From Flavobacterium erciyesense (GTDB taxonomy: Bacteria > Bacteroidota > Bacteroidia > Flavobacteriales > Flavobacteriaceae): 64,000 nt of DNA. A model generated the notes under the pieces. The model saw only the letters and a program-made list of their open reading frames with translations, was not told where the DNA came from and ran no database searches. The stretch lies in NCBI RefSeq assembly GCF_018069925.1, contig NZ_JAGPXB010000009.1, positions 62,001 through 126,000 of the forward strand, read 5' to 3'. Every line of letters begins with the position of its first letter. Positions within the stretch are counted from its first letter, which is position 1. The translations under genes and the position numbers were made by a program. This document shows, in pieces, positions 1 to 64,000 of this stretch.

Positions 1-1522
1 TTTTTCAGGCGATGTGAAGTTCACTGCCAAAAAATACGACATTGGTGCGTATTACAGCTATTACAACACTACTATCGGAATTTTGAGTGCGTCGCATATT
101 GGTAATGTTAATGATTTGTACAATTCGATAACCAATAAAAGGCCATCAGTTGTTAATGATTTTACTTATGCCATGCGAAACCCAAAGCAAGAGGTGCAAC
201 ATCATTTAGCTAAGGTGAATTTTAATTACTTTCTAGACGAAACGGCATCAATCGCGGCACAATATTCTTTTCAATTCAACAAAAGATTGGAATTTGATGT
301 TCGCAGAGGCGATTTCAATTCGCGCGCTGCTTTAGATTTGGAGTTGGCCACACACGCTATGCAAGTTGATTATAAAAAAACACTTCATGATTGGACCTTC
401 AAATCAGGTGTGAGTAGTTCTTTTCAAAGTAATTTTGCCAATCCAGCAACGGGTATAAAACCTTTGATACCAACCTTCGATCGTTTTGAATTGGCTACGT
501 ACGGCATTTTTAATTATGATTTTTCAGATCATTTTTCGGTAGATGCCGGAGTGCGTTATGATTTTTCGCAAACTAATGCTACCAAGTTTTATTTGAAATC
601 AAGATGGGAGGAGCGTGGTTACGATCCTGAATTTTCAAACTTTATTGTAGGCGAACAAGGTAATCAGTGGCTTACAAAACCATCGTTTAACTTTGATAAC
701 GTGTCGGCAAGTTTGGGCTTTCACCGCGAGTTTGAAAACGATTTGCACTGGTATGGCAATGCCAGTTTAGCAGCTAGGAATCCGAATCCGTCTGAGTTTT
801 TCAGTGATGGATTACATCATTCTACAGGAGTTATTGAGTTGGGAGATTTGGCTTTAGACCAAGAGCAAGCCGTTAAATTATCGACCACATTCCAAAAAAA
901 ATGGAGTCATTTTTCGGTAGAATTCAATCCGTACTTGAACAGTATTCGCAACTTTATGTTTTTACGACCAGTAGGTTTTGAAACTACGATTCGCGGTGCT
1001 TTCCCAGTGTATGATTACCAGCAAACACAAGCCAGATTGGTTGGGGTTGACTTGCAAACACAATGGAAAATTAACGAAGAATGGCAACACGGACTAATGG
1101 TTTCTTATGTAAACGGTAGGGATGTTAGCAATCGCACGGCTCTTATTGATATGCCTCCATTGGGTTTGAGCAATAAAATTCAGTTCACAAAAGCGGCTTG
1201 GCATGATTTGAAACTCGAATTAAAAAGTGAGTTGATGTTGCGTCAAAAGCAATTTCCAAACTATAATTTCACCACCAACATCATCGAAAATAATGAGTTG
1301 GTTCCCGTTGTGGTAGATATTAGTACGCCGCCTGCAGGTTACCATTTGTTGCATTTTTATTCTGAAATGACATTCAAAACATTTGGCAAAACGAGCACTA
1401 CTTTAGCATTTTCTGTTCAAAATATAGCAAACAATTCGTATCGTGATTACCTCAATAGGCAGCGGCTTTTTGCTGACGAAATGGGTAGAAACATACAACT
1501 ACAAATCAAATTTAATTATTAA
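1..1522 (+). CDS. TonB-dependent outer-membrane receptor, C-terminal part (5' end outside window)
   Basis: The reading frame is open from the left edge, so the signal peptide, plug domain and first barrel strands are missing and any start inside the window is artificial. The visible ~505 residues are dense in alternating aromatic/polar beta-strand patterns typical of a 22-strand TonB-dependent barrel. The chain ends in aromatic Tyr (IQLQIKFNY), as expected for an outer-membrane insertion signal. The stretch RDYLNRQRLFADEMGRN just before the end is usual in Bacteroidota and ZnuD-like TonB receptors. A lipoprotein starts 18 bp downstream and is probably co-transcribed, so the pair likely takes up one ligand, possibly a metal or metal chelate. 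The ligand cannot be read from this part. Class is near certain, substrate unknown. Confidence 0.9.
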   Translation, partial: FSGDVKFTAKKYDIGAYYSYYNTTIGILSASHIGNVNDLYNSITNKRPSVVNDFTYAMRNPKQEVQHHLAKVNFNYFLDETASIAAQYSFQFNKRLEFDVRRGDFNSRAALDLELATHAMQVDYKKTLHDWTFKSGVSSSFQSNFANPATGIKPLIPTFDRFELATYGIFNYDFSDHFSVDAGVRYDFSQTNATKFYLKSRWEERGYDPEFSNFIVGEQGNQWLTKPSFNFDNVSASLGFHREFENDLHWYGNASLAARNPNPSEFFSDGLHHSTGVIELGDLALDQEQAVKLSTTFQKKWSHFSVEFNPYLNSIRNFMFLRPVGFETTIRGAFPVYDYQQTQARLVGVDLQTQWKINEEWQHGLMVSYVNGRDVSNRTALIDMPPLGLSNKIQFTKAAWHDLKLELKSELMLRQKQFPNYNFTTNIIENNELVPVVVDISTPPAGYHLLHFYSEMTFKTFGKTSTTLAFSVQNIANNSYRDYLNRQRLFADEMGRNIQLQIKFNY

Positions 1523-1539
1523 AAGTAAACACACAAAAA

Positions 1540-2097
1540 ATGAAAAATTTTAAAATTTTAGCCTTTGCATTAATCACATTAGTTAGCTTTTCATCTTGTA
1601 ATAACGACGATCCAATTGCGGTTAACGAAGAAGAATTGATTACTACGGTAACAACTACTTTAACTTCAGGAAACCAAACAATTACATTAACGTCAAAAGA
1701 TCTTGATGGTGATGGTCCTAATATGCCTGTGATTACTGTTTCAGGTGAACTAGCATTAAATACTACTTATACAGGAGCAGTTAGTTTTTTAAATGAATCA
1801 GTAACTCCTGCTGATAATATTACAGCAGAAATTTTAGAAGAAGGAGTTGAGCACCAGTTATTTTTTCAGGCACCAGCGGCAGTAGGTGCTTTTACTTATG
1901 CAGATGCAGATGCTAATGGAAAGCCAATTGGTTTAAAATTTACTTTAAAAACAGGAGCGACTGCTACAACAGGCTCAATCACGGTAACTTTAAGACATGA
2001 ACCAGTAAAAACAGCTGATGGTGTTGCTACAGGTTCAATTACGAATGCTGGTGGAGCAACTGATGCGTTGATTACATATCCAGTAACGCTAAGATAA
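1540..2097 (+). CDS. Lipoprotein partner of the TonB receptor
   Basis: 185 residues with a lipoprotein signal: MKNFKILAFALITLVSF followed by lipobox FSSC, so Cys20 should be lipidated after cleavage. The mature part is acidic at first (NNDDP, NEEELI), then Thr-rich beta-strand sequence with a DLDGDGP turn that could bind calcium. I recognise the type as a small lipoprotein found next to TonB receptors in Flavobacteriaceae, often labelled 'type 1 periplasmic binding fold' in annotations. The fold itself is not obvious from the sequence. It lies 18 bp after the receptor and before a strong terminator, so it ends the transcription unit. A surface or periplasmic ligand-binding role next to the receptor is inferred. 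Confidence 0.75.
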   Translation: MKNFKILAFALITLVSFSSCNNDDPIAVNEEELITTVTTTLTSGNQTITLTSKDLDGDGPNMPVITVSGELALNTTYTGAVSFLNESVTPADNITAEILEEGVEHQLFFQAPAAVGAFTYADADANGKPIGLKFTLKTGATATTGSITVTLRHEPVKTADGVATGSITNAGGATDALITYPVTLR

Positions 2098-2124
2098 GTC
2101 ATAAACGATTATTTTATTAAAAAC

Positions 2125-2155
2125 AAAACGCTATCCTATTGGTAGCGTTTTTTTG
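2125..2155 (+). terminator. Rho-independent terminator after the receptor/lipoprotein pair
   Basis: An 8-bp stem AAACGCTA / TAGCGTTT with a 9-nt loop is followed by a T run, 28 bp after the stop codon at 2097. Confidence 0.85.
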
Positions 2156-2198
2156 TTTTATTTAAGAACTATTCGCAAGGCTTAGACAAACTTATTGC

Positions 2199-2206
2199 TA
2201 TTTTTG
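2199..2206 (+). promoter_or_regulatory. Bacteroidota -7 element for the prolyl oligopeptidase gene
   Basis: TATTTTTG matches TAnnTTTG and lies 22 bp before the ATG at 2229. No TTG at the expected -33 distance is evident. Confidence 0.45.
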
Positions 2207-2228
2207 TAACAACCTTAAAATTTAACTA

Positions 2229-4352
2229 ATGAAAAAAACTTTTTTAATAATGGCTATATCATCAGCGGTAGCATCTTTTGGGCAAAATAATACACCTAAA
2301 AAAGTGCAGTATCCAAAGACTAGCAAAGGCGAAACAGTAGATGTATATTTTGATACTAAATTGGCCGATCCGTACCGTTGGTTAGAGGATGACAAATCAG
2401 CTGAAACGGGAGCTTGGGTAAAAGCCCAAAACGAGGTAACTTATGATTATTTGGGGCAAATTCCATTTCGTAACGTGATTAAAGCACGTATGGAAAAACT
2501 TTGGAACTATGAAAAAATAGGAGCTCCGTTCAAAGAAGGTGCCTATACTTATTACTATAAAAATAACGGATTGCAAAATCAATCGGTTTTGTATCGTAAA
2601 GATTCTCAAGGAAAGGAATCGGTTTTTTTAGATCCAAATACTTTTTCTAAAGATGGTACAAGTTCTTTAGGAGGATTAAATTTTTCTAAAGATGGGTCTA
2701 AAGTAGCCTATGCCATTTCAGAAGGTGGAAGTGATTGGCGTAAAGTTGTAGTGATGGACGCTGAGACGCAAAAAATTATTGGCGATACCATTGTCGATGT
2801 AAAGTTTAGTGGTGTTTCTTGGTTAGGAAACGAAGGGTTTTACTATTCTAGTTATGACAAACCAACTGGAAGCGAGTTATCTGCCAAAACAGACCAACAC
2901 AAATTGTATTTCCATAAATTAGGTACTGCCCAAAAAAGCGATCAAGTGATTTTTGGTGCCGATAAAAAACGCCGTTATGTGGGCGGGTATGTTACTGAGG
3001 ACGATCGTTATTTGGTAATAACTGCAGCCAATTCGACCTACGGAAATGAATTGTATATCAAGGATTTAAGCAGTCCTAAAAGTGCTATTGTAACTATCGT
3101 TGATAATTTTAAAACAGATAACAATATCATCGAGAATGAAGGTTCGAAGTTGTTTATTGAAACCGATTTAAATGCGCCAAACAAGCGTATCGTAACTGTT
3201 GATGTAAGCAATCCAACTCCTGCAAATTGGAAAAACTTTATTGCTGAAACTGAAAACGTATTGTCTCCGTCAACTGGCGGTGGTTACTTTTTTGCTAATT
3301 ATATGCAAGACGCAGTTTCTGTAGTAAAACAATACGATTATACTGGTAAGCTTGTTCGTCAAATAGAATTGCCAGGCGTAGGAACAGCAGGTGGTTTTGG
3401 AGGTAAAAAATCAGAACAAAAACTGTATTATTCTTTCACCAATTACATCACACCAGGTTCAACTTTTTCGTATGATGTAGCAACAGGAGTATCGCAAGTT
3501 TACGAAAAACCAAAAGTAGATTTCAACAGTGATTTGTACGAGTCTAAACAAGTGTTTTATACTTCAAAAGACGGCACAAAAATCCCAATGATTATAACGC
3601 ATAAAAAAGGTTTAAAGCTAGACGGAACCAATCCAACCATGTTGTACGGTTATGGTGGTTTTAATGTGAGCTTGACGCCAAGTTTTAGTATTGCAAATGC
3701 AGTTTGGATGGAAAACGGCGGTGTTTACGCAGTACCTAATTTACGAGGTGGTGGCGAATACGGTAAAAAATGGCACGATGCAGGAACCAAAATGCAAAAA
3801 CAAAATGTATTTGACGATTTTATCGCAGCAGCCGAATATTTAATTGCTCAAAAGTATACTTCTCCGAATTATTTAGCTATTCGCGGAGGATCAAACGGAG
3901 GATTATTAGTAGGTGCTACCATGACACAGCGTCCAGAGTTGATGAAAGTAGCTTTGCCAGCCGTTGGTGTAATGGATATGCTACGTTACCATACTTTTAC
4001 AGCAGGTGCAGGTTGGGCGTATGATTACGGTACATCGCAAGACAGTAAAGAAATGTTCAATTATATCAAAGGATATTCTCCTGTTCACAACGTAAAAAAA
4101 GGTATTCAGTATCCTGCAACTATGGTAACAACTGGTGATCATGATGATCGCGTAGTGCCTGCTCATAGTTTTAAATTTGCAGCTGAATTACAAGAGAAAC
4201 AAACCGGTATTAACCCAACTTTAATCCGAATTGACATTAATGCAGGACATGGAGCTGGAAAATCAGTGGCAGCTACCATTCAAGAAAATGTAGACATACA
4301 AGCGTTTACTTTGTTTAATATGGGAGTTGTTTTATTGCCAGAGTTAGATTAG
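2229..4352 (+). CDS. Prolyl oligopeptidase, S9A family, exported
   Basis: 707 residues, the usual length of prolyl endopeptidase (about 710), plus a signal peptide (MKKTFLIMAISSAVASFGQ) predicting a periplasmic location. Residues ~75-430 form the repeat-rich beta-propeller. The C-terminal alpha/beta-hydrolase domain carries the catalytic triad: Ser555 in GGSNGG, Asp639 in DHDDRV and His674 in AGHGAGK. These sit close to S554/D641/H680 of pig prolyl oligopeptidase, and Arg641 matches the substrate-proline-anchoring Arg. It should cleave short Pro-containing peptides after proline. The gene is monocistronic, with a -7 element 22 bp upstream and a strong terminator downstream. Confidence 0.95.
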   Translation: MKKTFLIMAISSAVASFGQNNTPKKVQYPKTSKGETVDVYFDTKLADPYRWLEDDKSAETGAWVKAQNEVTYDYLGQIPFRNVIKARMEKLWNYEKIGAPFKEGAYTYYYKNNGLQNQSVLYRKDSQGKESVFLDPNTFSKDGTSSLGGLNFSKDGSKVAYAISEGGSDWRKVVVMDAETQKIIGDTIVDVKFSGVSWLGNEGFYYSSYDKPTGSELSAKTDQHKLYFHKLGTAQKSDQVIFGADKKRRYVGGYVTEDDRYLVITAANSTYGNELYIKDLSSPKSAIVTIVDNFKTDNNIIENEGSKLFIETDLNAPNKRIVTVDVSNPTPANWKNFIAETENVLSPSTGGGYFFANYMQDAVSVVKQYDYTGKLVRQIELPGVGTAGGFGGKKSEQKLYYSFTNYITPGSTFSYDVATGVSQVYEKPKVDFNSDLYESKQVFYTSKDGTKIPMIITHKKGLKLDGTNPTMLYGYGGFNVSLTPSFSIANAVWMENGGVYAVPNLRGGGEYGKKWHDAGTKMQKQNVFDDFIAAAEYLIAQKYTSPNYLAIRGGSNGGLLVGATMTQRPELMKVALPAVGVMDMLRYHTFTAGAGWAYDYGTSQDSKEMFNYIKGYSPVHNVKKGIQYPATMVTTGDHDDRVVPAHSFKFAAELQEKQTGINPTLIRIDINAGHGAGKSVAATIQENVDIQAFTLFNMGVVLLPELD

Positions 4353-4389
4353 TAATCTTTTGATTTGGTGTACTAGTCGTTAAATAATT

Positions 4390-4421
4390 AAAACGCTATT
4401 CGAAAGAATAGCGTTTTTTTT
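4390..4421 (+). terminator. Rho-independent terminator after the prolyl oligopeptidase gene
   Basis: A 12-bp stem closed by a GAAA tetraloop (AAACGCTATTC / GAATAGCGTTT core) is followed by eight T, 38 bp after the stop. Confidence 0.9.
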
Positions 4422-4523
4422 ATTTCAAAAAAATTAAGATAAAACCAAATATGGCGCTTATTTTCGGTGGTTTTATTTTCATAATGTTTTATTAATGCAC
4501 TCGTATTTATGAAAGGGCTTTCG

Positions 4524-4531
4524 TAAATTTG
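4524..4531 (+). promoter_or_regulatory. -7 element for the HPF-type gene
   Basis: TAAATTTG (TAnnTTTG) lies 27 bp before the ATG at 4559. Confidence 0.5.
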
Positions 4532-4558
4532 AGAAACAACCTTAAAATTTAAAACATC

Positions 4559-4873
4559 ATGACAGTACAAATCAACACAGACAATAATGTAGAAGGACAT
4601 GCACGCCTAAAATTGTATATTCAGGATGAGGTAGCTACAGCTTTGGCCCGTTTTGAGGATAAAGTAACCCGTCTAGAAGTCCATCTTGGAGACGAAAACA
4701 GCGATAAATCAGGAGTTAACGATAAAAGATGCCTCATTGAAGCCCGACCTACTAACAGTCAGCCACTAGCGGTAACACATCATGCAGAAACTACTGAAAA
4801 AGCATTTCACGGGGCTTTAGATAAAATAAAAAAAGTACTGGGAACTACTTTTGATAAAATGAAAACACACTAA
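4559..4873 (+). CDS. Ribosome hibernation factor-like protein (HPF/RaiA family)
   Basis: 104 residues matching the short HPF/RaiA fold: beta-alpha-beta-beta-beta-alpha, with the V(T)RLEVHLGDENS strand and turn and a C-terminal Lys-rich helix (AFHGALDKIKKVLGTTFDKMK). Short HPF binds the decoding region of the 30S subunit and inactivates ribosomes as 100S dimers or idle 70S particles in stationary phase. There is no long C-terminal dimerisation domain. The sequence is more divergent than the canonical Bacteroidota HPF, so a paralogue is possible. It stands alone with its own -7 element and terminator, as expected for a growth-phase regulated gene. The regulation is inferred. Confidence 0.8.
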   Translation: MTVQINTDNNVEGHARLKLYIQDEVATALARFEDKVTRLEVHLGDENSDKSGVNDKRCLIEARPTNSQPLAVTHHAETTEKAFHGALDKIKKVLGTTFDKMKTH

Positions 4874-4895
4874 TTTTATTTGCTTAGGATAAAAA

Positions 4896-4928
4896 AAAAG
4901 ACACTTTGAGAAAAGTGTCTTTTTTTTA
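4896..4928 (+). terminator. Rho-independent terminator, possibly bidirectional
   Basis: Inverted repeat AAAGACACTTT / AAAGTGTCTTT with A run before and T run after. It lies between the plus-strand HPF gene and the minus-strand L,D-transpeptidase gene, so it could end both transcripts. Confidence 0.85.
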
Positions 4929-4976
4929 TGTTATCAGCTAGCGAATTATTTTTTAGAAAGCTTCAATTCTCAAGAT

Positions 4977-6548
4977 TTATTTAAAAAGTAAGGCCGCTAA
5001 AGCAGGATCTCTCTCGTACACATCTTCATAAAAAGACAAGTTGCCATCAGCATCAACCCAAGAGGTGAAATAACCAATGTAAACTGGAATTTTTTCAGGC
5101 AAAGTGTACCAATATTCATCACCAGCAGCCATTTTTTCCTCAATTTTCTCCATGTTCCATTTGGGGTCGTTTTTCATCAAGGCTTCCGCTAGCTGTTTGG
5201 GTTTAGCTACTCGAATACAACCATGACTGAATGCTCTTGATTCGCGAGTAAACAATCCTTTCGAGGGCGTATCATGCAAATAAATAGCATTCGAATTTGG
5301 AAATAAAAACTTTACCAATCCCAAAGAGTTTGATGCTCCAGGTTTTTGACGAACGGAGCCATTGCTCCATTCCATGTTGTGTTTTGCTAGATAGTTCGGG
5401 TCTTTTTCTATGGCGGGTAAAATTTCGTTTTTAAGTATACTTGTTGGGACATTCCAATACGGACGAAAAACAATATACCGCATAGGCGCGCTAAAAATGA
5501 CTGTCTTGTTCAATGCTTTTCCTACCACAACTTTCGACTTTAGTTCCGGTTGTCCGTTTCTAAAAAAGGTGAGTTCGTAGGCCGGAATATTCACCACCAC
5601 CAATTCTTTTGATTTGGTAATGTCGTTTGATACCCATCTGCAACGTTCCATGTTGAGCATAATGGTTTTGATGCGTTCTTGCACGGGAACATTCATGCTT
5701 TTTATGTGTTCGGGCAGGATGGTTTTATTCCATGCATTTCCGTGTCTTTTTTTGTACTGTAAAACGCCTTTTTCTAGCTCTTCATCATAAACAGCACTTT
5801 TAGAATCTTGTTCTAAATCGTTGGTGGTAAAAAGTCGGGTTCTAATTTGGGCAATCACTTGTGCGCTATCACCCGGTTGGTATTTTTTTACAAGAGAATC
5901 AACCGTGATTATTGACCAACCGCCTTTCGTTTCGATTGCTCTATAATTGGCCAATGCTTTCTTGAGTAAAAAATATTGTTTGAGCAAGCCTTTTTCTTCC
6001 TTGTGAATTAGGGATGGATTGATCAAAAGCGAATCCAAATAGGCGTCATACGATTGTTTTTTTCGGGGCAAAAACCATTCTAAATCTCTGGTTTTTTCGG
6101 GTGCTATCCCATCATAAACTTTGTCAACATAAAAGAAAAATAATGCCGAGTTGAGCAATTCAGTTTCAACACTCGCTTTTTCATATTTTTTTGGATCTTT
6201 AAAAATAGCATCAAATTTTTCCTGATAAGGTATTTTGGCTTCTACACCTTCTTGATTTATGGTGTTCACTTTATTGTACAAAACGCCAGTAAACTCATTT
6301 ATACCATCTTTGTCAAACCAAATATAATGGAATTGGCGCTTGCGATACAATTCCTCCACTTTTGTTTGATAGGTTTTCAGGTCGGGATACGATTCAAAAA
6401 ATGGAGCAATCTGTGTGCTATCAAAGGACACTTCTAAATAGTTAGTCGGAGTATTTTTAACTTGGGAGATGGCAGGACTTTTATCTTTTTTACAAGAAAC
6501 AATTGTTAAAGAGATGAGAATCAAAAAAGCAGCGTATAATTTTCTCAT
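4977..6548 (-). CDS. L,D-transpeptidase (YkuD/YcbB type), lipoprotein
   Basis: 523 residues from the chosen ATG at 6548. An upstream in-frame start adds 12 residues but breaks the signal. The N-terminus MRKLYAAFLILISLTIVSC is a lipoprotein signal with lipobox TIVSC. Residues ~40-290 are a helical region like the catalytic-domain-preceding part of YcbB/LdtD. Residues ~310-470 are the YkuD catalytic domain, with the active-site motif SHGCIRV and nucleophile Cys444. The enzyme should form 3-3 meso-DAP cross-links or attach proteins to periplasmic peptidoglycan; this is family knowledge. The length fits the large YcbB-type class. The gene stands alone between a terminator and its own promoter. 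Confidence 0.92.
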   Translation of the reverse strand: MRKLYAAFLILISLTIVSCKKDKSPAISQVKNTPTNYLEVSFDSTQIAPFFESYPDLKTYQTKVEELYRKRQFHYIWFDKDGINEFTGVLYNKVNTINQEGVEAKIPYQEKFDAIFKDPKKYEKASVETELLNSALFFFYVDKVYDGIAPEKTRDLEWFLPRKKQSYDAYLDSLLINPSLIHKEEKGLLKQYFLLKKALANYRAIETKGGWSIITVDSLVKKYQPGDSAQVIAQIRTRLFTTNDLEQDSKSAVYDEELEKGVLQYKKRHGNAWNKTILPEHIKSMNVPVQERIKTIMLNMERCRWVSNDITKSKELVVVNIPAYELTFFRNGQPELKSKVVVGKALNKTVIFSAPMRYIVFRPYWNVPTSILKNEILPAIEKDPNYLAKHNMEWSNGSVRQKPGASNSLGLVKFLFPNSNAIYLHDTPSKGLFTRESRAFSHGCIRVAKPKQLAEALMKNDPKWNMEKIEEKMAAGDEYWYTLPEKIPVYIGYFTSWVDADGNLSFYEDVYERDPALAALLFK

Positions 6549-6586
6549 TGTATTTGGTTTTGAAATTCTAGTGGTTTGTGCCAATA

Positions 6587-6614
6587 CAAAAATACATCAA
6601 AAAGATGCTTTCAA
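6587..6614 (-). promoter_or_regulatory. Promoter for the L,D-transpeptidase gene
   Basis: On the minus strand, TTG (6612-6614), a 17-nt spacer and TATTTTTG (6587-6594) lie 38 bp before the ATG at 6548. Both elements and the spacing fit the flavobacterial consensus. Confidence 0.55.
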
Positions 6615-6976
6615 ATCTTCCACTTTAAGCGTTCGGTATTTGTCGAGCGCTCAAGTGTTAAAAAATCATTGTTTCGCAATGGCGTAATAAAAATAATAAA
6701 TTATTGATATTTAGAGTTTTGTATTTCTTTTATTTTTTAAAAACAAATAATAAGAGTATATTTAACAATCTAATATCTGTAAATTATACAATAATTATAG
6801 TATTCACATGTAAACCGTATCGGGTTCAGTAGGCGTAATTTTACCAAAAATAAAAAGGAGTTTTTTATTAAAAATCCGGTTTAAAATTTGGCAATTGTTC
6901 AACATCTATTGATAGTAGCTTCAGAAATTAATCCGCTTTAAAGTCGCTTTTTTGCCTTTTTTTAAATCAGAATAAA
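6615..6976. other. Intergenic region without recognisable gene
   Basis: A very A+T-rich 362-bp spacer separates divergent genes (L,D-transpeptidase to the left, AsmA-like to the right). I find no convincing ORF, hairpin or RNA gene. It must hold the promoter of the AsmA-like gene, but no clean TAnnTTTG lies close to the start at 6977. Confidence 0.5.
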
Positions 6977-9439
6977 ATGCCTATGTCTACTATTTGGTCA
7001 CCAATTCGAAATTTTTTGAACCGTTTGACTCCAAAAAAAATCCTCAAATATTTGGGTATTTTAGCATTGGCTTTTGTGACTATCTCGTTGCTAATTTGTG
7101 TTGGTTTTTCTGTTTATTTTGACAGTAATAAAGCACAAATAGTAAAGCAAATTAATGAACAAATCAACGAAGATTGTTCTGGTTCCGTCGTGATAAAGGA
7201 TGTTAATTATGCTTTTTTTCAAGGATTTCCCAACATGACTTTGGCTTTAAGCCAAGTACTAGTCAAAGACAGTTTATGGCCATTACACAAGCGTACCTTG
7301 CTGCAAGCGGAACGTATTAAGTTGCGCGTAAATGTTTTAAAGTTGTTGGGTAACGAGTTGTTTATTGATAAAATAGAGGTTCAAAATGCGAATTTGCATG
7401 TTTTTAAATCAAAAAATGGTGTAGTAAATACTTCTATTTTTAAAAATAAGAAAGACAAAAGCCAATCTAAAAGTACGACTGATACCGCGGTTAAAGAAAT
7501 TATTTTTAAAAATGTCCGCTTGATTTCTGAAAACCAAAAAGGGAAGAAATTATTCGATTTTGATGTAGAATACCTCAAAGGCAATTTTACTTTTGATGGT
7601 TACAATTGGCAGTCGAAGGTTACCATAAAAACAATGGCCAATAGTATGGCTTTCAATACACAAAGAGGAAGTTTTGTTCAGAACAAAGTAATTCAGGCAG
7701 TACTGAAAGCGAATTATCACGCACTAAGTAAAAAGATTTCTGTGAAGGCTGATGAACTTTTCATCGGTGCCGATGTGTTTGCCGTTCAAGCGCATTTCGG
7801 AATTCAAGAAGAGGAAGCTCCGTTTGATATTAGCATTCAAACCAATATCTTATGGCGCAATGCAGCTGCTATTTTGAGCGGAAATATCAAAAAACGTTTG
7901 GATCAGTTCGATCTCCAAAAACCATTGCAAGTGCGTTGTTCTATTATTGGCGACTTGAATACAATGGGTGATCCTGAAATCGTAGTGCTTGCGCGCGTGA
8001 AAAATGATAGGCTAACTATTCCTGATGGAATTATCACAAATTGTTCGTTTACGGGTCAATTTACCAATAACTTCAAAAAGGGATTGGGATGTAATGATAT
8101 TAATTCGGCAATACGCCTCACCAATTTTGCAGGCCAATACAAAACCATTCCTTTCCGAATTCCTCAAGGTGTAATTGCTAATTTTGAAAAAACTATCGCT
8201 ACCGGAAATTTTAGTGCCAATTTTAAAATGCAGCACCTCAATAAATTAATCGACAAAGAAATATTGTATTTTACGGGTGGAGATGCGACCGTCAAATTAG
8301 ATTTTAAGTTTGATGTGGCGAGTCTAAAAATTAAGAAACCCCAGTTTAAAGGTCGCGTTTTTGTAAAAGAGGCGCTGTTGAATTACGGACCAAAGAATTT
8401 TGCTTTCCTAAAAACCAATATAGAACTCGATTTTACAGACAAAGCACTTTTACTTAAAAATATTAGTTTTAGAAATGCAAAAAGTGCTGTTTTTATGGAA
8501 GGTAAAATAGACAATTTCATGACTTTGTATTACGACAGTCCCCAAAAAATGATTGTCAATTGGCAAGTATACGCTCCGTATTTGGATGTGAAACAATTTG
8601 TAGGCGCCATAACAACTGACAATCCAAAGCAAGCAAAGGCGGTTGCTGTAGCAGATCCTTTTTCGGCAAAATTATACGATGCCATCCATAAATCGCAAGT
8701 AATAATGGATGTTAAGGCCGATAAAATTAACTACGGCAAATGGAACGCATCGCGAGTATTGGCTTCAGTAGCATTGATTAATGATTCGTTTATTGTGCAA
8801 AAAGCCAAGCTCGAAACTTGCGGTGGTCGTATTCAGGTAGCCGGAAAGTTGAGTCGCGAAAACAAGAATTTTAAAGTAGCTTCTAATGTAAAATTAAGTA
8901 GCATCAACGTAACTCAGTTTTTAACAGCTATGGATAATTTCGGAATAAAATCTTTTCAACCTGCTAATATCGAGGGAACACTAAATGCCACTGCTGACGT
9001 CAAAGGATTGATGATTGCTGGAGGCGCATTAAAAACGGAAACGCTCGCTGGTAATGTTAATTTCAAATTGTCTGATGGGGCTTTGATCAATTTTAAACCC
9101 ATAACCGCGGTAGCAAAATTTGCTTTTCCTTTTCGAAATGTCAACAATATTGTTTTGAGTGATTTGGTTGGCGATTTTAAAATTAATGAAGGTAGGGTGG
9201 GAATCAAAAAATTAAAAGTAAGTTCAAACGTTTTAAATTTTGATGTAAATGGCGTATATTCGTTTCAACGCGGCACTAATTTGGCCATGACTATTCCGCT
9301 TCGAAATCCTAGAAAAGATACCCTAATTTCCGATGAGGAAAAACGCTTGGCTAAACGATACAAAGGTTTGGTGTTGCATCTTTTAGCACAAGATGTGGAT
9401 GGGAAAATTAAAATCAAATGGAATAAAAATCACGATTAA
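6977..9439 (+). CDS. AsmA-family protein
   Basis: 820 residues. A short cytoplasmic N-terminus is followed by one membrane helix (~residues 28-48, LGILALAFVTISLLICVGFSV) and a long periplasmic region. The first periplasmic ~130 residues have the AsmA N-terminal pattern (FFQGFPNMTLALSQVLVKD, AERIKLRVNVLKLLGNELFI). The C-terminal ~250 residues have the AsmA_2 pattern of amphipathic strands (ASNVKLSSINVTQFLTAMDN, GTLNATADVKG). AsmA-like proteins form lipid-conducting grooves bridging inner and outer membrane. A role in phospholipid or outer-membrane homeostasis is inferred. The next gene begins 11 bp downstream, so the two probably share a transcript. ATG at 6983 is an alternative start. Confidence 0.88.
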   Translation: MPMSTIWSPIRNFLNRLTPKKILKYLGILALAFVTISLLICVGFSVYFDSNKAQIVKQINEQINEDCSGSVVIKDVNYAFFQGFPNMTLALSQVLVKDSLWPLHKRTLLQAERIKLRVNVLKLLGNELFIDKIEVQNANLHVFKSKNGVVNTSIFKNKKDKSQSKSTTDTAVKEIIFKNVRLISENQKGKKLFDFDVEYLKGNFTFDGYNWQSKVTIKTMANSMAFNTQRGSFVQNKVIQAVLKANYHALSKKISVKADELFIGADVFAVQAHFGIQEEEAPFDISIQTNILWRNAAAILSGNIKKRLDQFDLQKPLQVRCSIIGDLNTMGDPEIVVLARVKNDRLTIPDGIITNCSFTGQFTNNFKKGLGCNDINSAIRLTNFAGQYKTIPFRIPQGVIANFEKTIATGNFSANFKMQHLNKLIDKEILYFTGGDATVKLDFKFDVASLKIKKPQFKGRVFVKEALLNYGPKNFAFLKTNIELDFTDKALLLKNISFRNAKSAVFMEGKIDNFMTLYYDSPQKMIVNWQVYAPYLDVKQFVGAITTDNPKQAKAVAVADPFSAKLYDAIHKSQVIMDVKADKINYGKWNASRVLASVALINDSFIVQKAKLETCGGRIQVAGKLSRENKNFKVASNVKLSSINVTQFLTAMDNFGIKSFQPANIEGTLNATADVKGLMIAGGALKTETLAGNVNFKLSDGALINFKPITAVAKFAFPFRNVNNIVLSDLVGDFKINEGRVGIKKLKVSSNVLNFDVNGVYSFQRGTNLAMTIPLRNPRKDTLISDEEKRLAKRYKGLVLHLLAQDVDGKIKIKWNKNHD

Positions 9440-9450
9440 ACAACAATCAG

Positions 9451-9969
9451 ATGCGCTTTAAATTAATTTTACCTGTACTGTTCTTGATGGTTTTGGGGTG
9501 TAAAACCAATATTTCAACAACAAAAAATGCAACGACCGAGGTCAACCAAGTTTTAGACAATTGGCATCAAGCAGCCGCTAAGGCCAACTTTACGGAATAT
9601 TTTGATGCTCTAGCTGAAGATGCGGTTTTTATTGGTACCGATGCTACTGAAAATTGGAACAAAAAGGATTTTCAAGCCTATGCAAAACCACATTTTGACA
9701 AAGGAAAGGCGTGGAGTTTTACCGCAGTGGAGCGTCATGTTTTTTTTGATGCCAGCGGAAATCTAGCTTGGTTTGACGAATTATTAAACACCCAAATGAA
9801 AATTTGCAGAGGTTCAGGAGTTTTGGTCAAAGTGGATGGACAATGGAAAATCAAACAATATGTTTTGTCAATGACGGTGCCAAATGAACATTCGAACGTG
9901 GTAATTCAAGCCAAATCAGCTACCGAAGATGCTCTTTTGAAAACACTTCAATCCAAAAAAGGCAAATAG
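9451..9969 (+). CDS. NTF2/SnoaL-like lipoprotein
   Basis: 172 residues. The N-terminus MRFKLILPVLFLMVLGC carries lipobox VLGC, so a lipidated envelope protein is predicted. The rest resembles the cystatin-like NTF2/SnoaL_3 fold: a first helix (VNQVLDNWHQAAAKANFTEYFDALAEDAVFIG), then strands ending in GVLVKVDGQWKIKQYVLSMTVP. Such domains bind small ligands or act as isomerase or hydrolase scaffolds. No catalytic residues can be assigned with confidence. It lies 11 bp after the AsmA-like gene and 77 bp before trmB, so it is probably co-transcribed with the former. Function unknown. Confidence 0.8.
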   Translation: MRFKLILPVLFLMVLGCKTNISTTKNATTEVNQVLDNWHQAAAKANFTEYFDALAEDAVFIGTDATENWNKKDFQAYAKPHFDKGKAWSFTAVERHVFFDASGNLAWFDELLNTQMKICRGSGVLVKVDGQWKIKQYVLSMTVPNEHSNVVIQAKSATEDALLKTLQSKKGK

Positions 9970-10045
9970 TTCATATATATTTCCTTAATTTTGCCAGCTG
10001 AGACCGTCAAGTCGAACGGTACGAAGCATAAATATTTTAAAAAAA

Positions 10046-10723
10046 GTGGGAAGCAAAAATAAATTAAAGAGATTTAAGGAAAACGAGACATTCAACAATG
10101 TTTTTCAACCAACTAGAGAAGAGGTAGTAGGCGATTTATTTCCGTTGAAAGGAAAATGGAATACCGACTTTTTCAAAAACGATAATCCTTTGATACTCGA
10201 GTTAGGGTGCGGAAAAGGGGAGTACTCTGTTGGATTGGCTGAACGTTACCCAAACAAAAATTTCATCGGAATTGATATCAAAGGCGCGCGTTTTTGGCGT
10301 GGTGCGAAAACAGCTGTTGAAACAGGTTTGTATAATGTAGCCTTCATCCGAACTCAAATTGAGTTGATCAATCATATTTTTGCCGAAAACGAAGTCGATG
10401 AAATTTGGATTACTTTTCCAGACCCACAAATCAAATACAAGCGTACGAAACACAGAATGACAAATTCACAGTTCTTACAATTGTATAAAAAAATCCTCAA
10501 AAAGGACGGAGTGGTTAACTTAAAAACCGATAGTGAATTCATGCACGGATACACCTTAGGATTACTGCACGGCGAAGGTCACGAGGTTTTATATGCAAAT
10601 CACAATGTGTACAGAAATGAAGGTAGTCCAGAGGAAGTTACTGCTTTTCAGACCTTCTACGAGAAACAATACCTAGAAATTAATAAAGCAATTACCTATA
10701 TTCGATTCAGAATCAAAGAATAG
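10046..10723 (+). CDS. trmB: tRNA (guanine-N7-)-methyltransferase TrmB
   Basis: 225 residues with the class I methyltransferase fold: SAM-binding motif LILELGCGKGEYSVGLA (Gly-rich loop at ~52-57) and GIDIKGARFWRGAKTA. The TrmB-specific IWITFPDPQIKYKRTKHR motif, with DPQ and the following basic residues, forms the tRNA site. It makes m7G46 in tRNA variable loops using S-adenosylmethionine. The start is GTG at 10046, since there is no ATG giving the conserved basic N-terminus (GSKNKLKRFKE). Length is normal. A LysE-type gene follows 40 bp downstream on the same strand. Confidence 0.96.
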   Translation: MGSKNKLKRFKENETFNNVFQPTREEVVGDLFPLKGKWNTDFFKNDNPLILELGCGKGEYSVGLAERYPNKNFIGIDIKGARFWRGAKTAVETGLYNVAFIRTQIELINHIFAENEVDEIWITFPDPQIKYKRTKHRMTNSQFLQLYKKILKKDGVVNLKTDSEFMHGYTLGLLHGEGHEVLYANHNVYRNEGSPEEVTAFQTFYEKQYLEINKAITYIRFRIKE

Positions 10724-10763
10724 TCTTATATTTGACTTCGATTTTGAATATCTTTTTGTGCCT

Positions 10764-11399
10764 ATGAATTTAATCACATCCTTATTTTTGGGTTTTATAA
10801 CCGCTTTCGTAGGTATTACTCCTCCCGGTTTAATCAACATGACGGCGGCAAAAGTGAACCTGAAAGAAGGAAAAAGTAGCGCTTACTGGTTTGTTCTTGG
10901 CGCGGTGATCATCATTTTTTTTCAGGCATCTTTAGCTATTTTCTTTGCACGATTTATCAAAGAACGCCCTGATGTGGTCGTGCTATTGCGCGAAGTAGGT
11001 TTCGGGATTTTTGCTGTGCTTACTGTTTATTTTTTGTTCATTGCCAAAAAGCCAGTCAAAAAAATGGGAAGCATCAAAAAACGAAGTACTTCCACTCGCT
11101 TTTTTCTCGGCATGCTACTTTCAGCGCTCAATTTTTTTCCTATTCCGTATTACGTTTTTGTTAGCATTACGCTGGCGTCTTACAATCTTTTTTACTTTGA
11201 GGCGACTCATGTTTTTACTTTTGTAGCAGGTGTAGTTTCGGGTTCTTTTTTGGTGTTTTATTTTTATATTACTTTTTTTCAAAAAATCCAAAACAAGACC
11301 GATTTCTTGATGCGCAACATGAACGGAATCATCGGTACAATCACTGGTTTAATAGCGCTTTTTACACTCGTTAATATAGTTCGTTATTACTTTGGGTAA
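10764..11399 (+). CDS. LysE/RhtB-family exporter
   Basis: About 211 residues from ATG 10764; GTG at 10758 is an alternative start adding Met-Pro. Six hydrophobic segments fit LysE/RhtB topology. The first holds the hallmark FVGITPPGLINMTAAKVNLKEG, equivalent to the GxxPGP and substrate-gate region of LysE. A central basic loop (KKPVKKMGSIKKRSTSTR) lies between the two three-helix halves. The family exports amino acids or similar small molecules. The substrate cannot be predicted. It sits between trmB and an alkyltransferase-like gene (24 bp downstream), with no functional link evident. Confidence 0.85.
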   Translation: MNLITSLFLGFITAFVGITPPGLINMTAAKVNLKEGKSSAYWFVLGAVIIIFFQASLAIFFARFIKERPDVVVLLREVGFGIFAVLTVYFLFIAKKPVKKMGSIKKRSTSTRFFLGMLLSALNFFPIPYYVFVSITLASYNLFYFEATHVFTFVAGVVSGSFLVFYFYITFFQKIQNKTDFLMRNMNGIIGTITGLIALFTLVNIVRYYFG

Positions 11400-11423
11400 A
11401 CTGTTTTTTTAGCAATCAAAAGC

Positions 11424-11756
11424 ATGGCAAACGAAAATTTTTTTGAAAGAGTTTACGACGTAGTTCGACAAATTCCATACGGAAAAGTGACTTCCTACGG
11501 CGCCATTGCTAGAGCCTTGGGTTCAGCACAATCATCCCGAATGGTAGGTTGGGCCATGAATGCTTCGCATACTTTGGAAGATGTGCCTGCGCATCGCGTC
11601 GTGAATAGAAACGGTTTGCTTACAGGCAAAATGCATTTTGATGGTTCCAACTTAATGCAACAATTGTTAGAAAACGAAGGTATTGAAGTACGCGACAACC
11701 AAATCGTTGATTTTGAAGCTCATTTCTGGACGCCAACAATACCCACAGAAGAATAA
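11424..11756 (+). CDS. Alkyltransferase-like protein (ATL), MGMT family without active Cys
   Basis: 110 residues corresponding to the DNA-binding C-terminal half of O6-methylguanine-DNA methyltransferase. It has the winged-helix part (YGKVTSYGAIARALGSAQSSRMVGWAMNA) with the Arg finger equivalent at Arg39. The usual PCHRV active site reads PAHRVVN, so Ala56 replaces the alkyl-accepting Cys. That is the defining feature of ATL proteins, which bind O6-alkylguanine lesions and hand them to nucleotide excision repair without repairing them directly (family knowledge). It lies 24 bp after the LysE-type gene and is probably co-transcribed. No frameshift or truncation is seen. Confidence 0.93.
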   Translation: MANENFFERVYDVVRQIPYGKVTSYGAIARALGSAQSSRMVGWAMNASHTLEDVPAHRVVNRNGLLTGKMHFDGSNLMQQLLENEGIEVRDNQIVDFEAHFWTPTIPTEE

Positions 11757-11842
11757 TTTCTGGCATAACTCCCTCATAGCACGCACTAATGTACGCATCA
11801 ATAAATGCGATACAAATCCTTTAAAATAAGAACTTTTCATGC

Positions 11843-11850
11843 TATATTTG
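11843..11850 (+). promoter_or_regulatory. -7 element for the Fe-S operon
   Basis: TATATTTG (TAnnTTTG) lies 72 bp before the preferred Mrp start at 11922. It also precedes the alternative start at 11889. Confidence 0.5.
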
Positions 11851-11921
11851 CAATCTGAAATCAGTTTAAATAAAGATAATGTTCTGGTATGCAAATGCCA
11901 ATAGAAAACAGCGAATTAGAA

Positions 11922-13049
11922 ATGAAATTAGATAGAAAAGAAATTCTTAAAGCGTTAGAGACCATTACCATTGCCGGCGAAGGTAAAAATATGGTTGAAA
12001 GTGGTGCTATTACCAATGTTATCACTTTTGGAGATGAGGTTGTTGTTGATTTAGTATTGCACACGCCTGCAATGCACATCAAAAAAAGAGCCGAAGACGA
12101 TATTAAAAAAACCATCCTAGAAAAAGTTTCGGCCGAAGCCAAAGTTAAAATCAACACCAAAGTTGAGGTAGCTGACAAGCCTGAAATTAAGGGAAAATCA
12201 ATTCCTGGAATCAAAAATATTATTGCAGTAGCTTCAGGAAAAGGTGGAGTAGGAAAATCTACTGTAACTGCAAACTTGGCTGTAACGCTTGCAAAAATGG
12301 GCTTTTCAGTAGGTGTTCTTGATGCTGATATCTACGGACCATCGATGCCAATTATGTTTGATGTCGAGAGTGAAAAACCAATTTCAGTAACGGTTGATGG
12401 AAAATCAAAAATGAAACCAATTGAAAGTTATGAAGTAAAAATACTTTCAATCGGATTTTTCACATCACCAAGTCAAGCCGTAATCTGGAGAGGTCCAATG
12501 GCTTCAAAAGCATTAAACCAAATGATTTTTGATGCTGATTGGGGCGAATTAGACTTTATGTTACTTGATTTACCTCCAGGAACGGGTGATATCCACCTTT
12601 CTATCGTACAATCGTTGCCGATTACAGGAGCAGTAGTCGTGAGTACTCCGCAAGCAGTAGCTTTAGCCGATGCTAAAAAAGGAGTTTCGATGTTCTTGTC
12701 AGAAGCGATCAATGTACCGGTTTTAGGAATTATTGAAAACATGGCGTATTTCACACCAGCTGAATTACCAGATAACAAATATTATATTTTTGGTCAAGAA
12801 GGTGCTAAAAACCTAGCTGACGATTTAGGAGTACCATTTTTAGGTGAAATCCCAATCGTGCAATCCATTCGTGAAGCAGGTGATTACGGACGTCCAGCGG
12901 CCATGCAAATCGCTTCACCGGTTGAAAACATTTTTGACGAAGTGACTCGTAATGTAGTGCGCGAAGTTGTGGCAAGAAACGAAAGTTTACCACCAACTGA
13001 GGCAGTAAAAATTACAACAATGGCAGGTTGTTCTGCTGTAAAAAAATAA
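11922..13049 (+). CDS. Mrp/NBP35-family ATP-binding Fe-S carrier (ApbC-like)
   Basis: 375 residues from ATG 11922 (MKLDRKEILKAL), the usual family N-terminus; ATG 11889 would add 11 unconserved residues. Residues ~5-80 form a MIP18/DUF59-type domain. Residues ~98-360 form the deviant-Walker P-loop ATPase with GKGGVGKST (Gly106-Thr114), LDADIYGPSMP and DLPPGTGD. It should bind and transfer Fe-S clusters to target proteins. The CxxC seen in many ApbC proteins after ENM is absent here (ENMAYFTPAELPDNKYY). A single Cys lies in the C-terminal MAGCSA. NFU- and ferredoxin-type genes follow, which supports an Fe-S role. Confidence 0.93.
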   Translation: MKLDRKEILKALETITIAGEGKNMVESGAITNVITFGDEVVVDLVLHTPAMHIKKRAEDDIKKTILEKVSAEAKVKINTKVEVADKPEIKGKSIPGIKNIIAVASGKGGVGKSTVTANLAVTLAKMGFSVGVLDADIYGPSMPIMFDVESEKPISVTVDGKSKMKPIESYEVKILSIGFFTSPSQAVIWRGPMASKALNQMIFDADWGELDFMLLDLPPGTGDIHLSIVQSLPITGAVVVSTPQAVALADAKKGVSMFLSEAINVPVLGIIENMAYFTPAELPDNKYYIFGQEGAKNLADDLGVPFLGEIPIVQSIREAGDYGRPAAMQIASPVENIFDEVTRNVVREVVARNESLPPTEAVKITTMAGCSAVKK

Positions 13050-13118
13050 AATTAGAAACTTTTGAAAATGATTTAAAATCTTTCAATTTTCTAATCTTAC
13101 AATCTTTAAATAAAGAAA

Positions 13119-13358
13119 ATGACAACAGAAGAATTAACAATTGAAGTTCAAAAAGCGCTCGAGGAAATTAGACCTTTTTTAAATTCCGATGGTGGCGATA
13201 TTACACTTATTTCTATCGAAGATGACAAGCACGTAAAAGTCCGTCTTGAAGGTGCTTGTACCGCATGTAGCGTCAATCAAATGACTTTGCGCGCCGGCGT
13301 TGAAACTACAATCAAAAAATTTGCACCGCAAATAGAAACAGTTGTCAATATTTTATAG
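13119..13358 (+). CDS. NifU C-terminal domain (NFU) Fe-S carrier
   Basis: 79 residues consisting only of the NFU domain: ALEEIRPFLNSDGGDITLISIED followed by GACTACSVNQMTLRAGVE. Cys47 and Cys50 form the CxxC that binds a 4Fe-4S cluster at a dimer interface. It acts as a late-stage Fe-S scaffold or carrier, partnering with Mrp/ApbC and target apo-proteins. It lies 69 bp after the Mrp gene on the same strand, so an operon is likely. Length equals that of stand-alone NFU proteins. Confidence 0.95.
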   Translation: MTTEELTIEVQKALEEIRPFLNSDGGDITLISIEDDKHVKVRLEGACTACSVNQMTLRAGVETTIKKFAPQIETVVNIL

Positions 13359-13366
13359 AGGCATTT

Positions 13367-13507
13367 GGGCGTAACCCTTTTATAAAAATAGGCCAACGGT
13401 AATTGTACTGAAGGGTCTATTTTTATAAAATGGTCAGGCTGTTCGCTGTATCTTTTATTCCGCAGGCTCCATAAAAGGATGTCGCTGCCATCCTTTACGC
13501 GAACCCC
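13367..13507 (+). repeat. REP-like intergenic hairpin repeat, copy A
   Basis: This spacer begins GGGCGTAACCC and contains a perfect 14-bp inverted repeat (13378-13391 with 13417-13430, TTTTATAAAAATAG). Then comes the core GGCTGTTCGCTGTATCTTTTAT, a short loop, ATAAAAGGATGTCGCTGCCA and a closing ACGCGAACCCC. The core TCTTTTAT...ATAAAAGGA forms a hairpin. Related copies lie at 36971-37080 (opposite strand) and 60866-61000. The first inverted repeat may also terminate the nifU-type transcript. Confidence 0.75.
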
Positions 13508-13549
13508 AATACCAATCAGAATTTGTAAAACACACACAAAACCAATAAC

Positions 13550-13867
13550 ATGGACGTATTAATCAAAATCAAAGACAGAGAAGGAGTTGTTCACGAACTA
13601 CAAGCACCAACGGATATGGCAATGAATATCATGGAGCTTTGTAAAGCCTACGAATTGCCAGTTGAAGGAACTTGCGGTGGTATGGCCATGTGTGCCTCTT
13701 GTCAGTGCTACGTTTTGAACGAAGTGCCTCTGCCAGAAATGGGCGATGATGAAGAGGCCATGTTATCCGAAGCGTTTTATGTAAAGTCAAACAGCCGTTT
13801 GGGTTGTCAAATTCCAATCACGGAGGACTTAGAAGGATTAGAACTCGAATTGGCACCAGAATATTAA
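13550..13867 (+). CDS. 2Fe-2S ferredoxin, adrenodoxin type
   Basis: 105 residues with the plant/adrenodoxin-like beta-grasp fold. Cluster ligands are visible as Cys42, Cys48 and Cys51 in CGGMAMCASC, with Cys86 in RLGCQI. The CX5CX2C spacing is the adrenodoxin class, which donates electrons to Fe-S assembly or monooxygenases. Extra Cys31 and Cys53 are not expected ligands. The location after Mrp and NFU genes suggests a role in Fe-S cluster biogenesis. It is 191 bp from the NFU gene, across a repeat, and a strong terminator closes the group at 13891. Confidence 0.95.
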   Translation: MDVLIKIKDREGVVHELQAPTDMAMNIMELCKAYELPVEGTCGGMAMCASCQCYVLNEVPLPEMGDDEEAMLSEAFYVKSNSRLGCQIPITEDLEGLELELAPEY

Positions 13868-13890
13868 AAGCAATCAAAATTAAAGGTAGA

Positions 13891-13927
13891 GCCTCAAAAT
13901 ATGTAAAAATATTTTGAGGCTTTTTTT
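13891..13927 (+). terminator. Rho-independent terminator after the ferredoxin gene
   Basis: A perfect 12-bp stem GCCTCAAAATAT / ATATTTTGAGGC with a 6-nt loop is followed by seven T. It separates the Fe-S group from the next operon at 13990. Confidence 0.95.
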
Positions 13928-13989
13928 ATTCAATTGAAAGAGATATATTCGTACAATATTTTTTTGATTTTCAATTACTAATAAGTGCT

Positions 13990-14352
13990 ATGGAGCTTAC
14001 TTCTTATTCGCCAGGATTGCATAAACTAGTCACCTTAAGCGTTCCTGACTCATCCAAGCTCACTAATAGCGCCGGTTTCATGGCTTTTACTGATGCTGTT
14101 TTGCAACAACACGCCCTCGAAAAAGTAGGTGCTGTGGTGCATGATTTCGAGAACGATAGTTTCACCATAGCCGTTTGCCTCAAAGAATCTCACATTTGCA
14201 TTCATACTTGGCCCGAATTCAATCAACTTACTCTTGATGTGTATTTGTGTAATTATTTACAGGATAATACTCAAAAAGTTAAAGCAGTAATGGCGCAGTA
14301 TGTGGAATATTTTCAAGGAATTGTTTTAAAAGACTTCGAAATTAATAGATAA
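13990..14352 (+). CDS. S-adenosylmethionine decarboxylase proenzyme family (SpeD-like)
   Basis: 120 residues, the length of prokaryotic class 1B AdoMet decarboxylases. The processing and active-site motif ESHICIHTWPE is intact: Glu66-Ser67 is the self-cleavage bond that makes the pyruvoyl group, His72 is the processing residue, and Cys87 in DVYLC matches the catalytic Cys. The product, decarboxylated AdoMet, is the aminopropyl donor. The usual GG(T/S) region is altered to NDSFTIAVCLK, so some divergence from housekeeping SpeD exists. It is the first gene of a seven-gene operon that also encodes a spermidine-synthase-like enzyme, which fits supply of the donor. Confidence 0.85.
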   Translation: MELTSYSPGLHKLVTLSVPDSSKLTNSAGFMAFTDAVLQQHALEKVGAVVHDFENDSFTIAVCLKESHICIHTWPEFNQLTLDVYLCNYLQDNTQKVKAVMAQYVEYFQGIVLKDFEINR

Positions 14353-14356
14353 TAGT

Positions 14357-15571
14357 ATGGAGGTTACTTGTAGCAATTGCAACCATACCACTAAGTTGGA
14401 TTTGAATTTTGATGTCAACATATACGCATGTACCAATTGCGTATACGTGTATCAGGATCGAGATGGTTTGCGATTTAAGGACCAACTTAGGCCTTTTGTT
14501 TTTGATGAACATTTGGAGGTAGGTCAAATAGGTGTTTTTAATGATAAAGAGTACACCGTTACGGGTTTACTCATTAAAGAATACGACGGTTTTGAATGGG
14601 CAGAGTACCAGTTGCAAAGCAAAGATGATTTTGCATATTTATCTGAAGCTGCAGGTCATTGGATTTGGCTTGAAGAAATTCAGTTTGATAAAAAGGTTGG
14701 TAACCATCCAAGATCAGTTGACCACGACGATTTAAGCTATAGCTGTTATTCGTATTCGTATCCAAAACTGAGAGCCGCTCGTGGTTTTTTTGATTTTGAT
14801 ATCTTCGAAAAGGCCGAGTTGATGGAGTATATTAATCCTCCCTTTCTTTTGTCCTTTGAACGAAAATCAAATGTACAAACTGCCTACAAAGGCGAGCACA
14901 TCAAAAAATCAGTAGTCAAAAAAGCTTTTGATAACCCGACATTGCCTAATAAAGTAGGTGTAGGTTTGGTGCAACCATTCCTAATTGATTTGCGTCAATT
15001 GGCGATCACTTTTTGTGTCGTGGCGCTTTTAATTATCATCTCCAATTGGTACTTCAATAAGGATCGAGTGGCAGCCAATGTCCTCGATACGCAGTTACCC
15101 TTGGCTAGCGCTACAACTAAAGATTTTGTAAGTCCAAGTTTTACCCTTCAAGGTAGTGCGGCTCCGCTTTCGGTTGAATTGTATGCACCCGTTAGTAATT
15201 CGTGGGTGAATGTACAAGTAGCTTTGGTCAACGAAAAAACAGGCGATGAGGTTTATGCCAGCAAAGACATTGAATACTATTCTGGCTATACCGAAGGCGA
15301 GTCCTGGTCCGAAGGTTCAAATAGCGAGAGTTTTAATTTGTGTGGTGTGCCAGCAGGTCAATACCATTTAACAATCAGCTCGATGAAAGCTCCTGAAGAT
15401 GTAACCAGCGATTTTATCAAAGTGAAAGCAGTTTGGAGCGAACCTTCATCACGCAACATCTGGATTGTGTTAATTTGCATGATTGTGGTTTTGGTTGGCT
15501 TATTTTACTTAGAACGCAATTTCGAAGAACGCCGCTGGGCAGATAGTAGTTACTCTGAATACAACTCATAA
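14357..15571 (+). CDS. DUF4178-type membrane protein with N-terminal zinc ribbon
   Basis: 404 residues. The N-terminus has a zinc-ribbon pattern, Cys5-x2-Cys8 and Cys25-x2-Cys28. Residues ~50-165 look like DUF4178 (GQIGVFNDKEYTVTGLL, WAEYQLQSKD, WIWLEE). A membrane helix lies at ~214-233, followed by an extracytoplasmic beta-rich domain (~240-365, with GVPAGQYHLTISS) and a second helix at ~368-385. DUF4178 proteins are found with SpeD, DUF350 and spermidine-synthase-like genes, but their biochemical role is not known to me. The gene starts 4 bp after SpeD, so translational coupling is likely. A scaffold or sensor for the operon's enzymes is only a guess. Confidence 0.75.
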   Translation: MEVTCSNCNHTTKLDLNFDVNIYACTNCVYVYQDRDGLRFKDQLRPFVFDEHLEVGQIGVFNDKEYTVTGLLIKEYDGFEWAEYQLQSKDDFAYLSEAAGHWIWLEEIQFDKKVGNHPRSVDHDDLSYSCYSYSYPKLRAARGFFDFDIFEKAELMEYINPPFLLSFERKSNVQTAYKGEHIKKSVVKKAFDNPTLPNKVGVGLVQPFLIDLRQLAITFCVVALLIIISNWYFNKDRVAANVLDTQLPLASATTKDFVSPSFTLQGSAAPLSVELYAPVSNSWVNVQVALVNEKTGDEVYASKDIEYYSGYTEGESWSEGSNSESFNLCGVPAGQYHLTISSMKAPEDVTSDFIKVKAVWSEPSSRNIWIVLICMIVVLVGLFYLERNFEERRWADSSYSEYNS

Positions 15572-15574
15572 AGC

Positions 15575-15757
15575 ATGGAAAATATACTAAACTACATTAA
15601 AAATAACTACTTGTCATTGGGTATTGGTTTGTTTTTTTACCTCTTGTTTGTGTACTATAATACCTCAGGAAATCAGTTGTGCGATTGCGAATCAACCGAA
15701 AAATACAAACCCGAGTCAAATGCACGCGGTAGCATTAACCGTTTTTATCATAAATAA
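15575..15757 (+). CDS. Small single-span membrane protein of the SpeD/DUF350 operon
   Basis: 60 residues starting 3 bp after the DUF4178 gene. One hydrophobic segment (LSLGIGLFFYLLFVYY, ~14-29) is followed by a short hydrophilic tail with two close Cys residues (LCDCEST). Coding status is supported by the tight spacing on both sides (3 and 18 bp) and by the ATG, not by a family I recognise. The tail may lie outside the membrane, where the Cys pair could bind a metal or form a disulfide. Function unknown. Confidence 0.65.
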   Translation: MENILNYIKNNYLSLGIGLFFYLLFVYYNTSGNQLCDCESTEKYKPESNARGSINRFYHK

Positions 15758-15775
15758 CTTTTAAAATTTCAACCT

Positions 15776-15991
15776 ATGGACTTTCTTACATCAAAACCTA
15801 TTTTAAACTCTTTGGTATTCTCGCTTTTAGGAATTGTAATTCTTTTAATTGCTTATTTCATCATCGAGAAACTAACTCCTGAAAATACTTGGAAAGAAAT
15901 CACCGAAAAGAATAATACAGCTGTTGCCATTGTATTTGGTGCGCTTATTATTGGTTTCTCTATGATTATTAGTGCCGCAATTCATGGGTAA
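15776..15991 (+). CDS. DUF350 membrane protein
   Basis: 71 residues with two predicted membrane helices (~10-30 and ~48-68). The family signature appears in NNTAVAIVFGALIIGFSMII. DUF350 (YjfL-type) proteins are often encoded beside polyamine-related ATP-grasp or spermidine-synthase-like enzymes and PspA-type proteins. A transport or channel role has been suggested but not shown, as far as I know. DUF350 proteins often carry two such units in tandem; this one has a single unit. The stop codon overlaps the next gene (ATGGGTAA), indicating translational coupling with the spermidine-synthase-like protein. Confidence 0.85.
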   Translation: MDFLTSKPILNSLVFSLLGIVILLIAYFIIEKLTPENTWKEITEKNNTAVAIVFGALIIGFSMIISAAIHG

Positions 15992-17501
15992 AAAATTTTT
16001 AAAATTTGAATATTTACTTCTTTTTGCTGTTTTTACCATCGCAACCTGCGGACTGGTTTATGAACTTGTGGCCGGTACTTTGGCGAGTTATTTGCTTGGC
16101 GATTCGGTAAAACAATTTTCGTTCATAATTGGGGTATACTTATTTGCAATGGGAGTGGGTTCTTATTTTGCGAAGTTTTTAACCAAAAACATGCTCAACA
16201 CCTTCGTTGAAATCGAAATTCTAGTGGGTCTTATTGGCGGTTTGAGCTCGGTAGTGCTTTTTTTATTGTTCGAAAGTGTATATTCTTTTCAGCTTATTTT
16301 GTACTTGTTGGTTTTTATAACGGGTTGTTTGGTTGGACTCGAAATTCCGCTTTTGATGAATATCCTCAAAGATAAAGTGGCATTTAGAGATTTAGTATCC
16401 AATGTTTTCACTTTTGATTATATCGGAGCGCTGTTGGCTTCTATTTTATTTCCGCTAGTATTGGTGCCTAAGTTGGGAATTATGGGCACGTCTTTGTTCT
16501 TTGGTATGATCAACATCAGTATTGCTATTGTATTGTGCTTTAGCTTAAAGAAAGAGCTTAAAAATGTGTATTTACTGCGATTTAAAGCTATCGGCGCTTT
16601 TGTAACTTTAGTTGTAGTCGCTTTTTTTTCTGATTCGATTTTGTCCTACACAGAAGGCAATTTGTACGGTGAAAATATTATTTATTCCAACACAACGCCT
16701 TACCAACGCATTGTGCTAACGCATAATAAAAGTGATTACCGCTTGTATTTGAACAACAATTTGCAATTCAGTTCTAAAGATGAATACCGCTATCATGAAG
16801 CCTTGGTGCATCCTGCAATGGCTATGGCTAAAAATACCAAAAATATTTTAGTTCTTGGTGGTGGCGATGGACTTGCGGTACGCGAAATTTTGAAATACCC
16901 CGAAGTTCAAAAAATTACTCTGGTAGATTTAGATGAAGGCATGACTAAATTATTTAAAACCAATACTATTTTGACTGGGTTTAATGAAAATGCACTAAAC
17001 AACCCAAAGGTACAGGTCCTGAATCAAGACGCTTTTGTCTGGGCCAAAAGTACCCAATCAAAGTTTGATGTCGTAGTAATTGATTTTCCGGATCCATCTA
17101 ATTACAGCTTGGGCAAATTGTATTCTTTGAACTTTTACAATACTATAAAATCGATTTTGGCTAAAGATGCGGTAATCGTGGTGCAAACCACTTCTCCGTT
17201 TTTTGCACCGAAGTCTTTTTGGTGTATCAACAAAACCTTAGCCGAAACTTTTCCGCAGGTTGATGCTTATCACGCGTATGTTCCTTCGTTTGGCGAATGG
17301 GGATTTTCTATTGCAATAAACAGTTTCGAAACTACTTTTAATACTGTAAACAGACGAGCTGAAAAGCTGCGTTTTTACAATTACCAGTTCGACCAATTCA
17401 ATTATTTTGCTAAAGATATGATTTCGAATGATGTCGAAATTAATCGTTTAGACAACCAAATCTTAGTACGCTATTTTGATGAAGAGTGGGGAAAATTATA
17501 A
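15984..17501 (+). CDS. Membrane-embedded spermidine synthase-like aminopropyltransferase
   Basis: 505 residues from ATG 15984, chosen because it overlaps the DUF350 stop by 8 bp; GTG 15972 is less likely. Residues ~10-220 contain about seven membrane helices. Residues ~230-490 form the SpeE-type Rossmann domain. Visible motifs are QFSSKDEYRYHE, ILVLGGGDG (Gly292-Gly296) for decarboxy-AdoMet binding, and IDFPDP, where Asp367 and Asp370 match the catalytic DxxD of spermidine synthases. It should transfer an aminopropyl group to an acceptor, possibly membrane-linked. The acceptor is unknown. SpeD in the same operon could supply the donor. Confidence 0.9.
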   Translation: MGKKFLKFEYLLLFAVFTIATCGLVYELVAGTLASYLLGDSVKQFSFIIGVYLFAMGVGSYFAKFLTKNMLNTFVEIEILVGLIGGLSSVVLFLLFESVYSFQLILYLLVFITGCLVGLEIPLLMNILKDKVAFRDLVSNVFTFDYIGALLASILFPLVLVPKLGIMGTSLFFGMINISIAIVLCFSLKKELKNVYLLRFKAIGAFVTLVVVAFFSDSILSYTEGNLYGENIIYSNTTPYQRIVLTHNKSDYRLYLNNNLQFSSKDEYRYHEALVHPAMAMAKNTKNILVLGGGDGLAVREILKYPEVQKITLVDLDEGMTKLFKTNTILTGFNENALNNPKVQVLNQDAFVWAKSTQSKFDVVVIDFPDPSNYSLGKLYSLNFYNTIKSILAKDAVIVVQTTSPFFAPKSFWCINKTLAETFPQVDAYHAYVPSFGEWGFSIAINSFETTFNTVNRRAEKLRFYNYQFDQFNYFAKDMISNDVEINRLDNQILVRYFDEEWGKL

Positions 17502-19107
17502 GTTCTCGAGGCGATTTTTTTTAAAATCAGCTGCGGCAGCAGTGTTGATTACTCCCTTTTTGCAAGCGTGTAAAGAGAAGGCATTGTCAATTATATTTCG
17601 AATCACAGGTACCAATCATGTTCTAGGGCACCGCTTACGCACCAAGAATTTCCCTAAGGTAAGCGAACAATTAAAAGTAAAATACCTGATTGTTGGAGGA
17701 GGGATTTCTGGTTTGAGTGCCGCGCGAGAATTCAGCAAACGAGGCGAAACTGATTTTTTACTCGTTGAACTTGAAAAAGAAGTTGGAGGCAATTCATCAA
17801 ACGGCGAAAACCAATATTCAAAGTTCCCTTTGGGAGCGCATTATTTGCCTTTGCCTAATAAATCCGATACTAAATTACTGCAGTTTTTGCACGAAGAAAA
17901 TATTATTCAGGTTTATGACTCCCAAGGTTTCCCTGTTTTTGATGAGGCTCAGTTGACTTTTGCCCCGAGCGAACGTTTATTTTACCGTAACAGTTGGCAA
18001 GAAGGATTGCTGCCGCGAATTGGGAATACACCCGAGGATGAAGCGCAAATGCTGCGTTTTTTTGAGCAAATGGAAAAGTTTCGACTCGCTAAAGGTGCAG
18101 ATGGGAAATATCTTTTTGATATCCCTTTGGTGAAATCCTCGATTGATGGTAAGACACGCGTGCTTGATCTAATTACTATGGCTGAGTGGTGCAATCAACA
18201 AAAATTTACTTCGTCTTTGCTTTTAGAATATATTAATTATTGTTGCCGAGACGATTTTGGTTTGGGTATCGAGTTTGTTTCTGCTTGGGCGGGAATTCAT
18301 TACTTCGCAGGGCGAAAACACGACAGTACTCCCAATAGCGCTGATACTGTTTTGACTTGGCCCGAAGGCAATGCCCGATTAGCGCAACACTTGAAAAAAT
18401 ATGTAAAAGGCAAAAGTTTACAATCGCATTTGGTATACGAAATAACTACTGAAAATAATGGCGTTGAAGTAAAGGTTTTTGATGCTTTGAACAATAAATC
18501 GATTCAAATTACTGCAGAAAAAGTCATGATGGCTTGTCCGCAATTTGTCAATCAATATTTGCTTCCTGAACGTAAAAAATTGGCTCAAGATTTTCATTAT
18601 GCACCCTGGTTGTTGGCCACTTTGGTCGTGACTGATTTGGGTGATAATGGCAGTTATCCGTTGTGTTGGGATAATGTTATTCAGGGTGCCAAAGGCTTGG
18701 GCTATATTAACGACCAACAACAATCCGTACAGCAAGTGCATGCTAAAAAGGTAATTACTTATTATTATAGTTTTTCAAGTGATAATTGCGCCAAAAGCCG
18801 AAAGGAGTTGTATTATAAAAACAAGGAACATTGGAAAAAATTAGTGTTTGACGATTTGCGTCTGGCTCATCCGGATATAGAATCGAAAACAGAGGAAATT
18901 AACGTACACTTATTAGGTCACGGAATGATTAGTCCGGTTCCGGGATTTATTTTTGGCAAAGCCAAAGCAGAAGCGGCCAAAGCTATAGATAATCGTATTT
19001 TCTTTGCTCACTCTGATTTGGCCGGAATTTCTATTTTTGAAGAAGCGTTTCATCAAGGCATTCAAGCCGTAAATCAAATACTCGATGCGTCAACCTTGGA
19101 TACATAA
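17479..19107 (+). CDS. Tat-exported FAD-dependent oxidoreductase (amine-oxidase-like)
   Basis: 542 residues from ATG 17479, which overlaps the previous gene by 23 bp. The N-terminus has a textbook twin-arginine signal, SRRFFLK (Arg11-Arg12), a hydrophobic stretch and LQAC (Cys31) resembling a lipobox, so a folded, FAD-loaded and perhaps lipidated periplasmic enzyme is predicted. The FAD site is YLIVGGGISGLSAA (Gly73, Gly75, Gly78) followed by EVGGNSS. The overall plan resembles the flavin amine oxidase/phytoene desaturase superfamily. An oxidoreductase acting on a polyamine made by this operon is a reasonable inference. The substrate is not shown. Confidence 0.82.
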   Translation: MKSGENYKFSRRFFLKSAAAAVLITPFLQACKEKALSIIFRITGTNHVLGHRLRTKNFPKVSEQLKVKYLIVGGGISGLSAAREFSKRGETDFLLVELEKEVGGNSSNGENQYSKFPLGAHYLPLPNKSDTKLLQFLHEENIIQVYDSQGFPVFDEAQLTFAPSERLFYRNSWQEGLLPRIGNTPEDEAQMLRFFEQMEKFRLAKGADGKYLFDIPLVKSSIDGKTRVLDLITMAEWCNQQKFTSSLLLEYINYCCRDDFGLGIEFVSAWAGIHYFAGRKHDSTPNSADTVLTWPEGNARLAQHLKKYVKGKSLQSHLVYEITTENNGVEVKVFDALNNKSIQITAEKVMMACPQFVNQYLLPERKKLAQDFHYAPWLLATLVVTDLGDNGSYPLCWDNVIQGAKGLGYINDQQQSVQQVHAKKVITYYYSFSSDNCAKSRKELYYKNKEHWKKLVFDDLRLAHPDIESKTEEINVHLLGHGMISPVPGFIFGKAKAEAAKAIDNRIFFAHSDLAGISIFEEAFHQGIQAVNQILDASTLDT

Positions 19108-20104
19108 GCCACTCACGGATGGCATTTTTATATTGGCTCCAGCTTTTTTTGTATCGTTGTTGGTCATTATTTTTCATGATGCCTTCCGAGTTATTGAGGA
19201 CCAATATTCTTTTTATACCTGGCTTTTTTTGATTGTTTTTATAGATGTAGCGCACGTTTATGCTACACTTTTTAAAACGTATTTTGTTCCTGAAGCTTTC
19301 AAGGCGCGTCGTACGTTGTTGCTGGTTTTACCTTTAGTGTGTTTTTTGATTGGGATGCTGCTTTTTAGTTTTGGTAGTACTGTTTTTTGGTCGTGTTTGG
19401 CCTACATCGCGGTCTATCATTTTATCAGACAACAGTATGGTTTCATGCGGCTGTATTCGCTATTAGAAACGAAAACAAAGTGGACTGTGTTTTTTGATAA
19501 TTTGTTTATTTATACCGCAACTGTTTATCCGATGTTGTATTGGTTTTTATCAAGTCCGCGTGCTTTTACATGGTTTACGGAACATGATTTTTTTAGAGTA
19601 GAAAACAGCTTTGCTCTCGAAGTATTGGGATGGATTTATGGCTTTATACTCTTGTTTTATGTGCTTCGAACGGCTTTTCAAACCTACCAACAAAAGTTTT
19701 TTAATCTTCCAAAAAACGCCATTATTGTAGGTACATTTTTATCTTGGTATTTAGGAATTGTGCATTACAACAATGATCTCATTTTTACTTTGCTTAATGT
19801 AGTAGCGCACGGAATTCCGTATATGGCGCTCATTTATCTTAACGAAATACATCTTAAGAAAAGCCGAACTTCTGGAATTGTCGCTTTTGCCAAAGGTGGT
19901 AAAGGTTGGCTTGTTTTTATTGGAGTACTATTGTTGATAGCCTTTTCAGAAGAATATTTATGGGAAGTTTTAGTTTGGCAAGAACATTTTTCAAGTGCTA
20001 GTTTAGATATGGCGCAATGGCAAATTATAATCGTTCCTCTATTGACGGTGCCACAATTTACCCATTATCTATTAGACGGATTTATTTGGAAATCCAATAA
20101 ATAA
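19085..20104 (+). CDS. Polytopic membrane protein closing the SpeD/DUF350 operon
   Basis: 339 residues with eight or nine hydrophobic segments. Possible functional His motifs lie within or near helices: DVAHVYAT (~residues 55-62), YHFIRQQYGFMRLYS (~115-129), VHYNNDL, VAHGIPY and FTHYLLDGFIWK near the C-terminus. Several spaced His residues in a membrane protein suggest a metal site, as in membrane di-iron enzymes or heme proteins, but I cannot name a family with certainty. It overlaps the FAD protein gene by 23 bp and is the last gene before a terminator. It may be the electron partner or substrate handler of the oxidoreductase (inference). Confidence 0.75.
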   Translation: MRQPWIHKPLTDGIFILAPAFFVSLLVIIFHDAFRVIEDQYSFYTWLFLIVFIDVAHVYATLFKTYFVPEAFKARRTLLLVLPLVCFLIGMLLFSFGSTVFWSCLAYIAVYHFIRQQYGFMRLYSLLETKTKWTVFFDNLFIYTATVYPMLYWFLSSPRAFTWFTEHDFFRVENSFALEVLGWIYGFILLFYVLRTAFQTYQQKFFNLPKNAIIVGTFLSWYLGIVHYNNDLIFTLLNVVAHGIPYMALIYLNEIHLKKSRTSGIVAFAKGGKGWLVFIGVLLLIAFSEEYLWEVLVWQEHFSSASLDMAQWQIIIVPLLTVPQFTHYLLDGFIWKSNK

Positions 20105-20109
20105 ACTCC

Positions 20110-20141
20110 AAAAAAAAGCCCTGACGAATCAGGACTTTTTG
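20110..20141 (+). terminator. Terminator of the SpeD/DUF350 operon
   Basis: Stem AGCCCTGA / TCAGGACT (one mismatch) with a CGAA loop, flanked by A and T runs, 6 bp after the last stop. It lies between convergent genes and may act in both directions. Confidence 0.8.
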
Positions 20142-20148
20142 CGTTATT

Positions 20149-20934
20149 TTAAGTTGTCATCAAGTGTTCGACTTGTAATTGCTCTTCGATGGCATCCCAA
20201 AGCCCGATGCGTTTTTCTAATGCTTGTTTCGAAACTTTTTCAACATCTGACCATTTTTGAGCATCATTACCACACAATTCAGTGATCATTGTCATGGCCA
20301 TTGGTCCGTGTTCGTCGGCATCAAGTTCAATATGTCTTTCAAAATAATAGATAAGTTTACTCAAGTCGGTTTCAGGGAAGTTAGCTTGAAAATTTCTCAA
20401 GATTTCAGTAAACATGCTCGGAATCAAATCTTCTCTTCCGAAAGTAAAAGCGGCTGCAATTTCATGTGCTTTTCCTTCTTCGATTACTCGGAAGGTAAAA
20501 TCTAAAAATGCTTTAATATTCGGATGAAGATTGCTGGTTTTAATTGCAACAAAAATGTTTTTTAACGAATCTACTTCTTGCAAAAAAGCTTTGATGCCAT
20601 TAGTATCTGCTTGGCATGCTTCCATCGCCTCAATATACATTTCGTAATGGCTAGAACGTTTTCCGTCTAAAGTCAAATCAGACTCTTCCGCCAACACGAT
20701 TTCATTGATTAAATATCTCGTCTCCGGATTTGGTGTAGCAAACCATGGAGTAGAGGTACAAGTCAATTTAGATTGTAGTGCTTTTAAAAGCGACATAAAG
20801 TCCCAAACTGCGTAAACATGATTTTCTAGAAAACATTGTAAATCAGCAATTGTTTTTACTTTATTATAGAGCGAATGTTGTAACAATAGTTCTTTTTGGG
20901 GCTGAATACTATTGTTGATGGTAGCAATATTCAT
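20149..20934 (-). CDS. DUF3050 protein, heme-oxygenase-like fold
   Basis: 261 residues, mostly helical. It matches the DUF3050 pattern: FLENHVYAVWDFMSLLKALQ near the N-terminus and a repeated E/H layout (HYEMYIEAME, EEGKAHEIAAAFTFGRED, HIELDADEHGP). Spaced Glu and His residues on helices match the heme-oxygenase-like di-iron oxidase superfamily. A metal-dependent oxygenase activity is possible but not established. There is no signal peptide, so it is cytoplasmic. It lies downstream of an acyl-CoA dehydrogenase gene, but the terminator between them suggests separate transcripts. Confidence 0.8.
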   Translation of the reverse strand: MNIATINNSIQPQKELLLQHSLYNKVKTIADLQCFLENHVYAVWDFMSLLKALQSKLTCTSTPWFATPNPETRYLINEIVLAEESDLTLDGKRSSHYEMYIEAMEACQADTNGIKAFLQEVDSLKNIFVAIKTSNLHPNIKAFLDFTFRVIEEGKAHEIAAAFTFGREDLIPSMFTEILRNFQANFPETDLSKLIYYFERHIELDADEHGPMAMTMITELCGNDAQKWSDVEKVSKQALEKRIGLWDAIEEQLQVEHLMTT

Positions 20935-20954
20935 GTGTGGAAATTTTTTGTAAA

Positions 20955-20985
20955 GATAAAAAAGCTTCTTGTTTCCAAGAAGCTT
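20955..20985 (-). terminator. Rho-independent terminator after the acyl-CoA dehydrogenase gene
   Basis: A perfect 10-bp stem (AAGCTTCTTG / CAAGAAGCTT) with a 4-nt loop is followed on the minus strand by a T run. It lies 41 bp after the stop of the gene ending at 21026. Confidence 0.9.
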
Positions 20986-21025
20986 CTATTATCATTTTTA
21001 AGTATACTTTAATAAACGTTTATTA

Positions 21026-22204
21026 CTACTTAAAAGCAGGAATATCGGTGATGTCCATACCTGTAATAAGTAAGTGAATATCGTGTGTTCCTTCATAAGT
21101 AATTACGGATTCTAAGTTCATCATGTGGCGCATGATAGAGTATTCACCCGTAATTCCCATTCCGCCTAGAATTTGTCTGGCTTCACGAGCTATATTGATT
21201 GCCATCTCAACGTTGTTTCTTTTGGCCATTGAAATTTGTGCTGTAGTAGCTCTTCCTTCGTTTCTTAAAACACCAAGTCTCCAAGTTAGTAATTGTGCTT
21301 TGGTGATTTCGGTAATCATTTCCGCCAATTTCTTTTGTTGCAATTGGGTTCCTGCAATAGGTTTGTCAAATTGAATACGCTCTTTGGCATAACGCAAAGC
21401 CGTATCATAACAATCCATAGCAGCACCAATAGCACCCCAAGCAATTCCGTAGCGAGCCGAGTCTAAGCAACCAAGTGGCGCGCCTAGACCAGATTTATTT
21501 GGTAAAAGGTTTTCTTTTGGAACCTTCACGTTGTCAAAAATTAATTCTCCTGTAGACGAAGCACGAAGCGACCATTTGTTATGCGTTTCTGGAGTGGTGA
21601 ATCCTTCCATACCGCGCTCTACAATTAAACCGTGAATTCTGCCTTCTTCATTTTTAGCCCAAACTACGGCGATATCAGCAAACGGAGCATTAGAAATCCA
21701 CATTTTGGCACCATTTAAAAGGTAATGGTCGCCCATGTCCTTAAAGTTGGTAGTCATTCCGCCAGGATTAGATCCATGATCAGGTTCGGTCAAGCCAAAA
21801 CAACCCATGTATTCTCCTGTAGCTAATTTTGGTAAATATTTCATGCGTTGCTCTTCGTTACCATATTTCCAAATAGGATACATCACTAACGATGATTGTA
21901 CAGATGAAGTAGAACGAACACCAGAATCTCCGCGCTCAATTTCTTGCATTATCAAACCGTAGGATATTTGGTCTAAACCAGCACCGCCATATTCAACAGG
22001 AATGTACGGACCAAAACCACCAATTTCACCCAAACCTTTGATAATTTGTTTCGGGAATTCAGCACGTTGTGCGTAGTCTTCAATAATAGGCGATACTTCT
22101 TTTTTTACCCAAGCACGTGCAGAATCGCGCACTAGTTTGTGTTCTTCGGTTAGTAAATCGTCTAAGTTATAATAATCTGGTGATTGAAATAAGTCTGGTT
22201 TCAT
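21026..22204 (-). CDS. Acyl-CoA dehydrogenase, glutaryl-CoA dehydrogenase-like
   Basis: 392 residues with the acyl-CoA dehydrogenase fold: helical N-domain, beta-domain with CFGLTEPDHGSNP, and C-terminal helical bundle. The catalytic base is Glu371 in TYEGTHDIH, the motif and position of glutaryl-CoA dehydrogenase (Glu370 in the human enzyme). SGVRSTSSVQSSLVM contains the Arg that binds the distal carboxylate of glutaryl-CoA. The enzyme should oxidise and decarboxylate glutaryl-CoA to crotonyl-CoA, passing electrons to ETF. The gene is monocistronic, with its own -7 element and terminator, and no other lysine-degradation gene lies beside it. Confidence 0.92.
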   Translation of the reverse strand: MKPDLFQSPDYYNLDDLLTEEHKLVRDSARAWVKKEVSPIIEDYAQRAEFPKQIIKGLGEIGGFGPYIPVEYGGAGLDQISYGLIMQEIERGDSGVRSTSSVQSSLVMYPIWKYGNEEQRMKYLPKLATGEYMGCFGLTEPDHGSNPGGMTTNFKDMGDHYLLNGAKMWISNAPFADIAVVWAKNEEGRIHGLIVERGMEGFTTPETHNKWSLRASSTGELIFDNVKVPKENLLPNKSGLGAPLGCLDSARYGIAWGAIGAAMDCYDTALRYAKERIQFDKPIAGTQLQQKKLAEMITEITKAQLLTWRLGVLRNEGRATTAQISMAKRNNVEMAINIAREARQILGGMGITGEYSIMRHMMNLESVITYEGTHDIHLLITGMDITDIPAFK

Positions 22205-22226
22205 GGTTTAGTACTTTTTATAGCTA

Positions 22227-22234
22227 CAAATTTA
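22227..22234 (-). promoter_or_regulatory. -7 element for the glutaryl-CoA dehydrogenase-like gene
   Basis: Reads TAAATTTG on the minus strand, 22 bp before the ATG at 22204. Confidence 0.5.
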
Positions 22235-22371
22235 CATAAAGAAATATAACAAAACCATTAACAATTGTTATATTTTTATAATTTGAGGCTAGTTTGAAGT
22301 TTAAAAGTACAAACAATGAGTCAAATACATTGCGCAATTTGAAAATTTGGGATTTGTTTAAACGAAGTTTT

Positions 22372-23085
22372 TTACATCTTCAAATAAAAATCCTTTGTCA
22401 AGGCAATATATTCTGGAGTGTAAATGTGTCTTTCAGTTTCGATAATTAATTCGTCAACTGTATAATCAATAGTTTCTTTTCGAGTAAATGCGAGTAAACT
22501 ACGTTTGATTTCAGTGGTTGGTGTTCCTTTTACACGAGTAATTTTTAAGGGATATAACTGGTATTCATTGGCCAAAGCAATAAAGTTACCTTCTTCTTTG
22601 TAAGGAATGATTACGGAGAATATTCCGTTTTCAGATAGTAATAAATCTGCAGCCTCAATCAATTCGTCAAAAGGCATAGCATCAGCAAAACGGGCCAAAT
22701 CACGCTGCTCATTTTCCGTTTTGTAATCTTCGGTATAAAAGGGAGGATTGGATACAATTATATCGTACTCGTCCTCAGGTTCTTCAACAAATTCATCTAG
22801 ACCAGCATGATAACAAAATAAACGATCGCTCCAAGATGAATTTTCGAAATTATCTGTTGCTTGCTCATACGCATCCTCGTCAATCTCTAAAGCATCAATT
22901 TGTTCAGCGTTGCTTCTTTGCGCAAGCATCAATGCAATGATTCCAGTTCCGGCACCAATATCTAAAATACTAAAAGGATTATTGGTTATAGGAGTCCAAG
23001 CGCCAAGAAGAACTCCATCAGTGCCAATTTTCATAGCACATCGGTCTTGTTCAACTGTGAATTGTTTGAATTGGAATTTAGACAT
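22372..23085 (-). CDS. tRNA1(Val) (adenine37-N6)-methyltransferase (YfiC/TrmN6 type)
   Basis: 237 residues with a class I methyltransferase fold: N-terminal FKQFTVEQDRCAMKIGTDGVLLGAW, SAM loop LDIGAGTGIIALMLAQR, acidic EIDEDAYEQA, and the N6-adenine motif NPPFY in IIVSNPPFY. The NPPY-type motif with the preceding KIGTDG signature is diagnostic of YfiC, which methylates A37 of tRNA1-Val. It is downstream of rpsP and rimM on the same strand, but a 19-bp perfect inverted repeat separates it from rimM and may reduce read-through. Confidence 0.92.
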   Translation of the reverse strand: MSKFQFKQFTVEQDRCAMKIGTDGVLLGAWTPITNNPFSILDIGAGTGIIALMLAQRSNAEQIDALEIDEDAYEQATDNFENSSWSDRLFCYHAGLDEFVEEPEDEYDIIVSNPPFYTEDYKTENEQRDLARFADAMPFDELIEAADLLLSENGIFSVIIPYKEEGNFIALANEYQLYPLKITRVKGTPTTEIKRSLLAFTRKETIDYTVDELIIETERHIYTPEYIALTKDFYLKM

Positions 23086-23102
23086 GAAAATAAGATAAAT
23101 TA

Positions 23103-23164
23103 AACCATTAAGAAATTAAGGGAATTGAGAGAAAAATTTAATGAACCTTAATTTCTTAATGGTT
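23103..23164. repeat. Perfect 19-bp inverted repeat between rimM and trmN6
   Basis: Arms 23103-23121 and 23146-23164 (AACCATTAAGAAATTAAGG and its complement) are separated by 24 nt. The arm sequence is A+T-rich and resembles a common flavobacterial intergenic phrase. It may act as a weak terminator or RNA processing hairpin for the rpsP-rimM transcript. Confidence 0.8.
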
Positions 23165-23175
23165 CAAAAAACAAA

Positions 23176-23700
23176 TTATAGGTACATTTCAATTAACCCT
23201 TCTGGTAAATCCATGATCACTTTTTTGTTTTCACGATCTATCTTAATCAAAAAATGGTCAATCATAGGGATTAAGATTTCAGTTCCTTTATTGAGCACTT
23301 CAAAAAGAGGTTGTGCAGTAGTGTCGTTAATCGATTCTATTTTTCCAACAATGCCAAGGCGTTTGTCTTCAACTTCAAAACCAATTACTTCGTGAAAATA
23401 GAATTTGTTACCGCTAAGTTTTGGTAACATTTTTAGAGGTAAGTACAAATCGTTACCAACAATAGCATCGGCGTCTTCCTCAGTATTGACATCTTCAAAA
23501 CGAATGCGAAGAAAGTCATTTTTGTGCAGCGAACTGCTTTCAATAAAAAAAGGAACCAAGTGTTTGTTGCATTCAACAAACACTGATTCCAGATTTTCGT
23601 ATAACTCGGGTTCGTCCGTGTCTAAATAGGCAAGAACTTCCCCTTTGAAACTAAATTTTTTAGCGATTTTACCTAAGTAGAAACAATCTTCTTTACGCAT
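23176..23700 (-). CDS. rimM: Ribosome maturation factor RimM
   Basis: 174 residues: N-terminal RimM barrel (CFYLGKIAKKFSFKGEVLAYLDTD), then the PRC-barrel half (NKFYFHEVIGFEVEDK..LGIVGKIESI, TEILIPMIDHFLIKIDRENKKVIMDLPEGL). RimM binds S19 and helps late 30S head assembly. The gene follows rpsP by 15 bp, the classic rpsP-rimM order, although trmD, usual in many bacteria, is absent here. Length is normal. Confidence 0.97.
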   Translation of the reverse strand: MRKEDCFYLGKIAKKFSFKGEVLAYLDTDEPELYENLESVFVECNKHLVPFFIESSSLHKNDFLRIRFEDVNTEEDADAIVGNDLYLPLKMLPKLSGNKFYFHEVIGFEVEDKRLGIVGKIESINDTTAQPLFEVLNKGTEILIPMIDHFLIKIDRENKKVIMDLPEGLIEMYL

Positions 23701-23715
23701 CGTCGCTAGTTAAAA

Positions 23716-24264
23716 TTATGCTTCAGTAGTTTCGTTGTTTTCTTCAGTTGCAGGAGCTTCTTCAGCTTCAACTTCTTCAGTTGCAGGAGTTGCAGCAGCA
23801 ATTGCGTCAGCCTCTGCTTGTGCAGCAGCAGCTAAACGTTTAGCGTTAACTTCTTGTTCTGCTTTTAATGCTTTTGCTTTAACATCAGCTTGAGCTTTTG
23901 TTAAACCTTCTTTTTTAGCATCAACTTTACCAGCTTTTGCCTCTAACCAAGCAGCTAATTTAGCATCAGCTTGTTCTTGAGTTAAAGCTCCTTTACGAAT
24001 ACCTCCATCAAGGTGGTGCTTCAATAAAGCTCCTTTGTAAGAAAGGATTGCTCTAGCAGTATCAGTTGGTTGTGCACCATTGTGCAACCATTTTACAGCG
24101 CTATCTAAATTTAATTCGATAGTTGCAGGGTTTGTGTTTGGATTGTAAGTACCAATTTTTTCAAGGTATTTACCATCTCTTTTTGAGCGAGCGTCTGCTG
24201 CTACAACCCAGTAAAAAGGTTTTTGTTTTTTACCGTGTCTTTGTAATCTAATTTTTACTGACAT
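23716..24264 (-). CDS. rpsP: 30S ribosomal protein S16, with long C-terminal extension
   Basis: 182 residues. The first ~80 are typical S16 (MSVKIRLQRHGKKQKPFYWVV..., IGTYNPNT, LDSAVKWLHNGAQPTDTARAIL). The remaining ~100 are an Ala/Glu/Lys-rich extension with probable helical character, ending in a Glu-rich tail (VEAEEAPATEENNETTEA). S16 is an early 30S assembly protein. The extension is common in Bacteroidota S16, and its role is not known to me. It is the first gene of the rpsP-rimM unit, with a -7 element 50 bp upstream. Confidence 0.98.
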   Translation of the reverse strand: MSVKIRLQRHGKKQKPFYWVVAADARSKRDGKYLEKIGTYNPNTNPATIELNLDSAVKWLHNGAQPTDTARAILSYKGALLKHHLDGGIRKGALTQEQADAKLAAWLEAKAGKVDAKKEGLTKAQADVKAKALKAEQEVNAKRLAAAAQAEADAIAAATPATEEVEAEEAPATEENNETTEA

Positions 24265-24313
24265 AATCGTGTGATTAAATTTTGAGGTACTCGACCTCGA
24301 TTAATTAAGGGTG

Positions 24314-24321
24314 CAAAGATA
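24314..24321 (-). promoter_or_regulatory. -7 element for rpsP
   Basis: Reads TATCTTTG on the minus strand, 49 bp before the rpsP ATG at 24264. Confidence 0.5.
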
Positions 24322-24435
24322 CATTTTTTCTAGATAAATACTACTGTTGCTAATAATTTTATGAAGTTGAGTTGGTTAGCGTAGCGATTTTATAAAAAGA
24401 CCAGTTGTTTTATGCTTTTTAATGCAGTATTGTTT

Positions 24436-24443
24436 TATTTTTG
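24436..24443 (+). promoter_or_regulatory. -7 element for the small lipoprotein gene
   Basis: TATTTTTG lies 20 bp before the ATG at 24464. It supports the internal start over the longer ORF. Confidence 0.45.
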
Positions 24444-24463
24444 TTTTTCAAAAGCATTTAAAA

Positions 24464-24931
24464 ATGAAAAAATTTTCGGTTCTATTGTTTCTGGTATTAG
24501 CTTTATCTAGCTGTGAAGAGGATATTCGTTTTAATAATCCTTCGATGCAGGCTTTAAAAGACAATGTTTTTTGGCGAGCGTTGAATACAACAGCTAGTGT
24601 ACAAGCAGATGGTACCTTATTAATTGAGGGACAAACAAGAGACGAAATCTTTCAATTGCAAACGGCTGAGACTGCTATAAAACGTTATGTTTTAGGGGAG
24701 GGAAATGCAAGTAATGTGACTTACAAAATTATAGCTACTGAAGGTCAATTTGAATATGAAACAGGAACTAATGCTGCAAGTGGTCAAATTGTAATTACCG
24801 AGTATGACACAGCTGCTAAAACTGTTTCTGGAACATTTCGTTGTAGCGTTGAAAGTGCTAGCGGAAGTCCTCTGGTAGGAAACACCGTGGTTTTCAGAGA
24901 AGGTGTTTTTTATAAAATACCAATTAAATAA
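24464..24931 (+). CDS. Small lipoprotein, DUF6252-like
   Basis: 155 residues from ATG 24464. The upstream 14 codons are excluded because MKKFSVLLFLVLALSSC is a perfect lipoprotein signal with lipobox LSSC. The mature region starts EEDIRFNNPSMQALKDNVFWRAL and continues as a beta-rich domain (GQIVITEYDTAAKTVSGTFRC, NTVVFREGVFYKIPI). It resembles DUF6252-type lipoproteins of Flavobacteriaceae, which have no assigned function. The gene stands alone. Confidence 0.8.
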   Translation: MKKFSVLLFLVLALSSCEEDIRFNNPSMQALKDNVFWRALNTTASVQADGTLLIEGQTRDEIFQLQTAETAIKRYVLGEGNASNVTYKIIATEGQFEYETGTNAASGQIVITEYDTAAKTVSGTFRCSVESASGSPLVGNTVVFREGVFYKIPIK

Positions 24932-25064
24932 GTAACGTTATAAAGCGAAAAGGTAAAGTGTTTTTTAAGTACTTTGACTGAGCTTTATGGGAACGGTTTT
25001 GTTGAACGTATTAAAATAAAATCACAAATAAGCTAATATGTAGTAGATTAGAGAAAATTAGCAC

Positions 25065-25072
25065 TACATTTG
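25065..25072 (+). promoter_or_regulatory. -7 element for the RRM protein gene
   Basis: TACATTTG (TAnnTTTG) lies 23 bp before the ATG at 25096. Confidence 0.55.
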
Positions 25073-25095
25073 TTGTATTATTTAAATAAGTACAT

Positions 25096-25446
25096 ATGAA
25101 CATTTTTGTTGGAAGCCTTCCATTCAGTATTGAGGAAGCAGATTTAAGAGAGTCTTTCGAGGCTTACGGAGCAGTAGATTCAGTTAAAATTATCTCAGAT
25201 AAATTTACAGGAAGAAGTAAAGGATTCGGTTTTGTTGAGATGCCAAATGATGACGATGCTCAAAAAGCTATTGACGAATTGAACGGAGCGACTGTTCAAG
25301 GACGTGCAATTGTTGTAAACAAATCTGAGCCTAAACCAGAAGGTGAAAGAAGAAGTTTTAACAACAACCGTGGTGGTGATTCACGCGGTGGTTACGGAAA
25401 CAACCGTGGTGGAGATAGCCGTGGTGGAGACAGAGGAAGATATTAA
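25096..25446 (+). CDS. RNA-binding protein, single RRM with RGG tail
   Basis: 116 residues. RRM with RNP2 (IFVGSL, residues 3-8) and RNP1 (KGFGFVEM), preceded by VDSVKIISDKFTGRS. The C-terminal ~35 residues are Gly/Arg/Asn repeats (NNRGGDSRGG type), giving an unstructured RGG-like tail. Such small RRM proteins are common in Bacteroidota, where Hfq is often absent, and may act as post-transcriptional regulators or cold-shock RNA chaperones; that role is inferred. The gene is monocistronic with its own -7 element and terminator. Confidence 0.95.
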   Translation: MNIFVGSLPFSIEEADLRESFEAYGAVDSVKIISDKFTGRSKGFGFVEMPNDDDAQKAIDELNGATVQGRAIVVNKSEPKPEGERRSFNNNRGGDSRGGYGNNRGGDSRGGDRGRY

Positions 25447-25466
25447 TATTTTTTTCAATCATATAA

Positions 25467-25499
25467 AAAAAGGTGTTCATGAAAATGAGCACCTTTTTT
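25467..25499 (+). terminator. Rho-independent terminator after the RRM gene
   Basis: A 13-bp stem (AAAAGGTGTTCAT / ATGAGCACCTTTT, one wobble) with a GAAA loop is followed by T residues. Confidence 0.9.
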
Positions 25500-25591
25500 G
25501 TTGCGGTTAATTTGTTGAAAAAAGAAATAAGTGCTAGCTGTAAAAGTGTTGTTTTGAAGTTTAGTATTGCTAGCACTCTCTTTTTTAATTG

Positions 25592-26653
25592 TTATAAATT
25601 GGCTACTAGCCAATCGCCAACTTCGCTGGTTTTATAAGTTTTAGTTCCTTTTGCAGCTAAATCTTCTGTCACAATTCCTTCTTCAAGTGATTTATTTACT
25701 ACGGCACGAATGGCTTCCGCTTCTTCGGTTAAACCAAAAGCATCTTCAAACATCATTGCGGCAGATAATATGGTAGCTAACGGATTAGCAATATTCAAAC
25801 CTGTAGCTTGCGGGTACGATCCGTGTATTGGCTCGTACAACGAAGTGTGTTCGCCCACTGATGCCGATGGCATTAATCCCATTGATCCAGAAATTACAGA
25901 TGCTTCGTCTGTTAAAATGTCTCCAAATAAATTTTCGGTAATCAATACATCGTATGAGTTGGGCCATTGTACCAATCGCATAGCAACAGCATCCACAAAT
26001 TCATACGAAACTTCAACTTCTGGATAGTCTTTCTTCATGGCTTGAACGGTTTCTCTCCACAATCGCGATGTTTCTAAAACATTGGCTTTGTCAACACAGC
26101 ATAGTTTTTTTGATCGGGTCATCGCCAACTCAAATCCTTTTTTTGCCAAACGTTTAACTTCGGCTCTTGTATAGGTACAAGTATCGTAAGCAGTTTCTCC
26201 GTCATCTTTTCGACCTTTTTCTCCAAAGTAAATACCACCGGTTAATTCTCTTAAAAAAACCAAATCAGTTCCTTCAATACGTTCTCTTTTTAATGGTGAA
26301 TTGTCAATGAGCGACGGAAAAGTAAAGGTAGGTCGTACATTAGCGAATAATCCTAGTTTTTTACGCATCAATAATAAACCTTGCTCCGGACGTACTTTTG
26401 CTGTGGGATCGTTGTCGTATTTGGGATGTCCAATTGCGCCAAACAAAACGGCATCGGCTGCCATACATATTTCATGTGTTTCGTCAGGGTAAGGCACACC
26501 TACAGCGTCAATAGCGCAGGCGCCTGTCAGTGCGGGTGTCCAAGTGATCTCGTGATTGAATTTTTTAGCAATCGCGTCGGATACTTTTACGGCTTCGTTT
26601 ATTACTTCGGGACCAATTCCGTCTCCGGCTAAAAGGGCTATATTTAATTTCAT
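25592..26653 (-). CDS. leuB: 3-isopropylmalate dehydrogenase
   Basis: 353 residues of the isocitrate/isopropylmalate dehydrogenase fold. Visible are LLAGDGIGPEVI at the N-terminus, RPEQGLLLMRKKLGLFANVRP (substrate Arg cluster), LTGGIYFG (equivalent of the LeuB-type RELTGG loop), VDKANVLETSRLWR, and EPIHGSYPQATG at the NAD site. It oxidises 3-isopropylmalate (or 3-methylmalate in the citramalate route) to the 2-oxoacid. It is the last gene of the four-gene minus-strand operon leuC-leuD-cimA/leuA-leuB. Confidence 0.97.
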   Translation of the reverse strand: MKLNIALLAGDGIGPEVINEAVKVSDAIAKKFNHEITWTPALTGACAIDAVGVPYPDETHEICMAADAVLFGAIGHPKYDNDPTAKVRPEQGLLLMRKKLGLFANVRPTFTFPSLIDNSPLKRERIEGTDLVFLRELTGGIYFGEKGRKDDGETAYDTCTYTRAEVKRLAKKGFELAMTRSKKLCCVDKANVLETSRLWRETVQAMKKDYPEVEVSYEFVDAVAMRLVQWPNSYDVLITENLFGDILTDEASVISGSMGLMPSASVGEHTSLYEPIHGSYPQATGLNIANPLATILSAAMMFEDAFGLTEEAEAIRAVVNKSLEEGIVTEDLAAKGTKTYKTSEVGDWLVANL

Positions 26654-26778
26654 TTTTTAAGCATTTATTGTTTTAAGGTTCAAGAGTTAAAGGTACTGAG
26701 GCGCTGAGGTTCAAAGGTTCAGAGAGGAAGCGACAAACAAAATATTTTAAACCTTTGCTTCACTGAGCCTTTGCATCT

Positions 26779-28302
26779 TTATTCAGATATTACATTCAAC
26801 ATTTTTTGGGTGGCAATGATTGCTGCTACGGTTTGATCGGAATCTAATCCTCGTGTTTTAAATTCTTTTCCGTTATTTACCCAAGTGATAATTGTTTCAC
26901 ATAGAGCATCAGAGCTACTTCCGGGTGGAATGCGCACTGCGTAATCAATTAAGATAGGCAAAGTCCAGTTTTTGCTTTTGTAAATTTTTGCCAAAGCATT
27001 CATAAAAGCATCAAATTGCCCGTCGCCTTGCGCATGCTCTTCAATGATTTCACCATTTATTTTTAATGATAGGGTAGTGGAAGGGCGTAACCCTTTCGCG
27101 TGCGATAAAATATACGAGTCGACCACTATGCGTTCTTGGTACGAATGACTGTCAAGAACGTCAGAAATGATATATGGCAAGTCTTCCTTCGTGACCGTTT
27201 CTTTTTTGTCGCCTAATTCAATGATGCGTTGCGTGACTAGTTTTAAATCCTCTGGATTCAACTGTAGGCCAAGTTCTTGCAAGTTTTTTTCAATATTGGC
27301 TTTGCCTGAAGTTTTTCCTAAGGCATATTTACGTTGGCGACCGAAGCGTTCCGGAAGTAAATCGTTAAAATATAAATTGTTTTTATTGTCGCCATCAGCA
27401 TGAATTCCGGCCGTTTGGGTAAAAACATTATCGCCAACAATTGGTTTATTGGCAGGAATACGGTAGCCGGTAAAAGTTTCGACTAGTTTGCTAACAGAAT
27501 ATAATGAAGATTCCTTAACTCCGATTTCAATTTCGGGTAAAAAATCGTTGATCACCGCAACCGTGCTTTCCAAAGGCGCATTGCCAGCGCGTTCTCCCAT
27601 TCCGTTTACGGTAACATGTAAGCCGTGAATACCCGCTTTGACGGCTTCGAGTACGTTGGCTACACTTAAATCATAGTCGTTATGAGCATGAAAATCAAAA
27701 TGAGTATTGGGATATTTTTGTATGATTTGTGCAATAAAAGTCGTGGTTTCCGAGGGAATTAAAACGCCCAACGTATCAGGTAACAAAATGCGTTTTACGT
27801 TTTGTTGGGTTAAAAAATCTAAAAATTCAAATACATATTCTGGAGAATTTCGCATGCCGTTTGACCAATCTTCGAGATATACATTGGTTTCTATGCCTTC
27901 TTTATGGGCTAAATTGATGGTTTGTGAAATTTCTTCAAAATGCTGTTCGGGCGTTTTTTTTAATTGATGAACCAAATGATTCAATGAACCTTTGGTTAAT
28001 AAATTTTGAACTTTTGCGCCAGTTTTTAGCATCCAATCAATAGAAAGTCCGCCATCAACAAAGGTCAGCACTTCGATGCGGTGGGTATAGTTTTTTTCAT
28101 TGGCCCAAGCCATAATTCCTTTTACTCCTTGAAATTCGCCTTCGCTTACACGTGCAGAAGCAATTTCGATGCGATCGATATGGAGCTCTTCGAGTAAAAG
28201 TTGTGCTATTGTAAGTTTTTCTGCGGCCGAAAACGACACTCCCGATGTTTGTTCTCCATCGCGAAGTGTGGTGTCCATGATTTCAATTTTCCTTTTTTTC
28301 AT
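26779..28302 (-). CDS. cimA: Citramalate synthase-like enzyme (CimA-type; usually labelled leuA)
   Basis: 507 residues: HMGL-like TIM barrel (~1-280) with the signature MDTTLRDGEQTSGVSF, metal-binding His residues in HAHNDYDLS, then linker and C-terminal LeuA dimer/regulatory domain (~385-505). Across its length it resembles Leptospira CimA from memory (IEIASARVS, NLLTKGSL, NVYLEDWSNG, LLPDTLGVL). The pyruvate-pocket residues reported for that enzyme (Arg16, Leu81, Leu104, Tyr144) correspond here to Arg14, Leu79, Leu102 and Tyr142. It should therefore condense pyruvate with acetyl-CoA for isoleucine synthesis. A 2-isopropylmalate synthase role is the alternative, favoured by its place between leuD and leuB. 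Confidence 0.72.
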   Translation of the reverse strand: MKKRKIEIMDTTLRDGEQTSGVSFSAAEKLTIAQLLLEELHIDRIEIASARVSEGEFQGVKGIMAWANEKNYTHRIEVLTFVDGGLSIDWMLKTGAKVQNLLTKGSLNHLVHQLKKTPEQHFEEISQTINLAHKEGIETNVYLEDWSNGMRNSPEYVFEFLDFLTQQNVKRILLPDTLGVLIPSETTTFIAQIIQKYPNTHFDFHAHNDYDLSVANVLEAVKAGIHGLHVTVNGMGERAGNAPLESTVAVINDFLPEIEIGVKESSLYSVSKLVETFTGYRIPANKPIVGDNVFTQTAGIHADGDNKNNLYFNDLLPERFGRQRKYALGKTSGKANIEKNLQELGLQLNPEDLKLVTQRIIELGDKKETVTKEDLPYIISDVLDSHSYQERIVVDSYILSHAKGLRPSTTLSLKINGEIIEEHAQGDGQFDAFMNALAKIYKSKNWTLPILIDYAVRIPPGSSSDALCETIITWVNNGKEFKTRGLDSDQTVAAIIATQKMLNVISE

Positions 28303-28413
28303 TTTTTAGATTATACTCAACTGTCTGGATTTTGATTGCTCCAAAAACGTTTCATTATTGTAATGGGCGACCAGATTTTTGTAAAATCATCCAGCCGTTA
28401 AAGATTTGTTTAT

Positions 28414-29010
28414 TTAGTAAGGCAGTGCGCTAGCAAAACCTACAATTTCTTGTTTGATATTTTGGAGGTAATCAATGTCATCAAAACCGTTTAGCATGTT
28501 GTTCTTTTTATAGCCGTTGATGTCAAAGGATTCTTTTTCGCCGGTAGCAACTATAGTGATGGTCTGTTCAGGCAGATTGATTTCTAAAGTTGTTTTAGGA
28601 TCGGTTTCGATTGCTTTGAAAATTTTATCTGAAAATTCAGGGCTTACCTGTACTGGCAATACACCTATGTTCAAACAATTTCCTTTAAAAATATCTGCAA
28701 AAAAAGAGGAAACTACCGCGCGAAACCCGTAATCATAGACGGCCCAAGCCGCATGTTCGCGAGAAGATCCTGAACCAAAGTTTTTACCACCAACTAATAT
28801 TTTGCCACTAAAAACGGGATTGTTTAGCACAAAATCGGTTTTGGGTGAGTCGTCGTTATTGTAACGCCAATCTCTAAAAAGGTTATCGCCAAAGCCCACT
28901 CGCTCTGTCGCTTTTAGGAAACGTGCTGGAATTATTTGGTCTGTATCAACGTTTTCTATCGGTAGCGGTACCGCACTGCTCGTTAGTATATTGAATTTAT
29001 CGTATGCCAT
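28414..29010 (-). CDS. leuD: 3-isopropylmalate dehydratase small subunit
   Basis: 198 residues of the aconitase swivel domain: [19 protein letters not shown] at the N-terminus, [13 protein letters not shown] at the substrate-binding Ser/Arg site, and [13 protein letters not shown]. With LeuC it isomerises 2- to 3-isopropylmalate (also citramalate to 3-methylmalate). It lies 112 bp downstream of leuC, across a nested G/C-rich palindrome, in the same operon. Length is normal. Confidence 0.97.
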
Positions 29011-29022
29011 TTTTATTTTTTA

Positions 29023-29125
29023 TTAGCCCCCCAACCCCCGAAGGGGGAGTTGTTAGAGGCAAAAGTTAATTTTTAGTGTAATATTTACTTTGTTGGGAAT
29101 TCCCCCTTTGGGGGTTAGGGGGCTA
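29023..29125. repeat. Nested palindrome between leuC and leuD
   Basis: Each half is itself a hairpin (CCCCC-GAA-GGGGG at 29033-29047; CCCCC-TTT-GGGGG at 29102-29114). The two halves (29023-29051 and 29097-29125) are complementary to each other. The right half overlaps the leuC stop codon. This G/C-rich element contrasts sharply with the A+T-rich surroundings and matches a palindromic repeat seen widely between Bacteroidota genes. It may attenuate or stabilise the operon RNA. Confidence 0.85.
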
Positions 29126-30517
29126 AAACAAATTTCTTGGGTCTGTCAAAACTCCGGTAACTGCTGCCGCTGCTGCCATAATCGGACTCGCAAGTAGCGT
29201 TCTTGAACCCGGTCCTTGGCGACCTTCAAAATTTCGATTGGATGTACTTACTGCATATTTTCCTGCCGGTACTTTATCGTCGTTCATCGCCAAACAAGCC
29301 GAGCATCCCGGTTGACGCAGGACAAATCCAGCTTCGGTTAAAACATCTAAAATCCCTTCGTCTTTAATTTGAGCTTCAACTACATGCGATCCCGGAACTA
29401 GCCAAGCAGTAACGTTGTCAGCTTTTTTGCGTCCTTTTACAATTTCGGCGAAAGCCCTAAAATCTTCAATACGGCCATTGGTACAACTGCCTAAGAAAAC
29501 AAAGTCAATTGGTTTGCCAATCATCACATCTGCTTCGTCAAAGCCCATGTACGCAAGCGATTTTTTGTAGGTTTCAGCACCACCTTCTACTTGATTCGCA
29601 GAAGGAATTTTTGATGAAATGCTGATGCCCATTCCAGGATTTGTACCGTAAGTAATCATAGGTTCAATAGCTGCTGCGTCGATATTTACTTCAGCATCAA
29701 AAACGGCGTCGGCATCTGTTTTTAGAGTTTTCCAGTAAGCCACGGCTTTGTCCCAAGCTTCACCTTTGGGAGCAAAAAGTTTACCTTCCAAGAAATCAAA
29801 TGTCTTTTGGTCGGGCGCAATCATTCCGCCACGAGCTCCCATTTCAATACTTAAATTACAAACTGTCATTCGGCCTTCCATAGACATTTCTTCGAATACA
29901 TTTCCGGCATATTCTACAAAATATCCCGTACCACCTGAAGTAGTTAGTTGCGAAATAATATATAATGCCACATCTTTCGGGCCTACACCTTTGCCAAGAG
30001 TGCCGTTGACGTTGATGCGCATTTTTTTAGGTTTGGGTTGCATGATGCATTGGGTTGCCAAAACCATTTCAACCTCCGAAGTTCCAATTCCAAAAGCAAT
30101 GGCGCCAAAAGCACCGTGAGTTGAGGTATGCGAGTCGCCACAAACAATAGTAGCTCCTGGTAAGGTGATTCCGTTTTCAGGACCTACTACATGCACAATT
30201 CCGTTTTGTGCGTGTCCTAAACCCCAATGCGAAATTCCGTATTCGGCAGCGTTATCCGCTAAGGCTTTTAATTGATTGGCAGATAAAGCATCTTGTACAG
30301 GTAAGTGCTGATTAATTGTTGGAGTATTGTGATCAGCGGTTGCAAAGGTACGTTCAGGATATAAAACAGGAATATTTCTTGATTTTAAACCCAAAAAAGC
30401 AACGGGACTAGTTACTTCGTGAATGAAATGACGGTCGATAAAAAATACATCTGGTCCATCTTCAATTTTACGTATTACATGGGCGTCCCATACTTTGTCA
30501 AATAATGTCTTACTCAT
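29123..30517 (-). CDS. leuC: 3-isopropylmalate dehydratase large subunit
   Basis: 464 residues from ATG 30517; the longer frame adds nine unconserved residues. Aconitase-family catalytic subunit: [33 protein letters not shown] (first cluster Cys), and [10 protein letters not shown] (two further Cys), giving the 4Fe-4S site. It dehydrates and rehydrates isopropylmalate or citramalate together with LeuD. It is the first gene of the operon. A 15-codon reading frame ends on its start codon (ATGA overlap). Confidence 0.97.
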
Positions 30518-30561
30518 TTTAAAATTTTTATTTTGCAGCAACATTGTGCTAGGATGATCAT
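30514..30561 (-). other. Possible 15-codon leader ORF upstream of leuC
   Basis: The minus-strand frame from ATG 30561 encodes [15 protein letters not shown] and stops at TGA overlapping the leuC ATG. It is rich in Ile (4 of 15) and has three consecutive Cys codons. A -7-like TAGTTTTG (30570-30577) lies just upstream. The arrangement would allow translational coupling or amino-acid-responsive control, but chance is possible in a sequence this short. Confidence 0.3.
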
Positions 30562-30577
30562 TAAAAGGGCAAAACTA

Positions 30578-31243
30578 AGTAGCTACTGGCGATTCTAAAT
30601 TTACTTAATTTGATTTTATACGATGCCCAAATTAAAAACGATGGAACTGCAGTTGTTGTTTTGGCTTTTTGGCTTTTCAGATGTTTGAATTGTTGTTAAG
30701 AGAATTACTGTTTTTATATTTTAGGTGATGTTTTTTGATTTTTATCAAATTGATATTTTTAAGGCTTTATCTGGTGATTTTGTTATCAAATCGATGATTT
30801 ATGATGATGAACTTGTTATTTTCTATAGCTTAGTGAAAGTTGATTTAGTATTTGAATTTTTAATTCTACTATAAATTTGATTGCGAAATATGCTTGTTTT
30901 AGATGTTTCTTCGAGTTGCTTTACCATGAAATACTACGACGTTCAAAGTTGAATTTTTAGGTTTTTTTCTATTTAAATTCACTCTTCATTGCAATTGTAA
31001 GAAGTTGTTTTTTTAATAATTTGATTTAGTTATTATTGTTGAAAAGTAATCTGTATTTGATTTTAAATTGGGTAAAAATCATCTGGTATTGTTGATAACT
31101 TCACTATGTTTCTACTTGAAAATCATCTAAATTTGAACTTCCACAATTGTTATGTTTGATGCTTTTTAGATATCAGTAAACCAATGTTTTGCGGTGTTTT
31201 TTAAATTGCATTTTTACATTTTTAATCTTTGTTACTTTAGCTT
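30578..31243. other. Long A+T-rich spacer between leuC and dnaE
   Basis: About 670 bp between divergent genes. I see no ORF of useful length, no RNA gene and no strong hairpin. Poly-T stretches and TTGAT/TTTGAT phrases are frequent. It must hold the leu operon promoter on the minus strand and the dnaE promoter on the plus strand; the closest plus-strand signal is the imperfect TAATCTTTG near 31225. Confidence 0.5.
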
Positions 31244-34200
31244 ATGTACTTAATATTCGATACCGAAACTACAGGATTACCGAAACGCTGGGATGCGCCT
31301 ATTACTGATTCGGACAACTGGCCTCGTTGCATTCAAATTGCGTGGCAATTGCATGATGACATGGGAAAATTGATCGAACATCAAGATTATTTGGTACAAC
31401 CCGATGGTTTTAATATTCCGTATGATGCCGAGCGTATTCACGGAATATCGACCGAATTGGCGCAACAAAACGGAATCCCGCTGGCTGAGGTACTCGAAAA
31501 ATTCAATGCAGCCTTGGGTAAAACCAAGTTTATTGTGGGTCAAAATTTAGGTTTTGATGTCAATATTATGGGGGCCGAGTTCCATCGATTAGGAGTGGAG
31601 TCTACTATGGCAAGTCTTCCTGTTTTAGATACTTGTACAGAGGTGACGGCAAGTTTACTCAAACTGCCCGGAGGACGTGGTGGTAAATTCAAATTGCCAA
31701 CTTTGACGGAGTTGCACAGTTATTTATTCAACGTGCCTTTTTCTGAAGCGCACAACGCAACGGCCGATGTGGAGGCAACTACTCGTTGCTTTCTTGAGTT
31801 AGTTCGAAAGGAAATTTTTACCAAAGAAGAACTAGATGTTCCGGCGTCATATTTTAAAGATTTTCAAGCAAAAAATCCAAGAGAAATTCAGCTTATTGGA
31901 CTTAAGCACATCAATCTGAAGCAAGCTTCGGACGTAATTCGTCAACAATTTGGCGATAAGCAAGGAGCGGGAATATCGAAAGGTGAACTTTTAGAAAATA
32001 AAAAAGTACTTGCTGAGGCGAAGTTTGCGCATTTGCACAATCATACACAGTTTTCGGTGCTGCAATCCACTATCGGGATTGGTCCGTTGGTTGCTGCAAC
32101 CGCCAAAAATGGTTTTCCAGCAGTTGCCATGACTGATACAGCAAACATGATGGGAGCGTTTCATTTTGTAAGCGCCGTAATGAATCACAACAAATCGGCT
32201 TCCGCCAAAAATAAAACGTTGGTGGAGAGCGGCGAGGAGCCAACAGAAACCGAAATGAAGCCTATCGTAGGTTGTGAATTTAATATTTGCGACAATCATT
32301 TAGATAAAACAAAAAAAGACAATGGCTATCAAGTGGTGCTATTGGCCAAAAATAAAAAGGGGTATCATAATTTAGCCAAGATGGCGTCTATAGCCAACAT
32401 CAACGGATTTTATTATGTACCTCGTATTGATCGCAGTATTGTGGAGCAGTACAAGGAAGATATCATGGTTTTATCTGGAAATTTATATGGTGAAATTCCG
32501 AGTAAAATTTTAAATGTTGGTGAAAATCAAGCCGAAGAAGCCTTGTTATGGTGGAAAGCGCAGTTTGGTGACGATTTCTATCTTGAGATTATGCGCCACA
32601 ATCAAGAGGATGAAAACAGGGTCAATAAAACCTTGATAGAATTTGCACAAAAACACCAAGTAAAACTCATCGCTACCAACAATACCTATTATTTAAACAA
32701 GCAAGATGCCAATGCACACGATATTTTGTTGTGTGTAAAGGATGGTGAAAAGCAAGCTACACCAATTGGTCGTGGTCGCGGGTATCGCTATGGTTTGCCA
32801 AATCAAGAGTACTATTATAAGTCTGGTGACGAGATGAAGCAACTTTTTGCTGATTTGCCAGATGCTATTATCAACATCCAAGAAATTGTTGATAAGGTCG
32901 AAATTTACTCACTCTATCGTGATGTATTATTGCCTAAATACGATATTCCGCAAGAATTTGTTGATCCATTAGATGAACAGGATAATGGCGTACGAGGTGA
33001 AAATGCTTATTTGCGTTATCTCACAATGGAGGGAGCGAAAAAACGTTACAACGAAATTACCCCTGCCATTCAAGAGCGATTGGATTTTGAGTTGCTCACG
33101 ATATCCAATTCAGGTTATCCGGGTTACTTTTTGATTGTTCAAGATTTTATTGCCAAGGCACGTGAAATGGATGTTTCGGTTGGTCCAGGCCGTGGATCGG
33201 CAGCAGGGTCAGCGGTGGCTTATTGTTTGAAAATTACCAATATTGACCCCATTAAGTACGATTTGCTTTTTGAGCGTTTCTTGAATCCTGACCGTGTATC
33301 CATGCCCGATATTGATATCGACTTTGATGACGAAGGTCGTGGTCGAGTTATGGATTACGTAATTAAAAAATACGGCTCCAACCAGGTAGCTCAAATTATC
33401 ACTTATGGTAAAATGGCAACTAAGTCGGCTATTCGTGATACCGCGCGTGTGCTTGATTTACCGCTGTTTGAAGCGGATAGAATCGCCAAGTTGATTCCGG
33501 GGATGATGCCTTCAAAATGGAATTTGGCTCGATTTATTTCAGAGAAGGAAGAGGATGTTAAAAAAGCCTTGCGCTCTGATGAATTTGATAATGTAAAGGA
33601 GTTAATCGCGATTGCCAATTCCGATGAATTAGCTGGAGAGACAATTCAGCAAGCTAAAATTCTGGAAGGTTCGATGCGAAATACCGGTATTCATGCCTGT
33701 GGTGTGATTATTACCCCATCAGACATTACCAATTTTGTGCCCGTAACAACGGCGAAAGATTCTGATTTATACGTAACTCAGTTTGATAACTCGGTTGCAG
33801 AAAGTGCAGGTTTATTGAAGATGGACTTCTTGGGTTTGAAGACCCTTACACTTATAAAAGATACGGTGAAGCTGGTGAAATACCGAAATAACATCGAACT
33901 TAATCCAGATGAGTTTCCTATTGATGATGTCAAGACCTACGAGTTGTTCCAGCGCGGAGAAACAGTGGGGATTTTTCAATACGAATCGCCTGGAATGCAA
34001 AAATACATGAAGGATTTGAAGCCAACTGTATTTGGGGATTTGATTGCCATGAATGCCTTATACCGTCCAGGACCGCTTGAGTATATTCCTTCTTTCGTTC
34101 GTCGTAAAAACGGTGAGGAAGAAATTAAATACGACTTGGATGCTTGTGAAGAATACCTTGGAGAAACTTACGGAATTACCGTTTACCAAGAGCAGGTGAT

Positions 34201-35788
34201 GCTTTTGTCACAGTCATTAGCTGATTTTACAAAAGGTGAGGCCGACGTACTTCGTAAAGCTATGGGTAAGAAACAAAAGGACGTTTTGGATAAAATGAAA
34301 CCTAAATTTGTTGAGCAAGCTGCTGCGAAAGGACATGATGCTAAAATTTTAGAGAAAATCTGGAAAGACTGGGAGGCGTTTGCGAGTTATGCCTTTAACA
34401 AATCGCACTCTACCTGTTACGCCTGGATTGCCTACCAAACTGCTTATTTAAAAGCGCATTACCCTGCCGAATATATGGCGGCGGTGCTTTCAAACAACAT
34501 GAGCGATATCAAACAAGTGTCGTTTTTTATGGAAGAATGTAAGCGTATGGGATTGCGTGTACTAGGTCCGGATGTTAACGAATCCTTTTATAAATTCACC
34601 GTTAACGATGACTATGCTGTACGTTTTGGTATGGGTGCTATTAAAGGTGTAGGTTCTGGAGCCGTGGCTACCATTGTCGAAAACAGAAAAGATGGCAAAT
34701 ACAAGTCGATTTTTGATTTGACCAAACGTATTGATTTGCGAGCAGCTAATAAAAAGGCACTCGAGAATTTAGCATTAGCAGGCGGATTTGATTCTTTTGA
34801 AGGAACAAGCCGTGCGCAATATTTTCACGATGATGGCGATGGAATCACATTTTATGAAAAAGCCATTCGTTACGGAGCCAAGTTTCAAGAGAACGAAAAC
34901 AGCTCGCAAGTGAGTTTGTTTGGTGATACCAGCGAAGTGCAAATTGCAGAACCTGTGGTGCCGCCTTGCGAGGATTGGAGTACGATGGAAAAATTGTCTC
35001 GCGAAAAGGAAGTGGTTGGGATTTATATTTCAGGACATCCGCTAGACGATTTTAGATATGAAATGAAATATTTCTGCAACGCCAAATTAGAGGCCTTGCG
35101 CAGTATGGAACAATATGTGGGTAAAAATTTAACTTTTGCTGGTATTGTAACTAATTTCCAAAGGCGCACGGCTAAAAACGGTAAAGACTGGGCCATTTTT
35201 ACTTTAGAAGGTTTCGACGAAAGTTTCGAATTTAAAATATTTGGCGAGGAGTATCTCAAATTTTACCATTTCTTATACAACAACCAATTTGTGTTTTTGA
35301 AAATCTTAATTAAAGAAGGTTGGGTGAATCAAGATACAGGTAAAAAGAGCGAGCCTCGAATGCAATTTGTTGAGGTAAAACAACTGCAAGATGTACTAGC
35401 TACATTTGCTAAAAAACTTATCTTGTACTTGAATATTAAAGACATACAAACAGAAGTGATTCATAATTTGAGTCGACTTTTTCTAGAAAATAAAGGAGAC
35501 AACACGGTAAGCTTTGAAGTCATGGAAATCGAAAAAACCAAACGTTTAGTTGCTGTAGCTCCAATTACTATCGAGGCTGATGATGAATCGTTTGTTGACG
35601 ATCAAGAGGATGGCGACGATGCTGGCGCAGATGGATTAGCCACAACTGCTGCTGCAAAAATGGAGGAAATTGAAGAGATTAAAGTGGTGACTAAACTGAG
35701 CATGCCAAGTAGGAAATTAAAAATCAAGATTTCCCATGAGTTGTTAGTTGAGTTAGAAAAAATGCAGATAAATTTCAAACTGAATTAG
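31244..35788 (+). CDS. dnaE: DNA polymerase III alpha subunit with fused N-terminal exonuclease
   Basis: 1514 residues, about 350 longer than E. coli DnaE. Residues 1-190 are a DnaQ-type 3'-5' exonuclease: FDTETTG (Asp6, Glu8), NLGFDVN and HNATADVEAT. Residues ~260-460 are the PHP domain, beginning HLHNHT at 263. The polymerase core follows, with PDIDIDFDD (Asp691 and Asp693 equivalent to E. coli 401 and 403), VGPGRGSAAGS and YAFNKSHS. Then come a helix-hairpin-helix, an OB fold (~1290-1380) and an acidic linker near 1450. It is the replicative polymerase with proofreading in cis, as in other Bacteroidota. Confidence 0.97.
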   Translation: MYLIFDTETTGLPKRWDAPITDSDNWPRCIQIAWQLHDDMGKLIEHQDYLVQPDGFNIPYDAERIHGISTELAQQNGIPLAEVLEKFNAALGKTKFIVGQNLGFDVNIMGAEFHRLGVESTMASLPVLDTCTEVTASLLKLPGGRGGKFKLPTLTELHSYLFNVPFSEAHNATADVEATTRCFLELVRKEIFTKEELDVPASYFKDFQAKNPREIQLIGLKHINLKQASDVIRQQFGDKQGAGISKGELLENKKVLAEAKFAHLHNHTQFSVLQSTIGIGPLVAATAKNGFPAVAMTDTANMMGAFHFVSAVMNHNKSASAKNKTLVESGEEPTETEMKPIVGCEFNICDNHLDKTKKDNGYQVVLLAKNKKGYHNLAKMASIANINGFYYVPRIDRSIVEQYKEDIMVLSGNLYGEIPSKILNVGENQAEEALLWWKAQFGDDFYLEIMRHNQEDENRVNKTLIEFAQKHQVKLIATNNTYYLNKQDANAHDILLCVKDGEKQATPIGRGRGYRYGLPNQEYYYKSGDEMKQLFADLPDAIINIQEIVDKVEIYSLYRDVLLPKYDIPQEFVDPLDEQDNGVRGENAYLRYLTMEGAKKRYNEITPAIQERLDFELLTISNSGYPGYFLIVQDFIAKAREMDVSVGPGRGSAAGSAVAYCLKITNIDPIKYDLLFERFLNPDRVSMPDIDIDFDDEGRGRVMDYVIKKYGSNQVAQIITYGKMATKSAIRDTARVLDLPLFEADRIAKLIPGMMPSKWNLARFISEKEEDVKKALRSDEFDNVKELIAIANSDELAGETIQQAKILEGSMRNTGIHACGVIITPSDITNFVPVTTAKDSDLYVTQFDNSVAESAGLLKMDFLGLKTLTLIKDTVKLVKYRNNIELNPDEFPIDDVKTYELFQRGETVGIFQYESPGMQKYMKDLKPTVFGDLIAMNALYRPGPLEYIPSFVRRKNGEEEIKYDLDACEEYLGETYGITVYQEQVMLLSQSLADFTKGEADVLRKAMGKKQKDVLDKMKPKFVEQAAAKGHDAKILEKIWKDWEAFASYAFNKSHSTCYAWIAYQTAYLKAHYPAEYMAAVLSNNMSDIKQVSFFMEECKRMGLRVLGPDVNESFYKFTVNDDYAVRFGMGAIKGVGSGAVATIVENRKDGKYKSIFDLTKRIDLRAANKKALENLALAGGFDSFEGTSRAQYFHDDGDGITFYEKAIRYGAKFQENENSSQVSLFGDTSEVQIAEPVVPPCEDWSTMEKLSREKEVVGIYISGHPLDDFRYEMKYFCNAKLEALRSMEQYVGKNLTFAGIVTNFQRRTAKNGKDWAIFTLEGFDESFEFKIFGEEYLKFYHFLYNNQFVFLKILIKEGWVNQDTGKKSEPRMQFVEVKQLQDVLATFAKKLILYLNIKDIQTEVIHNLSRLFLENKGDNTVSFEVMEIEKTKRLVAVAPITIEADDESFVDDQEDGDDAGADGLATTAAAKMEEIEEIKVVTKLSMPSRKLKIKISHELLVELEKMQINFKLN

Positions 35789-35965
35789 TCAATCGTTGTT
35801 CGAATTGGCATTGTTGTTCTTAGTAATTTATTGGTTTGTACAATTCAAAATTATTGAAAAAAAATCTCATTTTTAGTTATATGCTAACGCCTTGATTGTT
35901 AGATATTATGTAATTCGGATATCGTTTTGAGGCATTTTTATGTATTATTTTTATCTTTTATGGCG

Positions 35966-35973
35966 TATTTTTG
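35966..35973 (+). promoter_or_regulatory. -7 element for the beta-barrel protein gene
   Basis: TATTTTTG (TAnnTTTG) lies 23 bp before the ATG at 35997, supporting that start over upstream in-frame ATG 35940. Confidence 0.55.
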
Positions 35974-35996
35974 CTTTTACGTTAATAAGAGATATT

Positions 35997-36908
35997 ATGA
36001 AAAAGAAGTTATTTTTAGTTGGTTTTATGTTGAGTTCGATGCTAATTATCGGGCAATCAAAACAAAATGGGAGTTGGTATTTAAAAGCAGGCGGTTCGTA
36101 TTTTATGCAAACTGCGGCAACAGAATTTCCTACTGTGGGTGGTAATGCAGCATTAAATAAAACCTACGTAGGAGGTAAGTTAGTAGCAGAAGAAAGTATC
36201 ACCGGTTCTTTTGGTGAGGGTTTTAGATCAGGTATCACATTAGGTCGTCGCTTTAATGCTCGTGTTGGTTTTGAACTTGGTTTGAATTATTATTCAAGTG
36301 CAGATAAAACCATGGCTCAAACTACTACCGATCAGATTTTTATGTCTGGAGGTAGGCCGATATTCAATTTTAAATCGGTAGGGCAAATTTCCGCATTTGA
36401 TTTGGCGCCAGCTCTAGTCTTATTTCTTGGAGAAGCGAAAGGTTTTGAACCCTATTCAAAAGTGGGATTGTTACTTCCTATTCATGGAGATTTAGAGATT
36501 ACGACCAATGCAATTGCTCCAACAGGCGTTGCAAGTCCAGCCACTGTGGCGGTGAAAAGTGTTGATCGTATCAAGCCAAATCCTACAGTAGGTTTTATGG
36601 CTAGTTTAGGAACTACTTACGCTTTGGGAAATAAACTTGCTGTTTTTGCGGAGTTAGAATACCGCAATTTTACAGTTCATGGTAAATCAAAGGAGACGAT
36701 TGTGTACGAAAGAAATGGTCAAAACGCTCTATCAACAAGAACGAACGCTCAAATTAATACCAATTATGTAGATCGTTTGGATGTAAATTCAAACAATGCG
36801 GCAACAAATCCTAATGGTTTAGACGCAAGCAAGCCAATGGATGAGTTGAGCTCTTATGTAGGGATCAGTGGTTTAGGTTTGACTTTAGGTTTGAAATACA
36901 GTATGTAG
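35997..36908 (+). CDS. Outer-membrane beta-barrel protein
   Basis: 303 residues from ATG 35997 (MKKKLFLVGFMLSSMLIIGQ, a standard signal peptide). The mature part has OmpA-like transmembrane strands: GSWYLKAGGSYFMQ, RVGFELGLNYYSS, AFDLAPALVLFLG, NKLAVFAELEYRNF, and a final LGLTLGLKYSM. An eight- to ten-stranded barrel (OprF/OmpW size) is likely. No C-terminal peptidoglycan-binding domain is present. Function unknown, probably a structural or pore-forming envelope protein. A strong terminator follows. Confidence 0.88.
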   Translation: MKKKLFLVGFMLSSMLIIGQSKQNGSWYLKAGGSYFMQTAATEFPTVGGNAALNKTYVGGKLVAEESITGSFGEGFRSGITLGRRFNARVGFELGLNYYSSADKTMAQTTTDQIFMSGGRPIFNFKSVGQISAFDLAPALVLFLGEAKGFEPYSKVGLLLPIHGDLEITTNAIAPTGVASPATVAVKSVDRIKPNPTVGFMASLGTTYALGNKLAVFAELEYRNFTVHGKSKETIVYERNGQNALSTRTNAQINTNYVDRLDVNSNNAATNPNGLDASKPMDELSSYVGISGLGLTLGLKYSM

Positions 36909-36929
36909 TTCAATCATAATTAAAATACC

Positions 36930-36961
36930 AAGGGATGTCATTGTTTGGCATCCCTTTTTTT
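36930..36961 (+). terminator. Rho-independent terminator after the beta-barrel gene
   Basis: Stem AAGGGATG / CATCCCTT with an 11-nt loop is followed by seven T, 22 bp after the stop. Confidence 0.9.
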
Positions 36962-36970
36962 ATGCTGGAT

Positions 36971-37080
36971 AAGTGCTACTGAAATCGACACACCTAGCCC
37001 TGATGGCAGCGGCATCCTTTTGGGTTCCCGCAGGAACGAAGGGAATCCAAAAGATAAAGCGTACAGCAGGAAATAGCTTC
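36971..37080 (-). repeat. REP-like intergenic hairpin repeat, copy B
   Basis: Read on the minus strand it contains CTGTACGCTTTATCTTTTGG, a G/C-rich loop hairpin (GTTCCTGCGGGAAC), CCAAAAGGATGCCGCTGCCA and TCAGGGCTAGGTGTGTCGAT. The core matches copies A (13367-13507) and C (60866-61000). The remaining spacer 37081-37183 has no gene. Confidence 0.8.
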
Positions 37081-37183
37081 AAAAAAATTAAGCTAAAAAG
37101 AAATACTTTTGGCATATAGGCGTTGATAATGGATTAATAGGGAAAACTAATTTGCGAATAGTGGTTGATTTGTTTTTAATTTC

Positions 37184-37191
37184 TAAATTTG
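37184..37191 (+). promoter_or_regulatory. -7 element for trxA
   Basis: TAAATTTG with a TTG at 37165-37167 (16-nt spacer), 50 bp before the ATG at 37242. Confidence 0.5.
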
Positions 37192-37241
37192 TAATCTAGT
37201 TTGAATGATAAAATTTCAAATGATAACTTAAAATATATATT

Positions 37242-37559
37242 ATGGCATTAGCAATAACAGATGCTACTTTTGAAGAGGTAGTTTTGAAGTCAGACAAACC
37301 AGTAATGGTTGATTTTTGGGCAGCATGGTGCGGACCTTGTAGAATGGTGGGTCCAATCATTGACGAGCTTAGTAATGAATATGAAGGAAAAGTAGTAGTA
37401 GGAAAAGTAGATGTTGATGCAAATCAAGAATTTGCTGCAAAATACGGTGTAAGAAACATTCCAACTGTTCTTGTTTTTCATAACGGAGAAGTAGTAGGAA
37501 AGCAAGTAGGAGTAGCTCCTAAGCAAACTTACGCTGATAGTTTAGACGCATTGTTGTAA
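37242..37559 (+). CDS. trxA: Thioredoxin
   Basis: 105 residues, the canonical thioredoxin length. The active site is WAAWCGPCRMVGP, and the cis-Pro loop is NIPTVLVF. There is no signal peptide, so it is cytoplasmic and reduces protein disulfides with thioredoxin reductase. It stands alone with its own promoter element and terminator. Confidence 0.97.
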   Translation: MALAITDATFEEVVLKSDKPVMVDFWAAWCGPCRMVGPIIDELSNEYEGKVVVGKVDVDANQEFAAKYGVRNIPTVLVFHNGEVVGKQVGVAPKQTYADSLDALL

Positions 37560-37602
37560 TCTATAGATTATAATTAAAATAGAGCCAATTGTGGTTCATT
37601 GA

Positions 37603-37631
37603 AAAGGTTTGACGCAAGTCAAGCCTTTTTT
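37603..37631 (+). terminator. Rho-independent terminator after trxA
   Basis: A 10-bp stem AAGGTTTGAC / GTCAAGCCTT (one wobble) with a GCAA loop is followed by T7. Confidence 0.88.
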
Positions 37632-37725
37632 TGTTTGAGCTGAATTGATTTTATTTATTTGATTAAGTTTTGCTTCGGTACTTTTTTAATTTTTAAATCT
37701 TTCAATCTTTTAATACATTTGGTAG

Positions 37726-38664
37726 ATGAAGATGGAATCACAAATAGAACAAATAGCTCGTTTTCAGCATCTGGAATTGTTAGCAAATCAAGTCGTAGAA
37801 GGTTTTATATCCGGAATGCACAAGAGTCCGTTTCACGGCTTTTCGGCTGAATTTGCAGAGCATAAAGTGTATAATGCTGGCGAGAGTACCAAACACATCG
37901 ATTGGAAGTTGTACGCCAAAACCGATCGTTTGTACACCAAAAGGTATGAAGAGGAAACCAATTTGAGATGCCATATTGTTATTGATAATTCCTCGTCAAT
38001 GCATTATCCTAATTTGCGTAGTGATCAAAATTTTTACGAAAACAAAATTGGTTTTTCTGTCTTGGCATCGGCTGTTTTGATGAATTTACTCAAAAAGCAG
38101 CGAGATGCAGTGGGATTGAGTGTATTCTCGGATACGTACGAGTATTATGCACCTGAAAAAGGAAGCGATCGCCATCATAGAATGATTTTGAGTAATCTCG
38201 AAGGTTTGTTAGCAAAACCAATGACTCAAAAGAAAACCGATACAGTGACCTACTTGCATCAAATAGCAGAAAAGATGCACCGACGCTCGATGATTGTTTT
38301 GTTTACTGATATGTTTCAGTCAGGGCCTAATTCAGTAGATGAGGAGGCTTTGTTTAATGCGCTGCAACATTTAAAACACAACAAGCACAAAGTGGTTGTT
38401 TTTCATGTTGTAGATGCTAAAACGGAGTTGAATTTTGATTTTGATAATGGACCACGACAATTTATTGATGTAGAAACAGGTGAAGAAGTAGTGCTTTTTG
38501 CAGATAATGTGAAAGAAGAGTATGAAAAACAAATGCAATTGTACTTTAAAAAGATAGCATTGACCTGCTCGCAGAACAGAATTAAGTATGTTCCGGTACG
38601 TGTTGATGAAAATTTTGAAAAAATAATGACTACTTATTTGGTTGAAAAACAAAACTTTGGCTAA
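37726..38664 (+). CDS. DUF58 domain protein
   Basis: 312 residues. The DUF58 core reads GEST..HIDWKLYAKTDRLYTKRYEEE, followed by a von Willebrand A-like domain (HIVIDNSSSMHYP, a degenerate MIDAS DxSxS, and SMIVLFTDMF). DUF58/VWA proteins work with MoxR-type AAA ATPases and BatA/BatB-like proteins in envelope stress or metal-insertion systems. None of those partners is encoded here, so it is a detached member or a separate paralogue. No signal peptide or membrane helix is seen. A TACATTTG at 37714-37721 lies so close to ATG 37726 that a start at ATG 37732 is also possible. Confidence 0.88.
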   Translation: MKMESQIEQIARFQHLELLANQVVEGFISGMHKSPFHGFSAEFAEHKVYNAGESTKHIDWKLYAKTDRLYTKRYEEETNLRCHIVIDNSSSMHYPNLRSDQNFYENKIGFSVLASAVLMNLLKKQRDAVGLSVFSDTYEYYAPEKGSDRHHRMILSNLEGLLAKPMTQKKTDTVTYLHQIAEKMHRRSMIVLFTDMFQSGPNSVDEEALFNALQHLKHNKHKVVVFHVVDAKTELNFDFDNGPRQFIDVETGEEVVLFADNVKEEYEKQMQLYFKKIALTCSQNRIKYVPVRVDENFEKIMTTYLVEKQNFG

Positions 38665-38702
38665 AAGTGTGTATTTTTTTTGATTTTTTTTAGCAAAAAC
38701 GC

Positions 38703-38732
38703 TTGTGTAAACGGAAATCTGTTGTATCTTTG
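38703..38732 (+). promoter_or_regulatory. Promoter of the first tRNA-Asp gene
   Basis: TTG (38703-38705), a 19-nt spacer and TATCTTTG (38725-38732) match the flavobacterial consensus at both elements. The tRNA begins 18 bp downstream. Confidence 0.75.
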
Positions 38733-38750
38733 CCACCGCAATAACGCAGA

Positions 38751-38824
38751 GGTTTGGTAGTTCAGTTGGTTAGAATACATGCCTGTCACGCATGGGGTCG
38801 CGGGTTCGAGTCCCGTCCAGACCG
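38751..38824 (+). tRNA. tRNA-Asp (anticodon GTC), copy 1
   Basis: A full cloverleaf: acceptor GGTTTGG pairs with CCAGACC, anticodon stem CATGC/GCATG with loop CTGTCAC (anticodon GTC), T-arm GCGGG-TTCGAGT-CCCGT. The discriminator is G. The downstream bases are CA, so CCA is not fully encoded. Confidence 0.97.
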
Positions 38825-38835
38825 CAATATTGGGG

Positions 38836-38865
38836 AAAGCCTTTCGTAACAGAAAGGCTTTTTTG
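38836..38865 (+). terminator. Rho-independent terminator after tRNA-Asp copy 1
   Basis: A perfect 10-bp stem AAAGCCTTTC / GAAAGGCTTT is followed by a T run. Confidence 0.9.
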
Positions 38866-38945
38866 CCCCTTTAAGGTTTTTAACGTTAGTTGTGTTGTTT
38901 GCTACGAATTTGTAACTCGTAGCGGGTTTAGTAGTTAGACCAATG

Positions 38946-38977
38946 AAAAGCTTTTCGCCTCGGCGAATAGCTTTTTT
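38946..38977 (+). terminator. Second hairpin with T run between the tRNA genes
   Basis: A 13-bp stem with one mismatch (AAAGCTTTTCGCC / GGCGAATAGCTTT) is followed by T6. No gene lies between it and the first terminator, so it may be a leftover of a duplicated or lost gene. Confidence 0.7.
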
Positions 38978-39057
38978 GATTAAAATGAGGGTACTCTTGA
39001 TATAAACTTCTGCATACAGTTCTATTTGTAGAACAAGAAGTTACAGCTTACAATACT

Positions 39058-39131
39058 GGTTTGGTAGTTCAGTTGGTTAGAATACATGCCTGTCACGCAT
39101 GGGGTCGCGGGTTCGAGTCCCGTCCAGACCG
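39058..39131 (+). tRNA. tRNA-Asp (anticodon GTC), copy 2
   Basis: Identical to copy 1 over all 74 positions. Here the discriminator G is followed by an encoded CCA (39132-39134). No clean TAnnTTTG lies directly upstream, so expression may depend on an unrecognised promoter. Confidence 0.97.
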
Positions 39132-39140
39132 CCAGTACAA

Positions 39141-39167
39141 AAAGTCTTTCGAAAGAAAGACTTTTTT
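39141..39167 (+). terminator. Rho-independent terminator after tRNA-Asp copy 2
   Basis: A 10-bp stem AAAGTCTTTC / GAAAGACTTT with a GAAA loop and T run. Confidence 0.92.
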
Positions 39168-39197
39168 GTTTTACAGCATTTTGTACTTTATATAATT

Positions 39198-39698
39198 TTA
39201 AAAAAGTGCCACTCTGTTTTCCCATACCAACCACAGGTACATACCTAAGCACATACAGCCAAAAACAAACTGAATGAAACTAGAGGCCAAAAAACCTACC
39301 AATGAGCCTACTGCAGCTTTTACGGCTCTTTGTTGGTTTTTGGAGTCGTAAAGTAATTCACCTACCAACGCACCTATAAATGGCCCAATTATAAACCCGA
39401 ACGGTATTGGTGCTAGTAAGCCAACAAGCAACCCAATATTGGTGCCCCAAATACCGTAACTACTGCCGCCAAATTTTTTGGTACCTTGTGCCGGAATTAC
39501 ATAATCTAAAACTGAAAGCGCTATTGTAATTAGAAAAGTGATGCCTACAACCCAGTAGTTCATGGGAACAGCACCGGTGAGATAGAGCAATAAAAGTCCT
39601 AACCAACTTAGTATAGGTCCCGGTAAAACAGGTAAAAAACTTCCAGCAATGCCCAAAAGAATGCTCAGTAGTCCCAAAAGTAAAAGCAACACATCCAT
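39198..39698 (-). CDS. DUF456 membrane protein
   Basis: 166 residues from ATG 39698; the longer frame adds 13 unlikely residues. About four hydrophobic segments are glycine-rich, with GIAGSFLPVLPGPILSWLG and GFIIGPFIGALVGELLYD, the repeated patterns of DUF456. Location is the inner membrane, function not known. It is divergently arranged from the small exported-protein gene at 39750. Confidence 0.88.
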   Translation of the reverse strand: MDVLLLLLGLLSILLGIAGSFLPVLPGPILSWLGLLLLYLTGAVPMNYWVVGITFLITIALSVLDYVIPAQGTKKFGGSSYGIWGTNIGLLVGLLAPIPFGFIIGPFIGALVGELLYDSKNQQRAVKAAVGSLVGFLASSFIQFVFGCMCLGMYLWLVWENRVALF

Positions 39699-39712
39699 AA
39701 TAAATTTTTTAG

Positions 39713-39720
39713 TAAATTTG
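39713..39720 (+). promoter_or_regulatory. -7 element for the gene at 39750
   Basis: TAAATTTG lies 29 bp before the ATG at 39750. Confidence 0.45.
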
Positions 39721-39749
39721 ATTTTCAATAAAAGCAACTTCCTCTGGTT

Positions 39750-40139
39750 ATGAAACTAATTCAAACACTTGCGTCTTTTTCTATTTTATTTCTATTTTTA
39801 TTATGCGGTTTAGGCGCGCATGCTCAAAATAAAGCAGTATCCGCAGCGGATCAGTTGCTCAAAGAATCCATTTATAACAAGAACAGAGTAAAAGTATTAA
39901 ATTTTTCATTGAAACAATTTGATGCGCTTTTCTTTGAATTCTCTGATAAAAAATCAGACCCAAAACTCATTTTAACCAAAGAAGAGTTTTATAACTACAC
40001 CATGCAAATTGCGGTTTTCTCGGAACGTTTGGCTACTTTATACCCAGATCAAAAAGAAGTTGCCGCTCAGAACAAACAAAAATGGTTTAACGAAAACTAC
40101 GAAGATTATTTGCTTTCAAAAGCCTCTCCAAAAAAATAA
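39750..40139 (+). CDS. Small exported protein of unknown function
   Basis: 129 residues with a clear signal peptide (MKLIQTLASFSILFLFLLCGLGAHAQ, cleavage after AHA or AQ). The mature ~103 residues are helical and charged, ending in the basic KASPKK. No domain is recognised. It has a plausible -7 element and is followed 42 bp later by another small envelope protein gene. Confidence 0.75.
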   Translation: MKLIQTLASFSILFLFLLCGLGAHAQNKAVSAADQLLKESIYNKNRVKVLNFSLKQFDALFFEFSDKKSDPKLILTKEEFYNYTMQIAVFSERLATLYPDQKEVAAQNKQKWFNENYEDYLLSKASPKK

Positions 40140-40181
40140 TTGTATTTTTATGGCGTATTCGTATAATTCAAAAACAAAACC

Positions 40182-40658
40182 TTGAAGCAGTATTTTCTCT
40201 TTTTTGCCTTTCTTCTCCTCAATTCTTGTCAATATGTTGATAAGCAGGTCCCTTCGGAAAAGGAATTATTGCAAAAAGAACTCAAAGCAATCAACTGGAA
40301 AGAAGTTGACGAATATCCGTCGGTTATTGATTGTGAGCAAATCAATGACAAAAAACAACGCCAACAATGTTTTTTTGAAGTTTTAACGCAACTTATTCAA
40401 GAAAAGTTAAGCGTTGATACGCTTTCAATTCTTTATCCGGAACTCGATACCATCGAGGTAAAGGTTACCGTTTTTCCTAATAGCACGATGCAATTTGAAC
40501 CACAGTTTCCAAAAGACTCCGTGGCGTATGACAAAATTAAAATCGATAGTATATTAAAAGTACGCTTGGTGAATTTCCCCAAGATAAATCCAGCTATCAA
40601 ACGCGGAATCCCTGTAAAAACCCAATTTATTCTTCCTGTAATTTTAAAAGTAGAGTAG
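40182..40658 (+). CDS. Small lipoprotein, possibly with TonB C-terminal-like domain
   Basis: 158 residues starting at TTG 40182. This start is chosen because it places MKQYFLFFAFLLLNSC, a lipoprotein signal with lipobox LNSC, at the N-terminus. The C-terminal half (INPAIKRGIPVKTQFILPVILKV) resembles the end of TonB C-terminal domains. An intermediate Cys pair (VIDC, QQCFFE) may form a disulfide. Function unknown. A convergent hairpin follows the stop. Confidence 0.7.
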   Translation: MKQYFLFFAFLLLNSCQYVDKQVPSEKELLQKELKAINWKEVDEYPSVIDCEQINDKKQRQQCFFEVLTQLIQEKLSVDTLSILYPELDTIEVKVTVFPNSTMQFEPQFPKDSVAYDKIKIDSILKVRLVNFPKINPAIKRGIPVKTQFILPVILKVE

Positions 40659-40714
40659 TTTTAAGTAACTATTTATCTCCGCTGAATCTTCGATGTCCAG
40701 CTGTACACGTTATT

Positions 40715-40762
40715 CCCGATAAAAAAAACTACGGTAGAAAAGCCTTGTTTTTTAAAATCGGG
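40715..40762. terminator. Imperfect hairpin between convergent genes
   Basis: CCCGAT (40715-40720) plus an A run pairs with a T run plus ATCGGG (40757-40762). It lies between the lipoprotein gene and the minus-strand glycosyltransferase gene and could terminate either. Confidence 0.45.
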
Positions 40763-40800
40763 AGATGCCACTTACATCTATGCTAGGGCAATAGCAATTC

Positions 40801-41904
40801 CTAGAACTTTCTGCCTTTCCATTCGTATTTCCCAGTCATAGAATACAAAGCCACAAAGGTGCTAAAAAAAGGATAAAGCAAACTACTAGCTAGCAAGTGA
40901 CGCATTTTGGTTTTGGTCAAAAAATTGTTAGTTTGGTAAATCAAAACGGTATCAACAATAAATTTTGCTACGCATACAATCAATAAATGTACTAGTGAGA
41001 AGCTGCTAATAACAGCTAGAAACAAAATGAAAATCCAATTTAAATTTCCTAGAAAAACGATAACAGCAAGTACTTTTCCAAAACTACTTTGGTACGAACT
41101 CGTTTTACTAGCCCATCGTACTCGCTGGTAAAACAAAGCTTCCCAACTATTCACAGCTTGCGTTTTAACAATATTATTTGATGATTTAAGGTAGTGTACT
41201 TTCTCTGGATGGCGTGCAATGGCTTTTTGAAGCAGAAAAACATCATCGCCACTAGCAATTGAATTGTTGCCTTCAAAGCCATTGAGTTCCTCAAAAATAG
41301 CTTTAGTGTAGGCCAAGTTAGCACCATTGCACATAAATCCTTTTCCTAGACCAAAACTACCTATTGTAGCGCCTTGTAAACTTGTTAAATCCAACTGTTG
41401 AAAGTGATGTAAAAACGAATTGTTACCAGTATAGGTTACTGCCCCGGCAACCATGCTTACATTGTGATTTTGTAGGTATTGGTCTAAACTTGAAAGCCAT
41501 TTTTTGGGTAAGGTGCAATCAGCATCGGTAGTGATTACCCAATTTGTAGATACCCTTGTCATGGCAGCAGTTATAGCATCTTTTTTGGGTGAATTTGAAG
41601 TTCTATGATTCGGCAGTATTGTTGCTTTAAAAGGCAATTCAGGTAATTCAAAGCCGTCAGTTGAAGCATCATCAATTAAAAGGACTTCAAATAAATGTGC
41701 TGGATATTCTAATTTTGTAAAACTATCCAACAATAACGGGAGGTTATGCGCTTCATTCCTAAACGGGACAATAATTGTAAATGCTGTGGTAGCTGATGCG
41801 GAAGAATGCTTCGTAGTTTTAATTTTGGTAAAGCCATAGATCAGTGCCATGATGGCTAATGTATAAATCAGCAGAATCAAATAGAGTAACAGTGCTGTGA
41901 TCAT
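40801..41904 (-). CDS. Family 2 glycosyltransferase, membrane bound
   Basis: 367 residues. One N-terminal membrane helix, then a GT-A domain: IIVPFRNEAHNLPLLLDSF, LLIDDASTDG, ITTDADC (DxD) and an acceptor/processive signature YQRVRWASK (QxxRW). Three C-terminal membrane helices follow. This is the layout of polysaccharide or lipid-linked sugar synthases that use UDP- or GDP-sugars. The acceptor is unknown. The upstream gene, 6 bp away, encodes a flippase-like membrane protein, so a membrane glycolipid role is plausible (inference). Confidence 0.92.
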   Translation of the reverse strand: MITALLLYLILLIYTLAIMALIYGFTKIKTTKHSSASATTAFTIIVPFRNEAHNLPLLLDSFTKLEYPAHLFEVLLIDDASTDGFELPELPFKATILPNHRTSNSPKKDAITAAMTRVSTNWVITTDADCTLPKKWLSSLDQYLQNHNVSMVAGAVTYTGNNSFLHHFQQLDLTSLQGATIGSFGLGKGFMCNGANLAYTKAIFEELNGFEGNNSIASGDDVFLLQKAIARHPEKVHYLKSSNNIVKTQAVNSWEALFYQRVRWASKTSSYQSSFGKVLAVIVFLGNLNWIFILFLAVISSFSLVHLLIVCVAKFIVDTVLIYQTNNFLTKTKMRHLLASSLLYPFFSTFVALYSMTGKYEWKGRKF

Positions 41905-41910
41905 CTGTAT

Positions 41911-42879
41911 TTAGTTTAGGTGGTTTTCGTTTGTCGGTACGGGAGCAACAATTTTAAAATTCAAAACAAAATAACTTCCAATCACAACAGGAATCACAAC
42001 ATTGAGGAACCACATCAATGTCGAAATAAAGATAACTATCCATTCATTTACACCCAAAAGGGCAAAGAAATAAACCGCCACACTACCTTTTACGGCAAAG
42101 TCTAAAAACTGAAAAGTAGGCAATGAGGAAGCTAAAAAGTACACACTTGTTATAGCAGCCATCAAAATTCCGTAAGGCAAATCTACATCAAAGGCTAGAA
42201 ACAAAAAGTAATATTGGTGCGAGAAAACTAAGTATCGACACAAACCCAGGAAAATATTTTTTTGATGAATGTCTTTTGGAATTGCATTGATTTTGTGGAG
42301 TAATTTATCAAGAGAGTAGCCTTTTATTGTTATTCTTTTTACCAAAAACAAAACGATTCCGAGCAACAGTAAAACACCTAAAACTAGCAACATTGTTTGA
42401 TTGCTGAGAATGTGGTGTTGCAAGTTATAATACAAGAAACCTGCAATCCCGAAAACCACGGTCAATAGCATCTGGATTCCGTTGCAAATCAAGTTTAAAA
42501 ACACTACTTTTTTAGTCTCCGTTTTAGGAAAAAATAACGCTTTTCCGGCATATTCGCCCACGCCGTTTGGTGTAAAAAGTCCAGCAGTAAGTGCGCCAAG
42601 TACTTGCTTTGTTGCATCGCTGAGGGAAATGGGATGGATACATCGTACTAAGTTTTGCCATTTCAATATCTCAAAAAACCGATTCAAAACACTCAGCAAT
42701 AAAATAAATGCAATTCCGCCAACAGATTGGTTTTTTTGAAACAAAACAAGGAACTTTTGCCAGTCTAGTTTGTCATTATTGGCCAGTTGATTGTAAATAA
42801 AATAAAACGCACCACCAACAATTAATAGTTTGATAAGAAGTACAAGGAATTGCTTAGTTTTGTGTGGTATTGAAATCAT
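41911..42879 (-). CDS. Flippase-like lysylphosphatidylglycerol synthase TM-domain protein
   Basis: 322 residues with about eight membrane helices. It belongs to the UPF0104/LPG-synthase transmembrane type (WQNLVRCIHPISLSDATKQVLGALTAGLFTPNGVGEYAGKALFF pattern, with the conserved GxGE-like NGVGEYAGK). Such proteins flip or hold lipid-linked molecules. No GNAT-type aminoacyl-transfer domain is present. The gene lies 6 bp upstream of the glycosyltransferase gene on the same strand, so a joint role in making or moving a glycolipid is likely but not proven. Confidence 0.85.
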   Translation of the reverse strand: MISIPHKTKQFLVLLIKLLIVGGAFYFIYNQLANNDKLDWQKFLVLFQKNQSVGGIAFILLLSVLNRFFEILKWQNLVRCIHPISLSDATKQVLGALTAGLFTPNGVGEYAGKALFFPKTETKKVVFLNLICNGIQMLLTVVFGIAGFLYYNLQHHILSNQTMLLVLGVLLLLGIVLFLVKRITIKGYSLDKLLHKINAIPKDIHQKNIFLGLCRYLVFSHQYYFLFLAFDVDLPYGILMAAITSVYFLASSLPTFQFLDFAVKGSVAVYFFALLGVNEWIVIFISTLMWFLNVVIPVVIGSYFVLNFKIVAPVPTNENHLN

Positions 42880-43044
42880 TTTGCAAAGTAAAGGAAAACT
42901 ATTGTGAAAAAGCTATTTCACAGAGATTCACAAAGAATTCGTGAAGTTTTACAAAAATAGTAGAAGCTTGGTTGGTTTAGTGAACCTTTGTGGTTCCTCA
43001 GAGCATCTTAGTGTAATAACAAAAAAAGTATAAATTAAAAAGAT

Positions 43045-43599
43045 TTGTCAAACGAACGCATCATATTAGGAATTGACCCTGGAACCACAATTATGGGTTT
43101 TGGGTTGATCAAAATTGTCAATAAAAAAATGCATTTTTTGCAATTGAACGAATTGCAATTGTTAAAATACGACAATCATTATCAAAAATTGAAAATCATT
43201 TTTGAACGAACGATTGAGTTAATCGATACGCACAATCCTGACGAAATTGCAATTGAAGCGCCTTTTTTTGGTAAAAACGTGCAGTCGATGCTGAAGTTGG
43301 GTCGTGCGCAAGGAGTTGCTATGGCTGCCGGACTTTCAAGAGATATCCCGATTACCGAATACGAACCAAAGAAAATTAAAATGGCGATTACTGGAAACGG
43401 AAATGCCTCAAAAGAGCAGGTTGCTAAAATGTTACAGCAACTTTTAGGATTGAAAGAATTGCCCAAAAATCTAGATTCAACAGACGGTTTGGCTGCTGCA
43501 GTGTGCCATTTTTTTAATTCAGGAAAAACCGTTGGCGAAAAAAATTATACCGGTTGGGACGCTTTTGTAAAACAAAATGAGGAACGAGTTAAGAAATAG
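43045..43599 (+). CDS. ruvC: Holliday junction resolvase RuvC
   Basis: 184 residues starting at TTG 43045, the only start giving the conserved SNERIILGIDPGT N-terminus. The four catalytic acidic residues are visible: Asp11 (GIDPGT), Glu71 (IAIEAPF), Asp144 and Asp147 (LDSTDGLAAA). It resolves Holliday junctions with RuvAB. Length is normal with a slightly longer Lys/Glu-rich tail. Confidence 0.96.
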   Translation: MSNERIILGIDPGTTIMGFGLIKIVNKKMHFLQLNELQLLKYDNHYQKLKIIFERTIELIDTHNPDEIAIEAPFFGKNVQSMLKLGRAQGVAMAAGLSRDIPITEYEPKKIKMAITGNGNASKEQVAKMLQQLLGLKELPKNLDSTDGLAAAVCHFFNSGKTVGEKNYTGWDAFVKQNEERVKK

Positions 43600-43649
43600 T
43601 TTTCAGTTGCAGCAACTGTAAACTGCGACTGTGACTGAATACTAAATAA

Positions 43650-44783
43650 ATGAGCGGAATCTACATACATATCCCTTTTTGCAAGCAGGCGTGTCATTAT
43701 TGCGATTTTCATTTTTCGACTTCTATGAAAAAGAAAGACGCAATGGTTGTGGCTTTGGCCAAAGAAATTCATATGCGCAAAACGGAGTTTCAAAATGATA
43801 TCGTGGAAACGATTTATTTTGGGGGGGGAACGCCAAGTGTGCTAACTTCTGATGAAATTAATTTTTTGATCAATGAGGTATACTATAATTTTGAAGTAGT
43901 TGAAAATCCCGAGATTACTTTGGAGGCCAATCCAGATGATTTGTCTGAAGAACGAATTATTGAATTATCAAAAAGTAAAATTAACCGTTTGAGCATTGGG
44001 ATTCAGTCATTTTTTGAAGAAGATTTACTTCTGATGAATCGAGCTCATAATTCGGCGGAAGCCAAAAAATGTTTGCAAATAGCTACTCAGTATTTTGATA
44101 ATATTTCATTGGATTTAATTTACGGAATTCCTGCCATGAGCAATGAAAAATGGGAGCAAAATATCGACACAGCCTTGAGTTTTGGCATTCCTCATATTTC
44201 CAGTTATGCCTTAACGGTTGAGCCAAAAACAGCTTTGAAAAAACTAATACAAACCGGGGCCATTGCTGCTCCCAAAGATGAAGTTGCTGAGGCGCATTTT
44301 ATGATTTTGGTTGACAAGCTCGAGGCCAATGGTTATGTACACTATGAATTGTCAAACTTTGGGAAACCAGACTATTTTTCTAAAAACAATTCCGCTTATT
44401 GGTTGGGGAAAAAATATATCGGAATTGGCCCTTCGGCACACAGTTATGATGGTGTTTCCCGTAGTTGGAATATAGCCAATAATGCCTTGTATTTAAAAGG
44501 GATTCAAGAGCATATATTGCCGAATGAAGTGGAAATTTTATCTATTGCCGATCGTTATAATGAATATATTATGACGGGATTGCGAACTATTTGGGGTGTT
44601 TCATTAACAAGAATTGAAAATGAATTTGGAAGCGAATATTTGAATTATTTGAAAAAACAAACCCAAAAATTCCTCGATGATGATTTGGTTTTTATCGAAA
44701 ATAATATTTTGAAACCAACTGCAAAGGGAAAGTTTTTGACGGACGGCATAGCGTCAGACTTATTTTACTTAAATTTGGAATAA
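43650..44783 (+). CDS. hemW: Radical SAM heme chaperone HemW
   Basis: 377 residues. The radical SAM cluster motif lies at the N-terminus as Cys11, Cys15 and Cys18 in FCKQACHYCDFHF, the HemW/HemN-like CxxxCxxC. Other landmarks are GGGTPSVL, EANPDDL, RLSIGIQSF and the HemW C-terminal pattern HYELSNFG. HemW carries and inserts heme into respiratory enzymes and is not coproporphyrinogen dehydrogenase. The fourth Cys of the HemN Cx3Cx2CxC is replaced by Phe-His-Phe, as expected for HemW. It lies 50 bp after ruvC. Confidence 0.93.
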   Translation: MSGIYIHIPFCKQACHYCDFHFSTSMKKKDAMVVALAKEIHMRKTEFQNDIVETIYFGGGTPSVLTSDEINFLINEVYYNFEVVENPEITLEANPDDLSEERIIELSKSKINRLSIGIQSFFEEDLLLMNRAHNSAEAKKCLQIATQYFDNISLDLIYGIPAMSNEKWEQNIDTALSFGIPHISSYALTVEPKTALKKLIQTGAIAAPKDEVAEAHFMILVDKLEANGYVHYELSNFGKPDYFSKNNSAYWLGKKYIGIGPSAHSYDGVSRSWNIANNALYLKGIQEHILPNEVEILSIADRYNEYIMTGLRTIWGVSLTRIENEFGSEYLNYLKKQTQKFLDDDLVFIENNILKPTAKGKFLTDGIASDLFYLNLE

Positions 44784-44788
44784 CTGGA

Positions 44789-44830
44789 TTACCGCAAGGT
44801 TCGCAAATTTTTTCGCAAAGTTCACAAAGA
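44789..44830. repeat. Left flank of the GxxExxY cassette (inverted TTGCG-type repeat)
   Basis: TTACCGCAAGGTTCGCAAA (44789-44807) followed by TCGCAAAGTTCACAAAG. It matches 16 of 19 positions of the reverse complement of the right flank (45540-45558), so the GxxExxY gene is bracketed by imperfect inverted repeats. Confidence 0.7.
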
Positions 44831-44839
44831 TATATTAGT

Positions 44840-45217
44840 ATGACTGAAGATGAATTATCTAAAATTGTATTTGATTGTGCTTTGAAAGTTCATAAGAGAC
44901 TCGGTCCGGGATTATTAGAGAGCTCCTATGAGGCATGCTTATTTTATGAATTAAATAAATTGGGTTTGAATGTTGTAAAACAAAAACCCTTGCCTTTGGT
45001 TTATGAAGAGGTAAAATTAGATATTGGTTGCCGAATTGATATTATTGTTGAGGATAAATTGATTTTAGAAATAAAATCAGTAGATGCTTTAAACGACATT
45101 CATTTTGCTCAATTGTTGACCTATCTGAAATTGACCAATTGTAAGTTAGGTTTACTGATAAATTTTAATGTTGTTTTGATAAAAGATGGAATAAAAAGAA
45201 TTGTAAATAATCTTTAA
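44840..45217 (+). CDS. GxxExxY protein (PD-(D/E)xK-like)
   Basis: 125 residues with the name-giving motif GPGLLESSYEACL and a nuclease-like core: RIDIIVEDKLILEIKSV (D...E-x-K). This pattern is typical of PD-(D/E)xK folds (PDDEXK_5). The family is common and often multicopy in Bacteroidota; no function is established that I know of. The gene is flanked by inverted TTGCG-type repeats, and its last codons overlap the first unit of a 98-bp tandem array that contains copies of its own 3' end. A selfish or repeat-associated role is inferred. Confidence 0.85.
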   Translation: MTEDELSKIVFDCALKVHKRLGPGLLESSYEACLFYELNKLGLNVVKQKPLPLVYEEVKLDIGCRIDIIVEDKLILEIKSVDALNDIHFAQLLTYLKLTNCKLGLLINFNVVLIKDGIKRIVNNL

Positions 45218-45567
45218 TCATGACTTTGCGGGCCTTGCGGAAAACTTTGCCCCCTTTGCGGTAAAAAACCTATGATTAATGTATCTGAAATTGACGAATT
45301 GTAAATAATCTTTAATCATCACTTTGCGTGCCGTGCGTAAACCTTTGTACCCTTTGCGGTAAAAAACCTTTGATTAACGTATCTGAAATTGACGAATTGT
45401 AAATAATATTTAATCATAACTTTGCGTGCCTTGTGTAAACCTTTGCACCCTTTGCTGTAAAAAACCTTTGATTAACGTATCTGAAATTGACGAATTGTAA
45501 ATAATCTTTAATCATCACTTTGCGTGCCTTGCGTAAACCTTTGCGCCCTTTGCGGTAAAAAAAAACT
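45199..45567 (+). repeat. 98-bp tandem repeat, ~3.75 copies, after the GxxExxY gene
   Basis: Units begin at 45199, 45297, 45395 and 45493 with AATTGTAAATAATCTTTAAT (unit 3 has one change); spacing is exactly 98 bp. Each unit has the TTGCG-rich part (ACTTTGCGTGCCTTGCG, CCTTTGCGGTAAAAA). The first three end in TATCTGAAATTGAC, a copy of coding positions 45122-45135 of the GxxExxY gene. The array runs right up to the next ATG at 45568. Differences between units are few, suggesting recent amplification. Confidence 0.93.
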
Positions 45568-46323
45568 ATGAAAGCAAAAATCAACAACTTTGAAATTGAC
45601 CTATCAAAACCCATTGATATTTCGATTCCGCTGACTAATACCGATGACAATCCTATTGCGTGGTACATTGAAAAACCTGTCATTGAACCAGTCGTTTTTG
45701 GTGATTGGATCGGAAAAGTTTCAGAGGGGAAATCATTTACAAACTTTAATAATATTTTCTTCAACCCGCACGGACACGGTACGCATACCGAGTGTTTGGG
45801 TCATATTACACGAGATTTTTACAGCATCAATCAATGTTTGAAACAGTTTTTCTTTTTGGCCGAGCTTATTTCGGTGCAACCGGAATCAATTAATGGTGAT
45901 TTGGTGATTACCAAAAATCAAATTGAAAAAGTTTTGATGGGGAAAACTCCAGAGGCAATTGTAATTCGAACATTACCTAATTTAGCAAACAAAAAGCATT
46001 TAAAATATTCGAATACCAATCCGCCCTATTTAGCTGAAGATGCTGCGCGTTTCATTTGCGAGAGCGGAATTCAACATTTACTCATTGATTTACCAAGTGT
46101 AGATAGAGAACATGATGAAGGCAAATTGCTTGCTCACAAAGCCTTTTGGAATGTAACTGATGTCAATAATCTTAATATTGATGCACGATTGAATTGCACC
46201 ATTACCGAAATGATTTATGTGGCTGATGAAGTTAAAGATGATAGTTATTTACTGAACTTACAAATTGCTTCTTTTGAGAATGATGCCAGCCCAAGTAAAC
46301 CTATTTTATATCAAATTCAATAG
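45568..46323 (+). CDS. Cyclase family protein (kynurenine formamidase-like)
   Basis: 251 residues. Metal-binding signature NPHGHGTHTECLGH, close to the HxGTHxD/E motif of the cyclase (PF04199) family, and SGIQHLLIDLPSVDREHDEGKL, which holds the second metal-site part. Relatives include KynB-type formamidases and isatin hydrolase, which are zinc or manganese hydrolases. The substrate is not clear. The tandem repeat ends at its start codon, so its promoter must be inside or before the repeat. It probably forms an operon with the YjbR-like gene, 2 bp downstream. Confidence 0.88.
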   Translation: MKAKINNFEIDLSKPIDISIPLTNTDDNPIAWYIEKPVIEPVVFGDWIGKVSEGKSFTNFNNIFFNPHGHGTHTECLGHITRDFYSINQCLKQFFFLAELISVQPESINGDLVITKNQIEKVLMGKTPEAIVIRTLPNLANKKHLKYSNTNPPYLAEDAARFICESGIQHLLIDLPSVDREHDEGKLLAHKAFWNVTDVNNLNIDARLNCTITEMIYVADEVKDDSYLLNLQIASFENDASPSKPILYQIQ

Positions 46324-46325
46324 CT

Positions 46326-46691
46326 ATGAATTTAGAAACCTACTACGAATATTGCCTTTCGAAAAAAGGTGTGACAGAACATTTTCCTTTTGACGAAGAT
46401 ACTTTGGTTTTTAAAGTAGGAGGTAAAATGTTCGCGCTGTCATCTCTAAGCCAATGGGAGAAAGGTCAACCATCTGTTAACCTAAAGTGTGATCCAGAGC
46501 GCGCACTTGAACTGCGTGCAGAATATGATGATATTCAGCCTGGTTTTCATATGAGTAAAACGCATTGGAATACTGTTTCAATAAACAATACACTGCCAAC
46601 TGATATGATTAAAGAGTTAATTGATCATTCTTATGAATTGATTTTTAATAGTTTAACAAAGAAGCAGCAATCCGACCTTTATAACGCTTGA
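46326..46691 (+). CDS. MmcQ/YjbR family protein
   Basis: 121 residues. The family pattern is clear: YYEYCLSKKGVTEHFPFDEDTLVFKVGGKMFAL, SVNLKCDPERALELRAEYDDIQPGFHM and HWNTVSINNTLPTDMIKELIDHSY. YjbR has a CyaY-like/MotA-C fold and is thought to bind DNA. The role here is unknown. It begins 2 bp after the cyclase gene and is co-transcribed with it. Confidence 0.93.
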   Translation: MNLETYYEYCLSKKGVTEHFPFDEDTLVFKVGGKMFALSSLSQWEKGQPSVNLKCDPERALELRAEYDDIQPGFHMSKTHWNTVSINNTLPTDMIKELIDHSYELIFNSLTKKQQSDLYNA

Positions 46692-46807
46692 AAACCATTC
46701 GTCGCTTTAAATTAGTTATTCGACTATAGTAAATTGATATTTCATCGAAAATTAGGTTATTCTGTCTCTTGTTTACGTAAGTTTATAAAGCACCTTAGAA
46801 AAAACAG

Positions 46808-47221
46808 ATGAATAAATCACTAAATATTTTATTAATTGAAGATGATGCCATTGAGGTAATGAAATTCAATAGAGTTTTAAGTAGCTTAAATTTTAAGCAT
46901 AAAATTATAGAAGCTAATAATGGAGAGGAAGCAATTAAAATATTAAAAGAAAAAGAAACGGTTCCGGACATAATAATTTTAGATTTAAATATGCCAAAAA
47001 TTAACGGAATAGAATTTTTAGGGATATTGAAAGGGGACGACTACTTAAAATATATACCAGCTATAATTTTAACTACATCTAATAATCGAAAAGACGTTTT
47101 AGAATGTTACAAAATAGGAATTGCGGGATATCTTTTAAAGCCTCTTAAATATGATGACTATGTAGATGGGATAAAACGCTTAATAGAGTATTGGAGTGAT
47201 AATGAATTAATATCTCAGTAA
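46808..47221 (+). CDS. Single-domain response regulator (Rcp1-type receiver)
   Basis: 137 residues, a stand-alone receiver: acidic pocket Glu11-Asp12-Asp13, phospho-acceptor Asp59 in IILDLNMPKING, switch Thr in ILTTSNN and Lys in LLKPL. The GIEFLGILK and tail pattern resembles Rcp1-like receivers that partner bacteriophytochrome-type or PAS kinases. It is the first gene of the NO-signalling cluster and ends 1 bp before the H-NOX gene, so it is likely a phospho-target or phosphate sink for the kinases. There is no output domain. Confidence 0.92.
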   Translation: MNKSLNILLIEDDAIEVMKFNRVLSSLNFKHKIIEANNGEEAIKILKEKETVPDIIILDLNMPKINGIEFLGILKGDDYLKYIPAIILTTSNNRKDVLECYKIGIAGYLLKPLKYDDYVDGIKRLIEYWSDNELISQ

Positions 47222-47222
47222 C

Positions 47223-47765
47223 ATGTACGGAATTGTAAATAAGGCAATTGAAGAATTAGTTGTGGCTAATTTTGGAGCTGATAAATGGGAGGATATTAAA
47301 CTGCGAAGCGGAGTTGATGTTGATTATTTTATAAGCAGTGAGCCTTATGATGATGATTTGACTTTTAAGTTAGCTCAAGCAGTTTCTGATGAAATGGGCA
47401 TGACATTAAGTTCCGTTTTAATTACTTTTGGAGAATGGTGGGTTGTTAAAACAACAAAAGATAAATATGGTGGATTGATGGAAGCAGGAGGAGATAATTT
47501 AAGAGAATTTTTAATAAACTTGCCTCTCTTTCATAATCGAGTAATGCTGATATACCCAAAACTGACTCCTCCGGAATTTAAAGTGAGTGATGTTAACGAA
47601 AACAGTATTAATCTGCATTATTTCTCAAAAAGAGAGGGACTTCAGGACTTCGTAAGAGGCCTTATTCAAGGATTGGGGATAATGTATAATACACCTGTTA
47701 CAATTAATTTACTTCAAACCCGTGACGAAGGAAGTTCACATGAAATTTTTAATGTAATTTGGTAA
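47223..47765 (+). CDS. H-NOX heme nitric oxide-binding protein
   Basis: 180 residues, the exact size of a stand-alone H-NOX. N-terminal MYGIVNKAIEELV and GADKWEDI match the HNOB pattern. The proximal heme ligand is His104 (LPLFHNRV). The heme-propionate-binding YxSxR is Tyr133-Ser135-Arg137 in HYFSKREG. These positions match His102/Tyr131/Ser133/Arg135 of Thermoanaerobacter H-NOX. The distal pocket lacks an obvious Tyr at the O2-stabilising position, so NO/CO selectivity is expected but not certain. It binds NO and controls a partner kinase, here the HNOBA-carrying kinase 5 bp downstream. Confidence 0.93.
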   Translation: MYGIVNKAIEELVVANFGADKWEDIKLRSGVDVDYFISSEPYDDDLTFKLAQAVSDEMGMTLSSVLITFGEWWVVKTTKDKYGGLMEAGGDNLREFLINLPLFHNRVMLIYPKLTPPEFKVSDVNENSINLHYFSKREGLQDFVRGLIQGLGIMYNTPVTINLLQTRDEGSSHEIFNVIW

Positions 47766-47769
47766 AAAC

Positions 47770-50454
47770 ATGAACAAATTAGAATTTAATTTTGATGAAG
47801 ATAGTTTTAATAAGCTATTCCCTTTCTATATTTTAATTGATTCTAATTTGAAAATAAAAAGTTTTGGTAAGAGTTTGGCCAAGACTTTGCCTGGAATTAA
47901 ATTAAATGATACTTTTTCATCCACTTTTGAAGTAAAAAGACCATTTGTTGAAAATCCAGATTTTGATAGCTTAACAGCTATTTTTGATCAATTAATCGTT
48001 ATAAGTACAACCTCTAACGCTATTGATTTAAGGGGGCAATTTCAGCAATTTAATGATTCTATTTTATTTGTAGGCTCTCCTTGGTTTGTCTCTATGAATC
48101 AAGTTAGAGAAAGGAAATTAACGCTACACGATTTCGCTTTTCACGATCCTTTACTCGATCTTCTACATGTTTTGAAGACACAGGAAATAACTACCCAAGA
48201 ACTAAAAGAATTATTATTTAAAATTAATAATCAAAAAAAAGATTTAAAAAGAGATCAGGAAGAGCTAAACAGGCTTTCCCTTGTGGCGAGGGCTAACGAG
48301 AATGGGGTTGTTTTTACAAAACCTGACGGTGTAATTTTTTGGTGTAATGATGCTTATTTAAAATTGACTGGCTTTTCTATAGAGGAAGTAATAGGAGCAA
48401 CCCCTGTTGAGTTAGGTAAGTGCGAATATACGAACAAGGAAGATTTAAAGAAGATGATTGTTCCGTTTTTAAATGGAGAAATGTTTGATGTAGAGCTAGT
48501 TCATGGTAGAAAAGACGGAAGCTATTTTTGGACTAAAACAAAAGGGCAGCCCGTTCTGGATTCAACAGGAAATGTCGTTCAGTATTTTGCGATGATTGAA
48601 GATATAACTGAAAAGAAGAATGCTGATTTTAAATTAATTGAATCGGAGGACAGGCTTTCATTTCTAATTCGTAATCTACAAACGGGGATAATTTTAGAGG
48701 ATGAAAACAAAAGACTTTTATTGGTAAATAAAAAATTATGTTCGATGTTTGATTTTGAAGTAGAACCGGATGCTTTAATCGGCAGTGACTTCTCTGGTTC
48801 TGTCGAAGATTCCAAACGGTTTTTTAAAAATCCGGATATATATGCGGAAAGATTGAACAATATTTTTAAAGAAAATAAAGCTGTTTATAATGAAGAATTA
48901 GAGCTTATAGACGGTAGGTTTTTTGAGAGAAGTTATGTTCCTATCTTTAGAGATGGTATTTATAAAGGCAATCTTAGGTCCTATGTCGACATTACAATAA
49001 AAAAGAAACACGAGGAAATATTACAAAATGAAAAAGAAAAATACAGCAACATCATAGCCAATATGAACTTAGGTTTGATTGAGGTTGATCAAAACGATCG
49101 GATTACTTTAGTAAATCATAGTTTTTGTGAAATTAGTGGGTATACTGTATCGGAACTGATTGGGAAAAAGGCATCAAATTTATTTTTAAACGAAGAAAAT
49201 ATACAGCTTATTGAAACTAAAAATAAGTTGCGGGTTCAAGGAGTGACTGATTCTTATGAAGTACAGATAAAAAACAAAAAAGGAGAAAAAAGATATTGGT
49301 TAATAAGCGGGGCGCCAAATTATGATGTTAATGGAAAAATCATGGGTTCCATAGGTGTTCATTTGGATATAACAGAACAAAAAGAGCAAGAGGAAAAACT
49401 TTATTTACTCTCTTTAATAGCAGAAAAAAATCTAAATTCAGTTGTGATTAGTGATAAAGAAGGCAGGATAGAATGGGTTAATTCCAGTTTTGAAAAAATG
49501 TCAGGTTATACTAAAGAGGAATTGATAGGAATGAAGCCAGGCTATCTGTTACAAGGCGCAACCACAAATCCTGAGACTATTAATTACTTAAAAAATCAAA
49601 TTAGTAAAGGGCAACCTTTTAATTGTGAAATTCTAAACTATTCCAAATCAGGAGAAAAATATTGGGTAAAAATTCAAGGACAAGCATTATATAATACTAG
49701 AGGTGAGATAGTTCGATATTTTGCTATTGAAGAAAATGTAACCAATAAGAAATTATTGGAAAATCAACGGGAAGAGCTAGTGGTGAGTTTAGCAAAAACG
49801 AATAAAGAACTCGAAGATTATGCTCAAATAGTATCACATGATTTAAAATCTCCTTTACGAAGTATTCATTCATTAATTTCATGGATAAAATCCGATAATG
49901 ATAAGGAATTTAGTGATCTAACCCTAAGTTATTTTTCTATGATTGAAAATAAAGTGGAAAAAATGGATTATTTAATTGATGGTATATTAACCTATTCTAA
50001 AATTGACAAAGAGGAGTTGCCTCAAGAAAGTATAAACACTCATCAAATTATACAGAGTATAATTAACATTATTTATATCCCAGAACACATCAGTATTACT
50101 ATTAAAAATCAACTACCGATGCTGCAGGCGGATCGTTACAGAATCCAGCAATTGTTCCAGAATATAATAGGGAATGCTGTAAACTATATTGAAGAGGAAG
50201 TCGGATTAGTTGAAGTCGCTTCGGAAGAATTTGAGGACTATTATGTTTTCTCCATTAAAGATAATGGTGTTGGTATTGCAAAAGAGCATCATCAGAAAAT
50301 ATTTAATACCTTCCAGTCCTATACTAAAAGTGAGCATTCAACCGGACTTGGATTGGCAATTGTGAAAAAAATTATAGATGCTTATAATGGTAAAATATGG
50401 GTCGATAGCGAATTAGGAAAGGGTTCAACTTTTTTCATAAAGCTTAATAAATAA
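47770..50454 (+). CDS. Sensor histidine kinase with HNOBA-like N-terminus and four PAS domains
   Basis: 894 residues. Residues ~1-165 resemble the HNOBA domain of guanylate cyclases: FPFYILIDSNLKIKSFGKSL, FVGSPWFVSM and HDPLLDLLHVLKTQ, then coiled coil. PAS domains follow at ~170-285, 295-412, 425-538 and 545-660. The HisKA has His690 in YAQIVSHDLKSPLRS, and the HATPase_c contains DNGVGIA and GLGLAIVKKI. There is no membrane helix, so it is cytoplasmic. It is probably the direct partner of H-NOX and phosphorylates a receiver in the cluster. It starts 5 bp after H-NOX. Confidence 0.88.
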   Translation: MNKLEFNFDEDSFNKLFPFYILIDSNLKIKSFGKSLAKTLPGIKLNDTFSSTFEVKRPFVENPDFDSLTAIFDQLIVISTTSNAIDLRGQFQQFNDSILFVGSPWFVSMNQVRERKLTLHDFAFHDPLLDLLHVLKTQEITTQELKELLFKINNQKKDLKRDQEELNRLSLVARANENGVVFTKPDGVIFWCNDAYLKLTGFSIEEVIGATPVELGKCEYTNKEDLKKMIVPFLNGEMFDVELVHGRKDGSYFWTKTKGQPVLDSTGNVVQYFAMIEDITEKKNADFKLIESEDRLSFLIRNLQTGIILEDENKRLLLVNKKLCSMFDFEVEPDALIGSDFSGSVEDSKRFFKNPDIYAERLNNIFKENKAVYNEELELIDGRFFERSYVPIFRDGIYKGNLRSYVDITIKKKHEEILQNEKEKYSNIIANMNLGLIEVDQNDRITLVNHSFCEISGYTVSELIGKKASNLFLNEENIQLIETKNKLRVQGVTDSYEVQIKNKKGEKRYWLISGAPNYDVNGKIMGSIGVHLDITEQKEQEEKLYLLSLIAEKNLNSVVISDKEGRIEWVNSSFEKMSGYTKEELIGMKPGYLLQGATTNPETINYLKNQISKGQPFNCEILNYSKSGEKYWVKIQGQALYNTRGEIVRYFAIEENVTNKKLLENQREELVVSLAKTNKELEDYAQIVSHDLKSPLRSIHSLISWIKSDNDKEFSDLTLSYFSMIENKVEKMDYLIDGILTYSKIDKEELPQESINTHQIIQSIINIIYIPEHISITIKNQLPMLQADRYRIQQLFQNIIGNAVNYIEEEVGLVEVASEEFEDYYVFSIKDNGVGIAKEHHQKIFNTFQSYTKSEHSTGLGLAIVKKIIDAYNGKIWVDSELGKGSTFFIKLNK

Positions 50455-50456
50455 CT

Positions 50457-51590
50457 ATGAAAATTATTCAGGCATCGAAAGTAAAAAATCAAGATTGGAA
50501 CTATTTTCAAGAAAAAACAACTTTAAAAAATCCTTTAGTTCTGGTTTTTGGCAATAGATTTCTTTTGGAGGACGAGGCAGTTATAGAAGGTATTCGAAAA
50601 GAATTTCCTTATGAGGATATTGTTTTTGGATCTACTTCAGGGGAAATTTTATGTTGTAATGTATATGATAATTCTATCTCAGTAACGGCCATCGAATTTG
50701 AAAAAAGTTCTTTTGCAGTTGAACGAGCCAATATTTTAGATCATCAAAAAAACGCACAAGAATTAGGTGAAGTACTATATCAAAAAATTCCCAAACAAAA
50801 CTTAAAGCACCTTTTCGTTCTCTCTGAAGGGAGTTTTGTAAACGGAAGTTCACTTATCAAAGGCCTCGAAAGTACTTTAGAATCTCAAGTCAGAATTACA
50901 GGTGGTATGTGTGGAGACGATGCACGTTTTGAAAAAACAATTGCCTCCTACAAAGAGAATCCAAAAGAAGGAGAAGTTATACTAATTGGGCTTTATGGTT
51001 CATCATTAGAGATTAGCTTTGCTAGTTTTGGAGGGTGGATACCTTTTGGTCCAGAGCGTATTGTAACTCATTCCGTAGACAATGTATTGTATGAAATTGA
51101 TAGCCAGCCAGCACTCGATCTCTATAAAAATTACTTGGGTGAGAGGGCTAACGAGTTACCCAAAGCCTCTTTATTTTATCCTTTAAATGTTACGCCACAG
51201 GACCGAAATGAGCCAGTAGTGCGAACTATTTTGAATATTGATAATGCGAACTCGTCAATGATTTTGGCAGGTGATGTTCCTACAGATTCAAAAGTACAAC
51301 TCATGATGGCCTCAGTAGATAATATTGCTGATGGAGCACTGCAGGCTGCTAAATTCGGGATGAAAAACCGAAAAACAAAACCAGAGTTCGTACTTGCAAT
51401 TAGCTGTGTAGGTCGTAAATTGGTGATGAATCAAAGAGTAGAAGAGGAGTTAGACCAAGTGCGAGAAATAATAGGCGAAGGAATACCAATAACAGGTTTT
51501 TACTCTTACGGAGAGTTAGCACCCTTCAATGGTAGTACTACTTGTGAACTACACAATCAAACCATGACTTTAACCTTAATAAGTGAGTAA
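50457..51590 (+). CDS. FIST domain sensor (NosP-like)
   Basis: 377 residues with FIST_N (~30-220; VFGNRFLLEDEAVIEG, VFGSTSGEIL, GGMCGDDARF) and FIST_C (~225-365; GFYSYGELAPF..TCELHNQTMTLTLI). FIST proteins are cytoplasmic sensors. In the NosP group they bind heme and nitric oxide and inhibit a co-encoded kinase (established in Pseudomonas, Vibrio and Legionella). The adjacent downstream kinase and Hpt protein reproduce the NosP-NahK-HptB arrangement. The heme ligand cannot be assigned by eye. It starts 2 bp after the first kinase and its stop overlaps the next ATG. Confidence 0.88.
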   Translation: MKIIQASKVKNQDWNYFQEKTTLKNPLVLVFGNRFLLEDEAVIEGIRKEFPYEDIVFGSTSGEILCCNVYDNSISVTAIEFEKSSFAVERANILDHQKNAQELGEVLYQKIPKQNLKHLFVLSEGSFVNGSSLIKGLESTLESQVRITGGMCGDDARFEKTIASYKENPKEGEVILIGLYGSSLEISFASFGGWIPFGPERIVTHSVDNVLYEIDSQPALDLYKNYLGERANELPKASLFYPLNVTPQDRNEPVVRTILNIDNANSSMILAGDVPTDSKVQLMMASVDNIADGALQAAKFGMKNRKTKPEFVLAISCVGRKLVMNQRVEEELDQVREIIGEGIPITGFYSYGELAPFNGSTTCELHNQTMTLTLISE

Positions 51591-52624
51591 TGAATTCTTT
51601 ATTGAAAAGACAAATAGATAAAAAACTGCGGGGCGGGTTAAATGATTTGGATATTTTTCTGGCGGCTATAAATGAATCTTACGAAAATTTTGAGAGTCAA
51701 ATAAGCTTGCTTCAACGTGCAATGAAAATCAGTTCTGATGAACTTTTTAAAGCCAACCAAAAACTTCGTGATGAGGCCGAAAGTTTGAAGGAAATTAATA
51801 AAAATTTAGAGTTTATTTTACAGTCTATGAGTCTGGATGTAGCTCAAATTGATACTGCAGAATCATTCAATTCTACAGATTACATCAAAAAACAATCAAT
51901 CGAAATCTTAAAAATTAACAAACAAAGAGAAGAACTATTGGTACATCTCGAAAATCAAAACACTATCTTAAACGATTATGCGCACATGGTTTCGCATGAT
52001 TTGAAAGCTCCTTTACGCAATATTGATACCCTTATAAATTGGTTTATTGAAGACAATAAGGAAATGATGAATGAGTCGAATTTAAAATCGATGCAATTAA
52101 TGCTGTCTAATGTTGAAAAAATGGATTTGTTGATTAAAGGAATTCTCAATTATTCCGAAGTACAAAACAAAGACAGTCTCACGCGATGGATTGATTTGAA
52201 TTTGATTTTAGAAGATATCACTCGGTTATACAGCGAAGAACACATCACTATTAAATTTGATACTATTTTGCCACTGGTGTGGGGTAATGACGTAAGGTTT
52301 ATGCAATTATTTCAAAATCTTATCCAAAATGCCATCAAGTACAATAATAAACAACACATAGATATTACAATTGGCCATACAGAAGAGGTTGATTTTTACC
52401 ACTTTTACGTAAAAGATAATGGAGTTGGCATACCAGAAAAATACCAATCAAAAGTATTTGATATTTTTTTTAAATTAGAAAACACTAATTCTTCTTCCGG
52501 AATTGGATTGTCAATCGTGAAAAAAATTGTAGAATTTTATGACGGGACAATTTGGTTGGAAAGCCAGCTCGAAGGCGGCACAACGTTTTATTTTACAATA
52601 GCTAAACACAATGGAAAAGCCTAA
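51590..52624 (+). CDS. Histidine kinase paired with the FIST sensor
   Basis: 344 residues. The N-terminal ~125 are coiled-coil helices without PAS or membrane segments (DIFLAAINESYENFESQISLLQRAMK), like the N-termini of NosP-associated kinases. HisKA has His136 in YAHMVSHDLKAPLRN. HATPase_c has NLIQNAIKYN, DNGVGIP and GIGLSIVKKI. There is no fused receiver. It begins at the FIST stop (TAATG overlap) and its end overlaps the Hpt gene by 14 bp, so strong translational coupling suggests a complex of FIST, kinase and Hpt. Phospho-target inferred. Confidence 0.92.
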   Translation: MNSLLKRQIDKKLRGGLNDLDIFLAAINESYENFESQISLLQRAMKISSDELFKANQKLRDEAESLKEINKNLEFILQSMSLDVAQIDTAESFNSTDYIKKQSIEILKINKQREELLVHLENQNTILNDYAHMVSHDLKAPLRNIDTLINWFIEDNKEMMNESNLKSMQLMLSNVEKMDLLIKGILNYSEVQNKDSLTRWIDLNLILEDITRLYSEEHITIKFDTILPLVWGNDVRFMQLFQNLIQNAIKYNNKQHIDITIGHTEEVDFYHFYVKDNGVGIPEKYQSKVFDIFFKLENTNSSSGIGLSIVKKIVEFYDGTIWLESQLEGGTTFYFTIAKHNGKA

Positions 52625-52928
52625 TACAACGTACATAGACCAATTATCGGGTGCTAATTACGAGTTCCGGGATAAACTAATAGCTATTTTAAAAAGAGAA
52701 TTGCCTGAAGAGATTAGTGCATATCAAATGAAAATAGAATCTGGTGATTTCCAAAGTGCGGCACAGATCGTCCATAAATTAAAGCATAAAATTTCAATTT
52801 TAGGATTGGAGAAAAGTTACTATCTTGCTGAAAATTATGAAGATAATTTAGTGCAAAATAGCAAAATTTTGCAACCTGAGTTTGAAATTATTCTGAAATC
52901 CATGCAAGAGTTTGTATCTTGCTTGTAA
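52611..52928 (+). CDS. Histidine phosphotransfer (Hpt) protein
   Basis: 105 residues, a single Hpt four-helix bundle. The phospho-His is His55 in AAQIVHKLKHKISILGL, the usual HxLKG(S/A) site with His in place of Gly. It can relay phosphate between receivers and kinases. Position directly after the FIST-linked kinase gene (14-bp overlap) and before the LytTR regulator supports a relay role, comparable to HptB downstream of NahK in Pseudomonas (established there). Confidence 0.9.
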   Translation: MEKPNTTYIDQLSGANYEFRDKLIAILKRELPEEISAYQMKIESGDFQSAAQIVHKLKHKISILGLEKSYYLAENYEDNLVQNSKILQPEFEIILKSMQEFVSCL

Positions 52929-52939
52929 TAAATTTTGTT

Positions 52940-53647
52940 ATGAATTGTATTATTATTGATGACGAAGAAACAGCTAGAGCGATCCTAACACAAATGATCG
53001 CTGTGTCTCCAGGAGTAAAACTTATTCAGGATTTCCCGAATGCAATTGGTGCAATTAAATTTCTAAACAGTATTGAGGTAGATTTAATATTTTTAGATAT
53101 TCATATGCCAGATTTTACTGGATTTGATTTTATTCAAACTTTAAAAAATCCACCCAAGGTAATCTTGGTTACAGCTGATAAAAATTTCGCAATCGAAGCT
53201 TTCGAATATGATTGTATTGTTGATTATCTCGTAAAACCAATAACGGAAGAACGCTTTAAAAAGGCCATTCAAAAAGCAGAATCTCATCCAAAAACACCAC
53301 TAGTTTCTGATTTAAAAAAGGTGGTAGAAAATGATGCAAAGGTTTTTTACATCAATATTGATCGAAGGTTGGTCAAAATCGATACTGATTCAATAGTAAT
53401 TGTTGAAGCAAAGGGAGACTATATTCATATCAAAACAGAAACAAAAAACTACATTGTGCACTCGACCTTAAAGAAAATCGAGGATAAATTACCGTCACAG
53501 TTTTTTTTGAAAGTCCATCGTTCGTATGTCATAAATACTAGCAAAATAATAGATATTGAGGATAACAGCATTTTAATAGGCAAAGAGGTAATCCCTGTTA
53601 GTAGAGCAAATAAACCAGAACTAATGAAAAGATTAAATCTTCTTTAG
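52940..53647 (+). CDS. LytTR-family response regulator
   Basis: 235 residues from ATG 52940 (MNCIIIDDEETARA); an earlier in-frame start adds seven residues. The receiver has the acidic pair in IIIDDEE and the phospho-Asp in LIFLDIHMPDFTG. A LytTR DNA-binding domain follows (KVFYINIDRRLVKIDTDSI, YIVHSTLKKIEDKLPSQFFLKVHRSYVIN). It is the only DNA-binding output in the cluster and so the likely end point of the relay, controlling unknown promoters. It follows the Hpt gene by 11 bp. Confidence 0.95.
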   Translation: MNCIIIDDEETARAILTQMIAVSPGVKLIQDFPNAIGAIKFLNSIEVDLIFLDIHMPDFTGFDFIQTLKNPPKVILVTADKNFAIEAFEYDCIVDYLVKPITEERFKKAIQKAESHPKTPLVSDLKKVVENDAKVFYINIDRRLVKIDTDSIVIVEAKGDYIHIKTETKNYIVHSTLKKIEDKLPSQFFLKVHRSYVINTSKIIDIEDNSILIGKEVIPVSRANKPELMKRLNLL

Positions 53648-53811
53648 TAGGTATGCGTTTATCAAATGTGCTTTTATCTTTTCATGGTTAATTCTTAAGT
53701 AAATAAAAGCCAATGAAGCCAACCATTTGTCGCAACTTTTCAACCTTCCAACGAAAATTTCAGGAAGTCTTTGTTGTATGTTTTTAATTTTACTGTATTA
53801 AATTAAAAATT

Positions 53812-54855
53812 ATGAAAGTGCTTCTTATAGATGATCAGGAATTAGTTTTATTGACCATCGAAAAGTTATTAATAGACCTTGGATATTTAGTACAATCTGT
53901 CAATAATATGGCCGAGGGTATTCAAATATTCGATTCCTACGAACCGGATTTAGTAATTACAGATATTGATATGCCGGTAATTCCTAACTCAACTTTCGAA
54001 TTTAAAACATTAGATTTCATTAAGAAGAAATCGGGTTTGGAGGTCATAAAGTATATCCGGTTGATAAAAAAAAGTCCTACACCTATAATGGTTCTCTCAG
54101 GCAATAAACATCCGGATATGATTGCAAGTGCCTTTTCCTTAGGTGCCAATGAATATATGGTTAAGCCACTTAGTTTAAATGAAATTGGCTCACGTGTTGA
54201 AAGATTAATAGGAAGTGCAAATAAGCATAAACCTGTCAAAACCGCAGTAGGAATGATTCAAAAGTCATGTGTGGGGATAGTAATACCTTTTAATTACAAA
54301 CCGGGCGATGTGGTGGTTCAGGAGTGGAGCCAATTGGTAAAGCAAAATTTAAATTATCATATTTGTTTGGTCAATTACAATTTAGAACACGACTGCGAAT
54401 GCAATCAGTTGGAAGAACTTAAAGGCACAAATAAAAGGATTACAGTTTTAAATTTTAAAGAAGCGGTTACAAAGGCTGAAGCCATTCGTTTGGGTGTGTT
54501 GTATTTAGAAGAGAAACATCAATTTGATTTTATTGTTTTGCGAAACGCCTCATTCTTTAAAAGTCTGGGAAGCGTCAAAGATGCCATTGATATAGCATTA
54601 CAAATAGATCGTAAATACAGCTGTATTACTACTGCGGCAGATAGTAATACCCATTTTTTTCATAAAATCCTTCAGAAGTTATACCACCGTGTAGCCCGTA
54701 GTTTGAATAAACAACTTAATTATTTTCAGCAAGGCGAAATTGAAACCACAGTTTTTTCTATCGAAATTGTCAAAGAAGTATTCGAAAATCCGTTTAAAGC
54801 TGATTCAAATTTTCAAAAAGAAATTAAGCAAAGAGCACAAGCTTATAGTAATTAG
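53812..54855 (+). CDS. Response regulator fused to a GT-A-like C-terminal domain
   Basis: 347 residues. Residues 1-145 are a receiver with acidic LIDDQE, phospho-Asp51 (VITDIDMPV), SG and VKPLS motifs. Compared with normal receivers there is an insertion of ~20 residues after the phospho-Asp (PNSTFEFKTLDFIKK). Residues ~153-347 are not a known output domain. VGIVIPFNYKPGD..EWSQLVKQNLNYHICLVNYN and FDFIVLRNASF suggest a degenerate GT-A glycosyltransferase fold, without a clear DxD. It lies 164 bp after the LytTR gene on the same strand and may be a separate unit of the same signalling cluster. Confidence 0.7.
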   Translation: MKVLLIDDQELVLLTIEKLLIDLGYLVQSVNNMAEGIQIFDSYEPDLVITDIDMPVIPNSTFEFKTLDFIKKKSGLEVIKYIRLIKKSPTPIMVLSGNKHPDMIASAFSLGANEYMVKPLSLNEIGSRVERLIGSANKHKPVKTAVGMIQKSCVGIVIPFNYKPGDVVVQEWSQLVKQNLNYHICLVNYNLEHDCECNQLEELKGTNKRITVLNFKEAVTKAEAIRLGVLYLEEKHQFDFIVLRNASFFKSLGSVKDAIDIALQIDRKYSCITTAADSNTHFFHKILQKLYHRVARSLNKQLNYFQQGEIETTVFSIEIVKEVFENPFKADSNFQKEIKQRAQAYSN

Positions 54856-55056
54856 AATTTTACATTTTAACGGGTTTTATCGAAGTTTTGAAATCTGAGA
54901 AAGAAAGATTTAATGAACTTTAAAACAAGACACATGTAGAAAGTTACATTTAATTTACGGTAGTTTATCAATCTATAAACTCAGGAATTAGCGCAGTTTT
55001 GGTTTGTTGTTCAAGTAGTATTTTTTTTCTTTCCATAATAGTAGTAACTTAGGCAT
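54856..55056. other. Spacer without recognisable gene
   Basis: The A+T-rich spacer between the receiver fusion and the PH/SHOCT gene shows no ORF or RNA gene. I see no convincing terminator after 54855. Confidence 0.4.
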
Positions 55057-55064
55057 TACTTTTG
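55057..55064 (+). promoter_or_regulatory. -7 element for the PH/SHOCT protein gene
   Basis: TACTTTTG (TAnnTTTG) lies 58 bp before the ATG at 55123. Confidence 0.4.
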
Positions 55065-55122
55065 TTGTTTAAAAGTAAAATAAAATTTACAAATTAGCAC
55101 TGAAAAATAATCTGCCCAATTT

Positions 55123-55830
55123 ATGAAAGAACAATTTAAAAAATTTTTAAACGAGGAACAAGATCCAAAAGCCATAGAAAAAATCGCTTCTAAGTTGAGT
55201 GATCTATTAATGAAGAACGAAGAGATTGTCTATATCGCTGTTCAAAAAAAACCAGCTTTGACTGTTTTACCTGATAGTATAGTAATGACCAATAAACGAA
55301 TTATTATTTGCCAGCCGAAAAACTTAGGACTTTCTATGAATTTTATTGATTATACGTGGGATGAAATTGTTGGTACCTTCGTGAAAGAAAATATTTTGGG
55401 ATCGGAGTTTTCCTTTACAACAAAAACTAACATGGAAGTCTCGATTGATTATATTCCGAAAATACAAGCTCGTAAAATTTTTACCTACGCCAAAGAGCAG
55501 CTCGATATTTTAAAAGCAGGAAATTCCTCGGTCATTAATGATTTGGATGCAATTGCTGCTACCCCAGAAGTTGAATTTATAGAAGAAATGGAAACCGAAG
55601 AAGTAACCAGTTTTGCAGAGATTATGCCAGTTGCGGCAGCGCAATCATTTAACGTCGATACTGAACAAGTACAAGCCGAATCAGAACCAAGTAAGGAAGC
55701 AGGACTTGCCGGTTTGTCTCAAGACGAATTGTTTGAAAAATTACAGAATTACAAAAAACTGCTTGACAATGGTTTAATTTTACAAGGCGAATATGACGCG
55801 TTTAAGAAAGAAATTTTGAGTCATATGTGA
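55123..55830 (+). CDS. PH domain and SHOCT protein
   Basis: 235 residues. Residues ~25-135 form a bacterial PH-like domain (LTVLPDSIVMTNKRIIIC, YTWDEIVGTFVKENILGSEFSF). Then comes an acidic low-complexity linker (EEMETEEVTSF). The C-terminal SHOCT motif (LSQDELFEKLQNYKKLLDNGLILQGEYDAFKKEILS) is a short helical module usual in oligomerising bacterial proteins. No signal peptide. Function unknown, perhaps membrane- or envelope-stress linked, as for other PH/SHOCT proteins. The gene stands alone. Confidence 0.88.
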   Translation: MKEQFKKFLNEEQDPKAIEKIASKLSDLLMKNEEIVYIAVQKKPALTVLPDSIVMTNKRIIICQPKNLGLSMNFIDYTWDEIVGTFVKENILGSEFSFTTKTNMEVSIDYIPKIQARKIFTYAKEQLDILKAGNSSVINDLDAIAATPEVEFIEEMETEEVTSFAEIMPVAAAQSFNVDTEQVQAESEPSKEAGLAGLSQDELFEKLQNYKKLLDNGLILQGEYDAFKKEILSHM

Positions 55831-55846
55831 TTCAGTCGAAAGGTCT

Positions 55847-55903
55847 AAAGTCAAAAGTCCTAAGGTGAGAAGGTTATTCTTGACTTTAGGACTTTTGACT
55901 TTT
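55847..55903. terminator. Bidirectional terminator between convergent genes
   Basis: A perfect 17-bp inverted repeat (55847-55863 with 55886-55902, AAAGTCAAAAGTCCTAA), 22-nt loop, lies between the PH/SHOCT gene and the minus-strand DUF4407 gene. The arm sequence resembles a widespread flavobacterial intergenic phrase. Confidence 0.75.
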
Positions 55904-55914
55904 AAACTTAAAAT

Positions 55915-57015
55915 CTACAGTGTTTTTTTCTGTTTTTCTACAAAATTATTAGACTGTAGTTCTAATAAATCAATAGCGTTTTTGCGTTGCAAATCGTACA
56001 GTTTTTTATCATCGGCGATGTCAGCATATACTTTATCGTGCATGGCCTCGCTTGTTTTTACCAATAGCGAGCGCTGGTATTTGTCTTGCTCAATGGTAGC
56101 TTTTAAGGCAGTGTCTATATCTTCTAATTTAAAATCGTATTCGCCTTTTGGAGCCAATAGTTTTGCAATAATTGGCGAGGTTTCAATTGCTAAAAATAGC
56201 AACATGATAAAAAATGATGGCAACCAAGGCAACTTGTTCAAGGCATTGATTCGGGCCATTAAACCATCAAAACCGTCAATAATAGGTTGAGTTTCGGTAA
56301 CTTTTTTGTCTAAATCAGCTTGTAACGTTTTTGTGTTTTTTTCCATCTCAGCAATTTTAGCCAAGTTGGTTTTTTGCAAAGTGTCTAGTTCTTGTTTAGC
56401 CAAATCATGCTTGGCAATTTTTTCTTTAAAAACAGGACCTTTTCCTAGCTTTTTAGTTCCTGCGGTACCTTCGGCCTCTTTTATATAGGTTTCGTACAAG
56501 GTGTTAACTTCTTTTTCTTTAGTTGCTATTTCTAATTTCAGCTTGTCGATTTCGGCTTTGTTTTTGTCTAAATCACTTTTGAAATAGGTAGCTACCTCTT
56601 TTTTATTGGCCAAAGCCATCGCATTTTTTTCTTTCAACAAAACAGTATTGATTTCCTTCTCAAAAATTTTAATTTCCAAAGGTTTTGAGATCACAACAGC
56701 AATAATTATCGCTAAAATAATCCTTGGTGTGGCTTGTAAAAATTCGGCACCAAATTGATCTCTTTTTCGAATAGTAGAAACAATAAAACGGTCTAAGTTA
56801 AATATAAGCAAGGCCCATACAACGCCAAAAGCAATTGCCGGATAAATGCTGTCGAATACGGTAAATAGGGCGTAGGCACTGGCCAGAAAAGCCATAACCG
56901 CGGTAAAAAAAACTGTAGCGCCAATGCCTACATATTTGGTTTGTTCGCCTTGGGAACAACCGTCGAGGAGCTCGCTATCGGCACCTGAACATAAAATAAA
57001 AAAGGGTTTGAACAT
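55915..57015 (-). CDS. DUF4407 membrane protein
   Basis: 366 residues. DUF4407 N-terminus: FFILCSGADSELLDGCSQGEQTKYVGIGATV, then two to three membrane helices, including FGVVWALLIFNLDRFIVSTIRKRD. A long coiled-coil region (~125-265, many Lys/Glu) follows, then a last membrane helix (LPSFFIMLLFLAIETSPIIAKLLAP). The structure suggests a membrane-anchored protein with a large extramembrane coiled coil. The family has no established function. A -7 element lies 32 bp upstream of the ATG. Confidence 0.9.
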   Translation of the reverse strand: MFKPFFILCSGADSELLDGCSQGEQTKYVGIGATVFFTAVMAFLASAYALFTVFDSIYPAIAFGVVWALLIFNLDRFIVSTIRKRDQFGAEFLQATPRIILAIIIAVVISKPLEIKIFEKEINTVLLKEKNAMALANKKEVATYFKSDLDKNKAEIDKLKLEIATKEKEVNTLYETYIKEAEGTAGTKKLGKGPVFKEKIAKHDLAKQELDTLQKTNLAKIAEMEKNTKTLQADLDKKVTETQPIIDGFDGLMARINALNKLPWLPSFFIMLLFLAIETSPIIAKLLAPKGEYDFKLEDIDTALKATIEQDKYQRSLLVKTSEAMHDKVYADIADDKKLYDLQRKNAIDLLELQSNNFVEKQKKTL

Positions 57016-57046
57016 GATTGGTGATTTTTGATTGTGATTGATATGG

Positions 57047-57054
57047 CAAATTTA
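57047..57054 (-). promoter_or_regulatory. -7 element for the DUF4407 gene
   Basis: Reads TAAATTTG on the minus strand, 31 bp before the ATG at 57015. Confidence 0.5.
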
Positions 57055-57111
57055 AGGCCAAATTTTTAATTCTGTTGTAAATAGTTGATTTCTTTTTACT
57101 TAGGTGCAGGT

Positions 57112-57143
57112 AAAAAAAAGAGCCGTTCAAAATGAACGGCTCT
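57112..57143 (-). terminator. Rho-independent terminator of pckA
   Basis: Stem AGAGCCGTTC / GAACGGCTCT is followed on the minus strand by eight T, 26 bp after the pckA stop. Confidence 0.93.
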
Positions 57144-57168
57144 GGAGAATTGTTGAATTAAAACTAAC

Positions 57169-58770
57169 TTATGCAACTGGCGCGCCAGCCAAGATTTCGG
57201 GATTAGCGAACTCTTCGAATTTGGCAAAATTTTCTTTGAATTTTTGAGCTAACTCTATTGCTTTTTGATCGTATAAATCTTTGTCTTCCCAAGTGTTTCT
57301 AGGATTCAAAATTTCACTAGGAACGTTAGGACAAAATTGAGGTTTAGCAATACCAAAAACTTTATGATTTTCGAAAGCTACATTATCTAGTTCGCCATTA
57401 AGCGCAGCAGTAATCATAGCTCTTGTATATTTTAATTTCATGCGGCTTCCTACACCGTAAGCGCCACCGGTCCAACCTGTGTTGATTAACCAAACGGTTA
57501 CGTTAGCATCTTTCATTTTTTTGCTCAACATTTCAGCGTACTTTGTTGGGTGCAACGGCATAAACGGTGCTCCAAAACAAGCCGAGAAATTAGGTTGAGG
57601 TTCTGTTACTCCTGCTTCGGTGCCCGCAACTTTAGCCGTGTAACCTGAAATGAAGTGGTACGCTGCTTGACCTGGAGTCAATTTTGAAATTGGAGGCAAA
57701 ATACCAAATGAATCCGCTGTTAAAAAGAATATATTTTTTGGGTTGTTACCAATTGATCCCGGTTGAATATTATCAATGTGCGAGATTGGGTAACTTACAC
57801 GTGTGTTTTGAGTGATCGAAACATCTTCAAAATCAACTTCGTTGGTTCCTTCTTTAAAAACAACGTTTTCAAGAATTGCTCCTTTTTTAATAGCTCTAAA
57901 GATGTCTGGTTCGTTCTCTTCGGTTAGGTTGATTACTTTTGCGTAGCATCCGCCCTCAAAGTTAAAAACAGTATTTTCATTGGTCCAACCGTGCTCGTCG
58001 TCTCCAATTAATTTACGCTCTGGATCAGCTGATAAAGTGGTTTTACCTGTTCCTGACAAACCAAAAAAGATAGCAGTATCACCATTTTTACCAACATTTG
58101 CACTACAGTGCATTGGCAAAGTGTTTTTGTCAACTGGTAAAATGAAATTTAATGCGGAAAAAATTCCTTTTTTCATTTCGCCAGTATAGCCTGTACCACC
58201 AATTAAAGCTACTTTTTTAGTAAAATCTAAAATAGCAAAATTACTTTGGCGTGTTCCATCCACCGCTGGATCAGCCATAAAACTTGGCACACATAATACG
58301 GTCCATTCGGGTGTAAAAGTTTCTAATTCGGATGCTTCAGGACGCAAGAACATATTATAGCAAAACAAATTTGCCCAAGGCGTTTCGGTCACTACGCGAA
58401 CATTTAATCTGTAGTTTGGGTCAGAACATACGTATGCATCACGAACAAAAACTTCTTTATTTGATAAGTAAGCAGTTACTTTATTGTATAGCTTTTCGAA
58501 AGCAGCAGGCTCAAACGGAATGTTTACTTTACCCCACCATACTTTGTCTTCGGTGATTGCGTCACGTACGATGAAACGGTCTTGTGGAGAGCGTCCGGTA
58601 TATTCGCCTGTGTTCACAGCAAGTGCGCCAGTTGAACTTTCTATTCCTTGGCCTGTTTTTATTGTAATATCGTGTAATTCTTCAGGAGATAACTGGTACT
58701 GAATTTTTGCATTTTCAATTCCTAGGTCTTTTAACGAAATCGATTGCGAGAAAAGCGTGCTGTTGTCCAT
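57169..58770 (-). CDS. pckA: Phosphoenolpyruvate carboxykinase (ATP)
   Basis: 533 residues, the normal length for the ATP-dependent class. P-loop GLSGTGKTTLS, the preceding FGLSG, and the metal/substrate motif IGDDEHGW are intact. RSPQDRFIVRD holds the substrate-binding Arg. It converts oxaloacetate and ATP to PEP, the first step of gluconeogenesis. It is monocistronic, with a promoter element 35 bp upstream and a terminator downstream. Confidence 0.97.
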   Translation of the reverse strand: MDNSTLFSQSISLKDLGIENAKIQYQLSPEELHDITIKTGQGIESSTGALAVNTGEYTGRSPQDRFIVRDAITEDKVWWGKVNIPFEPAAFEKLYNKVTAYLSNKEVFVRDAYVCSDPNYRLNVRVVTETPWANLFCYNMFLRPEASELETFTPEWTVLCVPSFMADPAVDGTRQSNFAILDFTKKVALIGGTGYTGEMKKGIFSALNFILPVDKNTLPMHCSANVGKNGDTAIFFGLSGTGKTTLSADPERKLIGDDEHGWTNENTVFNFEGGCYAKVINLTEENEPDIFRAIKKGAILENVVFKEGTNEVDFEDVSITQNTRVSYPISHIDNIQPGSIGNNPKNIFFLTADSFGILPPISKLTPGQAAYHFISGYTAKVAGTEAGVTEPQPNFSACFGAPFMPLHPTKYAEMLSKKMKDANVTVWLINTGWTGGAYGVGSRMKLKYTRAMITAALNGELDNVAFENHKVFGIAKPQFCPNVPSEILNPRNTWEDKDLYDQKAIELAQKFKENFAKFEEFANPEILAGAPVA

Positions 58771-58804
58771 AAATTTTGTGTTTATAGTTTCTTTTTATAG
58801 ACTG

Positions 58805-58812
58805 CAAAAATA
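58805..58812 (-). promoter_or_regulatory. -7 element for pckA
   Basis: Reads TATTTTTG on the minus strand, 34 bp before the ATG at 58770. Confidence 0.5.
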
Positions 58813-58834
58813 GAAATATTATTTCAGTTACTTC

Positions 58835-59236
58835 TTAATTCTGATGATTTTGTGATTTTTTATCAAAAATTGATGCCAATAATACGAACCAAGCAATAAT
58901 TAGTAAGAGGCCGCCTATTGGTGTTACGAATCCGATAATTTTAAAATCGAATGATGTGAGTGAATTCGTTGCTAAAAGGTATATCGATCCTGAAAATAAA
59001 ACAACTCCGCTTAAAACTAAGTAATATATGGCTTTACTTGCTTTTTGCGAAAGCATATCCAGTTGACTAACTAGTAATAAAAATAGGGCGTGGTACATTT
59101 GGTAGCGTACTCCCGTTTCAAAAGTTGCCAATTGATCTACCGATAAAACTTTCTTTAAGGCATGTGCGCCAAAAGCGCCTAAAATTATAGCAATCATTCC
59201 AAAAACCGCTCCGGCTTTGATGTATGTTGTTTTCAT
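58835..59236 (-). CDS. DUF423 membrane protein
   Basis: 133 residues from ATG 59236 (MKTTYIKAGAVFGMIAIILGAFGAHALKK), the DUF423 signature GAFGAHALK. Four membrane helices are expected (YQMYHALFLLLVSQ, FSGSIYLLA, TPIGGLLLIIAWFVLLAS). Small inner-membrane protein of unknown function. It has an excellent promoter directly upstream and lies in the opposite direction to the saccharopine-dehydrogenase-like gene. Confidence 0.93.
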   Translation of the reverse strand: MKTTYIKAGAVFGMIAIILGAFGAHALKKVLSVDQLATFETGVRYQMYHALFLLLVSQLDMLSQKASKAIYYLVLSGVVLFSGSIYLLATNSLTSFDFKIIGFVTPIGGLLLIIAWFVLLASIFDKKSQNHQN

Positions 59237-59256
59237 GTGTGGCAAGGTGTTTTGTA

Positions 59257-59287
59257 CAAAAGTATTTCATCTAAGGTTTATTTACAA
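59257..59287 (-). promoter_or_regulatory. Promoter for the DUF423 gene
   Basis: On the minus strand TTG (59285-59287), a 20-nt spacer and TACTTTTG (59257-59264) lie 20 bp before the ATG at 59236. Confidence 0.65.
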
Positions 59288-59373
59288 GCCATTCTCACTT
59301 TAGTTTCCCGTGTACTATCGACTGCTAATTTTGCAAATAGTTGCCGCAACTGTTCAAAATAAACAGGTTTTAT

Positions 59374-59404
59374 TTGTTATAAATACAACAATTATGTATG
59401 TTTG
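59374..59404 (+). promoter_or_regulatory. Promoter for the saccharopine dehydrogenase-like gene
   Basis: TTG (59374-59376), a 20-nt spacer and TATGTTTG (59397-59404) lie 17 bp before the ATG at 59422. This is one of the best consensus promoters in the window. Confidence 0.7.
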
Positions 59405-59421
59405 TGTTATAAATATATAAA

Positions 59422-60792
59422 ATGAGAACAATTTTAATCATCGGTGCAGGAAGGTCGGCTTCGTCTTTAATTCGGTATTTACTTGAAAAATCCGAGAAAG
59501 AACAGTTGCATCTCGTTATTGGTGATTTGTCATTGGCATTGGCCCAAAAAAAAACCAACAACCATCCCAATGCTACAGCCATTGCGCTAGATATATTTGA
59601 TGCGCAACAGCGTCAGCAGGCCATTCAAAATGCTACCATTGTAATCTCTATGCTACCCGCACACTTGCACATACAAGTAGCCAAAGATTGTATCACCTAC
59701 AAGAAACATTTGGTAACGGCCTCGTATGTGAGCGATGCTATGCAAGAATTAGATGCTGAGGCAAAAGCAAACAACCTAATTTTCATGAACGAAATTGGCC
59801 TTGATCCCGGAATTGATCACATGAGCGCCATGAAAGTTATTGATGAAGTGAAGGAGAAGGGCGGCGAAATGATTTTGTTTGAGTCTTTTTGTGGCGGATT
59901 AGTCGCTCCTGAATCAGATACGAATTTGTGGAATTATAAATTCACTTGGGCACCGCGCAATGTGGTGTTGGCAGGTCAAGGAGGCGCTGCTAAATTCATT
60001 CAAGAAGGTACCTACAAATACATACCGTATTGCAATTTGTTTCGTAGAACCGAGTTTTTACAAGTTGAAGGCTACGGTCGTTTTGAGGCGTATTCTAACA
60101 GAGATTCTCTAAAATACCGCTCTGTTTACGGCCTTGATGATGTACTGACCTTGTACCGCGGTACCATCCGTAGAGTGGGTTTTTCAAAAGCTTGGAACAT
60201 GTTTGTGCAACTAGGCATGACCGATGACAGTTACATCATGGAAAACTCCGAGAACATGAGTTACCGTGAATTTGTCAACTCGTTTCTGCCGTATCATCCT
60301 ACCGATTCGGTAGAAATCAAGACGCGTTTAATTCTCAAGATTGACCAAGACGACATCATGTGGGATAAATTATTAGAACTTGATTTGTTCAATCCCAACA
60401 AAAAAGTCGGACTCAAAAACGCCACACCAGCTCAAATTTTAGAAAAAATATTAACCGATAGTTGGACTTTACAGCCCGACGACAAAGACATGATTGTCAT
60501 GTACCATAAATTTGGATACATCTTAAACGGCAAAAAAGAACAAATCGATTCCAAAATGGTGTGCCTCGGCGATGATCAAACCCATACCGCTATGGCCAAA
60601 ACCGTTGGTTTACCGGTAGCCATGGCTACTTTGCTAATATTAAACGGAAAAATTACCACGCCCGGCGTACAATTGCCCATCAGTAAAGAGGTGTACCAAC
60701 CCATCCTAAAAGAGTTAGAATCCTACGGCGTACTGTTTCACGAAACCGCCATGCCGTACTTGGGTTACAACCCCGATAAAGAGTTCAGTTAG
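59422..60792 (+). CDS. Saccharopine dehydrogenase-like oxidoreductase
   Basis: 456 residues. The N-terminal Rossmann site TILIIGAGRSASSLIRYLLE, VISMLPAHLHIQVAKDC and NEIGLDPGIDHMSAMKVIDE are the LYS9-type landmarks, followed by FESFCGGLVAPES and TWAPRNVVLAGQGG. These enzymes interconvert saccharopine and aminoadipate semialdehyde plus glutamate with NAD(P). A carboxynorspermidine-type relative is less likely from these motifs. No partner lysine-pathway gene is adjacent. A strong promoter and a terminator bound it. Confidence 0.92.
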   Translation: MRTILIIGAGRSASSLIRYLLEKSEKEQLHLVIGDLSLALAQKKTNNHPNATAIALDIFDAQQRQQAIQNATIVISMLPAHLHIQVAKDCITYKKHLVTASYVSDAMQELDAEAKANNLIFMNEIGLDPGIDHMSAMKVIDEVKEKGGEMILFESFCGGLVAPESDTNLWNYKFTWAPRNVVLAGQGGAAKFIQEGTYKYIPYCNLFRRTEFLQVEGYGRFEAYSNRDSLKYRSVYGLDDVLTLYRGTIRRVGFSKAWNMFVQLGMTDDSYIMENSENMSYREFVNSFLPYHPTDSVEIKTRLILKIDQDDIMWDKLLELDLFNPNKKVGLKNATPAQILEKILTDSWTLQPDDKDMIVMYHKFGYILNGKKEQIDSKMVCLGDDQTHTAMAKTVGLPVAMATLLILNGKITTPGVQLPISKEVYQPILKELESYGVLFHETAMPYLGYNPDKEFS

Positions 60793-60817
60793 TTTTTTTT
60801 AGATTTTTAGTTTGATG

Positions 60818-60853
60818 AATCCGCTCCTTGTACTAGGTAGCGGATTTGTTTTT
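60818..60853 (+). terminator. Rho-independent terminator after the saccharopine dehydrogenase-like gene
   Basis: Stem AATCCGCT / AGCGGATT with a 13-nt loop is followed by TGTTTTTT. Confidence 0.85.
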
Positions 60854-60865
60854 TAAAATCGTTTA

Positions 60866-61000
60866 TTCCTGCTGGGCATAGCCAAAGTTTGGGCGTGCCC
60901 CTCCGTGAAAAACTTCGGGTCAGGCTGTACGCTGCAATCTTTGTGTTTTTAAAGAAAAAACATAAAGGATTTTCACTGCCATCCTTCACGCGAGCCCAGT
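60866..61000 (+). repeat. REP-like intergenic hairpin repeat, copy C
   Basis: Contains GGGCGTGCCCC, CGGGTCAGGCTGTACGCTGC, ATCTTTGTGTTTTT...AACATAAAGGAT (hairpin), CACTGCCATCC and CACGCGAGCCC. The order is the same as copy A (13367-13507), and the core also matches copy B (36971-37080). The remaining 61001-61177 has no gene. Confidence 0.8.
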
Positions 61001-61043
61001 TTTCAGTTGCTGATTTTTTTATTAAATAGTAAGAAAATTTGTT

Positions 61044-61051
61044 TATATTTG
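61044..61051 (+). promoter_or_regulatory. -7 element upstream of the small lipoprotein gene
   Basis: TATATTTG lies 126 bp before the ATG at 61178, so the transcript would have a long leader. Confidence 0.35.
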
Positions 61052-61177
61052 ATTGGTAAACCTAAGCTAATAGAGTCAATTGCAGCGGCTAGAAGTTTCT
61101 TTATAGACAATCAAAGATTTCGAAATATGCGGTTTAAAAAATTATAAAAAAGTCAAACATATTAATTAAACAAACAA

Positions 61178-61435
61178 ATGAAGTTTTTAAAGATTATCGT
61201 ACCAGTAGCGAGTGTATTAGTAATGAGTTGTGAAACTGGTGACCCATGTGATGATGGTTTCAAGCCACACCAACAAAACGGACAAACCATTTGTATTCCA
61301 GATTTTCTGGGAGCAAAAAATTTAAACCCAAAGTTAGGTAACACCTATTTTCATAAAAAGTATGGCATCGTGACAATTCAAAATGGTATTTGGAAGGATG
61401 ATAGAAACCAAATAATTGACAATATCGACGAATAA
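61178..61435 (+). CDS. Small lipoprotein, Cys-containing
   Basis: 85 residues. MKFLKIIVPVASVLVMSC carries lipobox VMSC. The mature part is ~67 residues with two more Cys residues (DPCDDG, TICIPDF), perhaps forming a disulfide. No family is recognised. It is followed 112 bp later by another lipoprotein gene. Confidence 0.7.
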   Translation: MKFLKIIVPVASVLVMSCETGDPCDDGFKPHQQNGQTICIPDFLGAKNLNPKLGNTYFHKKYGIVTIQNGIWKDDRNQIIDNIDE

Positions 61436-61547
61436 AAATTGCAATCTAAGAGAACGTAAGTTGCGAATTAATTGAAATTTATTTTTGCAATGGACAAAAG
61501 TATTAATCAAGAAAAGGAACCTAAATAGTAATAAACGCTACTTTAAT

Positions 61548-62183
61548 ATGAAAATTTTAAATCTGATTAAGACATTTATGCTACTTTCATTAGTTGCAGT
61601 TTCGAGTTGCAGTAAAGATGAAATTGTACAAGAAATAAATATAGAAAATCAATTGAACATTAATGTCAATGGAATTCAATATAAATCTGTAAATGAGAAA
61701 ATTGGAGGAAATGAAAATTGCGATAAATTGTTTATCAGCGCTTCTTATTTTGATGAAAATAAAATAGATTTTACGGTTAGATTTCAAATTTCTAAAAGTG
61801 GACAGTTATTAAAAGTTTGGTATGAGGAGTACGTTTTGCCAAATCCAGCAATGCTACAAAAGAGTATTTTTTTGACGCCAAATTTTAGACCATTGTCAAC
61901 GTTTGCAATTTCTAACTTTGCTTATAATGAAGCAACAGGCGAAACAAATTTTGATTTTACCGGCAAAGTTTTTCTTGAAAATAATAGCAAAGTTGAACGA
62001 ACAATTTCGGGTGCTATAAAAATTAAATCTTTGCGAACAACAACATGTTCAGCTGTAAATACTGGAATAAAATTTAATTCGGAGGACTTAACTTTATATA
62101 GTTTTTATGAGGAGAGAACACTGTTTCCAAATCAAACGCAACAACATAAGTTTTTTCTAATAGCGGCTACAGGTTGTATATAA
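61548..62183 (+). CDS. Lipoprotein of unknown function
   Basis: 211 residues from ATG 61548; the 21 codons upstream are rejected because the signal MKILNLIKTFMLLSLVAVSSC starts here, with lipobox VSSC. The mature part is beta-rich (LFISASYFDENKIDFTVRFQIS, GETNFDFTGKVFLENN) with a late Cys pair (TTTCSAVN, ATGCI). No family is recognised. Its stop overlaps a second frame at 62174. Confidence 0.7.
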   Translation: MKILNLIKTFMLLSLVAVSSCSKDEIVQEINIENQLNINVNGIQYKSVNEKIGGNENCDKLFISASYFDENKIDFTVRFQISKSGQLLKVWYEEYVLPNPAMLQKSIFLTPNFRPLSTFAISNFAYNEATGETNFDFTGKVFLENNSKVERTISGAIKIKSLRTTTCSAVNTGIKFNSEDLTLYSFYEERTLFPNQTQQHKFFLIAATGCI

Positions 62184-62485
62184 ACACCAAAACCGACTTA
62201 TGGAACTATCCAATAGGAAATTTAGTATTTGACGAAAAAGACAACATTGACAATGTTGAATTTGTAAAAGCGATAGGTCCTATTTTTGCAGACCAAATTC
62301 AAAATATAGATTTACAAAAATGGCAGCAATATCAAACAAGTGGACAAATTATAGTACTAAATAAAACCATCGAGAACAACCAAAAAGTAATCACAGGGAA
62401 AATCAATTTAGTTGTCAAAGAGAACAATCAAATAATATTTCTCTTAAAGGGAATTGATTTCAAAACTGGGAGTTTTTTAAATTAA
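62174..62485 (+). CDS. Short ORF overlapping the lipoprotein end, possibly a gene fragment
   Basis: 103 residues beginning at TTG 62174 inside the last codons of the lipoprotein gene. No signal peptide or ATG. The sequence is well-formed protein-like (DLWNYPIGNLVFDEKDNID, KVITGKINLVVKENNQIIFLLKGIDF) and reads like the C-terminal part of a longer protein. It could be a coupled second cistron, a fragment left by deletion, or the end of a frameshifted gene. Confidence 0.5.
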   Translation: MYINTKTDLWNYPIGNLVFDEKDNIDNVEFVKAIGPIFADQIQNIDLQKWQQYQTSGQIIVLNKTIENNQKVITGKINLVVKENNQIIFLLKGIDFKTGSFLN

Positions 62486-62664
62486 TTTTGGCAAATTACC
62501 GTTTTTATGGGATTACGAATTTCTTGCCGAAATGATTTTTTACTATGGGCAAGAATATTTTATTAGCTCTGGTATTCTACAGCGATCTCTCATTGTTATC
62601 AATTATTTTTTTGTACAGCTTAGAGCTAAACCTTTGTTATTCTTGATTTTTTAAATTAAATAGT

Positions 62665-63441
62665 ATGGAAAAAAAAGCTTCGATCTCAGCATACACTGCT
62701 GGTGAGAATTTGTTTGAAAGTTTTATTATCAAAAATTTAAATTCATTCGAAGAGCTGATGGATATTTATCAGACTTACAAGAACAATAATCCCCAAAAAA
62801 CGATCATAGTGACGCTTGATGATTTAGGTCAGGCAGAGTACACCAGCACCCATGCAGTCAATAGTAATGATCTCGAGGATACGGAAGGTCATGATTTGTC
62901 TGGTCTTGACGCCGCTTGTTTTGAAAACGGGGAACATTTAGGTTATCTTTCTACGCCTGAAGAATTTTTTATAATTAAGAAGAATTTCTTAAAACAGACA
63001 GAAGGTGTCGATTTTGCGGAAGCTTGCGATAAAGGGCTGACGGTTGATGATCAAGAAATGGAGATCCTAAAAAAAATTAATCAATCGCCTTTTGAGTTTT
63101 TAGATAAAGAAATTGTTCTCAAAATTATTCCGGTAACGCAATCCTACGAGGGGATTTGTGGTTTTCCTAACGGTTATTTTCATAGTGATTTAGATCCTTT
63201 TGAAAATTACGCTTTGGCAAAACATTTGTTTGAAAAATACGGTTACGAACTTTTTGGTATTGGTGCTTCCTTTTTAGGATTTATCAGAAGCGAAAATTTA
63301 GAACCAATTGCAGTTCAAGATTTGAGTGCCGACTTAACTCAATTATACGATGCAGCCGAAAACACCTTTGATTCATTGGTAGCACTGGTACAAAACAAAA
63401 ACCACTTATTCTTGAAATATACCGAATCCTTAGTGGGTTAG
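62665..63441 (+). CDS. Cytoplasmic protein of unknown function
   Basis: 258 residues without signal or membrane segment, acidic overall. Recognisable features are a helical N-terminus (FEELMDIYQTYKNNNP), GHDLSGLDAACFENGEHLGYLSTPEEFFIIKKNF, and a C-terminal GYELFGIGASFLGFIR segment. I cannot name a family. It stands alone before a strong terminator. Codon use looks like its neighbours, so transfer is not indicated. Confidence 0.8.
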   Translation: MEKKASISAYTAGENLFESFIIKNLNSFEELMDIYQTYKNNNPQKTIIVTLDDLGQAEYTSTHAVNSNDLEDTEGHDLSGLDAACFENGEHLGYLSTPEEFFIIKKNFLKQTEGVDFAEACDKGLTVDDQEMEILKKINQSPFEFLDKEIVLKIIPVTQSYEGICGFPNGYFHSDLDPFENYALAKHLFEKYGYELFGIGASFLGFIRSENLEPIAVQDLSADLTQLYDAAENTFDSLVALVQNKNHLFLKYTESLVG

Positions 63442-63469
63442 CAGCAAAAAGTAACTGATTTTATCATAA

Positions 63470-63506
63470 AAAATCCGCTTCAGGTCTAGACTTGAAGCGG
63501 ATTTCT
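63470..63506. terminator. Bidirectional terminator between convergent genes
   Basis: A 16-bp stem (63471-63486 with 63489-63504; AAATCCGCTTCA with its partner, one wobble) has a 2-nt loop. It lies between the unknown gene ending at 63441 and the minus-strand TonB-like gene ending at 63513. Confidence 0.9.
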
Positions 63507-63512
63507 GTTCAA

Positions 63513-64000
63513 TTACGGTTTCGCTGATTGTATCGTTAGTGGTAAGCTGTACAGTACTCGCACGGGTTCGCCTTTTACCTTTCCAGGAGTCCATTTTGGG
63601 CAAATATTCATTACGCGTACGGCTTCTTCACCAGTGCCGTAACCAATATCACGAATATTTTTTACTTCGTTAACACTACCGTCTTTTTCAATAATGAAAG
63701 TGATGTAAACTCTTCCTTTTAAATTGGGTTGATCCGGAGTTTTATAATTCTGACCTACGAATTTGTAAAATTCTATCATTCCACCCGGAAAATCTGGTTT
63801 TTCGCTGATTTCTGCGGTATTATAAATGTCGTTTTCTCCTTTTTTTACGATTTTTTTCTCGGCACTAAACACATCTATTTCTATTGTCTCAGGAGCGCCT
63901 TTGTTTATTTTGGCTAATAGTTCTTCGTTGGTTGGGAGTTTTTCTTCTTTTGAAATTATCGAAGGGATCGCATTTTTTTCGGCAGGAGTTAAGTCATTGT
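63513..64000 (-). CDS. TonB C-terminal domain protein (5' end outside window)
   Basis: The frame is open to the right edge, so the true start lies beyond 64000; a GTG at 63872 is only an internal codon. The last ~90 residues form the TonB C-terminal domain: KPDFPGGMIEFYKFVGQNYKTP, GRVYITFIIEKDGSVNEVKNIRDIG, GEEAVRVMNICPKWTPGKVKGEPVRVLYSLPLTI. Upstream is a charged linker (TPAEKNAIPS, KEEKLPTNEELLAK). This fits an energy-transducer TonB or an M56 (BlaR-like) metallopeptidase with a TonB tail; the missing N-terminus decides which. Confidence 0.88.
   Translation of the reverse strand, partial: NDLTPAEKNAIPSIISKEEKLPTNEELLAKINKGAPETIEIDVFSAEKKIVKKGENDIYNTAEISEKPDFPGGMIEFYKFVGQNYKTPDQPNLKGRVYITFIIEKDGSVNEVKNIRDIGYGTGEEAVRVMNICPKWTPGKVKGEPVRVLYSLPLTIQSAKP

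Follow-up and report, generated by a model that had tools for sequence, protein, structure and literature searches.

A putative multi-input phosphorelay encoded with H-NOX and FIST genes in one operon of Flavobacterium erciyesense

Introduction

The 64,000-nucleotide stretch of the Flavobacterium erciyesense genome analysed here (hereafter the window) carries adjacent genes for an H-NOX protein, a FIST protein, two kinases, a stand-alone receiver, a phosphotransfer (Hpt) protein and a LytTR response regulator. This raises the question of whether two candidate gas sensors act on a single phosphorelay, in what order the phosphate would pass and which genes would respond. The original prediction had seen here both types of bacterial heme NO sensor, with kinases converging on one Hpt and one DNA-binding output, in an arrangement of which no other case was known.

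Results

The seven co-directional ORFs (46808-53647; Table 1) are separated, in order, by +1, +4, +2, -1, -14 and -10 bp, confirming the predicted run of same-direction genes with tight gaps or overlaps (+4 to -14 bp). The LytTR ORF opens with TTG; the next ATG (MNCIIIDD) would make the Hpt-LytTR gap +11. As anticipated, the H-NOX and FIST genes each lie immediately 5' of a kinase gene, and there is a single Hpt and a single LytTR output. The whole genome encodes one HNOB and one FIST domain (Pfam). A consensus scan for promoters and terminators scored no better than chance (at or below).

Table 1. Features of the operon and its surroundings, in window positions
Feature	Coordinates	Strand	Basis
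Direct-repeat operator (predicted), 5' of operon	46694..46730	+	PWM 22.5 bits; before most related operons too
RR1 (137 aa), stand-alone receiver and presumed first phosphoacceptor	46808..47221	+	Response_reg
H-NOX, Nostoc/sGC-like type ('HNOXn')	47223..47765	+	HNOB 1e-46; Alr2278 4iah 6.7e-45
HK1, proposed H-NOX partner kinase	47770..50454	+	HNOBA + PAS domains + HisKA + HATPase_c
Protein with FIST_N and FIST_C, putative accessory sensor for HK2	50457..51590	+	FIST 2e-41, FIST_C 6.8e-34
HK2, N-terminal coiled-coil module + DHp + HATPase_c	51590..52624	+	Pfam, sequence motif, kinase comparisons
Hpt, phosphotransfer protein	52611..52928	+	Hpt 26.1 bits, cut-off 24.6
LytTR response regulator, proposed DNA-binding output, probable start ATG 52940	52919..53647	+	Response_reg + LytTR
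Second operator-like direct repeat, before next gene	53722..53758	+	PWM 20.7 bits
Receiver + glycosyltransferase-2-like protein, proposed target gene	53812..54855	+	Response_reg; C-terminal glycosyltransferase match

The HNOB domain of the H-NOX protein scored 159.3 bits against a curated cut-off of 25.5. Its predicted His104 and YxSxR motif at 133-137 were recovered (Y133-F-S135-K-R137), and the alignment showed conservation of H104 and Y133 in 33/33, S135 in 32/33 and R137 in 29/33 sequences. A Tyr in the 142-143 region is the rule that separates O2-binding from NO-binding H-NOX proteins; since the window protein has D and F there, it is expected to bind NO rather than O2. Other H-NOX groups have a Cys/zinc redox site, a role that was rejected for the window protein, which contains no cysteine; of the different NO or redox ranges initially proposed for the sensors, the redox part is not supported.

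The FIST protein carries both FIST_N and FIST_C, and its gene overlaps that of HK2 by 1 bp, the adjacency to a partner kinase that is typical of NosP. Its AF2 model has a pLDDT of 93.8. By sequence it found no match in the PDB, and none of the matches listed in the fold comparison is a heme protein.

Besides HNOBA, HisKA and HATPase_c, Pfam assigned three PAS_9 stretches to HK1. HK2 matched HATPase_c, and HATPase_c_5 below cut-off; Pfam found no HisKA in it, yet the DHp motif SHDLKAPLR is present. Its N-terminal coiled-coil module is common to FIST-adjacent kinases of other taxa. Among 30 kinase matches in the genome, the nearest to HK2 was HK1 (177 bits, the next 102), and the DHp regions of the two are 49% identical, as against at most 33% for 20 other kinases compared. 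In a kinase tree HK1, HK2 and HK3 formed one clade (support 0.93) that excluded 20 other own-genome kinases (the usable ones of 26 loci tried; L257 and L258 were left out) and five of the six outside FIST-adjacent kinases usable out of 10; the sixth, L104, which fell inside, is a Flavobacterium kinase. On this tree, import of the HK2 core from NosP-type kinases of other taxa was rejected. Pairwise coevolution of HK1 and HK2 gave no sign, DHp identity being 0.490 within operons and 0.487 between operons. The HK1 and HK2 cores are each other's closest in the genome, which fits convergence on one relay.

The supposition that an operon uniting H-NOX and FIST lacks precedent did not hold. A co-occurrence search showed that the window is not unique in this linkage: in a 299-genome family sample, FIST lay at most 10 kb from H-NOX in 58 of the 105 H-NOX genomes, co-directional every time. 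This count used all H-NOX rows above cut-off (one sub-cut-off row, from G076, was omitted) and 80 FIST rows; the omitted FIST rows came from 13 multi-copy genomes, of which only G066 has an H-NOX, on a separate contig, and from extra copies in G075 and G140, and the linked count is unaffected. In Pseudomonadota the linkage appeared in 1 of 80 genomes tested, on the opposite strand; the 80 were taken from 102 H-NOX genomes, the 22 omitted having their H-NOX in long or fragmentary frames. A published survey already records FIST near hnox.

The same seven genes in the same order occurred in 85 of 168 mapped loci, the window included; these loci were fetched via FIST or H-NOX, so that 85/168 is not a frequency, and the recurrence makes the arrangement more than chance. 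By H-NOX type the 85 divide into 52 of one and 33 of the other, and four of them have a third kinase inserted. A five-gene form lacking FIST and HK2 retains RR1, Hpt and LytTR with H-NOX/HK1 (38 loci). The FIST-kinase pair is gained and lost as a cassette. H-NOX type and kinase N-terminus were concordant throughout (106/106 and 34/34), and in Flavobacterium they switched together; 11 operons without H-NOX still have HNOBA. The operon is kept across the family and was found once in another family, and a plasmid search with H-NOX returned only five distant records (at most 26% identity).

A LytTR site consists of two direct repeats spaced by roughly two turns of the helix, and the predicted operator is such a pair, with half-sites CCATTCGTCG (46695-46704) and TTATTCGACT (46716-46725) 21 bp apart. 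Throughout the window, only this site and the one at 53722 matched the PWM with at least 5 bits. Of 140 promoters, 107 scored at least 16/20 for the operator, as against 0/140 shuffles, a count that is partly circular given that the motif was derived from the same promoters; the repeat period was 21 in 102 of these 107. Kinase loci of the same genome (102 kb), H-NOX loci from other Bacteroidota (200 kb) and sequence from other taxa (214 kb) contained no match of at least 14 bits. The exact pattern, too strict for a genus-wide search, occurred in 2 of 41 genus genomes, one being that of the window, and missed G506 despite its having the operon; elsewhere the operator scan covered operon flanks.

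The repeat at 53722 precedes the receiver and glycosyltransferase-2-like gene by 54 bp, and the C-terminal part of the product of this gene matches a family-2 glycosyltransferase of locus L191 at 5e-7. In relatives the operator also precedes glycosyltransferase, UDP-sugar and secreted surface-protein genes; the target labels flippase, chain-length and TolC-like were assigned by eye, Pfam giving nothing for two of them. The relay appears to control its own operon and probably surface-sugar genes.

Discussion

The explanation that we favour, with a confidence only a little better than even, is a multi-input phosphorelay of split design, whose sensor-kinase modules can be exchanged and whose output is a LytTR operator. 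H-NOX, with NO as its presumed ligand, would govern HK1 through the HNOBA end of this kinase, and FIST would govern HK2 through its coiled-coil N-terminus; the two kinases, sharing one core, would pass phosphate to RR1, from where it would reach Hpt and then the LytTR regulator. At the promoter of its own operon the regulator would bind the 21-bp direct repeat, resulting in autoregulation, and it would also bind the repeat before nearby genes, with a putative surface or matrix output.

In phosphorelay chemistry a kinase His passes its phosphate to a receiver Asp before an Hpt. Neither HK1 nor HK2 has a receiver domain in Pfam, and for this reason RR1, not Hpt, should be the first target, and direct transfer from kinase to Hpt was rejected as the main route. 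Consequently, of the dual-input convergence that had been proposed, the shared HK1/HK2 core fits one relay, but the kinases are not expected to converge straight on Hpt. The likely order is kinases, RR1, Hpt and LytTR. The locus has the kinase, receiver, Hpt and regulator of a His-Asp-His-Asp phosphorelay, and the phosphosites are conserved in HK2, in RR1 (D12, D13, D59, T89 and K111) and Hpt (H55 and K58), each in at least 95% of 141 loci (which include two near-identical pairs, L102/L103 and L106/L194), and in the regulator (D14, D15, D60, T85 and K106, numbered from the TTG) in at least 95% of 127. Fused HK-REC-Hpt relatives adjoin H-NOX in four loci (L122, whose Hpt is below the Pfam cut-off, L289, L290 and L292), and in L292 the fusion is directly 5' of a LytTR gene.

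These fusions, which place REC between kinase and Hpt, weigh against the reading in which RR1 serves as a phosphate sink or as a CheY-like output of its own and the kinases reach Hpt via another cellular receiver. Stand-alone receivers can indeed act as sinks, but RR1 leads nearly all mapped operons, and we regard this reading as unlikely. Even less probable, in our judgement, is that the operon holds two separate two-component systems without shared phosphate, H-NOX/HK1/RR1 and FIST/HK2/Hpt/LytTR. The presence of two receivers, and of each sensor directly 5' of its own kinase, would agree with this division; against it, the five-gene form keeps RR1, Hpt and LytTR in the absence of FIST and HK2, one core is common to both kinases, and HK, REC and Hpt are joined in the fused relatives.

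A more serious alternative, to which we give somewhat less than an even chance, keeps the relay as drawn but has FIST report another small molecule, being neither an NO sensor nor heme-binding, so that there would be no dual NO sensor. The protein scored 63 bits against the NCBIfam NosP equivalog NF041558, whose cut-off is 450; its single invariant His, H366, is common to 27 FIST proteins of several taxa and is not diagnostic of NosP; and the solved structure closest to it in fold is human FBXO22, chorismatase/cyanuric acid hydrolase enzymes also being near. On the other hand, HK2 has the N-terminus of FIST-adjacent kinases, and proteobacterial FIST proteins are described in PMC12570481 as NO-responsive partners of an adjacent kinase. 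The review PMC8846402 treats binding of heme and NO by FIST-FIST_C as a possibility that is poorly understood. Thus, of the two heme NO sensors originally proposed, H-NOX is solid, and FIST, which may bind heme, is a NosP by family resemblance only.

The multi-input relay recalls the Spo0 relay (kinases-Spo0F-Spo0B-Spo0A), with several kinases, a stand-alone receiver, a phosphotransferase and a DNA-binding regulator; however, the phosphotransferase and output families of Spo0 are others, and in the window a single operon encodes the whole set, including accessory sensors of the gas type. As PMC6769237 and PMC8846402 describe, in the Shewanella and Vibrio H-NOX/kinase and NosP/kinase networks (HnoX-HnoK-HnoB; VpsS or HqsK to LuxU) an accessory sensor likewise controls a cytosolic kinase and several kinases feed a common relay, with an Hpt hub in Vibrio, but their described outputs are c-di-GMP enzymes or LuxO. 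In the window the receiver is a separate protein, Hpt and the LytTR regulator share the operon with both sensors, and Pfam found no GGDEF, EAL or HD-GYP in the seven operon proteins. The nosRPK operon (FIST-kinase-response regulator), as presented in PMC12570481, also has a FIST gene beside a kinase in which no sensor domain is recognised; it differs in having no H-NOX and an HD-GYP instead of a LytTR regulator, and the window FIST is far under the NosP cut-off. The Kordia algicida H-NOX (6BDD/6BDE; 6BDD is called Ka H-NOX in PMC7356049) represents the family's common type, which matches 6bde at 2e-94 and occupies the same operon slot, whereas the window has the other, Nostoc-like type (4iah 6.7e-45 vs 6bde 2.2e-7) with an HNOBA kinase.

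In summary, what is new here is the proposed relay order, the kinship of HK1 and HK2, the FIST-kinase cassette together with the joint change of H-NOX and kinase input end, and the predicted 21-bp operator. Tentatively, and at less than even confidence, these results suggest that flavobacteria may couple gas sensing to surface matrix genes through a relay that is purely transcriptional, in which cassettes of sensor and kinase, interchangeable and built on one kinase core, plug into a fixed RR1-Hpt-LytTR chassis. The cassettes would comprise two unrelated H-NOX types, FIST and a membrane kinase, and evolution would have exchanged the sensor jointly with the kinase input end and retained the core; that c-di-GMP would be bypassed is argued from the seven operon proteins and general background. 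If so, some 140 operons would offer for comparison a natural replacement of sensors at one fixed operon position, and the combination of two candidate gas sensors on one transcription factor could be tested directly, the operator rendering the output of the relay testable. Furthermore, gas sensing in Bacteroidota would be tied to surface polysaccharide and protein genes through an operon without a c-di-GMP enzyme.

The seven-gene operon and its forms

As originally predicted, seven co-directional ORFs with intergenic gaps of -14 to +4 bp encode a stand-alone receiver (RR1), H-NOX, a kinase (HK1), FIST, a second kinase (HK2), Hpt and a LytTR regulator. Each named domain was confirmed by Pfam, with Hpt scoring barely above the cut-off; HK2 carries a DHp motif and gave no HisKA match. 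One HNOB and one FIST match were present in the genome (3.43 Mb, 42 contigs searched), and the closest named relative of the FIST protein belongs to Flavobacterium turcicum (90% identity). The components of the operon are known parts; literature searches, which mostly did not reach subscription papers, found no title describing the seven-gene operon. Genes of similar size to the radical-SAM gene about 2 kb upstream precede the operon in several Flavobacterium loci, a proximity that probably represents synteny only.

Features of the window in and around the operon
Feature	Position	Strand	Remark
Radical-SAM protein with HemN C-terminal domain	43650-44783		HemW-like by eye
Operator-like site	46694		before RR1; matrix
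Seven-gene operon	46808-53647	+	RR1 to LytTR regulator
Operator-like site	53722		before receiver-glycosyltransferase gene at 53812; matrix
Receiver fused to glycosyltransferase-2-like part	53812-54855		just 3' of the operon
DUF4407 protein	55915-57015	-	function not known

We mapped 168 loci, retrieved via FIST or H-NOX, so that the counts of forms are not frequencies: 85 had the complete seven-gene order (four of them with an additional membrane-type third kinase, HK3), 38 a shorter version of five genes lacking FIST and HK2, and 11 had no H-NOX. No HNOB was found anywhere in F. hydatis (L103), and decayed H-NOX remnants persist at L067 and L080. On a FastTree phylogeny of 127 operons, a minimum of 13 changes is needed for FIST presence and of 3 for H-NOX type. 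HK2 distances correlated with those of RR1, Hpt and LytTR (r 0.83-0.86), which FIST distances followed less closely (r 0.50-0.57).

HK3 (426-452 aa, its core of the type found in HK1 and HK2) lies between HK2 and Hpt at L066, L067, L094, L095 and L097; the L066 N-terminus was judged membrane-type by eye. Genome G628 holds two near-identical stretches (L302, L303) where LytTR-Hpt-kinase-receiver diverges from RR1-H-NOX-HNOBA kinase; FIST-HK2 continues one copy, and a short HNOBA frame is found in the other.

Kinase input ends and cores

The H-NOX of most family members is of Kordia type (L123 vs 6bde, 2e-94), and that of the window and other Flavobacterium loci is Nostoc/sGC-like (4iah, 6.7e-45). 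The former was paired with a coiled-coil kinase input end in 106/106 cases and the latter with an HNOBA end in 34/34; all 11 H-NOX-less operons retained the HNOBA end. In the kinase tree the cores of HNOBA kinases fall inside those of the coiled-coil kinases, which argues for replacement of the input end on a retained core. In L122, L289 and L290 a sigma-54 regulator, H-NOX and an HNOBA hybrid kinase form a unit that may have been the source, with the direction of the exchange inferred. HK1 lengths cluster near 400 and at 530-550, 650-670 and 780-800 aa, fitting PAS-domain gain or loss, as checked on representatives.

A search of the genome with the HK2 core gave 30 matches, of which HK1 was by far the nearest (177 bits; next 102); the DHp identity of the two is 49%, against at most 33% for the other kinases compared. 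HK1, HK2 and HK3 formed a single clade (support 0.93) that left out 20 other kinases of the same genome and five of six outside FIST-adjacent kinases, the sixth, from Flavobacterium rivuli (L104), falling within it. As the HK2 N-terminus (LLKRQI...SSxELxxAN) is common to FIST-adjacent kinases of other taxa and its core is of the operon type, HK2 looks like a chimera of a FIST-type input end and the operon's own kinase core. The HK1/HK2 identity, 0.490 within vs 0.487 between operons, counts against tight coevolution of the two.

FIST as a candidate sensor and the probable order of the relay

The FIST and FIST_C domains were unambiguous in Pfam, and H366-N367 was invariant among 27 FISTs from several taxa. 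The structure model (pLDDT 93.8) was nearest to human FBXO22 (8ua3, TM 0.53) and to chorismatase/cyanuric acid hydrolase folds. The protein failed the NosP equivalog NF041558, scoring 63 against a cut-off of 450 bits; one half of the predicted dual NO sensor is unproven, FIST heme being neither supported nor excluded, and FIST stands as an unproven candidate heme/NO sensor.

The phosphosites of RR1, Hpt, LytTR and HK2 are conserved. Single-chain HK-REC-Hpt kinases adjoin H-NOX at L289, L290 and L292, as does the same chain at L122 (Hpt match below cut-off); judged from their domains, these chains appear to be the relay of the window in fused form. A LytTR gene directly follows the fused kinase of L292. 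From these arrangements, phosphate would be expected to pass from kinase to receiver (RR1), Hpt and finally the LytTR regulator.

Candidate operator and putative target genes

A candidate operator made of direct repeats spaced 21 bp apart lies 5' of RR1. Sixteen or more of its 20 positions matched in 107/140 promoters and in 0/140 mononucleotide shuffles, a partly circular count, as the consensus was derived from those promoters. A matrix built from 105 sites gave exactly two matches of at least 5 bits in the 64-kb window. At 14 bits or more it matched 357 times in 2.63 Mb of mapped loci, and never in three other sets: kinase loci of the same genome (102 kb), 44 loci of other taxa (214 kb) and 12 further H-NOX loci of Bacteroidota (200 kb). 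Among 141 operon loci, 125 had a site of at least 18 bits at the operon and 66 an extra site before another gene. A strict exact pattern matched in 2 of 41 genomes of the genus, the window operon once among them, and failed to find one operon-bearing genome. The H-NOX-less L100, L102, L103 and L111 keep the upstream operator, with no LytTR gene after Hpt within the operon.

Searching the operon flanks of mapped loci, with domains assigned from one example per cluster, we grouped 125 further operator-preceded genes. The largest family (39) has DUF4114 and a T9SS sorting tail in its L066 example; others comprise STAS (12), glycosyltransferase group 1 (9), an AAA_31 protein taken to be a chain-length determinant (6), UDP-glucose dehydrogenase (4), cytidylyltransferase (3) and family-2 glycosyltransferase (2). 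Two groups without a Pfam match were read as flippases (15) and as TolC-like (3). The receiver-glycosyltransferase fusion recurs near related operons (L071; by similarity L081, L092, L100-L103, L111, L164 and L183), in some of them on the opposite strand.

H-NOX/FIST linkage in the family

Among 299 Flavobacteriaceae genomes, HNOB was found in 105, FIST in 87 and both in 68 (Fisher odds ratio 16.9, p 3e-23, kinship ignored). The original prediction knew of no case of both sensors in one operon; a search for the two as co-directional genes at most 10 kb apart overturned this, returning 58 of these genomes, with H-NOX 5' of FIST in 57 and the reverse order in G253. In a phylum sample of 395 genomes, 27 had HNOB, 12 of them outside the family, and of these 12, G448 alone showed the linkage of FIST and H-NOX, with the operon complete. 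A comparison sample of 398 genomes came from the phylum of G680 (locus L120 of Motiliproteus, a gammaproteobacterium); 102 had HNOB, and of 80 tested 45 had FIST, with both within 10 kb only in G811, on opposite strands (distances judged by eye). Possession of both genes irrespective of distance is therefore common outside the family too, and their linkage is a trait of Flavobacteriaceae in the samples examined. The operon is real and conserved, and its modular design and operator give it an interest beyond what was first claimed for it.
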